Assembly: GCA_017516745.1 (NCBI GenBank)
Contig: JAFXBF010000017.1
Span: 1-64,000, forward strand
Direction: 5' to 3'
From: Clostridia bacterium
GTDB lineage: Bacteria > Bacillota > Clostridia > Oscillospirales > Acutalibacteraceae
DNA length: 64,000 bases
The notes beneath the pieces were generated by a model that worked only from the letters and a program-made list of their open reading frames with translations, did not search any database and was not told the origin of the DNA. Positions 1 to 64,000 of this stretch are shown one piece after another (positions within the stretch are counted from its first letter, which is position 1; each line of letters starts with the position of its first letter). A program made the position numbers and the translations under genes.

Positions 1-429
1 AGGTGTCAGTATCATATTGTATTTGCGCCAAAATACAGAAGAAAAGAAATATATGGAAAACTGAAAAAAGATATCGGAGAGATAATAAGAAAATTGTGCG
101 AACAAAAAGGAGTAGAAATCATAGAGGCAGAAGCATGTAAAGACCATGTACACCTTTTAGTATCAATACCACCGTACTTAAGTGTAGCACAATTTATGGG
201 ATATCTCAAGGGTAAAAGTACGTTGATGATATTTGACCGACATGCGAATTTGAAATACAAGTATGGAAATCGACATTTTTGGTGTAGAGGATACTATGTA
301 GATACAGTCGGTCGAAATAAGAAAGTGATAGAAAAGTATATAAAAAATCAATTAGAAGAAGATTTTGCAAATGACCAGATATCACTCAAAGAGTACATCG
401 ACCCGTTCACGGGTGACCAGAATAATTAA
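1..429 (+). CDS. tnpA: IS200/IS605-type transposase TnpA (5' end outside window)
   Basis: The frame is open from base 1, so the first few codons lie to the left; 142 residues are visible against about 150 in full IS200 transposases. Visible residues begin with the typical strand YHIVFAPKYRRK. The HUH metal-binding motif is in DHVHLLVSIPP, and IEKYIKNQ should carry the nucleophilic tyrosine that becomes linked to single-stranded DNA. Family knowledge: these Y1 transposases move single-stranded DNA and recognise subterminal hairpins, which follow directly downstream. No TnpB/IscB partner is seen, so it is IS200-like. The frame is intact to its stop. Confidence 0.93.
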   Translation, partial: RCQYHIVFAPKYRRKEIYGKLKKDIGEIIRKLCEQKGVEIIEAEACKDHVHLLVSIPPYLSVAQFMGYLKGKSTLMIFDRHANLKYKYGNRHFWCRGYYVDTVGRNKKVIEKYIKNQLEEDFANDQISLKEYIDPFTGDQNN

Positions 430-441
430 GCCAAAAACAAA

Positions 442-566
442 CAGCCGCACGAGAGCGGCTGCTTGAGATAGTAATGCGGTGTCAAACTTCAGTGCCGACT
501 TTTAGTCGGCAAGCCAGTAGGCGGCCCTTATAGGGCCTGTGCAAACCACCAGTTTAACTGGTGGTT
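442..566. repeat. Four consecutive hairpins at the IS200 right end
   Basis: Perfect inverted repeats are seen at 442-461 (CAGCCGC / GCGGCTG), 494-510 (GCCGAC / GTCGGC), 523-537 (GGCCCT / AGGGCC) and 544-566 (AACCACCAG / CTGGTGGTT). The first is probably the transposase terminator. The last resembles the subterminal hairpin bound by TnpA. The middle two are less usual in number for a simple IS200 end. Confidence 0.7.
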
Positions 567-611
567 ATGATTAAATAGATACAATATAATATTTAAAAGG
601 GAGATTGATAA

Positions 612-1523
612 ATGACAAGCAAAAGAAAAATGATTAAAAAAGCGGCATACCTTATGTTTGACAAGTTCAGCATAAAAAATTTTTTGATGCTGCTGATTGC
701 AGGTACTATAAACGCATTCGGTGTAACGGTATTTCTTATGCCTGTACGCCTTTATGACAGCGGCATTTCGGGAACATCAATGCTGCTTGCACAAATAACA
801 CCGCATTGGTTAACACTTTCAATATTTCTTGTAATTCTCAACGTACCTCTTTTTATATTCGGTTTAAAACGGCAGGGCGTTGTTTTTACTGTTTATTCGC
901 TGTTCGCTGTTGCTGTTTATTCCACTGTTTCGTGGCTTATATCAGATGTTTTACCGATTGATGTCAGCTTTGCTTCTCCGCTTGCAGGTAATGATTTATT
1001 GCTTTGCGCATTGTTTGGCGGTGTGATATCGGGTGTCGGAAGCGGTCTGACAATAAGATACGGCGGTGCTATTGACGGAATTGAAGTAATGGCGGTTGTT
1101 TTTGCAAAGAAGCTCGGCATTACCGTTGGCACATTTGTAATGATTTATAATGTAATTCTTTATATTATAGCCGGTTTGATTTTCAACAGCTGGATTCTTC
1201 CGCTTTATTCAATTGTTACCTATGGCGGTGCCCTTAAAACCGTTGACTTTATTGTTGAAGGTCTTGACAGAAGCAAGGCGGCAATGATTGTGACGGAAAA
1301 GCCAGATGAAATAAGCGATACACTTACCGAAGTGTTTGAAAGCGGTGTAACAAAGCTTTACGCAAAAGGCGGCTATTCAAACGAAGAAAAAACCGTCATT
1401 TATTTTGTCCTCAACCGTTTTCAGATTTCAAAAATGAAGGCAATTGTGCGCTCGATTGATCCGAATGCATTTGTTACTATCAGCGAGGTTGCAGATGTAA
1501 TTAAGAGCAGTGATATGTCTTAA
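612..1523 (+). CDS. YitT family membrane protein (DUF2179 C-terminus)
   Basis: This 303-residue protein has the YitT/YqfU/YxkD architecture: five or six hydrophobic helices between about residues 20 and 205, then a soluble DUF2179 domain (about 218-300) with the conserved stretch KLYAKGGYSNEEKTVIYFV. The biochemical role of the family is not established; transport has been suggested. The start is supported by GGGAGA ten bases upstream. It is a single gene, with the insertion sequence on its left and a bidirectional terminator on its right. Confidence 0.9.
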   Translation: MTSKRKMIKKAAYLMFDKFSIKNFLMLLIAGTINAFGVTVFLMPVRLYDSGISGTSMLLAQITPHWLTLSIFLVILNVPLFIFGLKRQGVVFTVYSLFAVAVYSTVSWLISDVLPIDVSFASPLAGNDLLLCALFGGVISGVGSGLTIRYGGAIDGIEVMAVVFAKKLGITVGTFVMIYNVILYIIAGLIFNSWILPLYSIVTYGGALKTVDFIVEGLDRSKAAMIVTEKPDEISDTLTEVFESGVTKLYAKGGYSNEEKTVIYFVLNRFQISKMKAIVRSIDPNAFVTISEVADVIKSSDMS

Positions 1524-1527
1524 AATC

Positions 1528-1555
1528 AAAAGCGCAGTTTAATCGCTGCGCTTTT
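1528..1555. terminator. Bidirectional intrinsic terminator
   Basis: A 10-bp perfect stem (AAAAGCGCAG / CTGCGCTTTT) has an 8-base loop, followed by T-rich sequence on the plus strand and preceded by A-rich sequence. It lies between convergent genes; the end of the minus-strand 85-residue frame overlaps it. Confidence 0.85.
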
Positions 1556-1796
1556 CTTGTTTTTCGATATATGCCATTATAGCTGTGCCTGCGGCAAGTA
1601 TTGCAATGCTTGCTCTTAATACCGTTATTAACTCAATACTAAGCACTCTCATATCATAATAGAAGCAAGTATATTCAGCCAGATAAAACGCTAACGATGA
1701 GCATATAATTACACTTACGGCAAAAACAACCGTGCAATTTAACATTATAATTGTTTTCGGAAATGATTTATAATTATTTTTGAAAAAACTCTTCAC
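1539..1796 (-). CDS. Small hypothetical membrane protein (85 aa)
   Basis: I do not recognise this protein. It has a basic N-terminus (KSFFKNNYKSFPK), two predicted membrane helices (about residues 17-39 and 52-74) joined by a short loop containing EYTCFYYD, and a charged C-terminus. The start is GTG, with GGTGA a few bases upstream. It is divergent from the epimerase-like gene at 1871 and its 3' end runs into the terminator stem. Compositional evidence is modest, but the helix pattern and ribosome site favour a real gene. Confidence 0.55.
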   Translation of the reverse strand: MKSFFKNNYKSFPKTIIMLNCTVVFAVSVIICSSLAFYLAEYTCFYYDMRVLSIELITVLRASIAILAAGTAIMAYIEKQEKRSD

Positions 1797-1870
1797 ATAA
1801 TCACCGAAATAATGATAATATAAAATCAGCGTAATTTCAAAGCAAAAATATTACCAAAGGAAGAAGAATT

Positions 1871-2650
1871 ATGAAAACGGGTATGTCCAGCGCCTGCTTT
1901 TATCCGCTTGAAACCGAAAAAGCCGTAAAAAAATGCGGTGAAATGGGTTTTAAGAATATTGAAATATTCGTTAATTCTTACTGCGAATTAAACGGTGCTA
2001 TCCGAAATGAAATTAAAGCAATCTGCGATTATTACGGTATGAAGGTCTGCTCAGTGCATCCTTTTACTTCCTTTGCCGAATCATTTGTCTTTTTCGGCAG
2101 CTACGGAAGACGAATTGACGATGGCATTGAATTTTACAAAAATTACTTTGATTTTGCGTCATTTCTCGGTGCAGGGCTGATTAACCTGCACGGTGCTAAA
2201 ACACAGTATACCGTTGATAATGAGGAGTATTTTGACCGTTACGCAAGGCTGTTTGAAGCAGGAAAGGATTTCGGCGTAACCGTTTCCCAGGAAAACGTTG
2301 TTGATCACCGTTCGCAAAGCCCTGTATTTATTAAAAGGATGAGCGATTATTTGGGTGACAATTTTGCGCTTACGCTTGATTTAAAGCAATGCCGCAGGGC
2401 AGGGGAGAAGGCAACAGATTTTATTGACACTGTCGGTGAAAAGATAAAGGCCGTTCATATCAGCGATTTTGCAAACGGTAAAGACTGTATTCCACCGTTT
2501 GAAGGAAACGAAGATTTTGACTGTATAGTAAAAGCTCTTCAAAACAAAGGATATAACGGTGAATTTCTGATTGAGCTCTACAGCAACGGCTTTGAAAATG
2601 AAGCACAGATAGTGACAGCGGCAGAAAAATTTGACAAAATTCTTTTATAA
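1871..2650 (+). CDS. Sugar phosphate isomerase/epimerase-like TIM-barrel protein
   Basis: This 259-residue protein belongs to the xylose-isomerase-like/AP-endonuclease-2 TIM-barrel superfamily. Supporting stretches are FKNIEIFVNS (strand 2), VCSVHPFTSF, VSQENVVDH (metal-ligand glutamate region), ALTLDLKQ, VHISDF (histidine ligand) and FLIELYSNGF (C-terminal glutamate ligand). The substrate cannot be read from sequence. AGGAAGAAG precedes the ATG. It lies 44 bases upstream of nrdR on the same strand and may share its transcript. A similar but distinct paralogue is at 21042. Confidence 0.8.
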   Translation: MKTGMSSACFYPLETEKAVKKCGEMGFKNIEIFVNSYCELNGAIRNEIKAICDYYGMKVCSVHPFTSFAESFVFFGSYGRRIDDGIEFYKNYFDFASFLGAGLINLHGAKTQYTVDNEEYFDRYARLFEAGKDFGVTVSQENVVDHRSQSPVFIKRMSDYLGDNFALTLDLKQCRRAGEKATDFIDTVGEKIKAVHISDFANGKDCIPPFEGNEDFDCIVKALQNKGYNGEFLIELYSNGFENEAQIVTAAEKFDKILL

Positions 2651-2694
2651 TGTTATACTTTTGTTAAACTATATAAAATATAGGAAGTGTTAGT

Positions 2695-3150
2695 GTGAAG
2701 TGTCCGTTTTGCGGTTATGAAGAAAGCAAGGTTATAGACTCCAGACCCACAGACGAAAATGAGCGTATACGCCGCCGTCGTGAGTGTATCAAGTGCGCAA
2801 AAAGATTTACCACTTATGAAATAATTGAAAGTGTTCCCGTTATTGTTGTCAAGCGTGACAAATCCCGTGAGCCCTTTGACAGAGAGAAGCTTTTCAACGG
2901 CCTTCTCAGAGCCTGCGACAAGCGTCCCGTATCTGTTGCACAGATTGACGAAATTGCAAGCAGTATCGAGCTTACAATTCAGAACTCTCTCGACAGAGAG
3001 GTAACATCCGTATATATCGGCGAGCTTGCAATGGACAAGCTCAAGGCGGTTGACGAGGTTGCCTATATCCGTTTTGCTTCGGTTTACCGTCAGTTCAAGG
3101 ATATCAACACCTTTATGTCAGAGCTTTCAAAGCTCCTGAGCGAGAAATAA
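2695..3150 (+). CDS. nrdR: Transcriptional repressor NrdR
   Basis: NrdR represses ribonucleotide reductase genes when its ATP-cone binds dATP. The 151-residue length is standard. The N-terminal zinc ribbon is clear ([16 protein letters not shown], then [12 protein letters not shown]), followed by the ATP-cone (about 48-138) starting [18 protein letters not shown]. The start codon is GTG, with AGGAAG upstream. Likely targets lie in this window: NrdR-box-like palindromes precede nrdD and nrdG near 20.1 and 20.9 kb. A terminator follows. Confidence 0.97.
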
Positions 3151-3160
3151 TTGAATACCC

Positions 3161-3194
3161 AAGGCTTGTACGGTTGATTGCCGCACAAGCCTTT
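3161..3194. terminator. Intrinsic terminator after nrdR (probably bidirectional)
   Basis: The stem AAGGCTTGTACGG / CCGCACAAGCCTT has one mismatch and a 7-base loop. It is followed on the plus strand by TTGTAATTTT. It separates nrdR from the convergent methyltransferase gene. Confidence 0.85.
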
Positions 3195-3212
3195 TGTAAT
3201 TTTAAACCCTGA

Positions 3213-3977
3213 TTATAACTTATATGTTGCGATATAGATTTTGTGGTTGATTTCAAACTCTTTCGGATATTTTGAAAGTAATTCCGTGTGCGCTTTTTCC
3301 CACCTAACTAATGTTTCTTTGTCCATAGAAGCTTTTGTGCCTCGGCAGGCAATCATTCTGCCGTGCCAGCTTTCACGGGTAAACGGGAGTTTGCACTCAA
3401 AAATATCAAGCTGACCGTTTACAAAAGGATGATTATACATATCCTTTGAACCAGATGCACCGGGAGTCCAATTCTTGTTGAGCGTTTTAACAAGTGTATG
3501 TGACCTCTTCGCTATATCTTCATCGAGAGTATAGCTCATATAAATCTTCACAAAAATTCCGTTCGGTTTTAACAAGCGTTTTATTTCTTTAATAATCTTT
3601 TCACGATCAAAATACCAGAAACACTGTGCCGCCGTAATGCAGTCAAAACTATTATCTTCAAATGGTGTTTCTTCTGCTGGAGAAACAGAAAACTCAATGT
3701 TTTCTGCACCTTTTTCTTTTGCCAATAGTTTTGCGGCATCAATCTGACATTCTGAAATATCTATTGCTTTAATATCCGCACCATATGAGTACATGTTAAG
3801 AGGTAAAACACCTGTTCCCGTGCCAATATCAAGCCACGAGCAGCCCTTGTGTCCTACGCCGAGTTCATATAGTCTATCATATAACTCTTTAGGATAAATA
3901 TCTCTGTATTTTGCATATTCGGCAGAGGTTTTTCCGAAATCAAAAGTGTTTCCATTATCAATATTTTCTATTTTCAT
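3213..3977 (-). CDS. Class I SAM-dependent methyltransferase
   Basis: This 254-residue protein has a Rossmann methyltransferase fold: motif I LDIGTGTGVLP (about residues 49-59), the acidic residue of motif II in IKAIDIS, and FDCITAAQCFWYFD as motif IV. The pattern matches the Methyltransf_11/25 group, which acts on small molecules or lipids; the substrate is unknown. Its start overlaps the stop of the upstream phosphodiesterase-like gene by 4 bases (translational coupling). It is the last gene of a three-gene operon that begins at 5928. Confidence 0.85.
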   Translation of the reverse strand: MKIENIDNGNTFDFGKTSAEYAKYRDIYPKELYDRLYELGVGHKGCSWLDIGTGTGVLPLNMYSYGADIKAIDISECQIDAAKLLAKEKGAENIEFSVSPAEETPFEDNSFDCITAAQCFWYFDREKIIKEIKRLLKPNGIFVKIYMSYTLDEDIAKRSHTLVKTLNKNWTPGASGSKDMYNHPFVNGQLDIFECKLPFTRESWHGRMIACRGTKASMDKETLVRWEKAHTELLSKYPKEFEINHKIYIATYKL

Positions 3978-5086
3978 AAGCTATCCCTCTCAATACAAAT
4001 AAACGGTACCGTCAATTCTTCCTTGGTAAGCCCTGCATGAACTCCAGTAAATGTGCGTTCTTCTCGTTCAATAAACAACGATTTTTCGCCCGTTGCCATT
4101 GCGAGAAAATCTCCGACAAAATCATACGTTCTCGGGTGAGGCTTGCCGAAGCCCAAAAGATTTTCCGCAAATACTTCTTCTTTTGTCATAAGTATGAAAT
4201 CATCACCAAAATGACGGTTGAACTCATTTCTGAATTCTTCAAGCATACCTTCTTTTACAAAGAAGCTTAAGGCTCTGCTTGGCTCAATCGAAGGGGGTAT
4301 TTTAAGCATTGCGGAAAGAGTGGGATAATCTTCAAGATAAACGTTAACGCTGTCGCACAGTCCGTGGTCGGCCGTAACAATAACAACTGTGTTTTTAAGG
4401 CGTTTGCAAAGCCTTTCAACCTCGTTGTTTATAAGTAAAATCTGCTCGTGTGCCTGTCGGCTTTTTACGCCATAATCATGCATAGCTTTGTCGGGCTGAT
4501 ACCAATATGTATAGATATATTTCTTCTTTCTCTTATGTGTCAACCTTTTTACGGTTTTGCAGATATCACGAACACTTTTTGAACGGTATTTTGAAAACGG
4601 TGATACACAGAAAGCCGTACCCTTACCGTTTACTTCTTCAATATGCTTGAAAATATCTTTATACGGAATATAGCGCCGGGCTACATTGTAATCGGAAGCA
4701 GGTTTACCGTTTTTCTGTAATGTGTTACGAAACACGGCTACGTTTTCGCCGATTTCCTCAAAATACAAGTCCCAGCCAAGCCAACCGTGTTCGGCAGGTG
4801 AAAGACCGGTCATCGCTGTAACTGTAGCGGCAACGGTCGTTGACGGAAAAACGGATGATATTCCGCAAACAAAGTGCTTTTTCAAAAACGAATCCTCGGG
4901 AAGATGTTCGTTTATAGCAGAAACGCCGAGCCCGTCAAACAGCATAATCACAACGTTTTTATAATTCTTTTCAAGCAGCCTGTCAAACTCAGGCAGGGGA
5001 GAGTGCTCGGTTTTAACGCCGAAGTGTTTTAGAACAGAGGCAGTCAACGATAACAAGCTCCGTTCATAATTCAAATATGTAAACAT
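3974..5086 (-). CDS. Alkaline-phosphatase-superfamily protein (type I phosphodiesterase/nucleotide pyrophosphatase-like)
   Basis: This 370-residue protein has the two-metal core of the alkaline phosphatase superfamily. MLFDGLG gives the first aspartate and FPSTTVAA the nucleophilic threonine. YQPDKAMHDYG gives an Asp/His pair, VTADHGLCD an Asp-His pair and FTGVHAGL the last histidine. No signal peptide or membrane segment is seen, so it should act in the cytoplasm. Family members split phosphodiester or phosphomonoester bonds; the substrate here is unknown. It sits between two methyltransferase genes: 5 bases after the first and overlapping the second by 4. Confidence 0.82.
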   Translation of the reverse strand: MFTYLNYERSLLSLTASVLKHFGVKTEHSPLPEFDRLLEKNYKNVVIMLFDGLGVSAINEHLPEDSFLKKHFVCGISSVFPSTTVAATVTAMTGLSPAEHGWLGWDLYFEEIGENVAVFRNTLQKNGKPASDYNVARRYIPYKDIFKHIEEVNGKGTAFCVSPFSKYRSKSVRDICKTVKRLTHKRKKKYIYTYWYQPDKAMHDYGVKSRQAHEQILLINNEVERLCKRLKNTVVIVTADHGLCDSVNVYLEDYPTLSAMLKIPPSIEPSRALSFFVKEGMLEEFRNEFNRHFGDDFILMTKEEVFAENLLGFGKPHPRTYDFVGDFLAMATGEKSLFIEREERTFTGVHAGLTKEELTVPFICIERDSL

Positions 5087-5091
5087 AAAAA

Positions 5092-5928
5092 TTACTCCTT
5101 TTTCAAAACATCAAGTGTATGTGGTGACATTCCTATTAAATCTTGTCGCTCACAGTTTTTGAAATGATATTTCAGGTATGTTTCATAGGTGAATTTGTCC
5201 ATTTTTTCAACAGATTTGTTCATATGTGGAGCATATCCGTCGGTTGCAACGAAATGAAGTCTTTCTGCTTTCAAAGCCTTGGTTAACTCAAATATTTCAT
5301 CCCTTGTATATAGTTTAAATACACCGTGCGGCGGAAAGAAGGTTTCAAAGGTATCAATGTTTATTAAATCCGTATCAATAAACTCTTGCAGTCTGTTTTC
5401 GGCAAAAGCCCGTGTTAAAACGGACGGATCAAGCATACAGTAAGCAACAAAAATATAACCGCCGTTTTTTGTTATTCGCTGTGCTTCGGATAAGGCTTTT
5501 TTCTGCTCTTCAACTGTATACAGGTGATACATAGGGCCCAGTAAAAGCGTAACATCAAAGCTGTTATCAGGATAAAACGATAAATCTACAGCATTGCCTT
5601 GTCTGATATTGATTTTTTCATTGGGCAAGGTGTTGGCTTTGAAAATTTCAATGTTGTGCTCAATGAGTTCAACAGCTTCTACCGTAAAACCTTTTCTTGC
5701 AAAATGATGAGAGTATCTGCCCGTTGCTGCACCGATTTCAATGATTTTCATACCTTTTTGCAGGTATTTATCAATGTATTTAACGGTAGTCATAAACTCA
5801 ATCTGACCGCATTTTGACAGCAGGCGAGAGTCCTCATCAATACGGTTGTAGAAATCAACAAGGTAATTTCCCGTAGTTTGGGGCTTCTTTTTGAATAACT
5901 TTCTTTTAAATAAATCAAATAATCTCAT
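5092..5928 (-). CDS. Class I SAM-dependent methyltransferase
   Basis: A basic N-terminus (LFKRKLFKKKPQ) is followed by a methyltransferase domain: motif I IEIGAATGRYSHH (about residues 60-72), VEAVELIEHN as motif II and FDVTLLLGPMYHLY as motif IV. The GPMYHL stretch is common in a small-molecule methyltransferase subgroup found in Firmicutes. The start is firm: AGGAG lies 7 bases before the ATG. Only 28 bases separate it from an intrinsic terminator, so its transcript must come through that terminator (see the attenuator entry). Confidence 0.85.
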   Translation of the reverse strand: MRLFDLFKRKLFKKKPQTTGNYLVDFYNRIDEDSRLLSKCGQIEFMTTVKYIDKYLQKGMKIIEIGAATGRYSHHFARKGFTVEAVELIEHNIEIFKANTLPNEKINIRQGNAVDLSFYPDNSFDVTLLLGPMYHLYTVEEQKKALSEAQRITKNGGYIFVAYCMLDPSVLTRAFAENRLQEFIDTDLINIDTFETFFPPHGVFKLYTRDEIFELTKALKAERLHFVATDGYAPHMNKSVEKMDKFTYETYLKYHFKNCERQDLIGMSPHTLDVLKKE

Positions 5929-5956
5929 AAATTTGCTCCTTTGGATATAAAAAATT

Positions 5957-5990
5957 AACGGTGTAAGTATCTGCAGCTACTTACACCGTT
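5957..5990 (-). terminator. Intrinsic terminator / candidate attenuator upstream of the methyltransferase operon
   Basis: On the minus strand a perfect 13-bp stem (AACGGTGTAAGTA / TACTTACACCGTT) with an 8-base loop is followed by AATTTTTTATAT, a textbook terminator. It comes 28 bases after the stop of a 35-codon frame and 28 bases before the methyltransferase start. There is no room for a promoter between hairpin and gene. The beginning of the short frame (GCTTACAT) can pair with the 5' arm (GTGTAAGT), a possible antiterminator; this part is inference. Confidence 0.75.
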
Positions 5991-6018
5991 ATAAACATTA
6001 TGAAATATATGTGTTTTA

Positions 6019-6126
6019 CTATTTCAAAATGAATACAGAGGTATAAGCCTGCAAGCGATACTGATAATCGTGCTGTGCAAGCCAATCCATATTCATATCT
6101 GATTTTTTGGTAAGATATGTAAGCAT
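6019..6126 (-). CDS. 35-residue small protein or leader peptide
   Basis: ATG start, 35 codons, TAG stop. The peptide begins MLTYLTKKSD, has DWLAQHDYQYRL in the middle and ends SVFILK; it is rich in Tyr and Leu with no membrane helix. GAGG lies 8 bases before the start, a consensus promoter lies just upstream (6153-6181) and an intrinsic terminator lies just downstream. That gives a complete transcription unit. I do not recognise the sequence. It may be an independent small protein or an attenuation leader for the methyltransferase genes. Confidence 0.6.
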   Translation of the reverse strand: MLTYLTKKSDMNMDWLAQHDYQYRLQAYTSVFILK

Positions 6127-6152
6127 GGTTTTACCTCAATTTATTTTTTGAC

Positions 6153-6181
6153 AATATAGCACTAAACAAATGCATTGTCAA
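6153..6181 (-). promoter_or_regulatory. Sigma-A-type promoter of the small frame
   Basis: On the minus strand TTGACA (6176-6181), a 17-base spacer and TATATT (6153-6158) form a near-consensus promoter, about 27 bases before the 35-codon frame. It is the only clear promoter for this unit and, by readthrough, for the methyltransferase operon. Confidence 0.8.
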
Positions 6182-6808
6182 GCATTTTGTGAAAAATAAA
6201 TTTTGAAACAGCAAGGAATAGCGAGGCAGGGGGCAATAAAACTGTTATAAAAATGGGCTAATTTGCGAAATAGCGAGTTATACAAAATCAATGTTTTGTA
6301 TAATTTAGGGGATGGACAAACTGCAAATTATGTTATATAATGTAATTAATGAGAATCTCTGCAAACCTTGATATATCAACGATTATCCTTACTTTATTTA
6401 TAAATTTATATTGATTGTTCTGATATAATGTATTACAATCATCAGTATAAGAAAAATTTTTTCTTTTTTCTTTTTTTACTTTCCATACATTAATTTTTAT
6501 TTTGTAAACCATATTGCTGTATGTTCAGTCTTATAATATATGTTTCTTATCCGACAGAAAATTTTTTGATGATACTTTGGTTGTTTTAAAAAAACTGAAC
6601 GGATTTGATTTTATCAGACCTTTATAATCGCCACGGTTATTGCAGGATTCTTAAGCTGATTACATAATGCAATAATATCTAATTTATGTGTTAGATTATT
6701 TACTTTGCTCCATTAATTAATCTTTATAATAGATTTTGTAACGATTACCCTTTTCTTTTTAATTTTAAGTCCCCTATAAACAAATGTTCGGCGGAGGATT
6801 TTTGCCCT
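6182..6808. other. Long AT-rich intergenic region
   Basis: About 630 bases without a credible gene. It holds a perfect 9-bp inverted repeat at 6279-6302 (TATACAAAA / TTTTGTATA) and a pyrimidine-rich tract around 6455-6480. A possible -10 (TATAAT at 6725-6730) lies ahead of the recombinase gene, but its -35 is poor. Short ATG frames here lack ribosome sites. No known riboswitch or small RNA was recognised. Confidence 0.6.
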
Positions 6809-7789
6809 ATGAAAAAAGATGAATTGAGTTTTTTGCCCGATACCGTCAAAGGCTATCTTGATTATCAGACGGCGGTAAGAAATAAATCCGATTTAACTGT
6901 GCTTGAGTATGCTTCGGATTTAAGAACATTTTTCCGTTGGTTTTTGATGTCAAAGGATAAATCAAAGAAGGTTAAACCGCTTAATGAATACGATATTTCC
7001 GGCCTGGACGAGGAATTCATGCGCAATATCAGGCTTAATGACCTTTATTCTTTCCTTGCTTACTGTCAGCGTGACCTCGGTAACAGCGGCAAAACAAGGG
7101 CACGTAAGGCTTCTACTCTTCGAGGCTTCTTTAAATTTCTGAAAGCACACGGTATTATAGAAAAGAATCCTGCCGAAGACCTTGATGCACCACGTGCAAA
7201 AAAAGCACTTCCCAAGTATCTTACACTTGATTTAAGTATTGCTCTGCTTGACGCTGTTGAAGGAACTAATTATGAAAGAGATTATTGTATTATAACGCTG
7301 TTTCTCAACTGCGGACTTCGTCTTTCAGAGCTTGTCGGTCTGAACCTTAAAAGCATAGGTATTGACGGCAGTTTGCGTGTTTTGGGTAAAGGAAATAAAG
7401 AAAGAATGGTTTACCTTAACAAGGCTTGTACCGATGCACTCAACAGTTATCTTGCCGTAAGACCCAGAGACGGTGTTAAAGACCGTGAAGCGCTGTTTAT
7501 CAGCCGCCACAAGACCAGAATCAGCCCCAAAACGGTTCAGCATATTGTAAAAACTTATCTTGAAAAAGCAGGTCTAGAAGGTTATTCCACGCACAAACTA
7601 CGTCATACTGCAGCAACGCTGATGTATCAGCACGGCGATGTTGACGTAATGCTCTTAAAAGAATTGCTCGGCCACGAAAGCCTTGCAACTACGCAGATTT
7701 ACACTCACGTTGCAAATGAGCAGATTCGTTCCGCAATTAACGCAAACCCTTTGGCGCAAGTTAAAAAAGAAAAGAAATCAAAACAGTAA
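6809..7789 (+). CDS. Tyrosine recombinase, XerC/XerD family
   Basis: At 326 residues it is slightly longer than typical Xer proteins (about 300). It has an N-terminal SAM-like DNA-binding domain (about 8-130) and a catalytic domain with all signature residues: CGLRLSELVGL (Arg), LGKGNKERMVYL (Lys), HKLRHTAATL (His-x-x-Arg), LGHESLATTQIYTHV (His and nucleophilic Tyr). Xer proteins resolve chromosome dimers at dif. No phage or transposon genes surround it, favouring a housekeeping role, but a stand-alone integrase cannot be excluded. GGAGG lies 11 bases upstream. Its 3' end overlaps the convergent SpoIIM-like gene by 12 bases. Confidence 0.88.
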   Translation: MKKDELSFLPDTVKGYLDYQTAVRNKSDLTVLEYASDLRTFFRWFLMSKDKSKKVKPLNEYDISGLDEEFMRNIRLNDLYSFLAYCQRDLGNSGKTRARKASTLRGFFKFLKAHGIIEKNPAEDLDAPRAKKALPKYLTLDLSIALLDAVEGTNYERDYCIITLFLNCGLRLSELVGLNLKSIGIDGSLRVLGKGNKERMVYLNKACTDALNSYLAVRPRDGVKDREALFISRHKTRISPKTVQHIVKTYLEKAGLEGYSTHKLRHTAATLMYQHGDVDVMLLKELLGHESLATTQIYTHVANEQIRSAINANPLAQVKKEKKSKQ

Positions 7790-8404
7790 CGCTTTTCCGA
7801 ATTTGCTTATACAAACAGCCTGTAATGCTGCAACAGCAAAGCAAACAACAATTATAATAACAAACCTCAACAAAAAACCTTTCAGCTCTCCCCTGCCCTG
7901 TTTTTTTGAAGAAAAAACACTTCCTGCCACAATTTCGGAAAGTATGAGTCCTTCGTTTCCGCCTATGAGCAGCATTACAAAGAAAACAACTGCACACGGT
8001 AAAAGCAAAATCAGCGAAAATACGGCACCGTCAACACCGAAATTACAGTAAAGATACGATATAAACGCCGATAATGCCATTGAGCATACAGCAGGACACA
8101 GCAGAATAAACGGCAAGCCGAGTGCACTGAAGCTGCAAAGCGCTGTTATAACCTGCGGAACAAGGCAAACGGCCGAAATTATCCGCAAATTTTGTGGAAA
8201 ACTTGCCTCCAGCATTCTTTCAAGCAGTGTTTTTATGTATTCGGACAGCATTTGTGCCGAATTTGAATACAACACGGCACCTGCAAAGCATCCACCCGTA
8301 AAAACAGCATACAGCAGTATAAGCCGCCTGTGCAGGGCGGCTTCATCTTTTATTCTGTCAAGCGGTAAACTGAATTCCTTTAAATTAACTGTCATTGCTT
8401 TCAT
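7778..8404 (-). CDS. SpoIIM-like membrane protein
   Basis: This 208-residue protein has about five hydrophobic helices. The central part (ALGLPFILLCPAV, then LYCNFGVDGAVFSLILLLP) follows the SpoIIM pattern of a GLP-containing turn, a glycine-rich helix and a proline-containing helix. In B. subtilis SpoIIM forms, with SpoIID and SpoIIP, the machine that remodels the septum during engulfment. Similarity is judged by eye and is moderate. B. subtilis also has spoIIM close to a xerD-type gene, matching the neighbour here. AAGAGG precedes the ATG. It is the last gene of the queA operon direction. Confidence 0.6.
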   Translation of the reverse strand: MKAMTVNLKEFSLPLDRIKDEAALHRRLILLYAVFTGGCFAGAVLYSNSAQMLSEYIKTLLERMLEASFPQNLRIISAVCLVPQVITALCSFSALGLPFILLCPAVCSMALSAFISYLYCNFGVDGAVFSLILLLPCAVVFFVMLLIGGNEGLILSEIVAGSVFSSKKQGRGELKGFLLRFVIIIVVCFAVAALQAVCISKFGKALLF

Positions 8405-8416
8405 TTCTTTTTCCTC

Positions 8417-8818
8417 TTATCTCTTTTTTATCGGTTTTCTTTTCTTTTTTATGTTAACGGCGGCAATTCCGCCGATTGTGCCGCCAAACAGACAACAAGC
8501 CGCAACTATCAATTCAAAAACACTGAAGCCTTTGTACGCAACAGACATTGCAATTAACATAATTATTGCGGGTATAATGCTTGCAGTCAGCCCGTTAACA
8601 AGGCCGTTTTCACGTCTTTTTCTTACCGCCGAATATCCGCTTAACATACCGCTTAATGCCGATATAATCATCAGCAGCGGCAAATATGTATTACGGCTTA
8701 AATCTGTTTTTAACAGCACCGCACACATAATAAGAGTTAATATTATAAATACGATACTGCCAACCAATCCGCCTTTTACAAGGTTGGTAACAGCGTTATT
8801 TTCTTTCGGTTTTGGCAT
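8417..8818 (-). CDS. TIGR04086 family membrane protein (YrzE-like)
   Basis: About 133 residues with four predicted membrane helices and a basic C-terminus (KKKRKPIKKR). Length, helix pattern and position directly after yajC match the TIGR04086/YrzE family; function unknown. An ATG 15 bases further upstream (8833) is possible, but GGGGGA lies at the right distance only for the start chosen here, giving MPKPKENNAV. The gap to the SpoIIM-like gene is 12 bases. Confidence 0.75.
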   Translation of the reverse strand: MPKPKENNAVTNLVKGGLVGSIVFIILTLIMCAVLLKTDLSRNTYLPLLMIISALSGMLSGYSAVRKRRENGLVNGLTASIIPAIIMLIAMSVAYKGFSVFELIVAACCLFGGTIGGIAAVNIKKKRKPIKKR

Positions 8819-8878
8819 AAAAAATTCCCCCATATCCTCTTGTTAGAAGATATGAGGGAAACAGCGTAAATATTACAA

Positions 8879-9328
8879 TTATTCTTCGTCGGACTTTTTC
8901 TTCTTTTTCTTTGCGAATTTCTTGCCTTCTTCTTCAATCTTGGCGTCACGCTCAGCTTTTTTGGCTTCTGCAGCAGCAGCTCTTTCAGCCTCTGCCTTTT
9001 CTGCGGCTGTGTTGTTGGTCTGGATAGCCCAGCGTGTAATCTTCATCTTGTTGCGGTCAGCACCTGTTTCGATGATGAGAGAATCGTCCTTGATTGTAAC
9101 AACTCTGCCGATGATACCGCCGATTGTTGTGATTTCGTCGCCAATCTGGAGCGAGTCACGCATCTGCTGCTCTTCCTTCTGCTTTTTCTTCTGGGGACGG
9201 ATCATAAAGATGTACATTGCACCGAACATAATACCCATGATAAGAAGCATGGAAAAAGGATTGCTCTGCTGGGCTCCGGCTGAGCCTGAAGCTGCAGTAT
9301 TACTCATAAGAAGTGTCATAAAATTCAT
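8879..9328 (-). CDS. yajC: Preprotein translocase accessory subunit YajC
   Basis: YajC associates with SecDF-YidC/SecYEG in the membrane. The protein has a single membrane helix (about residues 24-45, MLLIMGIMFGAMYIF) followed by the family signature IRPQKKKQKEE and a small beta domain with GDEITTIGGIIGRVV. A long Ala/Glu/Lys-rich C-terminal tail ends in KKKKKK. An upstream TTG overlaps the ribosome site GGAGG, so the ATG at 9328 is taken as the start. It follows tgt, as in many bacteria. Confidence 0.93.
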   Translation of the reverse strand: MNFMTLLMSNTAASGSAGAQQSNPFSMLLIMGIMFGAMYIFMIRPQKKKQKEEQQMRDSLQIGDEITTIGGIIGRVVTIKDDSLIIETGADRNKMKITRWAIQTNNTAAEKAEAERAAAAEAKKAERDAKIEEEGKKFAKKKKKKSDEE

Positions 9329-9373
9329 AGTAAGGTTAACCTCCAAAAAATCAATGTTTCAATTATATAGTAT

Positions 9374-11535
<2,162 letters not shown>

Positions 11536-11570
11536 TGCAAATCCTTTAAATATATGTTATTATTACTTGT

Positions 11571-11599
11571 ATTATATTGCAAAGTGCGGCTTATTGCAA
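11571..11599 (-). promoter_or_regulatory. Promoter of the queA operon
   Basis: On the minus strand TTGCAA (11594-11599), a 17-base spacer and TATAAT (11571-11576) lie about 35 bases before queA. The predicted leader is too short for a preQ1 riboswitch, and none is seen. Confidence 0.6.
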
Positions 11600-11633
11600 G
11601 CGGTTTGCTTAATTTTCCGGAGGTAAAGTTCAG

Positions 11634-12713
11634 ATGAAAAAGTATAAGGTTGGTATTGTAGGTGCAACAGGTATGGTCGGCCAGCGTTTTATTACGCTGC
11701 TTGACAATCACCCTTGGTTTGATATTACTGTTCTTGCGGCAAGCTCCCGTTCAGCAGGTCAGAAGTACAAGGATGTCGGCGGTAAGCGCTGGATGATGGA
11801 TGTTCCCTTCTCCGAGAAGGTCGGCGAAATGGTAATTATGGACGCAACAGCAGACGTTGCAAAGATTGCTTCCATGGTAGATTTCGTATTCTGTGCAGTT
11901 GATATGAAGAAAGACGAAATCAAGGCTCTTGAAGAAGAATACGCAAAGCACGAGTGCCCCGTTGTTTCCAACAACTCTGCTCACAGACACACACCCGACG
12001 TTCCCATGGTTATTCCCGAGCTCAACCCCGAGCACACGGCAGTTATCGAATCACAGCGCAAGAGACTCGGCACAAAGAGAGGCTTTGTTGCCGTTAAGTC
12101 CAACTGCTCACTCCAGAGCTACGTTCCCGCTATTTTCCCGCTTAACAAGTTCGGCGTCAAGGATGTTCTCGTCTGCACATATCAGGCAATTTCAGGCGCA
12201 GGTAAGAACTTTGAAACATGGCCCGAAATGGTTGACAACGTAATTCCCTTCATCGGCGGTGAAGAAGAAAAGTCCGAAATCGAGCCCCTTAAGATTTACG
12301 GTAAGGTTGAGGGTGACGAAATTGTTCCCGCAACTGCACCTGCTTTCACAGCACAGTGTATCCGTGTTCCCGTTACAAACGGCCACATGGGCGCAGTATT
12401 TGTAAGATTTGAAAACAAGCCTTCAAAGGAAGAAATTATCGATATCTGGAATAACTTCAAGGGCGTACCGCAGGAGCTCAACCTTCCCAGCGCACCCAAG
12501 CAGTTCCTCAACTACTTCGTTGAAGACAATATGCCCCAGACAAAGCTTCAGCGTGAGCTTGAAGGCGGTATGGCAGTTTCTATCGGCCGTCTTCGTGAAG
12601 ATACACAGTACGATTACAAGTTTGTATGTCTTTCCCACAACACTCTCAGAGGTGCAGCAGGCGGTGCGGTTCTTCTTGCTGAGCTTCTTTGTGCACAGGG
12701 TTATATGGACTGA
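11634..12713 (+). CDS. asd: Aspartate-semialdehyde dehydrogenase
   Basis: Asd reduces aspartyl phosphate to aspartate semialdehyde, the branch point to lysine/diaminopimelate, threonine and methionine. The 359-residue protein begins with the NADP-binding loop VGIVGATGMVGQRF; the catalytic cysteine is in KSNCSLQSY. CIRVPVTNGHMGAVFV and the longer form resemble the archaeal/fungal Asd branch more than the E. coli type. GGAGG lies 9 bases before the ATG. dapA follows after 21 bases. Confidence 0.95.
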   Translation: MKKYKVGIVGATGMVGQRFITLLDNHPWFDITVLAASSRSAGQKYKDVGGKRWMMDVPFSEKVGEMVIMDATADVAKIASMVDFVFCAVDMKKDEIKALEEEYAKHECPVVSNNSAHRHTPDVPMVIPELNPEHTAVIESQRKRLGTKRGFVAVKSNCSLQSYVPAIFPLNKFGVKDVLVCTYQAISGAGKNFETWPEMVDNVIPFIGGEEEKSEIEPLKIYGKVEGDEIVPATAPAFTAQCIRVPVTNGHMGAVFVRFENKPSKEEIIDIWNNFKGVPQELNLPSAPKQFLNYFVEDNMPQTKLQRELEGGMAVSIGRLREDTQYDYKFVCLSHNTLRGAAGGAVLLAELLCAQGYMD

Positions 12714-12734
12714 TTTTAGGAGGAATCTCACACT

Positions 12735-13625
12735 ATGAAAAAGACAATTTTCACCGGTGCCGGTGTTGCGATTATTACACCCTTTACCGAGGATAATAAA
12801 GTCAATTTCGATGAACTCGGCAGAATTATTGACAACCAGATTGAAAACGGTACAGATGCCATCATTATCTGCGGCACTACGGGCGAAGGCTCTACCCTCA
12901 CACATGAGGAGCACGCTGAAACCATTGATTTCGCAGTCAAGCACACAGCAAAGCGTATTCCCGTTATTGCAGGTACAGGCAGTAACGATACCGACTATGC
13001 AGTAAAGCTTTCCAACGAAGCTGAAAAAAGCGGCGTTGACGGCCTTCTTATGGTTACTCCCTACTACAACAAGACCTCTCAGGCAGGCCTTATCAAACAG
13101 TATGAGTACATTAACGACCGTGTAAGCACACCGATTATTCTTTATAATGTTCCTTCAAGAACAGGTATGACAATCAAGCCCGAAACTTATTATGAGCTTT
13201 CAAAGCTTAGCAACATCGTTGCTACAAAAGAAGCCAGCGGTGATATTTCTGCCGTTGCACAGATTGCTGCTCTTTGCGGTGACAATCTTGATATCTATTC
13301 GGGTAACGACGACCAGATTACTGCTATTATGTCACTTGGCGGTAAGGGTGTTATCTCCGTTCTTTCAAACGTTGCTCCCAAGGTTGCACACGATATTGCC
13401 GACCTTTACCTTAAGGGTGAATGTGAAGCAAGCCGTAAGCTCCAGCTTGAGTACCTAGACCTTTGCAACGATTTGTTTGTTGACGTTAACCCCATTCCCG
13501 TTAAGGAAGCAATGAATATGATTGGCTGGAATGTCGGCGATGTCCGTATGCCTCTCGCCCCCATGAACGCAGCCGCAAGAGAAAAGCTCCGTGCCACTCT
13601 TGCTCGCCACGGTCTCGTAAAATAA
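12735..13625 (+). CDS. dapA: 4-hydroxy-tetrahydrodipicolinate synthase
   Basis: DapA condenses pyruvate with aspartate semialdehyde, the first dedicated step to diaminopimelate for lysine and peptidoglycan. The 296-residue TIM barrel shows GTTGEGSTLT (substrate loop), YNVPSRTGM (proton-relay tyrosine) and VATKEASGD with the Schiff-base lysine. AGGAGG lies about 10 bases before the ATG. It is directly downstream of asd; dapB follows after a 76-base gap holding a weak hairpin. Confidence 0.97.
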   Translation: MKKTIFTGAGVAIITPFTEDNKVNFDELGRIIDNQIENGTDAIIICGTTGEGSTLTHEEHAETIDFAVKHTAKRIPVIAGTGSNDTDYAVKLSNEAEKSGVDGLLMVTPYYNKTSQAGLIKQYEYINDRVSTPIILYNVPSRTGMTIKPETYYELSKLSNIVATKEASGDISAVAQIAALCGDNLDIYSGNDDQITAIMSLGGKGVISVLSNVAPKVAHDIADLYLKGECEASRKLQLEYLDLCNDLFVDVNPIPVKEAMNMIGWNVGDVRMPLAPMNAAAREKLRATLARHGLVK

Positions 13626-13637
13626 ACAAAACGTCAC

Positions 13638-13662
13638 AGCCGGTTCAGAATATGAGCCGGCT
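13638..13662 (+). other. Hairpin between dapA and dapB
   Basis: A 10-bp stem (AGCCGGTTCA / TGAGCCGGCT, one G-T pair) with a 5-base loop is followed by only a short T-poor tail (ATTTGTT). It may be a weak terminator that lowers dapB relative to asd-dapA, or an mRNA-processing or stability element. Confidence 0.55.
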
Positions 13663-13701
13663 ATTTGTTAAACCAAATAAAATATTAAGGATTGATTATT
13701 T

Positions 13702-14460
13702 ATGATTAAAATACTTTTAAGCGGCTGCAACGGCACTATGGGCAAAGTTATTGCAAAGTGCGTTGAGGAAAGAGAAGATTGCGCAGTTGTTGCAGGTCTC
13801 GACGTAAACACCACCCCCAACGGCTCATTCCCCGTTTTCGGCAATGCAGACGATATCAATGTTGACTGCGATGTCATTATTGATTTTTCTCATCCCTCTG
13901 CCCTTTCGGGCGTACTCAAATATGCACTCAAGACCAAGACACCTGCCGTTATTGCAACAACGGGCTTAAGTGAAGAGCAGATTAATTCTCTCCAGCTTGC
14001 TTCATCACAGATCCCGATTTTCTTCAGTGCAAATATGTCAATCGGTGTTTCACTTGTAAGTGAGCTTGTAAAAAAAGCCGCAAGCGTTCTGGGCGGCAGC
14101 TTTGATATTGAAATTGTCGAAGCTCATCACAACAAGAAGATTGATGCTCCCAGCGGTACGGCACTTATGCTTGCCGATAGCGTCAGTAAAGGTCTTGAAT
14201 ACAAGCCTGTTTATGAATACAACCGCCACGCAAAGCGTGAAAAGAGAACCAAGAACGAAATTGGTATCCACGCAATAAGAGGCGGCACAATTGTCGGTGA
14301 GCACGAGGTTATTTTTGCAGGTAACGATGAAATCATCACCGTTTCTCACTCCGCACGCTCAAAGTCAATTTTTGCAACAGGCTCAATCAATGCCGCAATT
14401 TTCCTCAACAGTAAAACACCCGGTATGTACTCAATGAAAGAGCTTGTTGCAGAAAGTTAA
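13702..14460 (+). CDS. dapB: 4-hydroxy-tetrahydrodipicolinate reductase
   Basis: DapB reduces the DapA product with NAD(P)H. At 252 residues it has the nucleotide loop GCNGTMGKVI, the hinge sequence EAHHNKKIDAPSGTA containing catalytic His/Lys, and RGGTIVGEHEV. It is the third diaminopimelate gene in a row (asd-dapA-dapB); no later dap genes follow in this window. A short plus-strand gap of 11 bases separates it from the secreted-protein gene. Confidence 0.96.
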   Translation: MIKILLSGCNGTMGKVIAKCVEEREDCAVVAGLDVNTTPNGSFPVFGNADDINVDCDVIIDFSHPSALSGVLKYALKTKTPAVIATTGLSEEQINSLQLASSQIPIFFSANMSIGVSLVSELVKKAASVLGGSFDIEIVEAHHNKKIDAPSGTALMLADSVSKGLEYKPVYEYNRHAKREKRTKNEIGIHAIRGGTIVGEHEVIFAGNDEIITVSHSARSKSIFATGSINAAIFLNSKTPGMYSMKELVAES

Positions 14461-14471
14461 GGAAAAATGAT

Positions 14472-15440
14472 ATGATTGATAAATTGCTATCTTTTATATT
14501 TATGCTTCTTTTGTGGGTCAGCAACGCTTTCGGTTTACCGCTTAACGGTTATGAATCGCAAGTTTTGTTTAAAGACGCTGCCTTTGAAAACGGTTTTACC
14601 GTTATTTCACAGCAAACAGTAAATAACGCCGGCGTTGCTCTCGGAGATTTTGTTTACGGCGATAACGAAATTTTGCCTTCGTGGATGATTGCACAATGGA
14701 ATTCAGGTCCATGTCTTTGGGCAGAAAGAACTGAGAGCGATAAGTTTACAATTACCGACGGATTGACAAAAACAGTTACTTACAATCCTATTGAAAATTC
14801 TGTTTCAATGCGCCTTAATGCGGCAAATGTTTATAATGGTGAACCGGCAGGTGCAGACAACTGGCCGCATTTACTGCTTGAACAGTCCCCTCTTTGTGAT
14901 TACTCTTCATTAGACGATGATGAAAAGGCTTATTATAACTGTTCTGCGGACAGAATTGTGCTTTCACTTGACATCAGGATAACCGATTTTAAAGACACAA
15001 CGAACAACGAAGGAATCAACGCAGCGCAGTATCTGGCATATTTTTATCTTAACGGCGTTACCCATAAAGAGTTTATCTGGTTTGGAGTAAACCTTTTTGA
15101 CGACAGAGGTTATCAGGATACATACTGGGCACTTGATGAAGCAAGCCAGAAAATGATTTACTGTGTTTCCACCAAGGATACCTTCGGCGGCAAGAATAAA
15201 TCACTTTTCAGAAACGGTGCACCCTATGTAAGTGATGAATGGGTACATATTGAGCTTGACCTTGCGCCCCATATCGGCAAAGCAATTAAAGAAGCGAATA
15301 AATCCAACACTTTCGGTTATGAAGTCAGCGAAGAAGACTTTTATATTGGCGGAACAAATATCGGCTTTGAAATTCACGGCAATTACGATTGCACGGTAGA
15401 AATCAAGGATTTTCAGTTAACTTCTTACAACAAGAAATAA
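14472..15440 (+). CDS. Secreted protein of unknown function (jelly-roll-like)
   Basis: I do not recognise a named family. The 322 residues start with a short signal peptide (hydrophobic 5-19, likely cleavage after VSNAFG). The remainder is rich in aromatic residues and alternating beta-type stretches, for example IVLSLDIRITDF, EWVHIELDLAP and GFEIHGNYDCTVEIKDF. This pattern is typical of lectin/jelly-roll carbohydrate-binding or glycan-processing proteins, but no catalytic motif is evident. It lies 11 bases after dapB, so it may ride on the same transcript although the function appears unrelated. A strong terminator follows. Confidence 0.65.
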   Translation: MIDKLLSFIFMLLLWVSNAFGLPLNGYESQVLFKDAAFENGFTVISQQTVNNAGVALGDFVYGDNEILPSWMIAQWNSGPCLWAERTESDKFTITDGLTKTVTYNPIENSVSMRLNAANVYNGEPAGADNWPHLLLEQSPLCDYSSLDDDEKAYYNCSADRIVLSLDIRITDFKDTTNNEGINAAQYLAYFYLNGVTHKEFIWFGVNLFDDRGYQDTYWALDEASQKMIYCVSTKDTFGGKNKSLFRNGAPYVSDEWVHIELDLAPHIGKAIKEANKSNTFGYEVSEEDFYIGGTNIGFEIHGNYDCTVEIKDFQLTSYNKK

Positions 15441-15444
15441 AGAT

Positions 15445-15480
15445 AAACACCCTTGTACCATAAATGATACAAGGGTGTTT
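15445..15480. terminator. Bidirectional intrinsic terminator
   Basis: A 13-bp perfect stem (AAACACCCTTGTA / TACAAGGGTGTTT) has a 10-base loop and lies between the convergent secreted-protein gene and the ATPase gene, with short T/A tails on both sides. Confidence 0.88.
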
Positions 15481-15482
15481 TA

Positions 15483-16571
15483 TCAAAATATCGATTCAAT
15501 CAAATTTTCGGTGTATTTATTTAATTCATTAAAATCCATAGCTTTGATATAGTCTGCTTCAAGGTCGTCGTGTACCTTTTTTGCTTTTTCAAGCAGTTTA
15601 ATTGCTTCCGAGAGCATTTCCGAGGAAACTTTACGGTTAAAAACCAGCCTTTGTTTATGTGCCGCTATGATGTCTCTGTTTACAAATCGGCTTGTATTAA
15701 TATTCTTGTAAGCAATACTTTTGAAATTGTGAACGGAATTGCTTGTAAAAAAGCCTATACGTTCTTCCGGCAGAATAATATGCAGCGGATTTCCTTCGGG
15801 CGATAACGGATTAAGGCACGAAATAACATCAATACCGTTCGACACGGCACAACGGCGTAAACTCTCCATAAGAACGGAAGAGATATAGGTATCTTCATCG
15901 TTTACTGCATAAATACGGTCACAGAAATGCTTTGCGGTATTAAAAAGCGTTACATATCCCTTGGGCGTAATACCATTGAGAAGCCTGTTTTTTTGCGCGC
16001 CCAAACGGTTTGAGCATTGGCAATTTCGGACAATAAACCGTGAAGCAAAATTATCAATTTTTTTATAATCAACAGCAGCTTTTGCAATATTCGCACTGTC
16101 TGAAACAGACTGAAAATATGCACTTACATAGCGTGCACTTTTTGTGTGCAGAGCCTTGTTACAGTTAGTCAGGGTTATGATATGTTCCCTGTTGCTTTCA
16201 AGCATTTTACTGTTCCAGAACTGACCGAGGTTAATTATTTCCTCTACAGCACCTGGATATCTTGCTTCCATAACGTGCGGTGCAGTACCGTCGGCAAAGC
16301 AAATCTTTTTTTCGGGAATAATTACTGCATCAAGCGAATCAGGGTCGCTTGAACATATAATGCGTTCAACAGTATATCCCCTGTCCTCTGCTGCCTGTGC
16401 AATCTTTCGCATCAGACCCGATTTACCCGTACCGGGACCGCCTTTAATAATGTACGCCTTCCAGCCTTCGTCGGGTTCATATAACTCATTGAACAATGAA
16501 AAGAACCCTTGAGCAGAATTTGCGGCAAGAAAAAACACAGCACCTTCGTTTATCATAAAATCACTCCGCAT
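15483..16571 (-). CDS. P-loop ATPase-like protein (PRK06851-like)
   Basis: This 362-residue protein has a clear Walker A, IKGGPGTGKSGLM (about residues 42-54), and a Walker-B-like stretch, SLDAVIIPEKKICFADG. The order GGPGTGKS, ERIICSSDPDSLD, DGTAPHVMEARYPGA matches the PRK06851 family of Firmicutes, whose members often have two related halves. The second half here carries no second intact P-loop that I can see. Function is unknown. It is flanked by a terminator downstream and trxB upstream. Confidence 0.7.
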   Translation of the reverse strand: MRSDFMINEGAVFFLAANSAQGFFSLFNELYEPDEGWKAYIIKGGPGTGKSGLMRKIAQAAEDRGYTVERIICSSDPDSLDAVIIPEKKICFADGTAPHVMEARYPGAVEEIINLGQFWNSKMLESNREHIITLTNCNKALHTKSARYVSAYFQSVSDSANIAKAAVDYKKIDNFASRFIVRNCQCSNRLGAQKNRLLNGITPKGYVTLFNTAKHFCDRIYAVNDEDTYISSVLMESLRRCAVSNGIDVISCLNPLSPEGNPLHIILPEERIGFFTSNSVHNFKSIAYKNINTSRFVNRDIIAAHKQRLVFNRKVSSEMLSEAIKLLEKAKKVHDDLEADYIKAMDFNELNKYTENLIESIF

Positions 16572-16640
16572 TTGTTTTCCCCATTTTATGCGGAAAAATG
16601 TGTGAGTGTGATAACCGTAGGTGCTGTTAATTATTTTAGT

Positions 16641-17537
16641 TTACATATTAGAGGCGGCAAGTGCTGAAACTGAGCCGTCTGCGGCTGCGGTTGTAAGCTG
16701 ACGGATAGCCTTCGTACGGCAGTCACCTGCGGCGAAAATGCCCTCAACATTTGTTTTGCAGTCCTCGCCTGCTACGATATAGCCTGATTCGTCAAGTGCG
16801 ATTAAATCGGCAAATGCGCTGTTTTCAGGTATCTGACCGACAAGCACAAACAATCCCTCTGCATTGATTTCTTTTATTTCGCCTGACTTATTCTCCGTAA
16901 CTATTGTTGAAAGTTTGCCTTCGCCTTGAAGGTCTTTGACCGTTGAGTTGAGTACAAGCTCAACATTTTCAATTGCTCTTACCTCGTCGCTGAGCTTCTT
17001 TTCGCAGCGGAATTCATCTCTGCGGTGGATAAGATAAACCTTGTTGCAGATATTGGAAAGCATAATTGCACTCTGAACAGCCGAGTTTCCTCCGCCGACA
17101 ACGGCAACATCCTTGCCTTTGTAGAATGCACCGTCACAGACTGCACAGTAGGATACTCCCCTGCCCATATACTTTTCCTCTGCCTCAATGCCGAGGTGTC
17201 TGTGCTTAACGCCTGTTGCAATAATAACAGCCTTACAGGTAAATTCACCGTATTCTGTTTTTACGGTTTTGCTCTCACCGTTATCGGTAATCTTTTCTGC
17301 TCTGTCAAGCTCAAGCTCAACACCGAGTGCGGAAGCCTGCTCATAAAGCCTGTCCGAAAACTCCATACCGCTGATTTCAGAAAAACCGGGGTAATTTTCA
17401 ACTTTGGGCGAGGTTGCAATCTGACCGCCGATGCTCTCATTTTCAAGAATAAGCACCTTTTTTCCTGCTCTGGCTGCATAAATTGCGGCGGTAAGGCCTG
17501 CCGTGCCTGCGCCGATTATAACAATATTGTAATTCAT
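16641..17537 (-). CDS. trxB: Thioredoxin-disulfide reductase
   Basis: TrxB passes electrons from NADPH through FAD to thioredoxin-type proteins. The 298 residues include the FAD loop VIIGAGTAGLTAAIYAAR, the redox-active pair in SYCAVCDGAF, the NADPH loop VVGGGNSAVQSA and GIFAAGDCRTKAIRQL. A longer frame is open upstream, but AGGAG sits 7 bases before the chosen ATG. It lies directly after nrdD, whose C-terminus carries a glutaredoxin-like domain, suggesting that TrxB reduces that domain or a partner thioredoxin. Confidence 0.96.
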   Translation of the reverse strand: MNYNIVIIGAGTAGLTAAIYAARAGKKVLILENESIGGQIATSPKVENYPGFSEISGMEFSDRLYEQASALGVELELDRAEKITDNGESKTVKTEYGEFTCKAVIIATGVKHRHLGIEAEEKYMGRGVSYCAVCDGAFYKGKDVAVVGGGNSAVQSAIMLSNICNKVYLIHRRDEFRCEKKLSDEVRAIENVELVLNSTVKDLQGEGKLSTIVTENKSGEIKEINAEGLFVLVGQIPENSAFADLIALDESGYIVAGEDCKTNVEGIFAAGDCRTKAIRQLTTAAADGSVSALAASNM

Positions 17538-17555
17538 CTTTTTCTCCTGTAAATA

Positions 17556-17588
17556 CGGGCAGAGTGTAGTTTTCATACATTCTGCCCG
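17556..17588 (-). other. Hairpin between nrdD and trxB
   Basis: An 8-bp perfect stem (CGGGCAGA / TCTGCCCG) with a 17-base loop lies in the short nrdD-trxB gap, without a T-tract on the minus strand. It is more likely an mRNA-processing or stability element than a terminator. Confidence 0.45.
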
Positions 17589-17600
17589 ATTTTAATTATT

Positions 17601-19973
17601 TTATTTGCTGCTCTCTGCAAAGCGCTTGATGTTGGAAGCGTTTATGAACTTCTGTGCATCTTCGCCATCGATTACAATAAGTGTGGGCGCCTGAGAGATG
17701 TTGAACTGCTTTGTGAGCTCAACTTCTTCCTCTGCATCAACTACAGTGTAAGCGATACCCGCATCGTCAAGTGTCTTCTTTGCAAGCTTGCAGTTGGGGC
17801 AGGTCTTTGTTGTGAAGAGAAGCACCTGCTGTGCGCTGCCTGCACAAGCGCAGACTTCTTCATTTTCCTGTTCAGCTTCAATCGCAGCCTTCTTCTTTAT
17901 TTTTGAAGTTGCAATATCGTAGAGCTTTCTGTCCTTGAATTCCTGGCTCTTACCGTCGTTCCAGTTCTGAACGGGTCGGTAATAACCTGTGATACGGCTG
18001 TAAACCTCTGTTTTCTCACCGCACTCGGGGCATTCATAAATCTCACCTGCTATATAGCCGTGGTTCTTACATACGGAATATGTGGGTGACATTGTGTAGT
18101 ACGGAAGCTTGTGGTTTTCGGCAATCTTACGAACAAGAGAAGCAGCCGCCTTCCAATCAGGAAGCTTTTCGCCGAGGAATGCGTGGAAAACAGTACCCGA
18201 TGTATAAAGTGTCTGAAGCTCGTCCTGAATTTCGAGAGCATCAAAAATATCGGATGTGTAACCAACGGGAAGGTGTGAGCTGTTGGTGTAGTAAGGTGTA
18301 CCGTTCTCGTTAGCTGTACGGATTTCGGGATAACGGGAAATATCGTGCTTTGCAAGACGGTAGGAAGTGGACTCAGCAGGTGTTGCTTCGAGATTGTAAA
18401 GGTCACCGTACTGCTCCTGATAGTCGGAAAGGCGCTCACGCATATGGTTGAGAACATCCTGAGTAAACTTCTGTGCCTGTTCGTTGGTAAGATCCTTACC
18501 AATCCACTTTGCATTAAGGCAAGCCTCGTTCATACCGACAAGACCGATTGTTGAGAAGTGGTTGTTGAATGTGCCGAGGTAGCGCTTTGTATAGGGATAG
18601 AGACCCTCTTCAAGAAGCTTTGTGATGATAGTTCTCTTAATCTTAAGTGAACGTGCGGAAATATCCATCATCTTATCAAGGCGGTGATAGAATTCTTCCT
18701 CGCTGTTTGCAAGATAAGCAATTCTGGGCATATTAATGGTGACAACGCCGATTGAACCTGTGCTTTCGCCGCTGCCGAAGAAACCGCCGGACTTCTTGCG
18801 AAGCTCACGAAGGTCAAGGCGAAGGCGGCAGCACATACTGCGGACATCGCTGGGCTCCATATCGCTGTTGATATAGTTTGAGAAATAAGGTGTACCGTAC
18901 TTTGCTGTCATCTCGAAGAGAAGCTTGTTGTTCTCTGTTTCGGACCAGTCAAAGTCTCTTGTGATTGAATATGTGGGAATGGGATACTGGAAGCCTCTGC
19001 CGTTTGCATCGCCCTCAATCATAATTTCGATAAAGGCACGGTTGACCATATCCATTTCCTTCTTGCAGTCGCCGTAAGTGAAATCCATTTCCTTACCGCC
19101 GACAATTGCAGGAAGGTTCTTAAGGTCGTTGGGAACAGTCCAGTCGAGCGTGATGTTTGAGAAGGGAGCTTGAGTACCCCAACGGCTGGGAGTATTTACG
19201 CCGTAAATAAAGGACTCAATGCACTTCTTGACCTCACGGTATGAGAGTTTGTCAACCTTTACGAAGGGAGCAAGATACGTGTCGAATGAGGAGAAAGCCT
19301 GTGCGCCTGCCCACTCGTTCTGCATAATGCCGAGGAAGTTGACCATCTGGTTGCAGAGAGTAGCAAGATGGCTTGCAGGTGAAGAAGTGATCTTGCCGGG
19401 AATACCGCCGAGACCCTCCTGAATAAGCTGCTTGAGAGACCAACCTGCACAGTAACCTGTGAGCATGGAAAGGTCGTGAAGATGAATATCTGCATTTCTG
19501 TGTGCATTAGCAATTTCATCGTCATAAATTTCGCTGAGCCAGTAGTTAGCTGTAATGGCACCGGAGTTGCTGAGGATAAGACCGCCGACAGAATAAGTAA
19601 CGGTGGAGTTTTCCTTAACTCGCCAGTCGGTAACATTAACGTAGCTGTTGACAAGCTCCTTGTAGTCGAGGATTGTCGACTTCATGTTACGGATTTTCTC
19701 ACGCTGTCTTCTGTAAAGGATGTAGGACTTTGCAACATCGCCGTAACCGGCCTGGATGAGGATAGACTCTACGCTGTCCTGAATGTCTTCAACGCTGACC
19801 TTGCCGTCCTTAATCTTGGCTTCAAAATCAGCTGTTACGCGGAGAGCTAATAAATCGATGATATTGGGGTTGTACTGCTTGTTGTTGGCTTCAAAAGCCT
19901 TGGTAATGGCGGCACTGATTTTTGCAATATCAAAATCAGCAATCTGGCCGTCACGCTTGATAACCTGATACAT
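17601..19973 (-). CDS. nrdD: Anaerobic ribonucleoside-triphosphate reductase with fused glutaredoxin-like domain
   Basis: NrdD makes deoxyribonucleotides without oxygen using a glycyl radical. The protein has 790 residues against about 600-710 for typical NrdD. An N-terminal ATP-cone (about 3-90) begins VIKRDGQIADFDIAKI. The C-terminal zinc site is CPECG, with an upstream Cys/His. The radical glycine should be Gly663 in SRITGYYRPVQNWNDGK. A linker contains VCACAG, a CxC pair, at about 708-710. From about 715 to the end lies a glutaredoxin/NrdH-like domain with the active site KTCPNCKLAKK. GGAG precedes the ATG. NrdR-box-like sites and promoters lie upstream. Confidence 0.96.
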   Translation of the reverse strand: MYQVIKRDGQIADFDIAKISAAITKAFEANNKQYNPNIIDLLALRVTADFEAKIKDGKVSVEDIQDSVESILIQAGYGDVAKSYILYRRQREKIRNMKSTILDYKELVNSYVNVTDWRVKENSTVTYSVGGLILSNSGAITANYWLSEIYDDEIANAHRNADIHLHDLSMLTGYCAGWSLKQLIQEGLGGIPGKITSSPASHLATLCNQMVNFLGIMQNEWAGAQAFSSFDTYLAPFVKVDKLSYREVKKCIESFIYGVNTPSRWGTQAPFSNITLDWTVPNDLKNLPAIVGGKEMDFTYGDCKKEMDMVNRAFIEIMIEGDANGRGFQYPIPTYSITRDFDWSETENNKLLFEMTAKYGTPYFSNYINSDMEPSDVRSMCCRLRLDLRELRKKSGGFFGSGESTGSIGVVTINMPRIAYLANSEEEFYHRLDKMMDISARSLKIKRTIITKLLEEGLYPYTKRYLGTFNNHFSTIGLVGMNEACLNAKWIGKDLTNEQAQKFTQDVLNHMRERLSDYQEQYGDLYNLEATPAESTSYRLAKHDISRYPEIRTANENGTPYYTNSSHLPVGYTSDIFDALEIQDELQTLYTSGTVFHAFLGEKLPDWKAAASLVRKIAENHKLPYYTMSPTYSVCKNHGYIAGEIYECPECGEKTEVYSRITGYYRPVQNWNDGKSQEFKDRKLYDIATSKIKKKAAIEAEQENEEVCACAGSAQQVLLFTTKTCPNCKLAKKTLDDAGIAYTVVDAEEEVELTKQFNISQAPTLIVIDGEDAQKFINASNIKRFAESSK

Positions 19974-20045
19974 TGGTCGTTCTCCGTTTCTTTAAAGTTA
20001 TTTTCATACGGGCATAGTAATACCCTTTTTTATGGTGCAGAAATA

Positions 20046-20074
20046 ATTGTATCACCATATTGTGGTGTTGTCAA
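20046..20074 (-). promoter_or_regulatory. nrdD promoter P1 with palindromic spacer
   Basis: On the minus strand TTGACA (20069-20074), a 17-base spacer and TACAAT (20046-20051). The spacer contains the inverted repeat CACCA-TATTG-TGGTG (20053-20067), which would place a bound repressor between -35 and -10. It is a poor match to the NrdR box, so its binder is unknown. Confidence 0.7.
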
Positions 20075-20082
20075 TAGAAAAC

Positions 20083-20140
20083 ACACAATATATTGATATA
20101 ATTTTAATTGTTCAAAAATCACAGACACGATATATTGTGT
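20083..20140 (-). promoter_or_regulatory. Two NrdR boxes and second nrdD promoter
   Basis: Box 1 ACACGATATATTGTGT (20125-20140) is an almost perfect NrdR palindrome. Box 2 ACACAATATATTGATA (20083-20098) is a weaker match. Their centres are 42 bp apart, four helical turns. A second promoter, TTGAAC (20110-20115), 17-base spacer and TATATT (20087-20092), overlaps box 2. Box 1 touches the nrdG stop codon. Confidence 0.78.
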
Positions 20141-20832
20141 CAGACGCCTCGAATTTGAGTATCCTTCACAAAGTTTTGCATCAAACCTTCTATTTCTTCA
20201 AGTTCGCTTTTACCGTAGGCAGAAAAAGTACCTCCGAGAATATCACCCGAATCAATAAAAGACTGAATAAAATACCGCTTTGCGCCTTTAATCCACTCGC
20301 CTATCAAAACAAAATCCTCTTTTGAGTGAAGCTCTTTTACAACTGTTGTTCTGAACTCGTAATCAACAGCATTGCTCAGCAAAAACTCAACACTGCTGTT
20401 TATTTTTGAAAAATCAAGCTCCGAGACCCCTGCGGTAAGGCTGTACTTTTCGGGTGAATTCTTTATATCCATCGCAACATAATCAATGAGGTTTTCATCA
20501 ACAAGATGTTTGAGCTTGTCGGGAAAGCTTCCGTTGGTGTCAAGCTTGACAGAATATCCGAGTTGTTTGATTTTTCGTATAAAATCTTCAATATCAGGCT
20601 GTAAGAGCGGTTCACCGCCCGTAATACATACACCGTCAAGAATATTCTTGCGTTTATTGAGAAAAGCAAAAAACTCGTCATAATCAACAGGTTCAACTTC
20701 ATCAAGACCGACAACCAACGAGGCGTTGTGGCAGTACGGACAACGGAAATTGCAACCGCCCGTAAAAACGGTACAAGCAGTTTTTCCGGGATAGTCGAGC
20801 AGCGATAACTTCTGCAAACCGTATATAATCAA
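20140..20832 (-). CDS. nrdG: Anaerobic ribonucleoside-triphosphate reductase activating protein
   Basis: NrdG is the radical-SAM enzyme that installs the glycyl radical on NrdD. The cluster-binding motif is in GGCNFRCPYCHNASLV (CxxxCxxC), followed by CITGGEPLLQPD, a radical-SAM GGE motif, and SVKLDTNGSFP. At 230 residues, with the N-terminus YGLQKLSLLDYPGKTA, it belongs to the larger PFL-activase-like NrdG group. The likely start is TTG with GAGGTGA upstream. Gene order nrdG-nrdD-trxB; NrdR-box-like sites precede both nrd genes. Confidence 0.94.
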   Translation of the reverse strand: MIIYGLQKLSLLDYPGKTACTVFTGGCNFRCPYCHNASLVVGLDEVEPVDYDEFFAFLNKRKNILDGVCITGGEPLLQPDIEDFIRKIKQLGYSVKLDTNGSFPDKLKHLVDENLIDYVAMDIKNSPEKYSLTAGVSELDFSKINSSVEFLLSNAVDYEFRTTVVKELHSKEDFVLIGEWIKGAKRYFIQSFIDSGDILGGTFSAYGKSELEEIEGLMQNFVKDTQIRGV

Positions 20833-20847
20833 GCAAGCTCACCTCAC

Positions 20848-20910
20848 AAACAATATATTGTACCTTTTTGACACGCCAATACATTATATCGCATATTTTG
20901 TGTTCGTCAA
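20848..20910 (-). promoter_or_regulatory. nrdG promoter with two NrdR-like boxes
   Basis: Promoter on the minus strand: TTGACG (20905-20910), 16-base spacer, TATAAT (20883-20888). AAACAATATATTGTAC (20848-20863) matches 13 of 16 NrdR-box positions. ATACATTATATCGCAT (20879-20894), 11 of 16, covers the -10. The centres are exactly 31 bp apart, the usual NrdR spacing of three helical turns, so repression by NrdR-dATP is expected. Confidence 0.75.
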
Positions 20911-21041
20911 GACCCAAAATCAATATTTGGTATTTTACACAAATAATGCTGATTTTTTTCTATTTTAAAATAGCAAAAGCGGTTGAAAGTTTACTGAATT
21001 TAAGTTATTATAATATTATCAATAATATTGAGGTTGATTCT

Positions 21042-21830
21042 ATGTCTGATTTCAGATTCGGTATATGCACATCCTTCCGTGATAAAGAAAAAATGCTCCT
21101 TGCAAAAAATGCCGGAGCAGAATATATTGAAGTAAACTTCTGCGATTTGTCAAAAGCTGATGAAGAAACAATAAACGATTTTATTGCTTTTTCAAATGCA
21201 GAGAATATCCCCTGTCTTACGGCTAACTGTATGTTTCCCGGTGAGCTCAAGCTTGTAGGTCCTGATGTTGACTATGCAGCAATTGACGAATACCTTGACA
21301 GAGCCGGTGAGAAATTTGCAAAGTTCGGCGGTCAGACAGTTGTTTTCGGCAGCAGCGGCTCTCGCCGCTGTCCAGAAGGATGGAGTTATGATGTTGCAAC
21401 AGAGCAGCTTATTAAAGTTTGCGCAGACCACATAGCACCGTATATGAAAAAACACGGCATAATGTGTGCTATTGAACCTCTTAACAGAAAAGAATGCAAT
21501 GTTATCACAACCGCAAGACGAGGCTTTGAAATCTGCAAGGCAGCTAATGTGCCCGAGGTAAGGCTTCTTATTGATATGTACCACTTCGATACGGAGAATG
21601 AACCTTTGGAGAGTATATTGGATTATAAGGGTTACATTCAGCATATTCATATCGCAAACGCCGGAAATGCAAGAAAACTGCCAAAATTCAGCGATACAAC
21701 CGATTATAAAGCATTTCTTGACATGCTCAAAAAAGCGGAATATGTAACCAAACTGATATCACTTGAAGGCAGATGCGAAAACTTCTTCGAAGAAGCCAAG
21801 GAAGCCTTTGAAGTACTTAAACAACTTTAA
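21042..21830 (+). CDS. Sugar phosphate isomerase/epimerase-like TIM-barrel protein
   Basis: This 262-residue protein belongs to the xylose-isomerase-like TIM-barrel superfamily. It shows AEYIEVNFCDL, the ligand-bearing stretches CAIEPLNRKECN (Glu), LLIDMYHFD (Asp/His) and IQHIHIANAG (His), and a C-terminal LISLEGRCENF (Glu). The frame is open further upstream, but GAGG eight bases before the ATG at 21042 and the fold both favour this start. The substrate is unknown. A DtxR-family gene follows after 16 bases. Confidence 0.8.
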   Translation: MSDFRFGICTSFRDKEKMLLAKNAGAEYIEVNFCDLSKADEETINDFIAFSNAENIPCLTANCMFPGELKLVGPDVDYAAIDEYLDRAGEKFAKFGGQTVVFGSSGSRRCPEGWSYDVATEQLIKVCADHIAPYMKKHGIMCAIEPLNRKECNVITTARRGFEICKAANVPEVRLLIDMYHFDTENEPLESILDYKGYIQHIHIANAGNARKLPKFSDTTDYKAFLDMLKKAEYVTKLISLEGRCENFFEEAKEAFEVLKQL

Positions 21831-21846
21831 TTCGTAGGAGAAAATT

Positions 21847-22212
21847 ATGCAATTACTTGAATCGGGAGAAATGTATCTCGAAACCATATATATTCTTTCA
21901 CAAAAAATGAATTTTGTCCGTTCAATCGATGTTGCCAACTACACGGGTTATTCCAAACCGAGTGTAAGCAGAGCTGTTAATCTTCTGAAGGATAACGGAT
22001 ATATCAATATTGACGACGACGGACATATAACTCTTGAAAAAACTGGCCTCGATGTTGCTGCAAATATCTATGAGCGCCACACAATTCTTACAAAAATGCT
22101 CTGCACAATCGGCGTAAGCGAAGAAGCCGCCTCTGCCGATGCCTGCAAAATGGAGCATGTAATCAGCGAAGAAACATTTGAGAAGATAAAAGAGTATTTT
22201 AAGAATAAATAA
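21847..22212 (+). CDS. Metal-dependent transcriptional regulator, DtxR/MntR family
   Basis: At 121 residues it has the compact MntR-like form without an SH3 domain. The N-terminal winged helix includes SIDVANYTGYSKPSVSRAV as recognition region; the dimerisation part contains YERHTILTKML and IGVSEEAA. Candidate metal ligands by alignment to MntR are Glu8, Glu12, the ERH histidine and CKMEH. The Cys in CKMEH sits where DtxR/IdeR use Cys102 and MntR uses Glu, hinting at Fe(II) rather than Mn(II); this is inference. No operator was identified. Confidence 0.85.
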   Translation: MQLLESGEMYLETIYILSQKMNFVRSIDVANYTGYSKPSVSRAVNLLKDNGYINIDDDGHITLEKTGLDVAANIYERHTILTKMLCTIGVSEEAASADACKMEHVISEETFEKIKEYFKNK

Positions 22213-22226
22213 TCATCAATATTCAT

Positions 22227-22262
22227 CAAGCCCTCCCCTGTTAACATACAGAGGAGGGCTTG
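22227..22262. terminator. Bidirectional intrinsic terminator
   Basis: The 10-bp stem CAAGCCCTCC / GGAGGGCTTG is followed by TTTC on the plus strand. It lies between the DtxR-family gene and the convergent glycan cluster. Confidence 0.85.
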
Positions 22263-22264
22263 TT

Positions 22265-23368
22265 TCACAATTTATAAAAACTATTATAATGTTCTAAAAT
22301 ATCTGTTTTAAGTTCTTCAAAATGTTTAAGTAATTCAGAATTGTCGTATTTATTCTCACTTTTAGTCATTGAGCGGTAAACACTTTCTATATTTGAAACA
22401 TCATCAACAAATCGGATATAATCAAGATGCTTTATCCACTCGTAACATCCACGCAGTTTCGGGCTTTTGCTGTCCAGAACTATACAATTTGTTCCGGTAA
22501 TTGCAGCAAATATCATTCCGTGCAATCGGTCGGTAATGACAAGCTGTGAAGAAGTAAATATGTAAAGTTTTTTAATAAGTTCACTTCTACGATTGCAGAC
22601 AGCAACAGGATAATCAATAACAGTATCGGAATATAAAACGCTTTTATCAAATAATCTGTCTGCAATATTTTTAATTTTATTCTTGTTTTCATTTGACATT
22701 ACTGCTTCACGATCATCTCTGAGACAAAGAATACAACCGTTTCTCGAAGCATTGCTTGAATATTTAAGACTCAGAACCATATCGGGAATTAACTTTACGT
22801 TATTATATATCCCTTTCATATACTCATACGATGCTTTTTCACGGGCATAAATATATAAATTTTTATGAGAATTATATATTTGTTTTGATTCTTCAAGATA
22901 ACGTATATCATCATCTGATTTACCGTAATATATGGTATTCGGCAAAATTACAATCAATGAATCGAGATTATTCTTTATTATTTCTCTGTTTATATTTTCA
23001 ATCCAAGTCCACAATGAACCAAGATTTCCGCCACCTGTTACCAATATCATTGCACCGTTAAAAGCTGACATCAGCTTAAAGTAATCCAGCATCTCCAACT
23101 GCTTGTTGGTAACCTCAAAAAAAGGAAGGTTAAGTTCATCCAGCATCTTTTTTTCTGCATAAGCTATTGCATGATCACCAAGATTATGGTGCTCCGGTGT
23201 AAAAATCAAAAAAACAGGATTTGACTGTGTTTTCTTATAGTTCATTATATCTGTATAAATATTTCTATAGCAAAACAGCCTGCCTTTATACCAAGCCAGA
23301 CGGGAATAAATATTTTTAATCACAGGAATCTTAATCAATAATGATTTAATTCTTCGGACAATATTCAT
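22265..23368 (-). CDS. Polysaccharide pyruvyl transferase family protein
   Basis: At 367 residues it carries the family hallmarks: FTPEHHNLGDHAIAYAE near the N-terminus, ILVTGGGNLGSLW, and the C-terminal ITDRLHGMIFAAITGTN with the conserved RLHG. The family transfers pyruvate ketals from phosphoenolpyruvate to sugars in capsules, exopolysaccharides or wall glycans. It is the last gene of the glycan cluster, overlapping the upstream GT2 gene by 4 bases. Base composition here is visibly more AT-rich than in the housekeeping regions. Confidence 0.85.
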   Translation of the reverse strand: MNIVRRIKSLLIKIPVIKNIYSRLAWYKGRLFCYRNIYTDIMNYKKTQSNPVFLIFTPEHHNLGDHAIAYAEKKMLDELNLPFFEVTNKQLEMLDYFKLMSAFNGAMILVTGGGNLGSLWTWIENINREIIKNNLDSLIVILPNTIYYGKSDDDIRYLEESKQIYNSHKNLYIYAREKASYEYMKGIYNNVKLIPDMVLSLKYSSNASRNGCILCLRDDREAVMSNENKNKIKNIADRLFDKSVLYSDTVIDYPVAVCNRRSELIKKLYIFTSSQLVITDRLHGMIFAAITGTNCIVLDSKSPKLRGCYEWIKHLDYIRFVDDVSNIESVYRSMTKSENKYDNSELLKHFEELKTDILEHYNSFYKL

Positions 23369-24384
23369 ACAGAATACTCACTATCATCATTTTTCGGGAA
23401 AACAGTTCTAAAAGCTTTAGCAAATTTGACTTTAAGACACTCCTTAAAATAAAAACTGAAAAACTGTTTATTTACAATCCAATCCATACAATATGTTGAA
23501 GGCATATACTCTTTAACATATTTGTTATCCATAAAGTTGGGATAATTTGAACAAACATATTTATACAAAGCATTCATTTGCTTATAATAATAACCTTTAG
23601 TTAGAAACCTGTGTGCGGAATAATATAACACATGCTTAACACAAAGCCATTCAAGTTCTGAATAATATTCGTTATAACAGCCGATTTCTTTAAAATATGA
23701 CTGAACTGTATCAAAAGCCGTTATAATTTCCATCATTCTGGTTGTGTTGGCGCTGTGAGTAATGCTGTTTGGCTGTTGAACATAATAATAGAGCGGTTTT
23801 TTAAGATATCCTATCTTATCAGCAAACGGAACCAGACGGTAAACAGTTGCAAGATCTTCATACCATAAGCGCTCGGGAAATCTGATATCATTGTCAATAT
23901 ACAAACTTCGGCGATAGGCTTTTGCACACGCCGTAGGCTCTGAAATTAAAAACTCTTTGGTAATAAGAAAAACAAACTCATCCTCAGAATCAGTTACAAC
24001 GGTATCAGGAAAATCAGAAGTATAAACCGCTGTTAAATCAAATGAAAGAATATCAAGATTATATTTATCAAAATAAACAGACAGTGTGGATAACATCTCT
24101 CTTGGAATAAAATCGTCACTGTCAACAAATACAAGAAATTCTCCTCCGGCAGCTTCAATGGCAGTGTTACGTGCACCGCCCAAGCCTTTGTTCTTCTGGT
24201 TAATTACCTTGAGCTTATCTGTTTTTTTTGAATATTCATCAAGTATTTCGGGAGAAGAGTCTGTAGAACCGTCATTGACCGCAATTATCTCATAATCATC
24301 AAAATCCTGATTAAGAATAGAATCAAGGCATTTAGCCAAAAACTTTTCAACATTATAAACCGGAACAATTACCGAAAACTTCAA
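23365..24384 (-). CDS. Glycosyltransferase family 2
   Basis: This 339-residue GT-A fold transferase starts SVIVPVYNVEKFLAKCLDSI, with VNDGSTDSSPEIL (nucleotide-binding region), GLGGARNTAIEAA and FVDSDDFI (DxD-type metal site). The C-terminal half is alpha-rich, as in EpsH/WaaB-type enzymes for surface glycans. The sugar donor cannot be assigned. It overlaps the pyruvyl-transferase gene by 4 bases and lies 29 bases after the next GT2. Confidence 0.88.
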   Translation of the reverse strand: MKFSVIVPVYNVEKFLAKCLDSILNQDFDDYEIIAVNDGSTDSSPEILDEYSKKTDKLKVINQKNKGLGGARNTAIEAAGGEFLVFVDSDDFIPREMLSTLSVYFDKYNLDILSFDLTAVYTSDFPDTVVTDSEDEFVFLITKEFLISEPTACAKAYRRSLYIDNDIRFPERLWYEDLATVYRLVPFADKIGYLKKPLYYYVQQPNSITHSANTTRMMEIITAFDTVQSYFKEIGCYNEYYSELEWLCVKHVLYYSAHRFLTKGYYYKQMNALYKYVCSNYPNFMDNKYVKEYMPSTYCMDWIVNKQFFSFYFKECLKVKFAKAFRTVFPKNDDSEYSV

Positions 24385-24413
24385 CTAAACACCTCTTTCT
24401 AAAGACCGAAGAA

Positions 24414-25310
24414 TTAATTTTTAGCTTTATATTTAATGTAATAAGTTAGCAAAATACCAAAAGGAACACAAAAAACGGTTAATAGTTTATTAGGTGAATT
24501 TTTAACCATTCCCTTATCTTTAGCAATGATGCAGCTGGAAACATAATGAATATTATCAACAATAAGTCTTTTTTTCGATTCGGGATATTGCATACAGGTT
24601 TTACGCCAAAAGGCAAACCCCTTGGGATATTTAAGATATTGCTTGAACATTGTAGCACTTGACCCGTTGTCCTGATACTCAACATTACAGAGAACTTTAT
24701 CAAGGACAGCCAATTTATAATGCTGATCAATCAAGCGATATTTATATGCTAAAGCGACATATTTTTCTCCGGCAAAAACAGGATACGGCGGATAGTTGTT
24801 GACAACATCGGTACGGTAAACAAGTTTTTTGTCACCTTTTCCGCCCGATGAATAAAACCCGCAAAGCGTTGTCTCGGCTAAACCTGATGGGAACCCCGTG
24901 CCGATTATTTCACCTGTATTCATATTATCATCAAGACCAATGATACCGGCGTAACCTTTATCTTTGACCTCATCCCATTTTTTAAGAATAGATTCAACAG
25001 CATCAAACGGCATACAGTCATCCGAATCGATACAAACATTCAATTCCGTTTTAATATTCTCATAGGCGGTATTATGTGCGGTATGCATACCACCGTTTTC
25101 TTTATAGATGTACTGTATATCAAATCCAGCGTCATCATTTCGCCATTGTTTTACAAGTTCTGCCGTGTTATCGGATGAGCCGTCATCAACAATTAGCCAA
25201 ATAAAATCTTTACAGGACTGATTCTTTAAAGATTCATAGGTTCTGCCAAGAGTATGTGCTCGGTTATAAGCAGGGGTAAAAACAGTTAAAACCGGCAGAT
25301 TATTCAACAA
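24414..25310 (-). CDS. Glycosyltransferase family 2
   Basis: This 298-residue GT-A transferase has VFTPAYNRAHTLGRTYESL, LIVDDGSSDNTAEL, GGMHTAHNTAYE and VCIDSDDCMPFDAV as its DxD region. It is related to, but distinct from, the neighbouring GT2. A C-terminal hydrophobic stretch (KLLTVFCVPFGILLTYYIKY) could anchor it to the membrane. It overlaps the end of the GT4 gene by 11 bases. Confidence 0.87.
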   Translation of the reverse strand: MLNNLPVLTVFTPAYNRAHTLGRTYESLKNQSCKDFIWLIVDDGSSDNTAELVKQWRNDDAGFDIQYIYKENGGMHTAHNTAYENIKTELNVCIDSDDCMPFDAVESILKKWDEVKDKGYAGIIGLDDNMNTGEIIGTGFPSGLAETTLCGFYSSGGKGDKKLVYRTDVVNNYPPYPVFAGEKYVALAYKYRLIDQHYKLAVLDKVLCNVEYQDNGSSATMFKQYLKYPKGFAFWRKTCMQYPESKKRLIVDNIHYVSSCIIAKDKGMVKNSPNKLLTVFCVPFGILLTYYIKYKAKN

Positions 25311-26400
25311 TAAACCCTCCTCTGCTTAAATAAAAATCTTCCAACCATTCAGCTTTATTGCAAATATCATATCCTGCGTTCTTGATATGTTCGTAATTAT
25401 TCGATCGCCGGTGTTGTCTGCATTTATAAATTTGTTCAGCCCAGTACGACGGAGACTTTTCAAGAGAAATAAAAACCACATCATCAGTTACCTTGCATTC
25501 TTTAGGAACTCTATCAGAAAAAAAACAAGGCAAACCAGATGCCTGAGCTTCAATACCAACGATTCCCAAACCTTCATATAGTGATGGAAAAATGAATGCA
25601 TCTGCCGCCATTAGCAATTCAGATATATCAGACCTTACACCAAGAAACTGTACTGACTTTTCAATATTAAAACTATTGACTTTCTCTTTGATTGCTGACA
25701 ATCCGTCGCCGTTGCCGACAAGCAATAATTTGGCTTGAGGTTCAATTTTCAATAATTGATTAAATACATCAATTATAAAACTGTGATTCTTTTGTGGATT
25801 AAACCTACCGACATGACAAACCGTAAATGATTCATTCAGATTCAATTCTTCTCGTTTTATATGTCTCATTGATTCAATAAATATAAATCTTGAGGCATCA
25901 ATAGCATTGTTTATTACAGTAAATACTCTGCCGTTGAACATCCATGCACCGGCTTCTTTACCACAGGCAAATAAATCATTTGCAAAGAAAGGTATTAATC
26001 TCTTACATAACAATTTGATAGGATATTTCAAATCTTTATCCTGACTCTTATTATGTGCATGTGCAAATCGGTGGGCTACACCATGTTTTTTTGCAACTGA
26101 AAGAGGAATAGCGCTCATACAATCAAGATGGCAATGAACGATATTATATTCATTATGTTCATCAAAAAATAGATTTAACGACTTATAATACCCGAGAGAA
26201 AACGGATTAAGTGCAGGTACTCTGTATATTTTGCCGCCCAAAGAAAGTATTTCCTTTTCGTAATCCCCTTCCTCCTGTCTGTGCACAAGGAAATCAAACT
26301 GTACTTTTGAACGGTCAATGTGGCGGTAATAATTCATAAGCATAGTTTCAAGACCGCCTCTGTTCATTGTTGTCACAATCTGCAAAACTCTTATTGGCAT
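25300..26400 (-). CDS. Glycosyltransferase family 4 (GT-B fold)
   Basis: At 366 residues, its N-terminal Rossmann half begins VLQIVTTMNRGGLETMLMNY. The C-terminal donor-binding half contains CHVGRFNPQKNH, LLLVGNGDG, VQFLGVRSDISELL and the EX7E motif in PSLYEGLGIVGIEAQASG. This resembles EpsF/CapM-type transferases in capsule and exopolysaccharide clusters. The gene begins 24 bases after trkH on the same strand, so the glycan genes may be read from the trk transcript. Confidence 0.9.
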   Translation of the reverse strand: MPIRVLQIVTTMNRGGLETMLMNYYRHIDRSKVQFDFLVHRQEEGDYEKEILSLGGKIYRVPALNPFSLGYYKSLNLFFDEHNEYNIVHCHLDCMSAIPLSVAKKHGVAHRFAHAHNKSQDKDLKYPIKLLCKRLIPFFANDLFACGKEAGAWMFNGRVFTVINNAIDASRFIFIESMRHIKREELNLNESFTVCHVGRFNPQKNHSFIIDVFNQLLKIEPQAKLLLVGNGDGLSAIKEKVNSFNIEKSVQFLGVRSDISELLMAADAFIFPSLYEGLGIVGIEAQASGLPCFFSDRVPKECKVTDDVVFISLEKSPSYWAEQIYKCRQHRRSNNYEHIKNAGYDICNKAEWLEDFYLSRGGFIVE

Positions 26401-26424
26401 AAACTATTACCTCCAATCTGAATA

Positions 26425-27882
26425 TTATCTCTTTCTGCTCCACAGGTCAGGGCTGAAGAGTACGAGTAAAGGGAAGATTTCAAGTCTGCCCAACAGCATA
26501 TCGCAGGACAGTACGATTTTTGACAAGTTGCTGAAATGCGCATAGTTTGCGGTTGCGCCGACGAGTTCGAAACCCGGGCCGATATTGTTGAAGCATGCCA
26601 CAACGGCGGAAAGATTAGTACCGATTGAGTAATTGTCAAGGGAAACTATCAGGAAACTTGCAAGAATTATGACGCAGTAAATTGCAAGATATGAATTGAC
26701 GCCGTGTGTAACCGAAGCTTCAACGGTTTTGGAATCCATACGTACTATGTGGACTTTTCGGGGACGTAGAGTCTTGATAATTGTCTTCCAGATACTTTTG
26801 AAAAGCAGAATAACCCTGGAAACCTTAAGTCCGCCGCCTGTACTGCCTGCACAGGCACCTATGAACATAAGAATGAACAGTATGGATTTTGAGAAGGCGG
26901 GCCATTGTTCAAAATCAACCGAAGCAAAGCCAGTTGTTGTCATTATACTGCTGACCTGGAACGCAGCGTGATGAAAAGCCTCACCGATATTGCCGAACAT
27001 ACTTCTGATATTAAGCGTTATCAGAGCAACGGAAGACAGAACAATAAGGATGTATGTTCTCAATTCGCCGTTTTTGAAAACCGATTTGAACTGACGCAGA
27101 AGAATCAGAAAATACACATTGAAATTAATACCGAAAAGGAACATAAATACCGTTACAACGCCTCGGCAGAATACACTGTAGCCAGCCATACTTGAATTCA
27201 AAACGGCAAATCCGCCCGTACCTGCTGTACCGAAAGCTATACACAGACTGTCAAAAATGGGCATACCGCCGATAAGAAGCAGTATGACGCACATAGCGGT
27301 AAGAAGTATATAGATAACATACAGAATTATTGCCGTCTGACGTATGTGGGGCGTGAATTTGCCGACTGAAGGTCCGGGACTTTCAGCACGCATCAGGAAT
27401 ATACCTGAGCCGCCTTCTTTTTTTGCTGAAGGGACAATTGCAAGCAAGAAGACGAGAACACCCATGCCGCCCAGCCAATGGCTGAAACTGCGCCAGTAAA
27501 GGTTACAACGGGAAAGAGATTCAATATCGGTAAGAATAGATGCACCGGTTGTTGTAAAGCCTGAAATAATTTCAAATAGTGCATCAATATAATGCGGAAT
27601 CTCACCTGTAAGTTTAAAAGGTATCGCACCGAGGAAAGACATAATCAGCCACGAAATTGTTGTTGCGGCAAAGCCCTCCTGCGCATAGAATGTAGGTTTA
27701 TAGTTACGGGTCAGAAGAAAAACCAAACCGCTGAAAACCATCATAACAGCAACAAGGCCGAAATATATGAATGCGTTTTTCATCTGTGAATCGATAATTG
27801 CAATTATGGCAGGCGCAAGCATAAACACAGAGGTAACCAAAACGCACAGCGCTGTTATTCTGAAAACAAATTTAACATTCAT
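26425..27882 (-). CDS. trkH: Potassium uptake protein TrkH/KtrB family
   Basis: This 485-residue membrane subunit of a Trk/Ktr potassium transporter has the four selectivity-filter loops GFTTTGASI, GTAGTGGFAV, MTTTGFASVDF and FNNIGPGFELVGA, each with its filter glycine, spread between about residues 115 and 445. About ten membrane segments are expected. The partner trkA is directly upstream (12-base gap). Confidence 0.94.
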   Translation of the reverse strand: MNVKFVFRITALCVLVTSVFMLAPAIIAIIDSQMKNAFIYFGLVAVMMVFSGLVFLLTRNYKPTFYAQEGFAATTISWLIMSFLGAIPFKLTGEIPHYIDALFEIISGFTTTGASILTDIESLSRCNLYWRSFSHWLGGMGVLVFLLAIVPSAKKEGGSGIFLMRAESPGPSVGKFTPHIRQTAIILYVIYILLTAMCVILLLIGGMPIFDSLCIAFGTAGTGGFAVLNSSMAGYSVFCRGVVTVFMFLFGINFNVYFLILLRQFKSVFKNGELRTYILIVLSSVALITLNIRSMFGNIGEAFHHAAFQVSSIMTTTGFASVDFEQWPAFSKSILFILMFIGACAGSTGGGLKVSRVILLFKSIWKTIIKTLRPRKVHIVRMDSKTVEASVTHGVNSYLAIYCVIILASFLIVSLDNYSIGTNLSAVVACFNNIGPGFELVGATANYAHFSNLSKIVLSCDMLLGRLEIFPLLVLFSPDLWSRKR

Positions 27883-27894
27883 CCTTATTTAACC

Positions 27895-29256
27895 TCAGAC
27901 AAAAATGTCGTTAAACTGCATAATGGGTGCTTCACGGCTTGTGACAACGATAACGGTATCCCCGACTTCAAAGGAGGAATTGCCGTCGGGTACAACAGTT
28001 TTGCCGTGATGAGTGATGCAAGCAATGAGAATATTGCTTCTCAGATGTATTTTTTTAAGCGGTAAGCCAACACAGCGTGAGTTGGGGGCAATAACAAATT
28101 CGAGTGCCTCTGCCCTGCCGTTTGCGATTCTGTGGAGTGTTACCGCTGCACCTTCCTGGTTATCCATAGCACGGACATACTGTACAACGTTGGCGCTGCA
28201 AAGCTCCTTCGGACTTACGATACCGCCTACAGGCAAATCCTCAAGCATACCCGAAATTTCCATGCGGTTTACTTTTGTAACTACATTGGGGACACCGCGT
28301 GCCGAGGCATACATTGAAGAAATAACATTCTGCTCATCAAGTCCCGTGAGAGTAACAAGCGCATCCATGTCAGAAACTCCCTCACTCTCAAGCACATCCT
28401 GTGATGAGCCATCAGCAAGGATAATTGATGCTTCGGGAATAATCTGTGCAAGGTGCTCGCATCTTTCGGGGTCGTTTTCAATTATTTTTACGTGAACACC
28501 TGCATCGATAAGATATCTGGCAAGGTAATAGCCAACCCTGCCGCCGCCTATAAGCATAGCGTATTTGATTTTCTTCTGTGTAACGCCAAGTTTTTTAAGT
28601 AACGTTGTAAGAGTGCTTACGGGAGCTGTAACATAAATATGGTCACCTGCACGGAAAACGGTATCACTTGAAGGAATACAAGCCTTACCGTCACGCACGA
28701 GAACGCAGACAAGTATTTTATGACCGCCCAAAGCATGTGAAAGTCGGCAAAGTTCGACTCCGTCAAGCAGGCTTTTTTCTTCAATTTTAAGTTCAACTAT
28801 CTCAACCCTGCCCTTTGCAAAAGTTTCTCTTTTTAAAAAGCCCGGGAATTGGAGAAGTCTGTGTATTTCCTGTGCAGCTTCACGTTCGGGATTGATAATA
28901 AGCGAAAGGCCGAAATCCTCACGCATCATATAGAGCTGCTCTGTGTACTCGGGGTTGCGCACACGGGCAATTGTGTGAAGTGACGGATTCATTTTCCTTG
29001 CCGTAAGGCAGCAAAGCAGGTTTGTTTCATCGGCACTTGTTGCGGCGATGAGAATATCACTCTGTTCAACATTTGCTTCACGGAGAGTTTCCATTGTTGC
29101 ACAGTTGCCCGAAACGGACATAACATCAAGGCGTTGAAGCTGATCCTCCAGCTGCTGTGACTTGGTGTCGATAGCAACAATATCGTGACCTTCCTGTGAC
29201 AAGAGTCTTGTAATCGCCAAGCCTACTTTACCGTCACCGGCTACAATTATATTCAT
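27895..29256 (-). CDS. trkA: Trk system potassium uptake regulatory protein TrkA
   Basis: TrkA is the cytoplasmic NAD(H)/ATP-binding gating ring of the Trk transporter. The 453 residues hold two RCK modules. The first nucleotide-binding loop is VAGDGKVGLAITRLL, the second IGGGRVGYYLARYL (about residue 230). Each is followed by a TrkA_C domain, the last ending FEVGDTVIVVTSRE. It begins 10 bases after the secreted-protein gene and is followed by trkH. Confidence 0.94.
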   Translation of the reverse strand: MNIIVAGDGKVGLAITRLLSQEGHDIVAIDTKSQQLEDQLQRLDVMSVSGNCATMETLREANVEQSDILIAATSADETNLLCCLTARKMNPSLHTIARVRNPEYTEQLYMMREDFGLSLIINPEREAAQEIHRLLQFPGFLKRETFAKGRVEIVELKIEEKSLLDGVELCRLSHALGGHKILVCVLVRDGKACIPSSDTVFRAGDHIYVTAPVSTLTTLLKKLGVTQKKIKYAMLIGGGRVGYYLARYLIDAGVHVKIIENDPERCEHLAQIIPEASIILADGSSQDVLESEGVSDMDALVTLTGLDEQNVISSMYASARGVPNVVTKVNRMEISGMLEDLPVGGIVSPKELCSANVVQYVRAMDNQEGAAVTLHRIANGRAEALEFVIAPNSRCVGLPLKKIHLRSNILIACITHHGKTVVPDGNSSFEVGDTVIVVTSREAPIMQFNDIFV

Positions 29257-29266
29257 TTCTTTTACC

Positions 29267-30130
29267 TCAGAAATCTACTTTATAATGGCGTACAAATATT
29301 CCTATAAGCTTGTTGTAATCCAGAACGTGCATAACGGCACCGTCCTCAGATTCACCGAAGGTCATACCCTCGGCTTCAATTGATTCGCATTTGCCGACAT
29401 CTCTCTGCGCAGCAAGTGAAACCTCTCCCGTTTTAACGTCGACACTGAGGATGTTTTTGTATTTATCTTCGTTTTCAATATCTTCGGAAAGATAAAGTGT
29501 GCCGTTATAAAATTCTCCGCCCTGAATACGGTGTATTTCACCCAAGCCGGTCAGAGGTATTTCTTTAACCAATTTCATTTCGGCGTTGGTATCGTATACA
29601 TAAATTGTTTTGGCGTTTGACCATTTGGAAGCATAAAGCAGACCGGTTTGACCGTCAACGGCACACCACGGAACACCGTCATCATAAATTTCGTTGGGTA
29701 AATCGTATATTTCGCCTGTCGGCTTCAATGTTTCAGCATCAAAAACAACGATACAGGCGTAGCATATATCGCCGCCTTCAACAGGTGCATAAATTTTACC
29801 GTTATAGTAGCTGATGCCGCCGATATGGTTATTTCCTCTTTCCGTACACTTGTCCGGCAACGGATTAACGGCACTTTTCTGCATTTCCATACCGTCAAAC
29901 GTGAATTTCGCAAGTGCCGTGAGATTAAGAGCGGTTATCGAGCCGCTTGTGTAGAAATATTCACCGTCTGTTGTTATACCCTGTCCCATAAGCAAGGCTT
30001 TTTCAAAAACGAATGTGTTTTCGGAAATAAGCTCTGCACTTTCGGTGCTGGAAGCGTCGGGTGTTGTGAGCAAAGTGAGAAGAAGAAGCGGAAGAGTAAG
30101 AATTGACCATATTTTCCTGATAATAAACAT
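29267..30130 (-). CDS. Exported protein of unknown function (beta-propeller-like)
   Basis: 287 residues. The N-terminus (FIIRKIWSILTLPLLLLTLL) is a signal peptide or anchor. The rest has repeated strand-turn units such as GQGITTDGEYFYTSG, HIGGISYYNGKIYAP, DGQTGLLYASKWSN and GGEFYNGTLYLS, typical of a six- or seven-bladed propeller. No enzyme motif is visible. The start at 30130 is favoured over an upstream ATG because GGAGG lies 6 bases before it. It heads the direction of the trkA-trkH genes; a link to potassium uptake is not established. Confidence 0.65.
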   Translation of the reverse strand: MFIIRKIWSILTLPLLLLTLLTTPDASSTESAELISENTFVFEKALLMGQGITTDGEYFYTSGSITALNLTALAKFTFDGMEMQKSAVNPLPDKCTERGNNHIGGISYYNGKIYAPVEGGDICYACIVVFDAETLKPTGEIYDLPNEIYDDGVPWCAVDGQTGLLYASKWSNAKTIYVYDTNAEMKLVKEIPLTGLGEIHRIQGGEFYNGTLYLSEDIENEDKYKNILSVDVKTGEVSLAAQRDVGKCESIEAEGMTFGESEDGAVMHVLDYNKLIGIFVRHYKVDF

Positions 30131-30229
30131 AAAATACCTCCGAAACAGAAAATAATATGTTTTAATATTTAACCATACTGTCAATATATCAAATTTATAA
30201 ATTTTAGTCAACACAAGTTTTATGCACTA

Positions 30230-30258
30230 TTGAAATAAAAGCAGAAATAACTTATAAT
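30230..30258 (+). promoter_or_regulatory. Promoter of the Tet(M)-like gene
   Basis: TTGAAA (30230-30235), 17-base spacer, TATAAT (30253-30258), about 30 bases before the ATG. The predicted leader is too short for the attenuator found before mobile tet(M) genes. Confidence 0.75.
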
Positions 30259-30287
30259 ATTTGCATATTTATAAAAATGGTGATTGA

Positions 30288-32306
30288 ATGTTGAAACAAA
30301 TTCACAACATCGGAATACTTGCTCACGTCGATTCGGGCAAAACAACGCTTACCGAGCAGCTGCTCTATCTTTCGGGCAGCATCCGCCAGGCAGGAAGTGT
30401 TGACGAAGGCACTGCCGCAACAGACAGTATGAGTATAGAAAAAAAGCGAGGAATTTCCGTCAGAAGCGCTTCCGCCTGTATTGAGTGGAAGAATACTAAA
30501 ATCAATATTATCGACACACCCGGTCATGTTGACTTTGCAGGTGAGGTTGAACGTGCATTAAGTGCGCTTGATTATGCTGTTGTAATCGTATCGGCGGTTG
30601 AAGGTGTACGTGCACACACGGAAAATATATTGAAATCACTCGAAAACGCAAAGATTCCGAGACTTATATTTATCAACAAAACAGACCGTGCTGGTGCTGA
30701 TATATCAACTGTTTTGAAAGAACTTAAAAGCGTAACCGATACATCGTACATTGAAATTAACAAACCAATAAATACGGGAAACGAGGAAGTAAAAATTATT
30801 TCATACTCGGAAAATGAGTTTTCAACGTACGCAACAGAGATTCTGGCAGACATAAATGTAAAAGCAGAGGAAGCATACCTTAATGAAGAAGTAATTTACA
30901 TAGAAGAAATCAAAAATATAATCCGAGAAGAAATATTAAATTGTACCCTTTCACCTGTTTTATACGGAAGCGCAAAACACGGTATAGGTGTAAAAGAGCT
31001 TGCAGATGCACTTGTTGAATATATGCCGTCTGCTGAACATAAGGCAACCGAAGAATTATGCGGAATTATTTACAAAATCGAGCACGATAAGCAAAACGGC
31101 AAAATTTCACACGTCAGGCTTTTCGGCGGAAAAATATCCACCCGTGATGAAGTGAGAATACTTACATCCGATAATTCAGCACCTTCCGTTTCGGAAAACG
31201 ATGCGGTCGATGAAGATGAAAAGCCCAAACCCAAGGAAAAGGTTTCACAAATCAAAACTTATAACGGAGCAAAGCTTGGTGATTCGGGACTTGTTGCAGG
31301 CGGTGATATTGCAGCGCTTTGCGGTCTTCCCTCTGCCAAAGCAGGTAATTTCATCGGGTCGCTTGTACAGGGCACTGCATCAAAACTCGTTTATCCGTTT
31401 TTGCGTGTGCGTGTAACGCCTGCTGACGGTGATGAAAGAAAACTCCCCGAGCTTGCAGGTGCATTATCACAGCTTTCTGATGAAGAGCCTTACATTGATG
31501 CAAAATGGGAAAACGGACAGAAGGAAATAACAATCAGCACAACGGGTAAAATTCAGCTTGAAGTGCTTGAAACATTGCTTAAAGAACGTTATTCTCTTGA
31601 TGCTTCCTTCTCACCGCCCACTGTAATTTACAAGGAAACACCGTCAACAGTCGGCTTTGCAAGGGCAAGCTACACTATGCCGAAACCCTGCTGGGCTGTT
31701 GTAGAATTTAAATTTGAGCCTATGCCGAGAGGATACGGTGTAAGCTACCACGGCAGACTGCCCTCAAACCAATGCTTCTACCGTTACCAGTCGCATATCA
31801 GAACATCTTTCAACTCCTGCCTTGAGCAAGGTTTATACGGCTGGGAGGTTACGGATTTCAAATGCACACTTGTCGGCGGTGAACACCACACGATACATAC
31901 ACACCCTCTCGATTTCTTCGTGTGTACGCCGATGGCGTTTATGAACGGTTTGCAGGAAACAGGATCAACAATTCTTGAACCGCTTCTTAAAATCAGAGTG
32001 ACTGCACCTGCGGAATTATCAGGCAAGCTGTTATCTGAAATCGTTAAGATGGGCGGTGAATACGATTCACCCGTAACACATTCGCAGTCTGTTACGCTTG
32101 AAGCGATTGTACCCGTTGCAACATCTATGGATTTTCCGACATGGCTTGCCGTTATTTCATCAGGCAAAGCGGTACTTAACCAATCGTTTTACGGCTACCG
32201 TGAGTGCCGTGACTCGCTTGAACATATCAACCCGAGGCGTGGCGTAAATCCGCTTGACAGAGCCAAATGGATACTCTGGGCAAGAGGTGCATACAGTGCA
32301 GAATAA
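30288..32306 (+). CDS. Tet(M)/Tet(W)-family ribosomal protection-like GTPase
   Basis: This 672-residue EF-G-like GTPase has G1 AHVDSGKTTL, G2-region KKRGISVRSASACIEW, G3 DTPGHVDFAGEVERAL, G4 INKTDRAGAD and G5 YGSAKHG. The arrangement YLSGSIRQAGSVDEGTAATD is that of tetracycline ribosomal-protection proteins rather than EF-G. Domain IV contains VCTPMAFMNGL at the position of the Tet(M) loop that reaches the drug site. It is longer than mobile Tet proteins (about 640) because of a charged insert (DEDEKPKPKEK, about residues 300-320). It is clearly diverged; resistance cannot be assumed. Confidence 0.8.
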   Translation: MLKQIHNIGILAHVDSGKTTLTEQLLYLSGSIRQAGSVDEGTAATDSMSIEKKRGISVRSASACIEWKNTKINIIDTPGHVDFAGEVERALSALDYAVVIVSAVEGVRAHTENILKSLENAKIPRLIFINKTDRAGADISTVLKELKSVTDTSYIEINKPINTGNEEVKIISYSENEFSTYATEILADINVKAEEAYLNEEVIYIEEIKNIIREEILNCTLSPVLYGSAKHGIGVKELADALVEYMPSAEHKATEELCGIIYKIEHDKQNGKISHVRLFGGKISTRDEVRILTSDNSAPSVSENDAVDEDEKPKPKEKVSQIKTYNGAKLGDSGLVAGGDIAALCGLPSAKAGNFIGSLVQGTASKLVYPFLRVRVTPADGDERKLPELAGALSQLSDEEPYIDAKWENGQKEITISTTGKIQLEVLETLLKERYSLDASFSPPTVIYKETPSTVGFARASYTMPKPCWAVVEFKFEPMPRGYGVSYHGRLPSNQCFYRYQSHIRTSFNSCLEQGLYGWEVTDFKCTLVGGEHHTIHTHPLDFFVCTPMAFMNGLQETGSTILEPLLKIRVTAPAELSGKLLSEIVKMGGEYDSPVTHSQSVTLEAIVPVATSMDFPTWLAVISSGKAVLNQSFYGYRECRDSLEHINPRRGVNPLDRAKWILWARGAYSAE

Positions 32307-32318
32307 TTTTCTTTTTGC

Positions 32319-32347
32319 TTGATTAATGGGTTTAAATAAAGTATTAT
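32319..32347 (+). promoter_or_regulatory. Promoter of the GPH transporter gene
   Basis: TTGATT (32319-32324), 17-base spacer, TATTAT (32342-32347), about 30 bases before the ATG and ahead of a GGAGG ribosome site. Confidence 0.6.
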
Positions 32348-32377
32348 TGTCTTATAAATTTTCGGAGGAATAAAAGT

Positions 32378-33760
32378 ATGACTAAGCTTTCATTCGGCAG
32401 AAAGGTCGGCTACGGCGTAGGCGCTGTCGGTCTTGACCTGAGCTACGGTATGTTTTATTCGTACCTTTCAATTTATCTTACAAACGCACTTGGCATAAAT
32501 CCGCTTTTCCTGCTTATCCTTGCTCCCCTTGCAAGAATATGGGACGGTATCAATGACCCGATGATGGGTATGATTGTTGACAAGACAAAGACTAAAATGG
32601 GCAAATACCGCCCGTGGATACTTACCGGTGCATTGCTCAACGGTGTTGTTCTCTGCTTCCTTTTCAATAACCCCGGTTTTGCTTCAAGTTCTGTCGGTCT
32701 TTATGTTTATGTTGCAGTATTTTATATCCTCTGGGGTATGACAAACACACTTGCGGATATCCCCTTCTGGTCTATGGTGCCCTCCCTTGCAAACGAAGAA
32801 AAGGACCGCAACCTTATTTCCACAGTTGCAAGAGCTTTTTCGGGCATCGGTCAAGGCATAATAATGATTTTCACCGTAAAGGCTGTTGCCGCACTCGGCA
32901 ATTCTCAAGCTGACGAGCTCAGCTCAATGTCCTCCGATTCACTTCTTTCGGGCTTCGGTAAGTGGTCAATTATAACGGCTGTTGCCCTTGTATTCTTTGC
33001 AATGATAAGCGTTGCTTCCACCAAAGAGCAAAAAGTAATTGCAAACCCCGAAAAGTTCTCGTTCAAGAACGCTGTTTCCGTAATCAAGCAGAACGACCAG
33101 CTTCTTGTATTTATGCTTTTTGCAATGATTTCAAACTCGGGCTATTATATGACATCGGGCATCAGCAGTTATTATTTCGATTCCGTTGTCGGTGACCTTC
33201 AGCAGCAGTCAACCTTTAACCTTTGCGGTACTGTCGGCTCCGTACTTTCGCTGCTCGTTGTCCCCGTTTGCTCCAAATTTATGACAAACCGTTCCACATA
33301 CAAGCTCTCATTAAGTCTTGCCGCAGCGGGATATATCGGTATGGCTGTTGTCGGCTACGGCTTCGGCGGAAATGTTTACGGCCTCGGCGCTTTCTATGCA
33401 ATTACATCACTCGGTATAGGCAGTATGTTTGTTAACCAGACGGTTATGCTTGCGGACGTTGTTGACTACGGCGAATTTAAGCTCGGCAAACGCAACCAGA
33501 GCCTTACCTTCTCAATGAAGGGCTTCTTGCAGAAAATGGCATACACGGTGCAGTCAATTATTATGTACGCTTCGTTCAGTATCACCGGCTTTGACGGCTC
33601 TGCATCTGTTCAGACACCTGCCGCAAAGAGCGCAATTTCATTTATGATGTTTATTGTCCCACCTGCAATGATAATTATTTCTCTGTTTATCTTCTCAAAG
33701 AAATACAAAATTTACGGCGACTTCAAAAAACAAGTTCTTGAAGCGGTAAGAAATAAATAA
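32378..33760 (+). CDS. GPH-family (MelB-type) sugar:cation symporter
   Basis: A 460-residue, 12-helix MFS protein of the glycoside-pentoside-hexuronide group. The signature loop between helices 2 and 3 is ARIWDGINDPMMGMIVDKTKTKMGKYRPWI, here cited by its ends ARIWDGINDP and MGKYRPWI. The second-half loop VVDYGEFKLGKRNQSL is also typical. Substrate unknown; likely a glycoside or uronide taken up with Na+ or H+. It is a single-gene unit with its own promoter and terminator. Confidence 0.88.
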   Translation: MTKLSFGRKVGYGVGAVGLDLSYGMFYSYLSIYLTNALGINPLFLLILAPLARIWDGINDPMMGMIVDKTKTKMGKYRPWILTGALLNGVVLCFLFNNPGFASSSVGLYVYVAVFYILWGMTNTLADIPFWSMVPSLANEEKDRNLISTVARAFSGIGQGIIMIFTVKAVAALGNSQADELSSMSSDSLLSGFGKWSIITAVALVFFAMISVASTKEQKVIANPEKFSFKNAVSVIKQNDQLLVFMLFAMISNSGYYMTSGISSYYFDSVVGDLQQQSTFNLCGTVGSVLSLLVVPVCSKFMTNRSTYKLSLSLAAAGYIGMAVVGYGFGGNVYGLGAFYAITSLGIGSMFVNQTVMLADVVDYGEFKLGKRNQSLTFSMKGFLQKMAYTVQSIIMYASFSITGFDGSASVQTPAAKSAISFMMFIVPPAMIIISLFIFSKKYKIYGDFKKQVLEAVRNK

Positions 33761-33773
33761 AATAAAATCAAAC

Positions 33774-33807
33774 GAGCTGTCACGGCAAACCAACACCGAG
33801 ACAGCTC
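33774..33807. terminator. Intrinsic terminator after the GPH transporter
   Basis: The stem GAGCTGTC / GACAGCTC is extended by CGG / CCG after one mismatch, and followed by ATATTTTATATT. It lies between convergent genes and may work both ways. Confidence 0.8.
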
Positions 33808-33817
33808 ATATTTTATA

Positions 33818-35017
33818 TTATTTTGCAGGGGGTACGTTGATTTCGATATCAGTCAACGGGAATGAACAGCAAGGATGAATACAGCCGAACTTATAGTCTG
33901 CCAGTCTGCGGTATTCAAGGTGCTTGGGCACGTAAACCTTACCGCTTATAAGGTGCGAGTGGCAGAAGCCGCACTCACCGCTTCTGCAGCGTGCAGGAAC
34001 GGCAAGACCGTTCTTTTCAATAGTCTGCATAACGGAATCGGAAGATTTGCCGAAAATGATATAGGTTTTATCCTGAATTGTAACCGTGATTTTAACCTTT
34101 TCGGGAATGCCTGCAGGATAATCCTCTTGAGTTTCGGGGTTGTGGAATTCGCCGAACATCTCATGGCGGATGTATTTCTTTTCAAGACCAAGCTTTTCGA
34201 TTTCCTTATCAACAAAGGCATACATCTGCTGTGAACCGCAGATAAATATCGAATAAGGCTCGTTTTCGGGAGCGTATTTCTTAATTAAATCCGCCGTAAT
34301 AAAGCCTTTTTCCGTGCCTGCGATTTCCTTGGTTTCATCGTTTAAAACGTGAACAACCTTGATTTTATCGCACTTTTCGCACAGTGCATCAAGCTCTTCA
34401 CGGAAAAGAATGCTGTCATAAGTCTTACTGCCGTAGATGAGTGTCATTTCAAAATCTTCATCACCGTCGGCAACAGCATTTGCCATAGAAACGAAGGGTG
34501 TGATACCACTGCCGCCTGCTACACAAACAACCTTTGCGGCATCTCGAAGGGGCTGATATTCAAAATTGCCCGAGGGTGCGGAAACTTCAACCTCTGTGCC
34601 AACAACCCATGTATCAAAAATATATTTTGACATCAGACCGCCTTCAACAAGTCTGATAGTAAGAACATACTTGCCGTCCAGTGAATCCTTCGGTGAAGAG
34701 GAAATGGAATATGCTCTTGTTACGGGCATACCCTCAATTGATTCAAAAACGGTAAGATATTTACCTGCACCGAAATATGCAAGTGCTTCAGTGCCTTTTT
34801 CAAGGTTTGGTACAAGAGTATAACTCCTGCAATCCTCCGCTCTTTCGATAACCTCGGCTACCTTGAGATACTGGCGCTTGGGGTGAAGAGCCTTTGCAAG
34901 TGCAGTTGCGTTGTCTGCGACCTTGGGAAGCACGGGTGCAGCGGCGTTGAACTTCGCCTGTCTGTCGGGGAGCATTGATAAGAATTTTTTAGCTGAAAGT
35001 GATTTAAGGTCTGCCAT
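33818..35017 (-). CDS. Flavodoxin/ferredoxin reductase-type oxidoreductase with C-terminal [2Fe-2S] domain
   Basis: 399 residues in three parts. An FAD-binding barrel carries TRAYSISSSP, the RxYSxxS flavin signature. An NAD(P)-binding domain has VCVAGGSGITPFVS and SIFICGSQQMYAFV. A plant-type ferredoxin domain has CRSGECGFCHSHL, with a fourth Cys in FGCIHPC. It should carry electrons from NAD(P)H via FAD to a [2Fe-2S] centre. An N-terminal extension of about 45 residues is unusual. It starts one base after the stop of the FAD-dependent oxidoreductase gene, so the two very likely work as a redox pair. Confidence 0.85.
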   Translation of the reverse strand: MADLKSLSAKKFLSMLPDRQAKFNAAAPVLPKVADNATALAKALHPKRQYLKVAEVIERAEDCRSYTLVPNLEKGTEALAYFGAGKYLTVFESIEGMPVTRAYSISSSPKDSLDGKYVLTIRLVEGGLMSKYIFDTWVVGTEVEVSAPSGNFEYQPLRDAAKVVCVAGGSGITPFVSMANAVADGDEDFEMTLIYGSKTYDSILFREELDALCEKCDKIKVVHVLNDETKEIAGTEKGFITADLIKKYAPENEPYSIFICGSQQMYAFVDKEIEKLGLEKKYIRHEMFGEFHNPETQEDYPAGIPEKVKITVTIQDKTYIIFGKSSDSVMQTIEKNGLAVPARCRSGECGFCHSHLISGKVYVPKHLEYRRLADYKFGCIHPCCSFPLTDIEINVPPAK

Positions 35018-35018
35018 A

Positions 35019-36575
35019 TTATTTGCCCTCCTTAAGTGCTTTAACTACAATTCCGCCTGCTTTTTCGCCTGTATAATAAGCACAGCCGTAGCCGTCGCCT
35101 CTTTCCTGAGTTGCGCCGCAGAAGAAGAAATTGTCAAACGGCTGGTCTTTCATATACTGAACGGTACGGGGAATCATGCTGTCCCATTTTTCGAGCTGAT
35201 AACCGTAGGGTGTACCCCAGGGTGTATTGAGATATCTTGCAAATGTGGGCGGAAGTGCAATTTCAATTTCTTCGATATAAGGTGTAATTGAAATGTTGAG
35301 TGCCTTTTCGCAGGTTTCAATCATATCCTTTGCAACCTTGGTCTTGAACTTCTTGTAATCCTGAGGCTTGACATCACGCATAACATCGCCGAAGGTCATT
35401 GACGTAAGGAAAAGCTGACAGGTGCCTTCGGGTGTACAGTCGGGAATAATCTCGTTAAGGCAGTTGATAATGCAGTAACCGCTGCCGTAATCGTTACACA
35501 GTGCACACTGCTTGTCGGAATCCGAATCGGGAGCAATGAATACGGAATAATCGGTAATACCCAATTCTTCTTTGGTTTTATTCATACCGAGATAAACAGT
35601 TGTAAGCGTACACGCTGTTTTACGGGCGTTGAGCATTTTAAGCTGCTTTTCAGGGATATCCTTTTTGTCGAAAAGGTCTCTCCATACAGCGTGGGGATAG
35701 GAGTTACAAATAAAGTACTTACCGTAAACCTCCTTCTCACCGTTAATGACAACGCCTACGGGTTTGCCGTTTTCACAAATTATCTTTGTTACTTCGGAGT
35801 TGTACCATATATCGCCGTCGTTATCACGGATAACCTTATCGATTGCAAGGCTCATTTCGTGGCTGCGAAGATGGGGAATTCCCGTACCGCTTCTGACATA
35901 GCTGTGAAGCACGGCAAGATAATAAAGGAAGTCAAATTTTGAACCGGGTACACCCATATAGCACCAGTAGGTTGAAAAAATATCCTGTGCTTTTTTAGGC
36001 ATACCGAGTGCGTCAAGACCCTCATTGAGTGTATGAGAAACCATACGCATAATGTCGGGCATATCCTTAAGAATACCGGGAAGCAGCTTGGGATTGTCCA
36101 GTGCATCAAAAGCATTAAACATTCTGTTTGACAAGTCGAAGGCAGCCATACAGCTCTCATAAGAGCCGGGAACGAGCTCTTCAAGCTTACGGGCAAAGTT
36201 CTCAAAGCCGACGGGCATACGGGCATCGACCGTAACAAGAACACCGTCCTCATTGACAAAAGCGTCCTTGTCGCCTTCTTTTGCAGGAACAACAAGACGA
36301 AAGGTGGAATTATCCTTGTACCAGTCAACATCAGCGTTCCATTTGTTGAACATTACTTCAATTGAGCCGGGCTCTTCAGGTGTACCTATACCTGCAAGCT
36401 CGTGCAAAGAGGGCTCGAACTCGAATCTGCCCCTGACAAAAGAAGATGCAGAGCCGCCGGGAATATTGTGCCTTTCCAACAGAAGCGTGGAAAGACCGGC
36501 TTTCGCACAGGTAGCGGCTGCGGCAAGACCGCCGTTACCGGCACCGATGATTATTACATCATATTTTTTCATCAT
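35019..36575 (-). CDS. FAD-dependent oxidoreductase, phytoene desaturase/retinol saturase family
   Basis: This 518-residue flavoprotein has a dinucleotide loop IIGAGNGGLAAAATCAKAG and the family stretch HNIPGGSASSFVRG near the N-terminus. A substrate-domain centre follows, and the C-terminal FAD segment is FFFCGATQERGDGYGCAYYTG. Relatives desaturate, saturate or isomerise conjugated lipids such as carotenoids and retinoids. No carotenoid synthesis genes are in the window, so the natural substrate is unknown. Coupling to a NAD(P)H-[2Fe-2S] reductase suggests a reductive reaction, such as alkene saturation. Confidence 0.82.
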   Translation of the reverse strand: MMKKYDVIIIGAGNGGLAAAATCAKAGLSTLLLERHNIPGGSASSFVRGRFEFEPSLHELAGIGTPEEPGSIEVMFNKWNADVDWYKDNSTFRLVVPAKEGDKDAFVNEDGVLVTVDARMPVGFENFARKLEELVPGSYESCMAAFDLSNRMFNAFDALDNPKLLPGILKDMPDIMRMVSHTLNEGLDALGMPKKAQDIFSTYWCYMGVPGSKFDFLYYLAVLHSYVRSGTGIPHLRSHEMSLAIDKVIRDNDGDIWYNSEVTKIICENGKPVGVVINGEKEVYGKYFICNSYPHAVWRDLFDKKDIPEKQLKMLNARKTACTLTTVYLGMNKTKEELGITDYSVFIAPDSDSDKQCALCNDYGSGYCIINCLNEIIPDCTPEGTCQLFLTSMTFGDVMRDVKPQDYKKFKTKVAKDMIETCEKALNISITPYIEEIEIALPPTFARYLNTPWGTPYGYQLEKWDSMIPRTVQYMKDQPFDNFFFCGATQERGDGYGCAYYTGEKAGGIVVKALKEGK

Positions 36576-36742
36576 TTTTTCCTCCGTATCATAACAGAAT
36601 AGGATTTTCGATGTAATTAATTTGCATAACTTATCATATAATAATTTTTTTATTCTGTCTATATTTTTTTATCGCAATATATCCTTGTTTAAAATTAATT
36701 TCTGTGTTATTCTGTTTTTATCATATTTAAGGAGTTAACCCG

Positions 36743-37405
36743 ATGAAAAAATTGCTTTCGGCATCTGTAATGTGCACAGACCTTATGAATTTCAGCAAAT
36801 CCGTCAAGCAGCTTGAAGAAGCAGGCATTGATTATCTGCATGTTGATATTATGGACGGCAGCTTTGTGCCGAATATGACGTTTGGTTTTGATTTTGTCAA
36901 TGCGCTCAAAGCTATTACGGACATACCGCTTGATGTTCATATGATGGTAAACGATCCTGCAAGGTTTATCGACCGAATGAAGCTTGATGAAAACGATATA
37001 CTTTGTGTGCACTACGAAGCGGACATACATATTCACCGTGCACTTGCACAGATTAAAGATAAGGGTGTCAAAGCAGGTATTGCAATTAATCCGCACACAA
37101 GACCCGAAAACCTGGAATATCTTATGGATAACACGGATATGGTGCTTGTCATGACTGTAAACCCCGGTTTTGCAGGGCAAAAGATTATCGGCTGTGCAGA
37201 AGAAAAGACCAAACACACAAGAAAGCTGCTTGATGATTGGGGCTATTCAAACGTGCCGATTGAGGTAGACGGTAATATAAACCCAGTCAATGCGGAGAAA
37301 TTAAGCAAAAGTGGCGCAGAAATATTCGTTCTCGGCACAAGCGGACTTTTTCTAAAAGACAAAAGCATCAAGCAAGCCGCAGAAGACCTGAGAAAACTTC
37401 TTTAA
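36743..37405 (+). CDS. Ribulose-phosphate 3-epimerase family, probably allulose-6-phosphate 3-epimerase-like
   Basis: This 220-residue TIM barrel has the metal/catalytic residues of the Rpe family: YLHVDIMDGSFVPN (His, Asp), DVHMMV (His) and IEVDGNI (Asp). Details fit the AlsE branch better than housekeeping Rpe: SVMCTDLMNF near the N-terminus, VMTVNPGFAGQ, and VLGTSGLFL at the phosphate site. It is the first gene of a plus-strand sugar operon with a ribokinase-family gene 18 bases downstream. It lies outside the rsgA region where rpe is found in B. subtilis. Confidence 0.8.
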   Translation: MKKLLSASVMCTDLMNFSKSVKQLEEAGIDYLHVDIMDGSFVPNMTFGFDFVNALKAITDIPLDVHMMVNDPARFIDRMKLDENDILCVHYEADIHIHRALAQIKDKGVKAGIAINPHTRPENLEYLMDNTDMVLVMTVNPGFAGQKIIGCAEEKTKHTRKLLDDWGYSNVPIEVDGNINPVNAEKLSKSGAEIFVLGTSGLFLKDKSIKQAAEDLRKLL

Positions 37406-37423
37406 TGTTTCAGAGGTAGATTT

Positions 37424-38335
37424 ATGTACAAAAATATCCGTGCTGCCGTAATGGGCAGCATCAATATGGACTTTATAATGTCTATGGAAAGAATGCCCGA
37501 AAGCGGCGAAAACATTGTAGGTAAAACTTATTCCTACGCTAACGGCGGCAAAGGAGCAAACCAGGCGACCGCACTTAAAAAACTCGGTGCAGATGTCAAA
37601 ATGATAGGTAAGGTTGCCAACGACAGTAACGGTGCTTTGCTGATAAATAACCTGAACTCACTCGGTGTCGATACAGCCGACATTTCAAAAGACGGTGATG
37701 TTACAGGTTTAGCTGTAATTATGCTTGACGGAGAAGGAAAAAACAGAATTGTTGTTTATGAAGGCGCAAATGCACAGATTGATCCGAAAACCGCTTCAAA
37801 GGCAATTGACAATTCACTTGATTTGTTGCTTGTACAGTTTGAAACAAACGAAGAAGCGGTTACAGCAACGGTAAACAAAGCGATTAGTGAAAATGTTTTA
37901 ACCGTTGTTGACTGCGGACCGGCAAAAAATTTTTCTCTCGAAAAGATGCAGGGTGTTACAGTTATCACACCAAATGAGAGTGAAACCAAAGCACTTACGG
38001 GTATTTCTCCCGATACTGAGGACAGCATACTTGCCGCCTCAATATGCCTGATGGAGAGAAGCCGTGCAAAATACGTTGTACTCAAACTCGGCAGCAGAGG
38101 CTGTTCGGTTTGGGACGGCAACAATCTGAAAATTATGCCGACATACCCGAGCGAGGTTGTTGACACAACAGCCGCAGGTGACTGCTTCACAGCCGCAATG
38201 GCGCTTGAATTGGCTGTCAGCGGCGATATTTATAAGGCCTGCGATATGGGTAACAAGGCAGGAAGCATAGCTGTAAGCAGACTCGGTGCAGATGCTTCAA
38301 TGCCGACTTACGATGAAGTTTTGACAATTAGGTAA
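37424..38335 (+). CDS. Ribokinase-like PfkB-family sugar kinase
   Basis: 303 residues with both PfkB signatures: the sugar-binding YANGGKGANQATALKKLGA near residue 40 and the catalytic VDTTAAGDCFTAAMALE (base Asp) near 245. The N-terminus AVMGSINMDFIMSMERMPESGE and the length are those of ribokinase. With the epimerase-like gene immediately upstream, a route from allose/psicose-type or ribose-type sugars to fructose-6-phosphate or ribulose-5-phosphate is plausible, but the substrate is not proven. Confidence 0.88.
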   Translation: MYKNIRAAVMGSINMDFIMSMERMPESGENIVGKTYSYANGGKGANQATALKKLGADVKMIGKVANDSNGALLINNLNSLGVDTADISKDGDVTGLAVIMLDGEGKNRIVVYEGANAQIDPKTASKAIDNSLDLLLVQFETNEEAVTATVNKAISENVLTVVDCGPAKNFSLEKMQGVTVITPNESETKALTGISPDTEDSILAASICLMERSRAKYVVLKLGSRGCSVWDGNNLKIMPTYPSEVVDTTAAGDCFTAAMALELAVSGDIYKACDMGNKAGSIAVSRLGADASMPTYDEVLTIR

Positions 38336-38373
38336 TTATGTCATTATTTAATTAAAATATTTATTCATCAATA

Positions 38374-38402
38374 TTGTCTTTTATCAGTTCTTATGATAGA
38401 AT
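38374..38402 (+). promoter_or_regulatory. Promoter ahead of the propeller/alpha-alpha-barrel gene
   Basis: TTGTCT (38374-38379), 17-base spacer, TAGAAT (38397-38402), 31 bases before the ATG at 38434. It suggests that this gene and the MFS gene after it can be expressed separately from the epimerase-kinase pair. Confidence 0.55.
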
Positions 38403-38433
38403 TATGCGAAAATATTTTTCAGGAGAAAAGCTT

Positions 38434-40611
38434 ATGAAAAAACCTACACTATACTTAGGAAAATTCAAGCAGTACGATAAAGTATTTATCACGGACGAAA
38501 GCGGAATTGACATTAAAAATGTTACTTCCGTTGCTTTTGAAGGTGAAAAACTTTACATTGCTCAGCCTGACTGCCTATTTGAATATGATGACGGTAAGGC
38601 AAAGAAGATAAACACAAAAGTAACAAAGCTGTTTTCAAGAAACGGCACACTTTTTGCATCTACAGGTAACTTCCTTGCAGAAATCAAAAACGGCAGGGTT
38701 AAGAAAATTGCAGAATTTGACTCCCCTGTTACCGATGTTTCCTACGGTCTTGACAATTCCCTCTGGCTTATTACCAAAACAGCTCTTTACTTAAAAAAAG
38801 ACGGTGAATTCACAAGGATTGTCGGTATACCGGAAAACACAGCCTGCCTTGCCGCAAAGGACAATGTATCAAGATACGCCGAAACGGTATATATCGGCTG
38901 TCCCGACGAAGGTCTTATGTCAATGAAGGGTAAGCGCCGCCATTGGGCAGAGCTTATTCCGAGCATTACGGGTGCGCTGAGCAAAAAGGTCAACTGCATT
39001 GCTCTTGACGGCCTGGGTCACCTTTGGGTAGGCTCTGACGAGGGTCTTAATATTTATGACGGCAGAAATTACTGGTTTAACGGTAATGATGTTTATTCCG
39101 TGCCCGACGGTGCATTTAACGATATGTGCTTTACCACGGACGGCAAAAAGTATTTTGCAACAAACACAGGCGTTGTTACTCTTATTGAAGGTAAAATATC
39201 TTATTTCTCATACGGCACATGGCTTATGCATCCGACTGTTACAAAAATTGCTGTTTCCGAAAACGGTACAATTGCCGCAGTAACCCCCAGAGGTATCAGC
39301 CTTATTTCTCATACATATATGACACTTGAAGAAAAGGCCGCACATTACGACGAAATGGCTGATAAATACTTCTGCCGAAATGAGGGTTATCAGGTTACAA
39401 GATACCTCAAAAAGTACGGTGACCTTGATTCGGGCTGGCTTCCCAATTCAGATAACGACGGTCTTTTCACAGGCGTTTATGTAGCAAGCCAGTGCTTCCG
39501 CTATGCGGTAACCGGAGATGAACAGGCAAAGCAATTTGCAAAGAAAGGCCTTGAAGCTATGATTAAGCTTACCGAGGTTACAGGTAAGCCCGGTTTCACG
39601 GCAAGAGCAACAAGATATTCGCACGAGCCCGAATTCGGCACGGAAAACCGTGAGGAATGGCACATTTGCGAGGATAATCCCGATTGCGAATGGCTCGGAG
39701 AAACATCAAGCGATGAAATGACGGGGCACTATTTCGCTTACGGTCTTTACTTTGACCTTGTTGCAGATGATGAAGAAAAAAAGAAAATTGAGAAGGTTGT
39801 CAGAGCAATTACCGACCATATCATAGATAACAACTTCCACCTTACCGATGTTGACGGTATTCCGACAACATGGGCTAACTGGGAGCCCGACCTGCTCAAC
39901 AACGACGACAGGTGGTATTATGAGCGTGGCACAAACTCGCTTGAAATACTCTCCTTCCTCAAAACAGCATATCATGTCACGGGTGATGAGAAATACAACA
40001 AGGTATTTGATATGCTTATCCAAAAGCATCACTACGCAATGAACTGTATGCAATATAAATGCGAAGACGGTCACGTTGCGCATATTGATGACCAGCTTGA
40101 TTTTGTTAACATCTATCCGCTTATTATGTACACGGACAATGAAGCACAGAAGGAAATATTCAAGATGGGTCTCAACCACCACTGGGCTTATGAAAGAACG
40201 GAGCGTTCACCCTATTTCAACATAGTTTACGGTGCACTCACAAACAACTTCTGTGATATTGAAAATGCTGCAAAATCGCTTGCAGAAATGAATATGGACA
40301 CAATAAGATGGCCCATTTTCAACAGCTACCGCAAGGACATTGTATGGGATACGGAGCAGGAAGAAATGGGTATCCCTGCACAGCTCAAATACCCCGTTGA
40401 ATATTCATCCAAGCTCGTTATTCATTACGACGGCAATCCCTTTATCTGCGATTCGGGTGCGGAAGAATTTGTAAACATCAACACAAAGCAGGTTAACCGT
40501 ACAACCACACTTCCCGGTACAGCAGGTGCTAACGGCTTACGTGCACTTACACCATACATCTATCTTCTGCCCTACTGGATGGGCAGATATCACGGCCTTC
40601 TCGGCGATTGA
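38434..40611 (+). CDS. Cytoplasmic two-domain protein: beta-propeller plus alpha/alpha-barrel (putative glycan-active enzyme)
   Basis: I do not recognise a named family. 725 residues without a signal peptide. The first 290 or so form short blades such as LGHLWVGSDEGLNIYDG, which resembles the two-component-regulator propeller repeat. From about residue 296 the sequence is helical with aromatic/acidic clusters (DSGWLPNSDNDGLFTG, WANWEPDLLNNDDRWYYERG, LNHHWAYERTERS), suggestive of six-hairpin glycosidases. Position between a sugar kinase and an MFS transporter supports a role in carbohydrate use. AGGAG precedes the chosen ATG; a 20-codon upstream extension lacks a ribosome site. Confidence 0.6.
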   Translation: MKKPTLYLGKFKQYDKVFITDESGIDIKNVTSVAFEGEKLYIAQPDCLFEYDDGKAKKINTKVTKLFSRNGTLFASTGNFLAEIKNGRVKKIAEFDSPVTDVSYGLDNSLWLITKTALYLKKDGEFTRIVGIPENTACLAAKDNVSRYAETVYIGCPDEGLMSMKGKRRHWAELIPSITGALSKKVNCIALDGLGHLWVGSDEGLNIYDGRNYWFNGNDVYSVPDGAFNDMCFTTDGKKYFATNTGVVTLIEGKISYFSYGTWLMHPTVTKIAVSENGTIAAVTPRGISLISHTYMTLEEKAAHYDEMADKYFCRNEGYQVTRYLKKYGDLDSGWLPNSDNDGLFTGVYVASQCFRYAVTGDEQAKQFAKKGLEAMIKLTEVTGKPGFTARATRYSHEPEFGTENREEWHICEDNPDCEWLGETSSDEMTGHYFAYGLYFDLVADDEEKKKIEKVVRAITDHIIDNNFHLTDVDGIPTTWANWEPDLLNNDDRWYYERGTNSLEILSFLKTAYHVTGDEKYNKVFDMLIQKHHYAMNCMQYKCEDGHVAHIDDQLDFVNIYPLIMYTDNEAQKEIFKMGLNHHWAYERTERSPYFNIVYGALTNNFCDIENAAKSLAEMNMDTIRWPIFNSYRKDIVWDTEQEEMGIPAQLKYPVEYSSKLVIHYDGNPFICDSGAEEFVNINTKQVNRTTTLPGTAGANGLRALTPYIYLLPYWMGRYHGLLGD

Positions 40612-40624
40612 TTGAGGTGACAGT

Positions 40625-41872
40625 ATGCCAAATTTCAAAAGAACAAAGCTCGCCTGTTATCTGGCTTATTTCACAATGTCGTCAATTTTCAGCCTTCCGC
40701 CCATACTTTTTGTGACGCTTAGAGAGACCTACGGTATTTCATATACCCTGCTCGGTACGCTTGTGCTCACAAATTTCTGCACACAGCTCGGTATAGACCT
40801 TATATTTACATTTTTTACCAAATACTTTAATGTAAAAAAAGTTGTCAGGGTTATGCCGCTGATCACATCAGTTGGTTTGTTTATTTATGCACTCGTGCCC
40901 ATGCTTATGCCGCAGTATGCTTATGCAGGTCTGCTTATCGGTACGGTTATCTTCTCGGTTTCGGCAGGTCTTTCCGAAGTATTACTCAGCCCTGTTATTG
41001 CGGCAATTCCTTCCGACAATCCGCAGAAGGACATGAGTATGCTTCATTCGCTCTATGCCTTCGGTGTTTTCACGGTTGTAGTTGTAAGCACACTCTTCCT
41101 TAAGATTTTCGGCAACGAAAACTGGATGTACCTTACAATGTTCCTCGGTCTTTGGCCTGTTGTTGCGGCAATTCTCTTCAAGCTTTCACCTATGCCCGAA
41201 ATGGATATTTCAAGCTCAGAAGGGAAAAACTTTGAAACCACAAAGAAGCGTACGGTCGGACTTGTGCTTTGCGTAGCGTGCATATTCTTCGGAAGCTGTG
41301 CCGAAAACGCAATGTCAAGCTGGATTTCAAGCTATATGGAAAACGCACTTCATATAGACAAAGCACTCGGCGATATACTCGGTATGGCGGCTTTTGCAAT
41401 TCTTCTCGGTATTGCAAGAATATCCTACGCCAAATTCGGCAAAAACATAATGCGTGTGCTCTTTGTCGGTATGCTGTGCGCCTTTATCTGCTATATGATA
41501 ATCGGCCTTTCTTCAAGCGTTGTGTTTGCGTTTATCGCCTGCATTCTCACAGGCTTCTGCACAGCTATGCTCTGGCCGGGTTCTCTCATTATGATGGAAG
41601 AAAATGTTCCGAATGTAGGTGTTGCGGCTTATGCGCTTATGGCTGCCGGCGGTGACCTTGGCGCATCAATTGCACCGCAGCTTATGGGAATAGTTGTTGA
41701 CAATGTTTCCGCAAGCCGTTTTGCGGCAGAAATGAGTACAACACTCAATCTCACCGCAGAGCAAATCGGTATGAAGTCAGGTATGTTTGTAACGGGTATG
41801 TTCCCGTTAATGGGTACTATGCTTTTACTGTTCTTAATCCCCTATTTCAGAAAAAATAAATTAAACAAATAA
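40625..41872 (+). CDS. MFS transporter
   Basis: A 415-residue, 12-helix major facilitator. The second half repeats the fold (FGSCAENAMSSWISSYMENAL, then LGIARISYAKFGK and LMAAGGDLGASIAPQLMGIV). The last stretch resembles the sugar-transporter (FucP/glucose) group rather than drug exporters. It follows the putative glycan enzyme by 13 bases, so it probably imports that enzyme's substrate. A strong terminator follows. Confidence 0.82.
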   Translation: MPNFKRTKLACYLAYFTMSSIFSLPPILFVTLRETYGISYTLLGTLVLTNFCTQLGIDLIFTFFTKYFNVKKVVRVMPLITSVGLFIYALVPMLMPQYAYAGLLIGTVIFSVSAGLSEVLLSPVIAAIPSDNPQKDMSMLHSLYAFGVFTVVVVSTLFLKIFGNENWMYLTMFLGLWPVVAAILFKLSPMPEMDISSSEGKNFETTKKRTVGLVLCVACIFFGSCAENAMSSWISSYMENALHIDKALGDILGMAAFAILLGIARISYAKFGKNIMRVLFVGMLCAFICYMIIGLSSSVVFAFIACILTGFCTAMLWPGSLIMMEENVPNVGVAAYALMAAGGDLGASIAPQLMGIVVDNVSASRFAAEMSTTLNLTAEQIGMKSGMFVTGMFPLMGTMLLLFLIPYFRKNKLNK

Positions 41873-41876
41873 AACC

Positions 41877-41912
41877 AAAGCGTCAGAGAGAAAAAATACT
41901 CCCTGACGCTTT
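41877..41912. terminator. Bidirectional intrinsic terminator
   Basis: The 10-bp stem AAAGCGTCAG / CTGACGCTTT is followed by TTTTTT on the plus strand and flanked by A-rich DNA on the left. It separates the sugar operon from the convergent corrinoid operon. Confidence 0.88.
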
Positions 41913-41914
41913 TT

Positions 41915-43312
41915 TCAGTCAAACATCATATTCTCGATAAACAAATCAGCAAAATCTTTATTGAGTGACAAGTCAACATATTCTGCCTTCTGGATAATTT
42001 CTGATAAGTCATTCTTTTCCGTTGCGTATTTTATACCGCCAAGCAAACTGCTGTTGTTGACAGTAATGCATTTGTCTTTAAACCCCTGCGGAAGAAGACC
42101 GGTTTTAACTGCACTTGCAATATTGATTTTTGCCGAAAATCCACCCGAAATAAAGACTTTGTCAATATCATTGAAACTTAGCTCTTTTACTTTCAGAAGC
42201 GTCATAACAGCGGAATAAACAGCTGATTTTGCAAGCTGATACTGTCTGATATCTTCCTGAGTGATAAATACATTATCTGTAATACCATACTTTTCACAGT
42301 CCATATATCCCGTTTCGTCAACAATATCATTTTCAAGCAGAAAGCCAATGATATCAACAAGACCGGTACCGCAAATTCCCTTGGGAGCTGTATTGTTAAT
42401 TGTTTCAGCCTTTCCGTTTGTAAATGAATAAACAGCACCGTCACAAGCACTCATACCGCAGGATATATTTGCGCCTTCAAAGCAAGGACCTGCTGCCGCC
42501 GCTGTACAAACAATATCTTCGTCAGAAAACAAAACCGTTTCCGCATTTGTTCCAAGATCAATAAGAATATTGTATTTACCGCTTTCAGGCTGACCGACAA
42601 AGTTAAGACCCGCAACAATATCTGCACCGACAAAAGCTGAAACGCAGGGAAGCGAAACAACATCTGATATTCCTGACAGACCTAATTCTGAACCCGATGC
42701 ATATTTTGATTCAAGAAAAATAGGTGTATAAGGTGCGACACCGATTGTTGAACAGTCAATGCCGAAAAATAAGTGAAGCATAGTCGTATTGCCTGTAACA
42801 AAAAGCGGTAAATTATTACCGACATTTAGCTTATATATCAGTCGGTTAACCTCTTCAATAAGCGGTAGCTGCAACGGTTTAACACCGTTATTGCGGCAGT
42901 AATCAATTCTCGATATTACATCAGCGCCGAATCTGCGTTGCGGATTTACAGCCGTTTCAACCGATATTACTTTCTTTTCGTCAAGTGAAACGAGTGCAAG
43001 TGCAAGCGTAGTTGTGCCTATATCGAGGACAAAACAGGCGTTTTGTGTAATCACCCCTGTTTCATCGGCACCCGTTACGGATACTATATTCGTATTTTCA
43101 CAGGCGGTTACAACAATATCGGAATTGACTTTATATTGGCAGGATAAAGCTTTCTCACCGTTTACGCTGACCAAGCATTTACGGCATATCCCCTTACCGC
43201 CGCACGGATGTTCAACTGCTTTTCCGGCACGAACAAGCACATCGGACAAAAGCTGACCGTGAGCAGCAAACAGAGTATCACCGTTAAAAATAACCTTATG
43301 CATAAAGCTCAT
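41915..43312 (-). CDS. Corrinoid activation protein (RACo-like, [2Fe-2S] plus ASKHA/DUF4445)
   Basis: Such proteins use ATP and a reduced iron-sulfur centre to bring inactive Co(II) corrinoid back to Co(I). An N-terminal plant-type ferredoxin domain has HPCGGKGICRKCLVSV and a fourth Cys in ALSCQY. An actin-like ATPase domain starts with FVLDIGTTTLALALVSL (phosphate loop) and contains DLGTNAETVLF and KVFISGGFSAKINIAS. At 465 residues it is shorter than RACo (about 630): the ATPase part follows the ferredoxin after only about 20 residues. Its start overlaps the upstream methyltransferase stop by up to 17 bases; ATG at 43303 is an alternative. Confidence 0.85.
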   Translation of the reverse strand: MSFMHKVIFNGDTLFAAHGQLLSDVLVRAGKAVEHPCGGKGICRKCLVSVNGEKALSCQYKVNSDIVVTACENTNIVSVTGADETGVITQNACFVLDIGTTTLALALVSLDEKKVISVETAVNPQRRFGADVISRIDYCRNNGVKPLQLPLIEEVNRLIYKLNVGNNLPLFVTGNTTMLHLFFGIDCSTIGVAPYTPIFLESKYASGSELGLSGISDVVSLPCVSAFVGADIVAGLNFVGQPESGKYNILIDLGTNAETVLFSDEDIVCTAAAAGPCFEGANISCGMSACDGAVYSFTNGKAETINNTAPKGICGTGLVDIIGFLLENDIVDETGYMDCEKYGITDNVFITQEDIRQYQLAKSAVYSAVMTLLKVKELSFNDIDKVFISGGFSAKINIASAVKTGLLPQGFKDKCITVNNSSLLGGIKYATEKNDLSEIIQKAEYVDLSLNKDFADLFIENMMFD

Positions 43313-44285
43313 TTACCTTTTTAAAATATGCGTCTATGTTTTCCCACTTTGCATCGGCAGGCACATCACAGCCTGTTGAAATCATAAAATTAGGATAGGA
43401 TGAACATTCGTTGAAAATACGTTCAACTTCTGCAGAAACACATTCGGGTGTGCCTGTGCGCAGTAGCAACGGGTCAACATTACCCATTACGATTCTATCG
43501 TTTGGTAAGAAATCAAGTGCTTTCTTTATATCTACAGCGTTACCGAAATGATAAATATCAGCACCAACTGTTGAAATACCCTCAAGCATATCAGCAACAT
43601 AGTTGCCGCAGTTGTGGTAACAGAGAACAAAAACATCCGAATTTACTGCATCAAAAATTCTTTTAACAAACGGTACTGAAAACTCATCGGCAAACGTGGG
43701 TGACAGCATACCTGCAGCAGGCTCAGCCATAATAACTCCGTCAGCACCGACCGCTTTGAAAGCATTGATATAATTTATTATAAATTCCGCAGCTTTTTCA
43801 AGCAGAATTTTAACTTCATCAGGGCTGTCATAACAGGCATACATAAGCTCTGTCATATCGAAAAGACGGCTTGCAAGGGAATAAGGCCCGATTACACCGC
43901 AGAAAACGGGTATATCGGCTATTATATCTTTTGCTATTTTTACTCCGTCAATGAAAATGCCCGTTCTGCCTGCACCTGTTTGAGGTACTGCAATCCTTGA
44001 TACATCTTCAATATCATCAATAATTCCGCCGATAACCGTAGGAATTTCATTTTCACTGAAATGTATCTTTGCGCCGAAGGCTTCTGCCTCGACAGATAAA
44101 TCCATCATATTAAGCGAAGCGCCAATACTGCATCTCTCGGCAATTGCTTTCATACCCTTCGCCTGATTATCGGCAGAAGATATCAGGTCATTAACACTTA
44201 TACTGAGCAGTTTAGTTGACGGAAAGCTGAGTATGGGTACGGTTTTATTTTTGTTTTCGATTATATTCTGTACAATTGTTTTCAT
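43296..44285 (-). CDS. UroD-family corrinoid methyltransferase, MtaA/MtbA-like (methyltransferase 2 candidate)
   Basis: 330 residues from the ATG at 44285, which has AGGAC upstream; the frame is open further but overlaps the corrinoid gene. The zinc/thiol-activating site of MtaA/MtbA is complete: CYHNCGNYV (His-x-Cys) and STGCDVPADA (third Cys). MtaA-type enzymes move methyl groups between a corrinoid protein and a thiol or, in acetogen-type bacteria, tetrahydrofolate. Here it probably removes the methyl group from the corrinoid protein encoded immediately upstream. It is followed by the corrinoid activator. Confidence 0.82.
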   Translation of the reverse strand: MKTIVQNIIENKNKTVPILSFPSTKLLSISVNDLISSADNQAKGMKAIAERCSIGASLNMMDLSVEAEAFGAKIHFSENEIPTVIGGIIDDIEDVSRIAVPQTGAGRTGIFIDGVKIAKDIIADIPVFCGVIGPYSLASRLFDMTELMYACYDSPDEVKILLEKAAEFIINYINAFKAVGADGVIMAEPAAGMLSPTFADEFSVPFVKRIFDAVNSDVFVLCYHNCGNYVADMLEGISTVGADIYHFGNAVDIKKALDFLPNDRIVMGNVDPLLLRTGTPECVSAEVERIFNECSSYPNFMISTGCDVPADAKWENIDAYFKKVNELYA

Positions 44286-44298
44286 AATTCTGTCCTGA

Positions 44299-44931
44299 TT
44301 ATCTGCAAAGTTCAACAGCGGCATCCGCAGCACTTGCGGCATCAGAAGTATAAACGTCAGCACCGATATTTTTGCAGAATTCCTCTGTAATCGGAGCACC
44401 GCCTATCATAATTTTAATCCTTTCACGGACTCCTGCAATTTCAGCTTGCTTTACAACCTCAGCCATTTCATCCATTGTTGTTGTGAGAAGTGCCGAACAG
44501 CAGATAACCTTGCAATCCTGCTCAATTGCTGTGTTCACAAAGGCTTCGGGTGCAACATCTGTGCCAAGGTCAATAACCTCAAGCCCCTTACCTTCCATCA
44601 TCATTTTAACAAGATTTTTACCGATATCGTGCATATCGCCACGAACGGTACCGAGGCATACCTTACCGACAGCCTGAACATTGCCTTCTGTAAGCAAAGG
44701 CTTGAGTATTGCAACACCTGCATTCATCGCCCTTGCCGCAACAAGTACCTCGGGCACGTAAACCTCGTTATTTTTAAAGCGCTCGCCTATTTCATTCATA
44801 CCGACAAGAAGACCGAGATTTAATATGTCTTCAGCAGGAAGACCGGAATCAACAGCTGACTGAACAAGCTCTTTTACCATTTTCATTTTGCCCGTGCGGA
44901 CGTTTTCTGATATTTCAAGATATATACTCAT
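44299..44931 (-). CDS. Corrinoid (B12-binding) methyl-carrier protein
   Basis: 210 residues in the MtaC/MtbC/MttC layout. An N-terminal helical cap (about 1-85) contains ILNLGLLVGMNEIGERF and EVLVAARAMNAGV. A Rossmann B12 domain follows with the base-off signature GDMHDIGKNLVKMMMEG (the His replaces the lower ligand), CSALLTTTM and MIGGAPITEEF. It shuttles a methyl group on cobalt between the two methyltransferases encoded on each side. GAGGAG precedes the ATG. Confidence 0.95.
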   Translation of the reverse strand: MSIYLEISENVRTGKMKMVKELVQSAVDSGLPAEDILNLGLLVGMNEIGERFKNNEVYVPEVLVAARAMNAGVAILKPLLTEGNVQAVGKVCLGTVRGDMHDIGKNLVKMMMEGKGLEVIDLGTDVAPEAFVNTAIEQDCKVICCSALLTTTMDEMAEVVKQAEIAGVRERIKIMIGGAPITEEFCKNIGADVYTSDAASAADAAVELCR

Positions 44932-44945
44932 AATTAGTACTCCTC

Positions 44946-46064
44946 TTAAATTCGAATCTTCTTTATTTCTTCGGCGTAATACTGCACAAGCTCAAATTTA
45001 GTGCCCGGCATCAATCTGTGGTCGGGACAGGGAATAAATCCACCCATCGAGGCAAGCCGCTTCATACGCTGAATTTCGGCGTCAACAGCCGCTTTATCCT
45101 TACGCAAAGCGGTTTTGTCCATACCGCCGACACCAAGCATTCCCTTGCCGAATTTGTTTCGTGCGACCTCAAATTGGTCTCCCCATACACCGATTTCAAT
45201 CGGGAACATTGTGTTGACACCGTTTTTAAACCACGTAGGCAACAGCTTTTCCGTAACACCGTCACAGTCAAGCGAAATAATATCTATTCCGTATTCGTGA
45301 CATAAATCATTGCGCTTTTTATAATGCTTTGCACAAAGCTCATCAAACTTTTCCGGTGATATCAACGGACCGTTTTTAAAACAGATATCCTCCCAATAAT
45401 GCGCAAAATCAAACCTTGCGCCCGTTTCAAGAATTTCTTTGACACATTTATACTGCATTTCGGCAAAGGTATCGACAATGTCGGCAAAAAGTTCTTCGTC
45501 TTCATCATACATAAGATAGCTCATACCTACAACCGAAGTCATATCACGGATGCTTCCCAATACACTTCCGAGGTGAAGACCTACAGGTCTGTCATAATCA
45601 CGGGTTTCGTTGAAATTTTTGAAATAATCGTAATTTACTCGTTCGGGTGAAAACTGCATTTTGGGCTTATAAAGATTTTCAAAAGCCTCTCTGTCCTTTA
45701 GAGTGTAATCGTCTTCGGACGGGATAGAAGCTATACCCGGTTTGATTCGTTCTATAACACCTGCACCGTTTAAAACTCTGCGTGACCCGTCGGGCAAGAT
45801 TTCGAGCTCTTTTTGTTCAAAGCAAGGATAAAGACCGTTGTTTGCTCCTTTTGTGTTGTTCCAGTTAAAATCCCAGCCGATTAATTCATCGAGCGCTTTG
45901 TCCATTTCGCCGCCGTCGCCTATACCGCCTGCAAAATCTTTCGGTATCTTACCCTGCTCAACCCATTCGGTAAGCAGTTCGCCCCAATAGCCGAAATGAA
46001 CGGCAGGCAAACGGTCAACATCTTTATAATGCAGTATATTCAGCGCTCTTTCACGGTTAGTCAT
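44946..46064 (-). CDS. UroD-family corrinoid methyltransferase (methyltransferase 1 candidate)
   Basis: 372 residues of the uroporphyrinogen-decarboxylase superfamily, beginning MTNRERALNILHYKDVDRLP, the opening common in methyltransferase members. In place of the His-x-Cys of MtaA it has SLDCDGVTEKLL, and later FIPCPDHRLMPGT, giving candidate metal ligands Asp/Cys and Cys/Asp/His. This fits substrate-specific methyltransferases such as O-demethylase component I rather than the heme-pathway decarboxylase. The substrate is unknown. It is directly upstream of the corrinoid protein (14-base gap). Confidence 0.8.
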   Translation of the reverse strand: MTNRERALNILHYKDVDRLPAVHFGYWGELLTEWVEQGKIPKDFAGGIGDGGEMDKALDELIGWDFNWNNTKGANNGLYPCFEQKELEILPDGSRRVLNGAGVIERIKPGIASIPSEDDYTLKDREAFENLYKPKMQFSPERVNYDYFKNFNETRDYDRPVGLHLGSVLGSIRDMTSVVGMSYLMYDEDEELFADIVDTFAEMQYKCVKEILETGARFDFAHYWEDICFKNGPLISPEKFDELCAKHYKKRNDLCHEYGIDIISLDCDGVTEKLLPTWFKNGVNTMFPIEIGVWGDQFEVARNKFGKGMLGVGGMDKTALRKDKAAVDAEIQRMKRLASMGGFIPCPDHRLMPGTKFELVQYYAEEIKKIRI

Positions 46065-46070
46065 AACATA

Positions 46071-46958
46071 TCACCCGTTTTGCTCGGTTTCTTTCTTGCA
46101 GGAATAATAAATTGACTCCAGCTTTTCGTTTGTGGCAGTTCTGTCAATAATCGCCTTAACAAGGCTGTCAAGCTCCGTGCCTTCGGAATAATCGGCAGGA
46201 GCAAAATATCTGATTCGTCTGTCACGCATCATTCTGTAAACCTTGGTTTTATTCCTGGTTTGTGCATCATACACACCTATTGAATGTCCACCGTAGGAAC
46301 TGACAAGCTTCATACAGGGTATATCCGTATCGCTGTCACCGATATAAACCATATTGCGGAATGGGACACGGATTTCCTCGGCAGGAAAATAATCGTTTAC
46401 ACGGGGGTCGTTTACATCAAGCACACCCTTCTGTATTCTGAAAAGGAACTGTGTCTTGTTGGTATAATTTACAACCTGCGCAGGCCACTTCGCAACACCA
46501 CGCTCATTGTACCAGAAAGAACTGGCATAAATCTTTTTAAAAGCGCCGTTTTTTGCCATTTCGGTGCCTTCAATCATTTCTTTAAGTCCGGAAGAAATTA
46601 TGTAATGTTCAACAATTACACCTTTTTCAAGGCCGTATTGACGGATTCTTTCAAACCATTCATTGACGCCGGGAAACAGCTTAACATTAGCGCCGTATTC
46701 GCCAAGTGTTTCCCGTTTGAGCACGAGATTGCCTTCTGCTTCTTGTACCATCTTGTGCATATACGCAAGGTTCTGGTCCATATCATTTTTTCTTGCGAGC
46801 TCATTGGATTCTTTCCAGAAATCCTCAACATTATAGCCGACAGACTGAATGTACCCTTGCGCCTGCATATCGTCAGGCGTGAGGGTTTTATCAAAATCGT
46901 AGCAGACAGCAAGTACGGGCATTGCTTCCTTACCGAATTTTATATATGTGTTATCCAT
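46071..46958 (-). CDS. HAD-superfamily hydrolase
   Basis: 295 residues with HAD motif I CYDFDKTLTPDD (nucleophile and acid/base Asp), motif II in YIISSGLKEM and motif IV VYIGDSDTDIPCM. The large helical insertion between motifs I and II resembles phosphoserine-phosphatase-type (HAD-IB) enzymes. The phosphorylated substrate is unknown. Its place between the SGNH hydrolase and the methyltransferase suggests dephosphorylation of an intermediate in the same pathway. It ends 6 bases before the methyltransferase start. Confidence 0.82.
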   Translation of the reverse strand: MDNTYIKFGKEAMPVLAVCYDFDKTLTPDDMQAQGYIQSVGYNVEDFWKESNELARKNDMDQNLAYMHKMVQEAEGNLVLKRETLGEYGANVKLFPGVNEWFERIRQYGLEKGVIVEHYIISSGLKEMIEGTEMAKNGAFKKIYASSFWYNERGVAKWPAQVVNYTNKTQFLFRIQKGVLDVNDPRVNDYFPAEEIRVPFRNMVYIGDSDTDIPCMKLVSSYGGHSIGVYDAQTRNKTKVYRMMRDRRIRYFAPADYSEGTELDSLVKAIIDRTATNEKLESIYYSCKKETEQNG

Positions 46959-46964
46959 ACGCTT

Positions 46965-47624
46965 TTACCTTGCGTTAAGTCTCGGCTCAACACATTCCTT
47001 CCATCGTCTGGCGATAAGCTGATGTCCGCCGGTTGTGGGGTGAACACCGTCCCACAGGAGTTTAAAAATATCCGTCTTTTTTGCATATTCATCAAAAATA
47101 TCCTGAAGAGGTACAAAAACAGCATTATATTCTTCTGCAACTTCTTTTGTCGCAGCAGCAAAAGAAGCAATATTCGCTTTAGCGTATTTATCCCATTCAG
47201 CGTTATCCTTTGAAGTACCGAAAAACGGCTCCATAATAACTATCAGTACATCGGGATTCACTTCAATTGCTTCATCAAGCATCAAACGGTATATCTTTTT
47301 AAAACGCTCTGTATCTGAACCGCAGCCGCATTCAAAATTTCCGTAAATATCATTAACTCCGACAAGTATACTCAACACATTCGGCTTAAGATTAATACAA
47401 TCCTCTTTCCATCTGCCGTAAAGATTGGCAATTCTGTTGCCGCTGATGCCTCTGTTGATAACTTCAAAATCCACATCCAAATTATCCGCATGCATTTCTG
47501 AAGCTAAAATATACTGATACCCGTGACCGTGAATATGGTTGAGGTCATCGTTTCTGCCACGATTGCCGTCGGTTATAGAGTCGCCCTGAAAAAGTATAAC
47601 ATCATTGTTTTTAAGTCTGAACAT
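46965..47624 (-). CDS. SGNH/GDSL-family hydrolase (putative esterase)
   Basis: 219 residues with all four SGNH blocks: FQGDSITDG (nucleophilic Ser), RGISGNRIANL (Gly), VGVNDIYGN (Asn) and WDGVHPTTGGH (Asp/His). There is no signal peptide, so it is cytoplasmic. Relatives remove acetyl or other acyl groups from sugars and aromatic esters. It lies second in the corrinoid operon, behind the transporter, and could free the methylated substrate from an ester after import. Confidence 0.87.
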   Translation of the reverse strand: MFRLKNNDVILFQGDSITDGNRGRNDDLNHIHGHGYQYILASEMHADNLDVDFEVINRGISGNRIANLYGRWKEDCINLKPNVLSILVGVNDIYGNFECGCGSDTERFKKIYRLMLDEAIEVNPDVLIVIMEPFFGTSKDNAEWDKYAKANIASFAAATKEVAEEYNAVFVPLQDIFDEYAKKTDIFKLLWDGVHPTTGGHQLIARRWKECVEPRLNAR

Positions 47625-47641
47625 ATAATCACCTATGTAAA

Positions 47642-49084
47642 TTATTTAACTGCAAAAGCTCTTGATTTTGTCAAATCGCCGTACATAACCTCAAGCTTTG
47701 ATTTATTGAGCGGATAAAGCATAAACAGTACAAAAACTAAAGTATAAACAATAGCGGGAATTACGGTGCAGACAAAGAGTATGCCTTCGCCGACACCTTC
47801 AACATAGCCTGCCGAGCCGTGAACAGCACCGTCGTAGCCTGCTACGGAAGAGAGCAGCTTCATACCGCCGACATCGGCAAGTGTCTGACCGAGTTTACGG
47901 CAGAAGGTATATACGGCGTAAACGGCACTTTCGCTGCGGATACCTGTTTTGTATTCCTGATAATCAATAACATCCGTTATAACAGCCCAGTTTGTAATGC
48001 TGACAAAAGAATATCCGAAGCCGATAATAAACAGGAATATCATAAACACAACCGAAGCGTTACCAAGTCTGTCGCAATGGGGAACAATAACAAACATAAG
48101 TATTGAAGCTATTGCAGAAAGAAGAGTACCGATTGTGCAAAGCTCCTTTTTACCGTATTTCTTGACAAGCTTAGGTGTAAACAGAATCATAACCGCCATG
48201 GGCAGATATGTTGCAACAGTACCGATAATTGACAAATCGGTATTTTCAAAGTAATTTTTGTAAAGATACTGGTTGAGTGAGTTGAATTGAAGCTGACCGC
48301 TTATAAGTATTCCCGAAAGTGCGGCAATAACAAAGGGCTTGCTCTTGAGCATACCGAGATATGTCTGCTTGACATCAACCTTGGGCTCTGCTTCGGAAGC
48401 AACTCTCTCCTTTGTCGTTGCAAAACAAAGGAAATAGAAAATAATGGAAAGCACACCCATTATTATACCGAATTTCATCATACCGCCTGCATCGGCTGCT
48501 TTTATGGGATTACCCTGAGAGTTTGTGCCGACAACGGTATAAATAATCATCGGGCCGATAAGCAGCGGTATCGCTCCGCCGAGACCTGCACCGACCGAAC
48601 GGAAGGTGGAAAGAAGCGTTCTGCCCTCGGGGTCGTCGGTAATAACGGAGGCAAGAGAGCCGTAAGGAATATTCATACCGGTATACATCATACCGAAACC
48701 GATATATGAAGCATACATAAGCGCAAGCACAACAGCTTCGTTTGTCGTGAAATCTCTGAAATTGACAAAGCAAAGTATTGAAGTTATGCCGAGAGGTATG
48801 GCACACCACTTTAAATAGGGTCTGAACTTGCCGTCTTTACCCGGTCTGCGCTTGGCAACAATTGTACCCCACAATGGATCGTTAATTGCATCCCACAGCC
48901 TTGAAATGAGAAGCAGAGTTGTAATTTTGCTCTCTGCAACCTTGAGAACATCGGTATAAAAAACTTTAAGATAAGATGAAACATAAGTAAGGACAAACAA
49001 ATTGGCAGCATCGCCGAGACCGTAGCCGAATGAGTCCTTCATACCGATTTTGTTAGGGTGTTGAAAAGTACGCTGTTTTTCCAA
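47642..49084 (-). CDS. GPH-family (MelB-type) transporter
   Basis: A 480-residue, 12-helix symporter of the glycoside-pentoside-hexuronide group. The loop between helices 2 and 3 reads DPLWGTIVAKRRPGKDGKFR, a divergent form of the usual DxxxGxxxDRT motif; WAVITDVIDYQEYKTGIRSE is the conserved later loop. The start is TTG with GGAGG seven bases before it. It is the first gene of the corrinoid operon, behind its own promoter, so it is the likely importer of the methylated substrate, perhaps a glycoside. Confidence 0.86.
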   Translation of the reverse strand: MEKQRTFQHPNKIGMKDSFGYGLGDAANLFVLTYVSSYLKVFYTDVLKVAESKITTLLLISRLWDAINDPLWGTIVAKRRPGKDGKFRPYLKWCAIPLGITSILCFVNFRDFTTNEAVVLALMYASYIGFGMMYTGMNIPYGSLASVITDDPEGRTLLSTFRSVGAGLGGAIPLLIGPMIIYTVVGTNSQGNPIKAADAGGMMKFGIIMGVLSIIFYFLCFATTKERVASEAEPKVDVKQTYLGMLKSKPFVIAALSGILISGQLQFNSLNQYLYKNYFENTDLSIIGTVATYLPMAVMILFTPKLVKKYGKKELCTIGTLLSAIASILMFVIVPHCDRLGNASVVFMIFLFIIGFGYSFVSITNWAVITDVIDYQEYKTGIRSESAVYAVYTFCRKLGQTLADVGGMKLLSSVAGYDGAVHGSAGYVEGVGEGILFVCTVIPAIVYTLVFVLFMLYPLNKSKLEVMYGDLTKSRAFAVK

Positions 49085-49112
49085 AATAATACCTCCTCTT
49101 TCCTTTTTTTAC

Positions 49113-49141
49113 AGCATAACATTAAAGAAAGTAAATTTCAA
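49113..49141 (-). promoter_or_regulatory. Promoter of the corrinoid methyltransferase operon
   Basis: On the minus strand TTGAAA (49136-49141), 17-base spacer, TATGCT (49113-49118), about 28 bases before the TTG start. It is the only good promoter seen for the seven-gene operon. Confidence 0.7.
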
Positions 49142-49142
49142 T

Positions 49143-49162
49143 AATTGTAACAAAATTGTAAC
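49143..49162 (-). repeat. Tandem 9-bp repeat just upstream of the operon promoter
   Basis: GTTACAATT occurs twice on the minus strand, separated by TT, an 11-bp period or about one helical turn. It ends one base before the -35 box. Position and phasing fit a binding site for an activator; no regulator gene lies in the operon. Confidence 0.6.
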
Positions 49163-49177
49163 CATTTTATAGCAAAG

Positions 49178-49203
49178 AAAGCCCTTGCATTACGCAAAGG
49201 CTT
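49178..49203. terminator. Hairpin, second terminator of the spoVM operon
   Basis: The stem AAAGCCCTTGC / GCAAAGGCTTT has one internal mismatch and a 5-base loop. The T-run is best on the plus strand; on the minus strand it acts as backup behind the hairpin at 49225-49247. Confidence 0.6.
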
Positions 49204-49224
49204 TTTTATTAATACTATAAGAAA

Positions 49225-49247
49225 ACCGCCATCACGGCGATGGCGGT
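49225..49247 (-). terminator. Intrinsic terminator after spoVM
   Basis: A 9-bp perfect stem (ACCGCCATC / GATGGCGGT) with a 5-base loop is followed on the minus strand by TTTTCTTAT, ten bases after the spoVM stop. Confidence 0.85.
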
Positions 49248-49256
49248 AACTTAACG

Positions 49257-49343
49257 CTAAACCGATTCGATTTTCTTAATGCCGAACAACATTCTCAATA
49301 CACCCTGCAAAGCCTTGGGACTGCGTAACACTACAATTTTCAT
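49257..49343 (-). CDS. spoVM: Stage V sporulation protein SpoVM-like peptide (28 aa)
   Basis: A 28-codon frame reading MKIVVLRSPKALQGVLRMLF and ending GIKKIESV. SpoVM of B. subtilis (26 aa) is an amphipathic helix that marks the convex forespore membrane and anchors SpoIVA for coat assembly. Shared features are MK at the start, Pro9-Lys10 (Pro9 is needed for curvature sensing), Leu12, Gly14, Arg17 and Gly21. AAAGGGG lies 9 bases upstream and a terminator follows. In B. subtilis spoVM also lies downstream of prpC-prkC-rsgA (there with rpe and thiN between), so sequence and gene order agree. Confidence 0.85.
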   Translation of the reverse strand: MKIVVLRSPKALQGVLRMLFGIKKIESV

Positions 49344-49403
49344 TATGTATTTCCCCTTTCTGTCATATTTTATGAAAGAAAGGAAAAAAGGGTTACATAA
49401 ATA

Positions 49404-50291
49404 CTACTTTAGTTCCCAGTCTTTGATGTCCTTAACCTCGTTGTACATTGCGACATAGCTTTCATGGCGTGATTTCATAACCTCGCCGTTTTCGATTGCT
49501 TCACAGATTTTACAGCCCTTATCCGCAACGTGAGTACAGGTTGAAAACCTGCAAAGCCCGAGGTAAGGCAAAAACTCTTTGAAGCAGAACGGCAGGTTTT
49601 CTTTTCTTATCATTAGCTTTGTGTCCATCATATCTATTGCGGCAAAGCCGGGAGTATCGGCAATATAACCTCCGCCAACCTTAAACAGCTCAACCTGACG
49701 GGTTGTGTGGCGTCCCCTGCCCAGCTTTTCACTTATCTCGCCTGTTTCAAGTGCAAGCTCGGGAATAAGAGCGTTTAAAAGCGTGGACTTGCCAACACCC
49801 GAATTTCCCGAAAATACACATATGTTGCCGTTGATAGCCTTACGGATTTCGTCAAGACCCGTACCGTTTGCAGAAGAAACAGTATATGTTTCAAAGCCCG
49901 ATTTTCTGTAAATATCGGCAAGACCCTCGTCGGATTTTAAATCTTCTTTTGTAAATACAATTGCACACTCAATTCCCTTGTCCTGTGCAATGGCTGTCAT
50001 TTTATCAATAACAAGCGTGCTTGGTACAGGGTCGCAGGTGGAAGCAAGAACAAAGAGCTTGTCAATATTCGCAACGGGCGGACGGATGAGAAAGTTCTTG
50101 CGTTCAAGAATTTCATCAAGCGAGCAATAGCCCTCGTTATTAACCGTAATGCGCACGTTGTCACCGGCAAGCGGTGTTAACCCTTTACGGCGGTGAATAC
50201 CCTTTGCCTTACATTCGTATATTGTGCCGGCGGCCTCTACATAGTAGAAGCCGCCAATTCCTTTAATTAAAACGCCGTTCAAAGAACTCAT
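49404..50291 (-). CDS. rsgA: Ribosome small subunit-dependent GTPase A
   Basis: RsgA checks late 30S subunit maturation. The 295 residues contain an N-terminal OB fold, a circularly permuted GTPase with FTKEDL (G4), SGNSGVGKSTLLNAL (G1) and ADTPGFAAID (G3), and a C-terminal zinc knuckle CRFSTCTHVADKGCKIC. It overlaps the end of prkC by 4 bases. PrkC is known to phosphorylate this GTPase in Bacillus, consistent with the coupling. Confidence 0.96.
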   Translation of the reverse strand: MSSLNGVLIKGIGGFYYVEAAGTIYECKAKGIHRRKGLTPLAGDNVRITVNNEGYCSLDEILERKNFLIRPPVANIDKLFVLASTCDPVPSTLVIDKMTAIAQDKGIECAIVFTKEDLKSDEGLADIYRKSGFETYTVSSANGTGLDEIRKAINGNICVFSGNSGVGKSTLLNALIPELALETGEISEKLGRGRHTTRQVELFKVGGGYIADTPGFAAIDMMDTKLMIRKENLPFCFKEFLPYLGLCRFSTCTHVADKGCKICEAIENGEVMKSRHESYVAMYNEVKDIKDWELK

Positions 50292-52513
50292 CCGAGTACT
50301 CCCTTGCCGATAACAATTACTATAGCTGTTGATGTTGAATACTGCTTATATCTGTTAAGACCGTTAAGCTCGGGCTTCTGATTGATTACCTTGCCGACCT
50401 TTGAATTGTCGAGTGTGGTCTGTGTTTCAACCGTAATATTGTAGAAGCCCTGGTTATTGAGTGCCTTTTCGGCTGCTTCTCGTGTTTTGCCCTCAACATT
50501 CGGGATAATACTCATAGCGCCGTAATAGAAAGAATCGTAATAAACATCGTCAATTGTCTTTTCGTCGGAAACAGCAATCGGGTCAGCGGTAAAGTTGATT
50601 TTACAACTGTAGATGACAGAGCCGTCAATTTTAACGATAAGAGTATCATCCTTACCCGAACCGCTTACGCAGAAGGAATAGGTGCTGCTGTTGAGAAGCA
50701 CCTCTGCACCTGCATCATCAACCGCAACATTGTTTAGGTAAACCTTAAGCGTACCTGCGTTGCCGTTTTTATAAGGCAGACGTACGGTCATATCAACGGA
50801 TTTTGTGGGTGCTTTACCCGAGCTTACCTTGATATCAACCTTTTCACCCTCGTGGATGGGGTCACCGGCTAAAGGTGTCTGTTCAATAACGGTGCCTTCG
50901 GGCTGTGTGCTGTCTTCAATAGTAACCTCACCGAATTCGAGGTTTACGGATTTGAGAAGATCAAGCGCAATCTCCTGAGAGTAACCGACTATTTCGGGAG
51001 TTTCAATAGCATCTGCATCGGTGTGTGAAGAAACGTAAATGACAACTGTTGAACCGATTGCGGCCTCATCGCCGTGCTCGGGTGAGGTGTTGATAACAAC
51101 GCCTTCTTCAATACTGGTGTCATATACCATTTCGTACGATGTTACAAAGCCTGCTGCCTCAAGTGTCTGCTTTGCAACGAGATAGGACTGACCGTAAACA
51201 TCGGTAACAAGAGCAGTCTTATTGGTGTTGACAGTCAGAAGAATTACATCATCCTCATCAATCTTTTCGCCTTTTTCGGGGCTCTGTTTGATAACCGAAC
51301 CTACTTCATACTCTGCACTGTATTCATATTCGATTTCAATGTTGTAGTCCTTATATTTTGAGCTGTCTTTAATTTCAGTTTCGTAAATCATGCCGATAAA
51401 CTGCGGTACTTTAATTTCGGAGGACTTGAAAACATCAGTAAAGAAGAACAGCACGGCAAGAATAACAACAAGTACTGCACCGAGACCTGCAACTGCACCC
51501 GTAAGAATGGGAATGAGCTTGCTGTTGGACTGTGCCTGCTCATCGTCAATTTCTTCGATGATTTCATCATTATCGGTGTTTGTTTCGGCCTCATTAACAA
51601 CGGGAGTTTTGTTTGCTATCTTTTTGCGGTCAATAAACTTTGTGGGCTCATTATCAACAAAATACGAATAATCAAACTTGATATCGGGATTACGCTTGTA
51701 TTCGTCAATATCCAAAAGCATCTGTGCTGCAGACTGATAGCGTGCGGAAGGCTCTTTCTGCATTGCGTGCATTGTAATCTGCTCAAGGCCGACGGGCACT
51801 GCGGAATTTCTTTCACGGGGGCTGTCGGGCTCATTCTGCAATTGCATAAGAGCAACTGAAACAGCACTGTCAGACTGGAAAGGAAGCGTACCCGTGAGCA
51901 TTTCATACATAACCACACCGACGGAATATATATCCGCCTTGGCATCCGTGAAATCGCCCTTTGCCTGCTCCGGGCTGATATAGTGAACGGAGCCGATAGC
52001 ACTGTCGGACATTGTTCTCGTGTCACTGCGGTTAAAGCTGGCAATGCCGAAATCGGTTACCTTGATACTGCCGTTTTGCAGAAGCATAATGTTCTGCGGT
52101 TTTACATCACGGTGAACAATGCCTTTATCATGAGCATGCTGAAGCGCACGGAGAATCTGTGTAACGAACAGCACAGCTTCTCTGGGCTGAATTACACCCT
52201 GCTGCTGGATATACTCTTTAAGAGTAATACCCTCAATGTATTCCATTACGATATACTGCAGACGGTCGCCGAAGCTGACATCGTAAACCTTGACGATGTT
52301 GGGGTGAGAAAGCACCGCAATATACTTGGATTCATTCTTGAATCTTCTGCGGAATTCTTCGTTTGAAATATATTCTTCCTTAAGAATTTTTACCGCAACA
52401 ATTCTGTCGTCAATATTATCATAGGCTTTATAAACAACGGCCATTCCGCCTACGCCTATAATTTCATGTATTTCATATCTGCCGTCTATACGCTTACCAA
52501 CGTAATTTTCCAT
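50288..52513 (-). CDS. prkC: PASTA-domain Ser/Thr protein kinase
   Basis: A membrane kinase that senses wall fragments and controls growth, and in Bacillus spore germination. The 741 residues hold a kinase domain (about 10-275) with GVGGMAVVYKA (P-loop), VHRDVKPQNIML (catalytic loop), VTDFGIASF and GSVHYISPEQAKG. An acidic linker, one membrane helix (about 336-358) and three or four PASTA repeats follow, for example VPQFIGMIYE, TDVYGQSYLVAKQTLEAAGF and TPEIVGYSQEIALDLL, with a final PASTA after a beta-rich insert. It is preceded by its phosphatase prpC and followed by rsgA. Confidence 0.96.
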   Translation of the reverse strand: MENYVGKRIDGRYEIHEIIGVGGMAVVYKAYDNIDDRIVAVKILKEEYISNEEFRRRFKNESKYIAVLSHPNIVKVYDVSFGDRLQYIVMEYIEGITLKEYIQQQGVIQPREAVLFVTQILRALQHAHDKGIVHRDVKPQNIMLLQNGSIKVTDFGIASFNRSDTRTMSDSAIGSVHYISPEQAKGDFTDAKADIYSVGVVMYEMLTGTLPFQSDSAVSVALMQLQNEPDSPRERNSAVPVGLEQITMHAMQKEPSARYQSAAQMLLDIDEYKRNPDIKFDYSYFVDNEPTKFIDRKKIANKTPVVNEAETNTDNDEIIEEIDDEQAQSNSKLIPILTGAVAGLGAVLVVILAVLFFFTDVFKSSEIKVPQFIGMIYETEIKDSSKYKDYNIEIEYEYSAEYEVGSVIKQSPEKGEKIDEDDVILLTVNTNKTALVTDVYGQSYLVAKQTLEAAGFVTSYEMVYDTSIEEGVVINTSPEHGDEAAIGSTVVIYVSSHTDADAIETPEIVGYSQEIALDLLKSVNLEFGEVTIEDSTQPEGTVIEQTPLAGDPIHEGEKVDIKVSSGKAPTKSVDMTVRLPYKNGNAGTLKVYLNNVAVDDAGAEVLLNSSTYSFCVSGSGKDDTLIVKIDGSVIYSCKINFTADPIAVSDEKTIDDVYYDSFYYGAMSIIPNVEGKTREAAEKALNNQGFYNITVETQTTLDNSKVGKVINQKPELNGLNRYKQYSTSTAIVIVIGKGVLG

Positions 52514-52526
52514 TATTTACGCCTCC

Positions 52527-53258
52527 TTAAGATGCAATTGCAACAACCGTAATATTGTCTCCGCCGCCGTTTGAGTTTGCCATGGCAACAAGCCTTTCGG
52601 CATACTCGAAGAAACTGCCGTGTGAAACAGCGCTGACAATATCCTCATCGCTTACAAAGTTTGTAAGACCGTCCGTACACATCAGAAGAATATCACCGTC
52701 AGATATATCCTCTTCGCAAAAATCAACACTTACGGTTTCTTCAACACCGAGCGCACGGGTTATTATGTTTTTACCGGGATAATTCTTTGCTTCGTCACGG
52801 GTTATACTCCCGTTTTCAACCAAGTCCTGAACAACGGAATGATCCCTTGTAAGCTGACAAAGCGAGCCGTTTTCGGTAACAACATAAGCTCTGCTGTCGC
52901 CGACGTGTGAAATATAAGCGGTTGAATCCACAACAAGCACGGCAACACAGGTTGTACCCATACCGTTGAGTGTCTCATCCTTTTGTGACATATCAAACAG
53001 GCAGGCGTTTGCGGAAACTATAGCCGATTCCAGCAGGTTTCGTATAGACGAAGGTCTCATACCGTTACGGTATCCTTCATCAATTGAATGGGAAATCATT
53101 TTTACCGCTTCGGCGCTGGCAACATTGCCGCCTGCGGCACCGCCCATTCCGTCGCAAACAACTGCCCAGGCTACACCTCCGGGAAGTTCACCCGCCGCAT
53201 AGGAATCCTGATTGTTGCTGCGTACCAATCCTATATCTGTTTTTGCTGTGATTTTCAT
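52527..53258 (-). CDS. prpC: PP2C-family protein phosphatase
   Basis: The phosphatase partner of PrkC. The 243-residue metal-dependent phosphatase has RSNNQDSY, VVCDGMGGAAGG (metal-binding Asp/Gly), YISHVGDSRAYV, LTRDHSVVQDLV, LLMCTDGLTNFV and GGGDNITVVAI, all standard PP2C motifs. It lies 13 bases before prkC. Upstream, a 354-base gap holding an inverted-repeat element separates it from rlmN. Confidence 0.95.
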   Translation of the reverse strand: MKITAKTDIGLVRSNNQDSYAAGELPGGVAWAVVCDGMGGAAGGNVASAEAVKMISHSIDEGYRNGMRPSSIRNLLESAIVSANACLFDMSQKDETLNGMGTTCVAVLVVDSTAYISHVGDSRAYVVTENGSLCQLTRDHSVVQDLVENGSITRDEAKNYPGKNIITRALGVEETVSVDFCEEDISDGDILLMCTDGLTNFVSDEDIVSAVSHGSFFEYAERLVAMANSNGGGDNITVVAIAS

Positions 53259-53306
53259 AGTGCAAATCCGGCGCAGATATTATGTCTCTTGCGCCTCCCC
53301 TTTCTT

Positions 53307-53580
53307 AGGGTGGCGAGTATAATCCGAACCCGTTTTTTGCGGGGCGGATTTCCGCCATCTCTTCGTTAAAATACTCGTAAATCCGTTAGGATTTACTGCG
53401 TTTTGTGCCTAGATATGCCAAAAATCCGCTTCGCAAAAAATCTACGACCCAAAAGTGCGAATTTTTGATGGATTTTTGGATGTTGAGGATGCCGACAGGC
53501 TGTCGCCTTTCAAATCCGAAACACCGAAAAGTCGCAAAAATTCACGCTTTTGGGCGAGTTCGAATTGTACTCGACACCCT
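53307..53580. repeat. 274-bp element with terminal inverted repeats (MITE-like)
   Basis: This fills most of the 354-base gap between prpC and rlmN. The outer 26 bases at left (53307-53332, starting AGGGTGGCGAGTATAATC) and right (53555-53580, read inward as AGGGTGTCGAGTACAATT) match with four differences. Inside are shorter palindromes: GGCGGATTTCCGCC (53344-53358 region), TAAATCC/GGATTTA around 53380 and GACAG/CTGTC near 53500. There is no long open frame with a ribosome site and no clear target-site duplication. It could be a miniature mobile element or a large folded RNA between two halves of a housekeeping operon. Confidence 0.6.
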
Positions 53581-53612
53581 ATGGAGTAATGCAAAATAAA
53601 TATCTATATTAA

Positions 53613-54644
53613 TCAAGCCTTTTTGTGCTTGCTTCTTAACTGACCGCAGGAAGCGTCAATATCGCCGCCGAGGCTTCGGCGCACGGTAACATTTCTTCCG
53701 CTCTTTTCAAGAATTTCGGTAAATTTCTTTATTCTTTCGGGTGTGCTGGATTTCAGTCCCGATTCCGTTACATCGTTGGCAGGAATGAGATTTATATGGG
53801 ATAATGTACCCTTGAGCTTATTCGCCAACTCCCGTGCACATTCATCACTGTCATTAACTCCGCCGAACATAGCATATTCGTATGAAATTCTGCGTGATGT
53901 GGCATTAGTGTATTCACGGCAGGCAGCTAAAAGTTCGTCAACACCATACTTTTTGTTAACGGGCATAAGCCGTGAACGGATTTCATCATTCGGTGCGTGA
54001 AGCGAAACAGAAAGGGTAAGCTGTAAATCCTCCTGCTGCAGCTTCTTGATACCGGGTATTATTCCGCAGGTGGAAAGAGAGATATTTCTCATACCGATAT
54101 TAAGTCCGTCATCAGCATTGACAAGCTTTAAAAAGCGAATAACATTGTCGTAATTATCCATAGGCTCGCCCATACCCATAAGAACTATATGCGAAACTCT
54201 TATGTTCATATCGTTCTGTGCGGCGTGAATCTGGCTGAGTATTTCGGCAGGTGTGAGATTTCTGACAAAGCCGCCGACACCCGTAGCACAGAAGGCACAG
54301 TTCATTCGGCAGCCGACCTGAGTGGAAACACAAAGCGAATAACCGTACTTATATTTCATCAGTACGCTTTCGATAAACTCACCGTCAATAAGTCTGAACA
54401 GATATTTTACCGTTGAATCGAGCGCTGAAACAGACTTTTTCTCAACCTCGCAACCAAAAATATCAAACTCATTTTTCAGTTTTTCACGAAGGTCTTTGGA
54501 AATATTTGTCATTAAGTCAAACGACATAACACCTTTTTCCTGCAGCCATTGCCACACCTGTTTGGCACGAAAGGCAGGAAGACCAAGCTCGGAAAAAGCA
54601 GAGGAAAGTTCAGCCTGAGTCATGGATTTGATATCTCTTTTCAA
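53613..54644 (-). CDS. rlmN: Dual-specificity 23S rRNA/tRNA adenine-C2 methyltransferase RlmN
   Basis: RlmN is a radical-SAM enzyme methylating A2503 of 23S rRNA and A37 of some tRNAs. The radical cluster motif is CRMNCAFCATGVGG (CxxxCxxC), followed by LMGMGEPMDNY and LSTCGIIPGI. The mechanistic Cys lies in the C-terminal DIDASCGQLR. The start is TTG at 54644: AGGAG in the end of rsmB sits 7 bases before it, while the longer frame begins within that ribosome site. It lies 4 bases after rsmB. Confidence 0.95.
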   Translation of the reverse strand: MKRDIKSMTQAELSSAFSELGLPAFRAKQVWQWLQEKGVMSFDLMTNISKDLREKLKNEFDIFGCEVEKKSVSALDSTVKYLFRLIDGEFIESVLMKYKYGYSLCVSTQVGCRMNCAFCATGVGGFVRNLTPAEILSQIHAAQNDMNIRVSHIVLMGMGEPMDNYDNVIRFLKLVNADDGLNIGMRNISLSTCGIIPGIKKLQQEDLQLTLSVSLHAPNDEIRSRLMPVNKKYGVDELLAACREYTNATSRRISYEYAMFGGVNDSDECARELANKLKGTLSHINLIPANDVTESGLKSSTPERIKKFTEILEKSGRNVTVRRSLGGDIDASCGQLRSKHKKA

Positions 54645-54648
54645 AAGC

Positions 54649-55962
54649 TTAACTCCTCTCAAATGCGGCTATAAAAAAGCCGTCAGTAGAATTATTGTGC
54701 GGCATAAGCGTAATCATACCGCCTGACGAATATACATTATCGGCAATAAACGAAATATCCTTAAGAACAAATTCTTTGTTTTCTTTAAGAAAACGCTCAC
54801 ATACCCTTTCATTTTCCGCAGGGTTAAGCGCACAGGTTGAATAAACAAGCTGTCCGCCTTTTTTCAGATACCTTGCGGCATTTGAAAGAATTGTAAACTG
54901 CAATTCGGGAAGCGAGGCAATTTCTTCAAGTGATTTATGACGGATTTCGGGCTTTCTGCGCACAATGCCGAGACCCGAACAAGGAACATCGCAAAGTACT
55001 CTGTCAAACTGAGGCATTTCCGGATTGAAAACCGAGGCATCGTTGCGAAGTACATCAATTATATTTACGCCTAATCTGTTTGCACCTTCTTTAATAAGTG
55101 CAAGACGGTGGCTGTGTATGTCGCAGGCAAGAATTCTTCCCTGATTTTCCATATACTGCGCACAGGTAAAAGCCTTACCGCCCGGTGCTGAACAAATATC
55201 AAGCACACTGTCACCTGGTTTAGCTTCAAGTGCCTTTGCACAAAGCTGGGAAGCGGCATCCTGAACATGGAAAAGACCTTCTTCAAAAGCGGAAAGTTTT
55301 TCGATACTGCCGCATTTTTCAAGGTTAAGGGCATTTTCAACAGTTGATTTTATTGCTGTAACGCCTCCATTTTCAAGACGGGTTATCAATTCTTCTTGCG
55401 AAATTCTTAATGTGTTTGCCCTTATTGTCAGAGGCGGTCTGCCTGCACAGGAGGACATTATTCCCAATGCATTTTCTTCGCCGTAGCTGTCTATCCATAA
55501 GTTAACCAGTTTTTCAGGAAATGAATATTTTACGCTGTAATAATTGATTTTATCGGTGTCATCAGGAAGAACAAAGCCTTCCTTTGAAACAGCACGCAGA
55601 ACAGCGTTTACAAGACCCGAAGCGAAGGCACAGCCGTTTTTCTTAACGAGAGTTACGCTCTCGTTGACAGCCGCAGAAACGGGAATTTTATCCATAAATA
55701 GAAGCTGATATGTACCAAGCCTCAAGGCGGTAAGCACCTGCGGCTTGAGTTTCTTCAGGGGTTGCTTAAGGTGGCGTGAAAGGCAGTAATCAAGCGAAAT
55801 TGACCGTTCAAGCACACCGTAGACCAATGCGCTTACAAGTGCATTGTCTGCACCCGAAAGGTTGGCGGAATAGAGATAACTATCCAAAGTAAGATTGGAA
55901 TAGGATTTATCTTTTTCAATTTTATTCAGAACCTCAAAAGCGGTTTGTCTTGCAGTTTTCAT
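54649..55962 (-). CDS. rsmB: 16S rRNA (cytosine-967-C5)-methyltransferase RsmB
   Basis: At 437 residues, the N-terminal NusB-like RNA-binding domain starts ARQTAFEVLNKIEKDKSYSN. The C-terminal methyltransferase contains VLDICSAPGGKAFTCAQYM (SAM loop), CDVPCSGLGIVRRKPEI (Cys) and LVYSTCALNPAENE with the catalytic Cys. It overlaps the zinc-peptidase gene by 4 bases and leads into rlmN, the usual Firmicutes order. Confidence 0.95.
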   Translation of the reverse strand: MKTARQTAFEVLNKIEKDKSYSNLTLDSYLYSANLSGADNALVSALVYGVLERSISLDYCLSRHLKQPLKKLKPQVLTALRLGTYQLLFMDKIPVSAAVNESVTLVKKNGCAFASGLVNAVLRAVSKEGFVLPDDTDKINYYSVKYSFPEKLVNLWIDSYGEENALGIMSSCAGRPPLTIRANTLRISQEELITRLENGGVTAIKSTVENALNLEKCGSIEKLSAFEEGLFHVQDAASQLCAKALEAKPGDSVLDICSAPGGKAFTCAQYMENQGRILACDIHSHRLALIKEGANRLGVNIIDVLRNDASVFNPEMPQFDRVLCDVPCSGLGIVRRKPEIRHKSLEEIASLPELQFTILSNAARYLKKGGQLVYSTCALNPAENERVCERFLKENKEFVLKDISFIADNVYSSGGMITLMPHNNSTDGFFIAAFERS

Positions 55963-56657
55963 CTGTTTCTCCGTGACGAAAAGCGTATTACAAACCTGAG
56001 AAGGTTTGCCAGTGAAACGAGAAGTGCCGTTACATAAGTCATAGCTGCGGCTGTAAGCACCTTTTTAGCTCCGCCGATTTCTTCAACACCGAGCATATTT
56101 GTTTCTTCAATAACATTTACTGCTCTTTTACTTGCGTTGAATTCAACGGGAAGTGTTGCAAACTGGAACACGGCAATCAACGCATACAAAAGTAAGCCAA
56201 CCGAAACCAAAGGCTCAAAGCCCAGAAAATATCCGATAATAGCGAGCGGCAGACCCAATTTTGAGCCGATATTGCATACAGGCAAAATTGCGTTTCTGAT
56301 TTTAATCGGCACATACCCTTGTGCGTGCTGTGCAGCGTGTCCCGCTTCGTGGCAGGCTATGCCTATAGCGGCAACGCTTGTGCTGCCGTAAACGCCGTCC
56401 GAAAGACGGATAACGTTTGACCTTGGGTCATAATGGTCGGACAATGTACCCGAAGGTGAGCGCTCGATTCTGACATCGGTTATGCCGTAATGATAAAGTA
56501 CTCTTGCAGCGGCCTGCTCACCGGTAAGTCCTCTTGCAGAAAGCACCTTGGACTGTTTAGCAAATGCGGATTTGACCATAATCTGTGCAACAAGTGAGAG
56601 AATAAGCATCGGTACAACCAGAAGCAAATAATATTGGTCATAATACAAAAACCACAT
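55959..56657 (-). CDS. Membrane zinc metallopeptidase (YugP-type)
   Basis: 232 residues with an N-terminal hydrophobic stretch, the zinc site AIGIACHEAGHAAQHAQGY (HEAGH) and further membrane segments (LPLAIIGYFLGFEPLVSVGL, and a C-terminal helix). It matches the zinc-metallopeptidase type 2/YugP family, of unknown substrate. It sits between fmt and rsmB, an order common in Clostridia. Confidence 0.88.
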   Translation of the reverse strand: MWFLYYDQYYLLLVVPMLILSLVAQIMVKSAFAKQSKVLSARGLTGEQAAARVLYHYGITDVRIERSPSGTLSDHYDPRSNVIRLSDGVYGSTSVAAIGIACHEAGHAAQHAQGYVPIKIRNAILPVCNIGSKLGLPLAIIGYFLGFEPLVSVGLLLYALIAVFQFATLPVEFNASKRAVNVIEETNMLGVEEIGGAKKVLTAAAMTYVTALLVSLANLLRFVIRFSSRRNR

Positions 56658-56681
56658 AGTTTCTCCTCCTTTAAAATATAA

Positions 56682-57608
56682 TTACTCTAATATTGTTCCT
56701 TTTTCTACTTTGAAACCACGCAGGAAATCTGCGGAAGAAAGCTTATTTTTTCCCTGCGCCTGAAGCTGTGTAATTATGACTGTATTACCGTCACCGCAGC
56801 ACACTTCAAGCTGTTTTTCGTTTGAAACAACTTCACCTGCTTTGCCGTTGAAAGAATTGCCCATTCTTGAGCCGAAAAGTTTGACGGGTTTTCCGTTTAT
56901 TACCGTTGTTGCAACGGGCCACGGTTCAAGACCACGAATGTGGTTGTGAACAGATTTTGCCGGTTTTGACCAATCAACTGGTGAAAATGATTTATTGAGC
57001 ATAGATGCATAGGTTGATTTTGAATCATCCTGCTTTTCGGGCTTGAGTTCACCCTTGAGCATTGCATCAATTGTTTCCATAAGAACTTCGGCACCGAGAA
57101 CCTTTAGTCTGTCAAAAAGCTCTCCCGAAGTTTCGTTTTCTTCAATTTTTGTTTTTTTGACAAGAAGAATATCTCCTGTATCAAGACCTGCATCAAGCTG
57201 CATAGTCGTGACGCCGGTTTCTTCAAGACCGTTGATAACAGCCCACTGTATCGGCGCTGCTCCACGAAGCTCGGGCAAAAGAGAACCGTGAACATTTACA
57301 CAGCCGTACTCGGGAATATCGAGTATTTCCTGTGGAATAAGCTTACCGTAGGCAACAACAACAATTAATTCGGAAGCCAGTTCACGCAAAAGCTGAGTTG
57401 ATTCACCGTTCTTAAGTGTGGCGGGCTGATAGACGGGAATATTGTATTTTTCAGCGCAAACCTTAACCTCGGGCGGAGTAAGAATCTGCTTTCTGCCCTG
57501 CGGTTTGTCAGGCTGTGAGAATACGGCGACAACCTCGTGGTTGCTGTTGACAAGCGCTTCAAGACAGTCAACGGCAAAATCGGGCGTACCCATAAAAACA
57601 ATTTTCAT
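56682..57608 (-). CDS. fmt: Methionyl-tRNA formyltransferase
   Basis: Fmt formylates initiator Met-tRNA. The 308 residues begin IVFMGTPDFAVDCLEAL, and the formyl-transfer site is in NVHGSLLPELRGAAPIQWAV with Asn/His, followed by DTGDILL. A C-terminal OB domain completes it. It is downstream of def by 18 bases, so the genes that add and remove formyl groups are together. Confidence 0.97.
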   Translation of the reverse strand: MKIVFMGTPDFAVDCLEALVNSNHEVVAVFSQPDKPQGRKQILTPPEVKVCAEKYNIPVYQPATLKNGESTQLLRELASELIVVVAYGKLIPQEILDIPEYGCVNVHGSLLPELRGAAPIQWAVINGLEETGVTTMQLDAGLDTGDILLVKKTKIEENETSGELFDRLKVLGAEVLMETIDAMLKGELKPEKQDDSKSTYASMLNKSFSPVDWSKPAKSVHNHIRGLEPWPVATTVINGKPVKLFGSRMGNSFNGKAGEVVSNEKQLEVCCGDGNTVIITQLQAQGKNKLSSADFLRGFKVEKGTILE

Positions 57609-57626
57609 TTCTTTTTCTCCGATATT

Positions 57627-58076
57627 TTAGTCCTGATTGGGTGAAAGGTTATCAATATACAGAACACCGTCAAGGTGGTCAAGCTCGTGGCAGAAGGCTC
57701 TCGCTTTGAGACCCGTGCCGGAATAGAAAAACCACTTGCCGTCTCTGTTCTGTGCCTTAACTTTAACACTCATCGGGCGTACGGTAACACCGCTTTCACC
57801 GGGCAGTGATAGACAGCCTTCAACCTCTTCCTGCACACCCTCACGCTCAATGATTTCGGGGTTAACAAGCTCCATAAGCCCGTCACCGCAATCAATTACA
57901 ACAACACGCCTGAGTACACCGACCTGAACGGCAGCAAGACCAACACCTTCAGCTCTGTACATTGTATCAATCATATCGTCAATAAGTGTTGCAAGTCTGC
58001 CGTCAAATTCCGTAACTGCCCTGCTCTTTTTTCTGAGCAAGGGATTTTCTTTAGTAATAATGTTTCTTATAGCCAT
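57627..58076 (-). CDS. def: Peptide deformylase
   Basis: Def removes the N-formyl group from new proteins. The 149 residues show motif 1 GVGLAAVQVG, motif 2 EGCLSLPGE (metal Cys) and motif 3 FCHELDHLDGVLY (HExxH). ATG at 58076 with GGGTG upstream is chosen over an in-frame GTG three codons earlier that overlaps the ribosome site. Confidence 0.97.
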   Translation of the reverse strand: MAIRNIITKENPLLRKKSRAVTEFDGRLATLIDDMIDTMYRAEGVGLAAVQVGVLRRVVVIDCGDGLMELVNPEIIEREGVQEEVEGCLSLPGESGVTVRPMSVKVKAQNRDGKWFFYSGTGLKARAFCHELDHLDGVLYIDNLSPNQD

Positions 58077-58088
58077 GTTAATCACCCT

Positions 58089-60530
58089 TTATAATATGCT
58101 CTCGGGATTTATATCCGCAAAAACATTTACATCGCCAAATTTTGTATCCTTACCGAATTCAATAAGAAGCCGTGAAATAAGCTCTCTGAATTCAGGTGAA
58201 TTTTTGCATTTGATAATCATTCGGTATCTGAATTTATTGCTGATTTTTGCAAGCCTCGGCTGCAAAGGGCCGAGTACAATAACCTTCTGCTTTTTATATT
58301 CGGTTGATGCAAGCTCTTTGAATTTGCTGAAAAACAGGCGTGATACCATACGCACCTTGTTTTCATCCTCGCCGGAAAAGCCGATGACACATAAATCACA
58401 AAAAGGCGGATAAGTCATCATCTTACGCATTGCAATTTCGTTTTCAAAGAACGCATCGTAATCCTGATTGGATGCTTGCCGAATTATTTCGTTTTCAGGG
58501 GTCAGAGTCTGAATTATCGCCTTGCCTTTTGCCTTTCCTCTGCCTGCCCTGCCGACAACCTGTGTCAGCAGAGAAAATGTTCTTTCAAGCGAACGGAAAT
58601 CATCGTTATAAAGCTGTTGGTCAACGGAAACAACACCGACAAGCGTTACGTTTTCAAAGTCTATTCCCTTGGCTACCATCTGAGTGCCGAGAAGAATATC
58701 ATATTCACCGTTTGCAAAAGCAGTTAATGCCTTTTCATGAGCGTTTTTGCGCATTGTGGTATCCTGATCCATTCGCAAAATGCGTGCATCGGGAAACAGC
58801 TGTGCCAACTCATCTTCAACAAGCTGTGTACCGAAGCCGGCATACACAAGCTCCTGCTTTTCACACTCGGGACATTTGTCCGACAAAGGCTGTGAATAGC
58901 CGCAGTAGTGGCACATCAGCCTTGAATTTGCGTGATGGTAAGTCAATGAAATACTGCAATTAGGGCAGGTAACCACAGTTTTACAAGCCTTACACGAAGC
59001 AAAGGTATTATAACCCCTGCGGTTAATAAGCAGTATTGCCTGCTGCTTATTGTCAAGCGTTTCCTTTATTGCAGAAACCAACTTTGAACTCAGAGTATTA
59101 TCGCCTTCATAAGCCATATCAACCGTTATGACCTCAGGCAAGGTCGCACCTGCATATCGGTTTTTAAGTATATTTAATGTATAAATTCCCTTTTGTGCAC
59201 GGGCAAAGGTTTCAACATCGGGTGTTGCAGAGCCGAGTAAAAGCATTGCTCCGTTTTCTTCACAGCGGAAGCGTGCTACTTCCTTTGCGTTATAACGTGG
59301 TGTCTGCTCGGATTTATAGGTATGCTCCTGCTCTTCGTCAATAATAATCAAACCGAGATTTTTCAGCGGAGCAAAAACAGCCGAACGTGTACCGATTACG
59401 ACATTTACTTCGCCTCTGCTGACTCTCTTCCATTCATCGGTTCTCTCTCCGAGTGAAAGCGCTGAATGGAATACGGCAATTTTATCGCCGAAATATGAAC
59501 AAAATCTGTCAATAATCTGCGGTGTAAGGGCAATTTCGGGCACCATCATTATTGCTGATTTACCGCTGTTAATTACCTTTTCAATCAGCTTGATATAAAT
59601 CTGCGTTTTACCGCTGCCGGTAATACCGTAGAGCAAAGATATGTTCTTTTCACCGCTATCCATTTGTGCAGAAAAAGACTCAAAAACCTGCTGCTGTTCT
59701 TCACTCAGAACAATTTCGGGCTTTAAGCCTGTCTTTTTTCCTTCAAGCGGACTGCGGTAAACCTCATATTCAACCTGCTCAACCAGATTTTTGCGTTCGA
59801 GCGTTTTGACAACCGCACCCGTGACACCCGTAAAATAGCAGATTTCTTTCAGACTTGCTCCACCCGTTGATCCAAGCAGTTCACAGACACTTTTCTGCTT
59901 TGCGGTAAGAGAAGTGTCAAGCTTTTCAAGCTCCGGAATATCAACGGTGAGTCTGTAAAGAGTCTGTGTTTTGTCAGCAACGGCACGCTGTGCATCAATA
60001 TTGCGAAGCAAAGCACCTTTTTTGTACATTTTATCGAGTATGAGAGCATCCGATTTAAAACCGAATGCAGACAAGAGTTTGTTCTTCTCAACAAAACGGC
60101 AGGTTTTAAGAAGAGAAAAATATATCTCTTTTTCATCTGAAGGTAAATTTTCCGCATTTACTTCATAATTCGGGTCAGCACCGAAACAGTAATTGAGCTT
60201 CAGCCCGATACCTGTCGGCACTATACAGCGGAACGCTTCAAAATATGTACAGAATGTTCTGTCCTTAAGCCAGAATACAAGCTTCAGCAAATCGCCGTCA
60301 ATAAGCGGTTCATCGTCTTTTATCTGTGAAATATTCTTTAATTTTGCATTCGGAGCTGATTCATTGATACGCAGAATCAAGCCCTGCCTCCCTGCGTTGG
60401 ATTTGCCGAAGGGAACGAGGACTCGTACACCGGGCTTTGCTTTTTCCGCAAGGTCAGCCGGTACTGCATAATCATAGAGCTTATCAAAGTGATAAGCCGT
60501 ATTTTCAAGAGCAACTCCTACCGTAAGCAT
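58089..60530 (-). CDS. priA: Primosomal replication-restart helicase PriA
   Basis: 813 residues: N-terminal 3' DNA-binding domain, helicase with Walker A YGITGSGKTQIYIKLI, the DEAH-like box IIIDEEQEHTYKSEQTPRY, the zinc-binding insert CKACKTVVTCPNCSISL and CHYCGYSQPLSDKCPEC, and ILLGTQMVAKGIDFENVTLVG in the second RecA fold. It restarts stalled forks. It starts right at the end of rpoZ (one-base overlap). In B. subtilis coaBC lies between these two genes; it is absent here. Confidence 0.97.
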   Translation of the reverse strand: MLTVGVALENTAYHFDKLYDYAVPADLAEKAKPGVRVLVPFGKSNAGRQGLILRINESAPNAKLKNISQIKDDEPLIDGDLLKLVFWLKDRTFCTYFEAFRCIVPTGIGLKLNYCFGADPNYEVNAENLPSDEKEIYFSLLKTCRFVEKNKLLSAFGFKSDALILDKMYKKGALLRNIDAQRAVADKTQTLYRLTVDIPELEKLDTSLTAKQKSVCELLGSTGGASLKEICYFTGVTGAVVKTLERKNLVEQVEYEVYRSPLEGKKTGLKPEIVLSEEQQQVFESFSAQMDSGEKNISLLYGITGSGKTQIYIKLIEKVINSGKSAIMMVPEIALTPQIIDRFCSYFGDKIAVFHSALSLGERTDEWKRVSRGEVNVVIGTRSAVFAPLKNLGLIIIDEEQEHTYKSEQTPRYNAKEVARFRCEENGAMLLLGSATPDVETFARAQKGIYTLNILKNRYAGATLPEVITVDMAYEGDNTLSSKLVSAIKETLDNKQQAILLINRRGYNTFASCKACKTVVTCPNCSISLTYHHANSRLMCHYCGYSQPLSDKCPECEKQELVYAGFGTQLVEDELAQLFPDARILRMDQDTTMRKNAHEKALTAFANGEYDILLGTQMVAKGIDFENVTLVGVVSVDQQLYNDDFRSLERTFSLLTQVVGRAGRGKAKGKAIIQTLTPENEIIRQASNQDYDAFFENEIAMRKMMTYPPFCDLCVIGFSGEDENKVRMVSRLFFSKFKELASTEYKKQKVIVLGPLQPRLAKISNKFRYRMIIKCKNSPEFRELISRLLIEFGKDTKFGDVNVFADINPESIL

Positions 60531-60766
60531 TAAAGGTTTCTGATTTCTTCGGGCTCAACAAGAACGTAATCGCCGTTGATAAAATCGTTGAGTGCAAGAC
60601 TTACGGGCTTTTCGATAATTGTTTCACCCTGTGCATCTGCAACCTCGCAGATTTCTCTTGCACGCTTGGCTGTTGCAATAACAAGAGAATAACGGCTGGT
60701 ACGGCCTTTGAGAACTCCGCTCAGGTCGGGATTGAATTTCATTTCAGTTCTTTTTGTTTCAGACAT
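60530..60766 (-). CDS. rpoZ: RNA polymerase subunit omega
   Basis: 78 residues: KFNPDLSGVLKGRTSRYSLV, then IATAKRAREICE and KPVSLALNDFINGDY, the omega fold core. ATG at 60766 has GGAGG nine bases upstream; the longer open frame has no ribosome site and overlaps gmk. Omega helps assemble beta-prime and binds ppGpp in some bacteria. gmk lies directly upstream, overlapping by 8 bases. Confidence 0.92.
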   Translation of the reverse strand: MSETKRTEMKFNPDLSGVLKGRTSRYSLVIATAKRAREICEVADAQGETIIEKPVSLALNDFINGDYVLVEPEEIRNL

Positions 60767-61346
60767 TGTTATTGTCCTCCTTGAGATTTTTAAGAATTGT
60801 ATATACTTCATCGGTTGCTGTTCCGATATCGTCATTGACTACACAGTAATCAAAATACTTGCTGTGGGCTATTTCACCCGGTGCAAGGGCAATTCGCTTT
60901 GCAATTACTTCGGGTGAGTCTGTCTGTCTGTTACGTAAACGTCTTTCAAGCTCTTCGAGTGACGGAGGTAAAATAAATATACCTACCGCATCGGGGCGTG
61001 ATGCTCTCACCTTTGATGCACCCTGAACTTCGATTTCAAGAATAACTGTTTTACCGTTGTTGAGCCATTCTTCAACGGGGCCTTTGGGTGTGCCGTAGTA
61101 ATTACCGTTATATTCGGCATATTCAATAAAGCCGTCGTTGTTAATCAGCTCTTCAAAGCTTTCACGGGTGACAAAGTAATAATCAACACCGTCTTTTTCG
61201 GCATTTCTGGGCTGACGTGTTGTCATCGAACGGGAAAGCATTAATTCGTTTTCCGTATCCCTTTTAAAAAGCTCACGCAGAATTGTATCCTTGCCGCAGC
61301 CGGAGGGAGCAGAAAATACAACAAGTACGCCTTTTTTATTACTCAT
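60759..61346 (-). CDS. gmk: Guanylate kinase
   Basis: Gmk phosphorylates GMP to GDP. 195 residues from the ATG at 61346: P-loop [21 protein letters not shown]-binding [22 protein letters not shown] and [20 protein letters not shown]. The longer frame upstream lies inside remA and is not used. It overlaps remA by 8 bases. Confidence 0.96.
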
Positions 61347-61614
61347 CGGTGTCACCGTCCTCATCCTCAATTCCATCGTCATACTCATTGAGTCTGTTGG
61401 CAACGGTTTCCGACTGCAGATATGTCAGAATTACGTGGTCACTGTCGGTTATGATAACCGCCCTTGTTCTTCTGCCGTGGGTTGCATCGATAAGCATTCC
61501 CCTCTCCTTGCTGTCCTGAATAATACGCTTTATCGGAGCTGATTCGGGGCTGACAATGGCAACAAGGCGGTTTGCATTTACAAGGTTACCGAAGCCGATA
61601 TTAATAAGTTTCAT
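61339..61614 (-). CDS. remA: RemA/DUF370 family DNA-binding regulator
   Basis: 91 residues, starting [20 protein letters not shown] with [20 protein letters not shown], the conserved RemA core, plus an acidic tail [13 protein letters not shown]. In B. subtilis RemA forms rings that wrap DNA and activate biofilm-matrix and osmoprotection genes. Its place between yicC and gmk is conserved. Confidence 0.93.
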
Positions 61615-61625
61615 AAAATTTCACC

Positions 61626-62507
61626 TTATTCTATATTCTGAATCTGTTCTCTTATCTTCTCAACCTCGGCCTTGATTTCAAGGACACGCTTTGTTATATC
61701 GACATCCTGGCACTTTGATCCGATTGTGTTGGCTTCTCTGTTCATTTCCTGTGCAAGGAAATCGAGCTTTCTGCCAACGGGCTCACTACTATCAAGCAAG
61801 GTGTGAAGCTGGTCAATATGACTGCGAAGACGTACCGTTTCTTCCGCAACGGCAACCTTGTCGGCAAATATTGCAGCTTCTGTGAGCAGACGCTGTTCAT
61901 CAACATTTACTTCCCCTAAAAGCACTTTCATTCTTTCAAGGAGCTTGTCGTTATATTCCTTGACAGTCTGCGGTGAACGCTGTTCAATAAACTCTACATT
62001 GCCGATAATAACCCTGCTTCTTGAAATTACATCTTCTTTGAGTTTTCCGCCTTCAACCTCACGCATTTTAACAAACGACTCAATTGCTTCCATAGCAACG
62101 GATTTTACGGCTTCCCATACTGCATCCTCATCGGCTGCAGCCTTACGGACAACAAAAATATCGTTACTGCAACGGCAAAGAGAGGAAACGGAAATATCAT
62201 CTCTCAAAGAATATCTTTCTGCAAGCTCTTTAAGTGCTTTATAATAACCGCCTGCAAGTGAATGATTGATTTCAACAATGCAATCATCCGTGTCAAGTGC
62301 ACTTATCATTACATAACACTCAATTTTACCTCTTGCAACAAGGCTCTGAACAAGAGATTTGAGCTTATCGTCAAGAAAGCCGTAAGTTCTGGGAGTTTTA
62401 CAGCCAAACTCAAAACCCTTATGATTAACGCTCTTGATTTCAACGGAAATACTCATTCCGTCAATTTCTTTCTGGGCTCTGCCAAAGCCCGTCATACTTT
62501 TAACCAT
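61626..62507 (-). CDS. YicC/YloC family endoribonuclease
   Basis: 293 residues starting VKSMTGFGRAQKEIDG, the family hallmark, with SVEIKSVNHKGFEF and the C-terminal EPVGRKLDFLAQEMNREANT plus a final KAEVEKIREQIQNIE. Members such as E. coli YicC have been shown to cut RNA. It is the first gene of the yicC-remA-gmk-rpoZ run, with a 75-base AT-rich gap upstream that holds nothing else recognisable. Confidence 0.92.
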   Translation of the reverse strand: MVKSMTGFGRAQKEIDGMSISVEIKSVNHKGFEFGCKTPRTYGFLDDKLKSLVQSLVARGKIECYVMISALDTDDCIVEINHSLAGGYYKALKELAERYSLRDDISVSSLCRCSNDIFVVRKAAADEDAVWEAVKSVAMEAIESFVKMREVEGGKLKEDVISRSRVIIGNVEFIEQRSPQTVKEYNDKLLERMKVLLGEVNVDEQRLLTEAAIFADKVAVAEETVRLRSHIDQLHTLLDSSEPVGRKLDFLAQEMNREANTIGSKCQDVDITKRVLEIKAEVEKIREQIQNIE

Positions 62508-62582
62508 TATATTTCAATCTCCTTGAGATTTTTTTCAATTTAATATATCAAATGATTCTTTATAAAGTCAACGAAATGACAA

Positions 62583-62912
62583 TTATTGACATTTGCAACC
62601 GCAACATGACCCAGTCAGTAAAAACGGAATTTCGCCGACAAGTCTTCCGTTTTCGTTTCTGAAACCGAGAAGTTTTGCTACATTGCGGAATTCTTCGGGC
62701 TCATAGACACAGCTATAGCCGTCACGGTTTGCAGCGGCATTCAGCGCACTTCTCATAAGACCCTCTGCGGTTTCATCGTCAATTGCCTGAATGGACACAA
62801 GAACTGCCTTGGTTTTCTCAACCGTCAGCAGAACTTTGCCTGTATTTTTGCCTTCTTCAAAGGCATTGTAAACAACAATTCCTTCTTTTATATCGGGCTT
62901 GAACTCAATCAT
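62583..62912 (-). CDS. Hypothetical protein with Cys-rich C-terminus (109 aa)
   Basis: I do not recognise this protein. Starting from the ATG at 62912 (GAGGAG upstream), it has a beta-rich first half (GIVVYNAFEEGKNTGKVLLT, KAVLVSIQAI), helical ETAEGLMRSALNAAANRDG, and ends LLTGSCCGCKCQ, four cysteines in the last nine residues that could bind a metal. The middle EEFRNVAKLLGFRNENG resembles the end of a GNAT fold, but no acetyl-CoA loop is seen. It overlaps rluB by 8 bases, so it is co-translated with a ribosome-modification gene. Confidence 0.7.
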   Translation of the reverse strand: MIEFKPDIKEGIVVYNAFEEGKNTGKVLLTVEKTKAVLVSIQAIDDETAEGLMRSALNAAANRDGYSCVYEPEEFRNVAKLLGFRNENGRLVGEIPFLLTGSCCGCKCQ

Positions 62913-63648
62913 CGTAAGCTCCTCTCTGAGCAGCAAGTGTAAGTCTGCGTACTTCGTCTGCGGTAAGCTCACGCCATTTGCCGGGCTGAAGCATTCCGAG
63001 TTTCACTGAGCCGACAGCAGTTCTTTTAAGCCTTGCAACTTCAATGCCCAGCTCTTCAAACATACGGCGAATCTGACGGTTTCTGCCTTCGTAAAGTATA
63101 ACTTCACAAACCACTCTGCCTTCTGTCTTTTCGAGCACACGAAGACCTGCAGGAGCAGTCATTCTGCCGTCAATTTCAATTCCGTTATGAAATGCGTTAA
63201 TCTGCTCATCCGTAATTTTCGGACGGATTGTAACCCTGTATGTTTTGGGCACGTGCTTTGCAGGATGTGTAAGTGCATTTGAAAAAGCGCCGTCATTAGT
63301 CATCAGCAGAAGGCCTTCTGATTCTCTGTCGAGTCTGCCGACAGGGTAAATCCTGTCGGGTATATCACTTACCAACTCGGCAACACATTTCCTGCCCTGC
63401 TCATCGAGCATAGTTGTGATATATCCACGGGGTTTGTGAAGCATAATGTATACAGGCTTGTCCTTAACGGAGATGAGCCTGCCGTTAACGCTTACCTTAT
63501 CCTTTTTGGGGTTAACCTTATCGCCGATGTGTGCTGTCTGACCGTTAACCTTAACCTGACCGCTTTCGATAATTTCCTCACACTTTCTGCGTGAAGCAAT
63601 ACCGTTATCGGCCATAAATTTTTGAAGTCTTACTTTGTTGTCGGGCAT
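62905..63648 (-). CDS. rluB: 23S rRNA pseudouridine synthase, RluB family
   Basis: 247 residues with an N-terminal S4 RNA-binding domain (VRLQKFMADNGIASRRKCEE) and the RsuA/RluB catalytic domain: the motif VGRLDRESEGLLLMTNDG holds the catalytic Asp, and EGRNRQIRRMFEELG closes the family signature. It isomerises a uridine in the large-subunit rRNA. It lies just after the carboxypeptidase gene. Confidence 0.93.
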   Translation of the reverse strand: MPDNKVRLQKFMADNGIASRRKCEEIIESGQVKVNGQTAHIGDKVNPKKDKVSVNGRLISVKDKPVYIMLHKPRGYITTMLDEQGRKCVAELVSDIPDRIYPVGRLDRESEGLLLMTNDGAFSNALTHPAKHVPKTYRVTIRPKITDEQINAFHNGIEIDGRMTAPAGLRVLEKTEGRVVCEVILYEGRNRQIRRMFEELGIEVARLKRTAVGSVKLGMLQPGKWRELTADEVRRLTLAAQRGAYDD

Positions 63649-63669
63649 AGCTTATGTGATTACCTTTCT

Positions 63670-64000
63670 TTAGCAGAAAAATTTTGATATTTTCTCTGCT
63701 ATTCTTTTAAAAATCGAGGTTTTTTCAAAAACCTCCTGTGTTGTTGCTTTGACATCCTCTTTAACTGTAACAGGAAAAGATTTAACGGTTTTGCCGTCAA
63801 CCGATATACGTACTTCGCCTGCTATATCACCTTTTTTAAGAGGAGCAATACTGTACGGCTTAATTATTACTTGTGTGGAAATTCTGTCTGAATTGCAAAA
63901 AGCGGCAATACTCAACGGTTCACAAAGTTCAACGCTGACTTTTTCAACGTCTCCGCCGTAAACAGTAAGTTGCGGCAAAGCACAATCAAGTGTTTTTACC
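63670..64000 (-). CDS. D-alanyl-D-alanine carboxypeptidase, C-terminal part (5' end outside window)
   Basis: The frame stays open to the window edge, so only the last 109 residues are visible. LPQLTVYGGDVEKVSV and SIAPLKKGDIAGEVRISVDG match the C-terminal beta domain of PBP5-type carboxypeptidases (DacA/DacF), ending in an amphipathic helix FKRIAEKISKFF that would bind the membrane. The catalytic domain is to the right, unseen. In Firmicutes a dacF/dacB gene often lies near rluB and sporulation genes. Confidence 0.8.
   Translation of the reverse strand, partial: VKTLDCALPQLTVYGGDVEKVSVELCEPLSIAAFCNSDRISTQVIIKPYSIAPLKKGDIAGEVRISVDGKTVKSFPVTVKEDVKATTQEVFEKTSIFKRIAEKISKFFC

Follow-up and report, generated by a model that had tools for sequence, protein, structure and literature searches.

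A corrinoid methyl-transfer operon in Clostridia, a tentative candidate for anaerobic demethylation of O-methyl sugars

A seven-gene operon in a Clostridia bacterium of the gut raises the question of which compound would give a methyl group to its corrinoid protein and which compound would accept it. The operon lies in the window, the 64,000-nucleotide stretch of contig JAFXBF010000017.1 analysed here. Seven minus-strand genes with small gaps had been predicted, and an ORF check of the window confirmed all seven on that strand at the coordinates given below, with intergenic distances of 17, 6, 6, 14, 13 and −17 nucleotides from the transporter gene GPH to the activator gene RACo. By consensus match only, a promoter-like site (TTGAAA-17-TATGCT with a TG extension; 49113..49141, minus strand) was found 5' of GPH and a terminator-like stem of 14 pairs (41877..41912, minus strand) 3' of RACo. 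Both are suggestive only, because the totals of such sites in the region (24 promoter-like and 6 terminator-like) are close to the 18.8 and 6.7 expected from shuffled sequence. An RNA family search of the window gave no known RNA or riboswitch at gathering score, and the matches upstream of GPH were weak, sub-threshold and chance-like. The same search in seven relatives gave Gut-1 and tRNA matches, in L041 only, about 1.5 kb or more beyond RACo.

Domains and motifs bear out the predicted corrinoid methyl-transfer system of four parts, served by an importer of its own, and we are confident that the operon core is such a system. The methyl-carrying corrinoid protein CorP (210 aa; 44299..44931, minus strand) has the Pfam domains B12-binding_2 and B12-binding, the motif DMHDIG and a PDB match to 1y80 (8.4e-54). 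The RACo-type reductive activator of CorP (465 aa; 41915..43312, minus strand) has the Pfam domains RACo_C_ter (1.7e-53) and Raco_middle (8.3e-39) and matches PDB 3zyy (1e-59); its 2Fe-2S matches are weak and below cut-off, and the motif CGGKGICRKC is present. The MtaA-like methyltransferase MT2 (43296..44285, minus strand; Pfam URO-D) carries the predicted zinc site intact: both the HNC and GCD motifs were found, forming the thiol-type site H224-N-C226...C306 (numbered from the ATG at 44285), and across 39 aligned rows the His is kept in 39, the first Cys in 37 and the second in 36. In a PDB sequence search MT2 matched the MtaA structure 4ay7 (1.4e-14) and, weakly, CdmB, while its scores against four MtaA/MtbA NCBIfam models were all below cut-off (142/244, 109/235, 99/600 and 97/400 bits). 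The gene identities first proposed stand on Pfam, NCBIfam and motif evidence, except that MT2 is 329 aa long from its ATG, not 330. The UroD proteins had also been set apart from heme-pathway decarboxylases, and this held: MT2 scored 70.7 bits against a hemE cut-off of 303, the other UroD protein had no NCBIfam match, and R-x-A-G-R, the motif of HemE (uroporphyrinogen decarboxylase), occurs in neither. Many relatives, mainly herbivore-gut genomes, repeat the core set, indicating that it is not a chance arrangement.

The proposed donor methyltransferase, MT1 (372 aa; 44946..46064, minus strand), has a divergent UroD fold (Pfam URO-D, 41.4 bits) that matches none of the NCBIfam models, and its structure model has a pLDDT of 93.0. 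It reached MtaA by profile only (0.0011), and matched the solved CdmB neither as a single sequence nor as a profile up to E 1. CdmB was also absent from the fold lists, an absence without weight either way. The profile alignment to MtaA places a candidate metal site, D266-x-D268...H349, at the zinc-ligand positions, in keeping with the original description of MT1 as a UroD-family methyltransferase without the MtaA site. These three residues are invariant in an alignment of 54 rows and occur in 20 more MT1 homologues of 46-79% identity, and both Cys ligands are missing from MT1 in every row examined. O-methyl enzymes of the superfamily carry carboxylates in place of the Cys ligands (PMC10418091). 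Given Asp-x-Asp...His at the MtaA zinc-ligand positions, an O-methyl donor is indicated, and we regard an O-methyl compound as the probable donor, judging from sequence.

The same site bears on another reading, in which the system would, as in the related mlp gene clusters described in the preprint of Kountz and Balskus (PMC10418091), shuttle methyl groups among compounds of sulfur or selenium, for methyl-Se recycling or methionine salvage. An MtaA-like MT2 with His-Cys-Cys, CorP, an activator and no THF methylase correspond to the published criteria for such clusters (PMC10418091), and among 21 MT1-like paralogues of relatives, all of which retain H349, the first two positions are occupied by H-x-C in 6 and by D-x-D in 15. 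The lack of both Cys ligands from MT1 in all rows examined speaks against this reading, which seems distinctly unlikely.

If an O-methyl compound is the donor, where would the methyl group go? Pterin_bind matches in the host genome (G000) are restricted to a 269-aa DHPS-like frame and MetH, both on other contigs than the operon, and no methyl-THF-type MT2 was detected there. Acetyl-CoA synthase (PF03598) likewise had no match in this 97% complete genome; it had matches in 2 of 50 genomes, one of them weak and the other convincing. Because neither a methyl-THF-type MT2 nor acetyl-CoA synthase was found, the acceptor is probably a thiol, and acetogenic O-demethylation is unsupported. The likeness to O-demethylase and methanol systems drawn in the original prediction therefore holds for the four-part set and not for these two components.

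Homocysteine methyltransferase domains (PF02574) narrow the choice of thiol. Whole-genome scans covered G000 and the genomes of the 49 loci with RACo out of 80. In G000, PF02574 occurs within MetH only, with no free-standing copy, and in 35 genomes with MT2 it is mostly confined to a MetH-sized frame. By contrast, every MT2-less genome (14/14) carries PF02574 in a free-standing frame of 283-386 aa, and such a frame lies within the locus in 4 of the 14 MT2-less loci vs none of the 35 others (p=0.0047); in L103 and L110 the homocysteine methyltransferase gene is inside the operon. That all 14 MT2-less relatives have the free enzyme makes homocysteine the likeliest acceptor, and we favour it with some reservation. 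We also considered many independent losses of MT2 paired with a free homocysteine methyltransferase; a tree test, in which L070, L094 and L107 (no PF02574 match) and L089 (a fragment) were scored unknown and L050, L075 and L099 as carrying the free enzyme, rejected this, leaving two clades only. A different acceptor, such as sulfide, another thiol or THF via MetH, is a lesser possibility: the MT2 site specifies a thiol and nothing narrower, for the related ClMlp2 the preprint describes methylation of selenide and, at a lower rate, of sulfide (PMC10418091), and G000 retains MetH with its pterin domain, but the association of free homocysteine methyltransferases with MT2 loss in 14/14 genomes and their place inside the operons of L103 and L110 count against it.

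Clues to the donor, which favour sugars, come mainly from neighbour genes in relatives; these were called by an ORF script rather than taken from annotation, so that shadow ORFs are likely among the calls. In two loci of one genus (L130 and L123) the order is GH78, RhaS-like regulator, RhaB, RhaA, RhaD and, 21 nucleotides on, MT1; GH78 also lies upstream of MT1 in L133, and UxaA and UxaB adjoin MT1 in L071. Rhamnosidases make up 6 of 125 operon extras, whereas 391 other genes include 1 (p=0.001). The sugar-type importer of the operon, the presence of RhaA in 47 of 50 genomes and, in L137 and L138, a free homocysteine enzyme directly 3' of RhaA count on the same side. For carbohydrate enzymes as a whole an enrichment is not clear: a hand count gave at least about 16 among 96 operon extras and at least 6 among 64 other genes, the latter counted among the best 25 of 41 and the best 25 of 43 families. 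For this count, 96 of 120 operon extras of at least 180 aa were scanned, and 64, a hand-picked list, were scanned again; 64 of 385 other genes were scanned. The near-identical loci L037 and L038 both stand in the 80-locus counts, and L038 was omitted from the neighbour scans.

These neighbours are open to a second interpretation, in which a methoxylated aromatic or methoxylated phenolic glycoside gives the methyl group, as with the O-demethylases for vanillate and veratrol, and the rhamnosidases and glucuronidase-like enzymes strip the sugar from a plant phenolic. GH78, GH106 and GH2 neighbours would fit phenolic glycosides too, known UroD-superfamily MT1 enzymes use methoxylated aromatics (PMC13222342), and O-demethylation of aromatics in the gut is reported (PMC12915777). 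However, the sugar catabolic genes RhaBAD and UxaAB adjoin MT1 in some relatives, MT1 lacks the match to CdmB that MT2 weakly shows, and a THF-type MT2 and acetyl-CoA synthase were not found, so that an aromatic donor appears fairly unlikely; the phenolic glycoside of the original prediction is a possible donor, though not a preferred one.

A sugar donor has its own difficulty. None of 20 other RhaA regions holds MT1, CorP or MT2, so that a general linkage of RhaA to the MT1 system is rejected. A homocysteine enzyme lies directly 3' of RhaA in L137 and L138, a 544-aa relative, 32% identical, lies farther on past an opposite-strand gene in L139, and the remaining 17 of the 20 regions have neither. 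Since most of the MT1 genomes looked at have no MT1-system gene in their rha regions, the odds of a sugar donor are lowered. Demethylation, as originally suggested, stays the leading idea, with a sugar-type donor a plausible guess at slightly less than an even chance. As a general donor, 4-O-methylglucuronate from xylan is unsupported: of 50 genomes, 4 carry GH67 and 6 carry GH115, and G000 has neither.

The three genes preceding MT1 had been counted as parts of the system. The first, with a TTG start, encodes a GPH-family sugar:cation symporter (480 aa; 47642..49084, minus strand; TIGR00792, 288.5 bits, above the cut-off of 231) that scores 228 bits against the glucuronide transporter model PRK09848, under its cut-off of 528. 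The SGNH/GDSL hydrolase (219 aa; 46965..47624, minus strand; Pfam Lipase_GDSL_2, 3.9e-26) has the motifs GDS, GVND and DG.H, its closest PDB match is 4q9a (9.4e-35), with an acetyl xylan esterase at 2.4e-28, and it is probably cytoplasmic, no signal peptide being visible by eye. The HAD phosphatase-like protein (295 aa; 46071..46958, minus strand; Pfam HAD, 1.6e-11) has the motifs DFDKT and GDSDTD, and scores under the cut-off of the HAD-IB subfamily model; a PDB sequence search gave nothing for it up to E 0.01. The trio is linked to the core in L031 and L032, the two nearest relatives, so it is not unlinked in every relative; with linkage in 2 of 80 loci, it does not belong to the system in general, although some of the 80 loci end close to MT1.

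The following chain builds on inferences about metal binding, the class of donor, the acceptor and the direction of the reaction. GPH would import an O-methylated sugar or glycoside, probably plant-derived and the most likely substrate, with a methylated deoxysugar such as methyl-rhamnose as first candidate, and in this lineage SGNH and HAD would trim it. The hard metal site of MT1 (Asp-x-Asp...His) would bind the methyl ether oxygen, and the methyl group would pass to Co(I) of CorP. Zinc at the His-x-Cys...Cys site of MT2 would activate a thiol, most likely homocysteine, which would take the methyl group from methyl-Co(III) to give methionine; RACo would re-reduce the corrinoid after a slip to Co(II), and the released sugar would enter normal catabolism. 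Taken whole, anaerobic B12-dependent demethylation of an O-methyl sugar via CorP to homocysteine is a tentative proposal, with the balance of probability against it. Since methyl transfer through corrinoids can in principle run either way, the system might instead methylate a sugar or other oxygen compound; the importer and hydrolases here and the sugar catabolic genes in relatives suggest breakdown, and an activator driven by ATP is consistent with Co(I) as the methyl acceptor, which leaves this reverse direction highly improbable.

In 20 loci of relatives an AraC regulator is fused in front of the corrinoid protein. A conserved internal ribosome site is present in 17 of the 20, and the other 3 have a second corrinoid gene. 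The AraC subfamily of the fusion occurs as a separate neighbour gene in none of the 80 loci; a more remote AraC-type gene adjoins CorP in L136. A 508-aa frame with an AraC part was also seen in G049, yet without an MT1 match. CarH-type transcription regulators bind B12, and the fusions resemble them in joining a corrinoid-binding domain to a DNA-binding domain. They differ in that the regulator is of the AraC type and its partner is the methyl-carrying corrinoid protein of the pathway itself, with a putative second start for free carrier. No description of an AraC-corrinoid fusion was found in a literature search judged by the titles listed, with subscription papers mostly outside its scope. 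Provided that both products are made, the fusion would represent a novel type of pathway sensor. The fuller model, in which anaerobic O-methyl-sugar demethylation into methionine is joined to a fusion gene making both free carrier and a regulator whose carrier methylation or redox state would control the operon, is doubtful.

Among known systems, the three-component corrinoid O-demethylases of the acetogens (OdmB/VdmB/MtvB type) and the chloromethane system CdmBCA have in common with the operon a UroD-fold MT1, a separate corrinoid protein and a RACo-type activator. The MT2 of the acetogen enzymes is, however, of the methyl-THF type and feeds acetogenesis, whereas here MT2 has an MtaA-like thiol site. 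Type 1 mlp clusters likewise have an MtaA-like His-Cys-Cys methyltransferase, a corrinoid protein, an activator and no THF methylase nearby, and in the operon CorP and the activator are co-directional with no THF methylase within 20 kb. Such clusters have at least two Mlps (Mlp2 and Mlp3, >25% identical to characterised SCMT) with His-Cys-Cys, exceptions being allowed among Mlps1, and are linked to methyl-S/Se compounds (PMC10418091). In the operon this zinc site is present in MT2 and not in MT1, and a sequence match to an SCMT was seen for MT2 (4ay7), MT1 reaching MtaA by profile only; the operon differs from Type 1 mlp in its Asp-x-Asp...His donor enzyme and in the sugar-gene neighbours of some relatives.

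In marine bacteria, a system that couples glycine betaine demethylation to a split methionine synthase (MtgBCDE) uses one corrinoid protein for demethylation and for methylation of homocysteine (PMC12478193), and its free-standing homocysteine subunit is similar to the one in relatives without MT2; it has a betaine donor, an MttB-type donor enzyme, a pterin subunit and aerobic hosts, and its homocysteine step would here fall to an MtaA-like protein. On removal of methyl groups from sugars by corrinoid or anaerobic routes, the literature search, judged by the titles listed and with subscription papers mostly outside its scope, found nothing on point. The only sugar-demethylating enzyme it found, a P450 that also removes a sugar methyl ether, from 6-O-methyl-D-galactose of porphyran, requires oxygen, releases formaldehyde (PMC10033563) and is unrelated to the operon's enzymes. 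By contrast, the operon and its relatives in many uncultured Clostridia and in one cultured strain, Eisenbergiella porci (L062), where MT1 sits close to the end of its contig, offer candidate enzymes for anaerobic gut handling of sugar methyl ethers, and, if the proposal is true, a corrinoid demethylase would here supply methionine rather than acetogenesis or methanogenesis.

The predicted seven-gene minus-strand operon at 41915–49084 was borne out by open reading frames, domains and small intergenic gaps (−17 to 17 nt, computed). Its contig, C16, is one of 28 that make up the 2.89-Mb genome, and the transcription order of the operon is a GPH symporter, an SGNH hydrolase, a HAD phosphatase-like protein, the proposed donor methyltransferase (MT1), a corrinoid protein, an MtaA-like methyltransferase (MT2) and a reductive activator (RACo). 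GPH is closely preceded by a promoter-like site and a 14-pair terminator-like stem stands immediately 3' of RACo, both as consensus matches only. The MT2 gene was present as predicted but not with the 330 residues assigned to it, its start at 44285 giving 329 residues. Elsewhere in the window, a flavin-reductase-like protein that carries a 2Fe-2S tail, recognized by eye beside a phytoene-desaturase-like oxidoreductase (33818–36575, minus strand), could be a candidate electron source. A 725-aa protein that matched no Pfam family (38434–40611, plus strand) adjoins ribokinase-like and pentose-phosphate-epimerase-like genes and is kept in two related loci, L031 and L032.

With MT1 as query, a search of genome contigs yielded 205 relatives; the best 80 loci were fetched, most of them labelled as metagenome-assembled genomes of herbivore guts. 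The one cultured strain, Eisenbergiella porci, carries an 80% identical MT1 close to a contig end, placing its cluster out of view. By ORF clustering, the corrinoid protein recurred in 60, RACo in 49 and MT2 in 44 of the 80 loci, counts in which contig ends cut through the cluster in some loci. A DUF2284-type ORF, for which one member of the group was identified as DUF2284, occurred in 48 of the 80 (e.g. L061:10057–10626) and is missing from the window's operon. In 11 loci a family of about 410 aa, UroD-like by eye, adjoins MT1 (e.g. L091:8732–9973); the single copy scanned had no Pfam match. The original prediction had tied GPH, SGNH and HAD to the methyl-transfer genes, and this linkage held in L031 and L032, which also share the remaining gene order of the window, but not elsewhere (2/80). 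The trio thus seems to have been added in this lineage, and the recurring four-gene core of MT1, corrinoid protein, MT2 and RACo makes up the system proper. Of 295 sampled genomes of the same order, 39 had MT1 at E 1e-80 or better, 17 at 70–100% identity (the window's genome included) and 22 at 45–51%; in the family sample, neither of the two further members of the window's genus had it.

MT2 retains its H-N-C...C residues, with His in 39/39, the first Cys in 37/39 and the second Cys in 36/39 aligned rows. Pterin_bind matches in the window's genome were confined to a 269-aa DHPS-like frame and MetH, and no acetyl-CoA synthase match was found there, which argues that the methyl group would not take the acetogen route. 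Acetyl-CoA synthase matched in two of the 50 system-bearing genomes, strongly in G211 and weakly in one other. MT2 is missing from 14 of the 49 loci that have RACo, and a homocysteine S-methyltransferase gene was found in 4 of these 14 and in none of the remaining 35 (p=0.0047), lying within the operon in L103 and L110, on the opposite strand in L051 and about 5 kb off in L090. Whole-genome scans found a free-standing PF02574 frame of 283–386 aa in all 14 MT2-less genomes, as the sole PF02574 kind in 11. By contrast, PF02574 in the 35 MT2-bearing genomes was mostly confined to a MetH-sized frame, the exceptions being G211 (305 aa), G226 (413) and G219 (564), with partial matches in G232 and G239 and no match in three. 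This is most simply explained if MT2 is required where homocysteine methylation sits inside MetH and is expendable where a free enzyme can accept the methyl group of the corrinoid protein. However, the MT2-less loci form two clades on the MT1 tree and so give few independent cases, making a lineage effect behind this pairing possible.

In 20 of the 80 loci (e.g. L035:11151–12665), an N-terminal AraC-type regulator and the corrinoid protein share one reading frame, both parts being confirmed by Pfam in both members scanned (n=2). Across the 80 loci this AraC subfamily has 20 full-length members, every one of them fused, and the trait shows at least 11 changes on the MT1 tree. An SD-like GGAG precedes the ATG at the corrinoid start in 17/17 fusion loci without another corrinoid gene, versus 14/333 other in-frame ATGs, and is missing there in L050, L071 and L087, the three fusion loci with a second corrinoid gene. 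GGAG stands in one codon register in 14 loci and in another in 3, so conservation seems to act on the RNA rather than on the peptide. In L039 and L041 the corrinoid start is preceded by a short in-frame stretch resembling the fusion linker, which suggests that the AraC part was lost there. At E 1e-15, the AraC part matched in 29 of 200 genomes of the window's family, including two strong matches, one in a 508-aa and one in a 524-aa frame; the 508-aa frame (G049:C20:5871–6650) belongs to a genome without an MT1 match. If such a regulator is produced alongside the free carrier, the carrier copy that it bears could let it sense the methylation or redox state of the pathway's methyl carrier.

The window's own corrinoid gene is unfused (a 210-aa ORF), and its genome has a single corrinoid protein apart from MetH. 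A third URO-D protein, the second of donor type, lies on contig C21 of the same genome (L112:1111–2079) and is 65% identical to a family adjoining MT1 in several relatives; the corrinoid protein may be a hub common to more than one donor enzyme.

We rate a sugar donor at slightly less than even odds; methyl-rhamnose is the first candidate. The window's importer is a GPH symporter, and its SGNH protein is similar to acetyl xylan esterases. In two genomes of one genus, an MT1 homologue (47% identity) lies 21 nt after RhaD, ending an operon of a GH78 rhamnosidase, an AraC-type regulator closest to RhaS, RhaB, RhaA and RhaD (L130:3081–10221, L123:3314–10439), in which RhaA and RhaD score above a curated cut-off and RhaB and the regulator do not. 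GH106- or GH78-type alpha-L-rhamnosidases occur within MT1 operons of L050, L063, L092 and L097 and make up 6 of the 125 further genes of MT1 operons, versus 1/391 other genes (p=0.001). This test is biased in favour: its queries came from L133 and from these same operons, the second L092 copy, counted among the six, lacks a Pfam match of its own, and the lone copy outside the operons is close to L081's MT1 cluster. GH78 also occurs upstream of MT1 in L133. In L071, MT1 comes after UxaA and UxaB, and in L098 the cluster comes after a KDG-kinase-like fragment. RhaA occurs in 47 of the 50 system-bearing genomes, a figure without a matched baseline, and in two near-identical genomes a free homocysteine S-methyltransferase directly follows it on the same strand after about 104 nt (L137:2390–4614, L138:7812–10036). 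Works cited in PMC12590268 report 3-O-methylrhamnose in lower land plants. Against a sugar donor, none of 20 RhaA regions fetched, the window genome's own included, contained MT1, the corrinoid protein or MT2, overall carbohydrate-enzyme enrichment around MT1 gave no clear signal, and several 45–51% MT1 homologues adjoin housekeeping genes. 4-O-methylglucuronate, the earliest specific candidate, did not stand up to its test.

In its workings the system resembles a corrinoid demethylase, yet it falls outside two named classes, having neither the THF MT2 nor the acetyl-CoA synthase of acetogenic O-demethylases, and differing from type 1 mlp clusters at the MT1 site. As a precedent, PMC12478193 proposes for marine bacteria a single corrinoid protein that serves both the demethylase and the homocysteine subunit.
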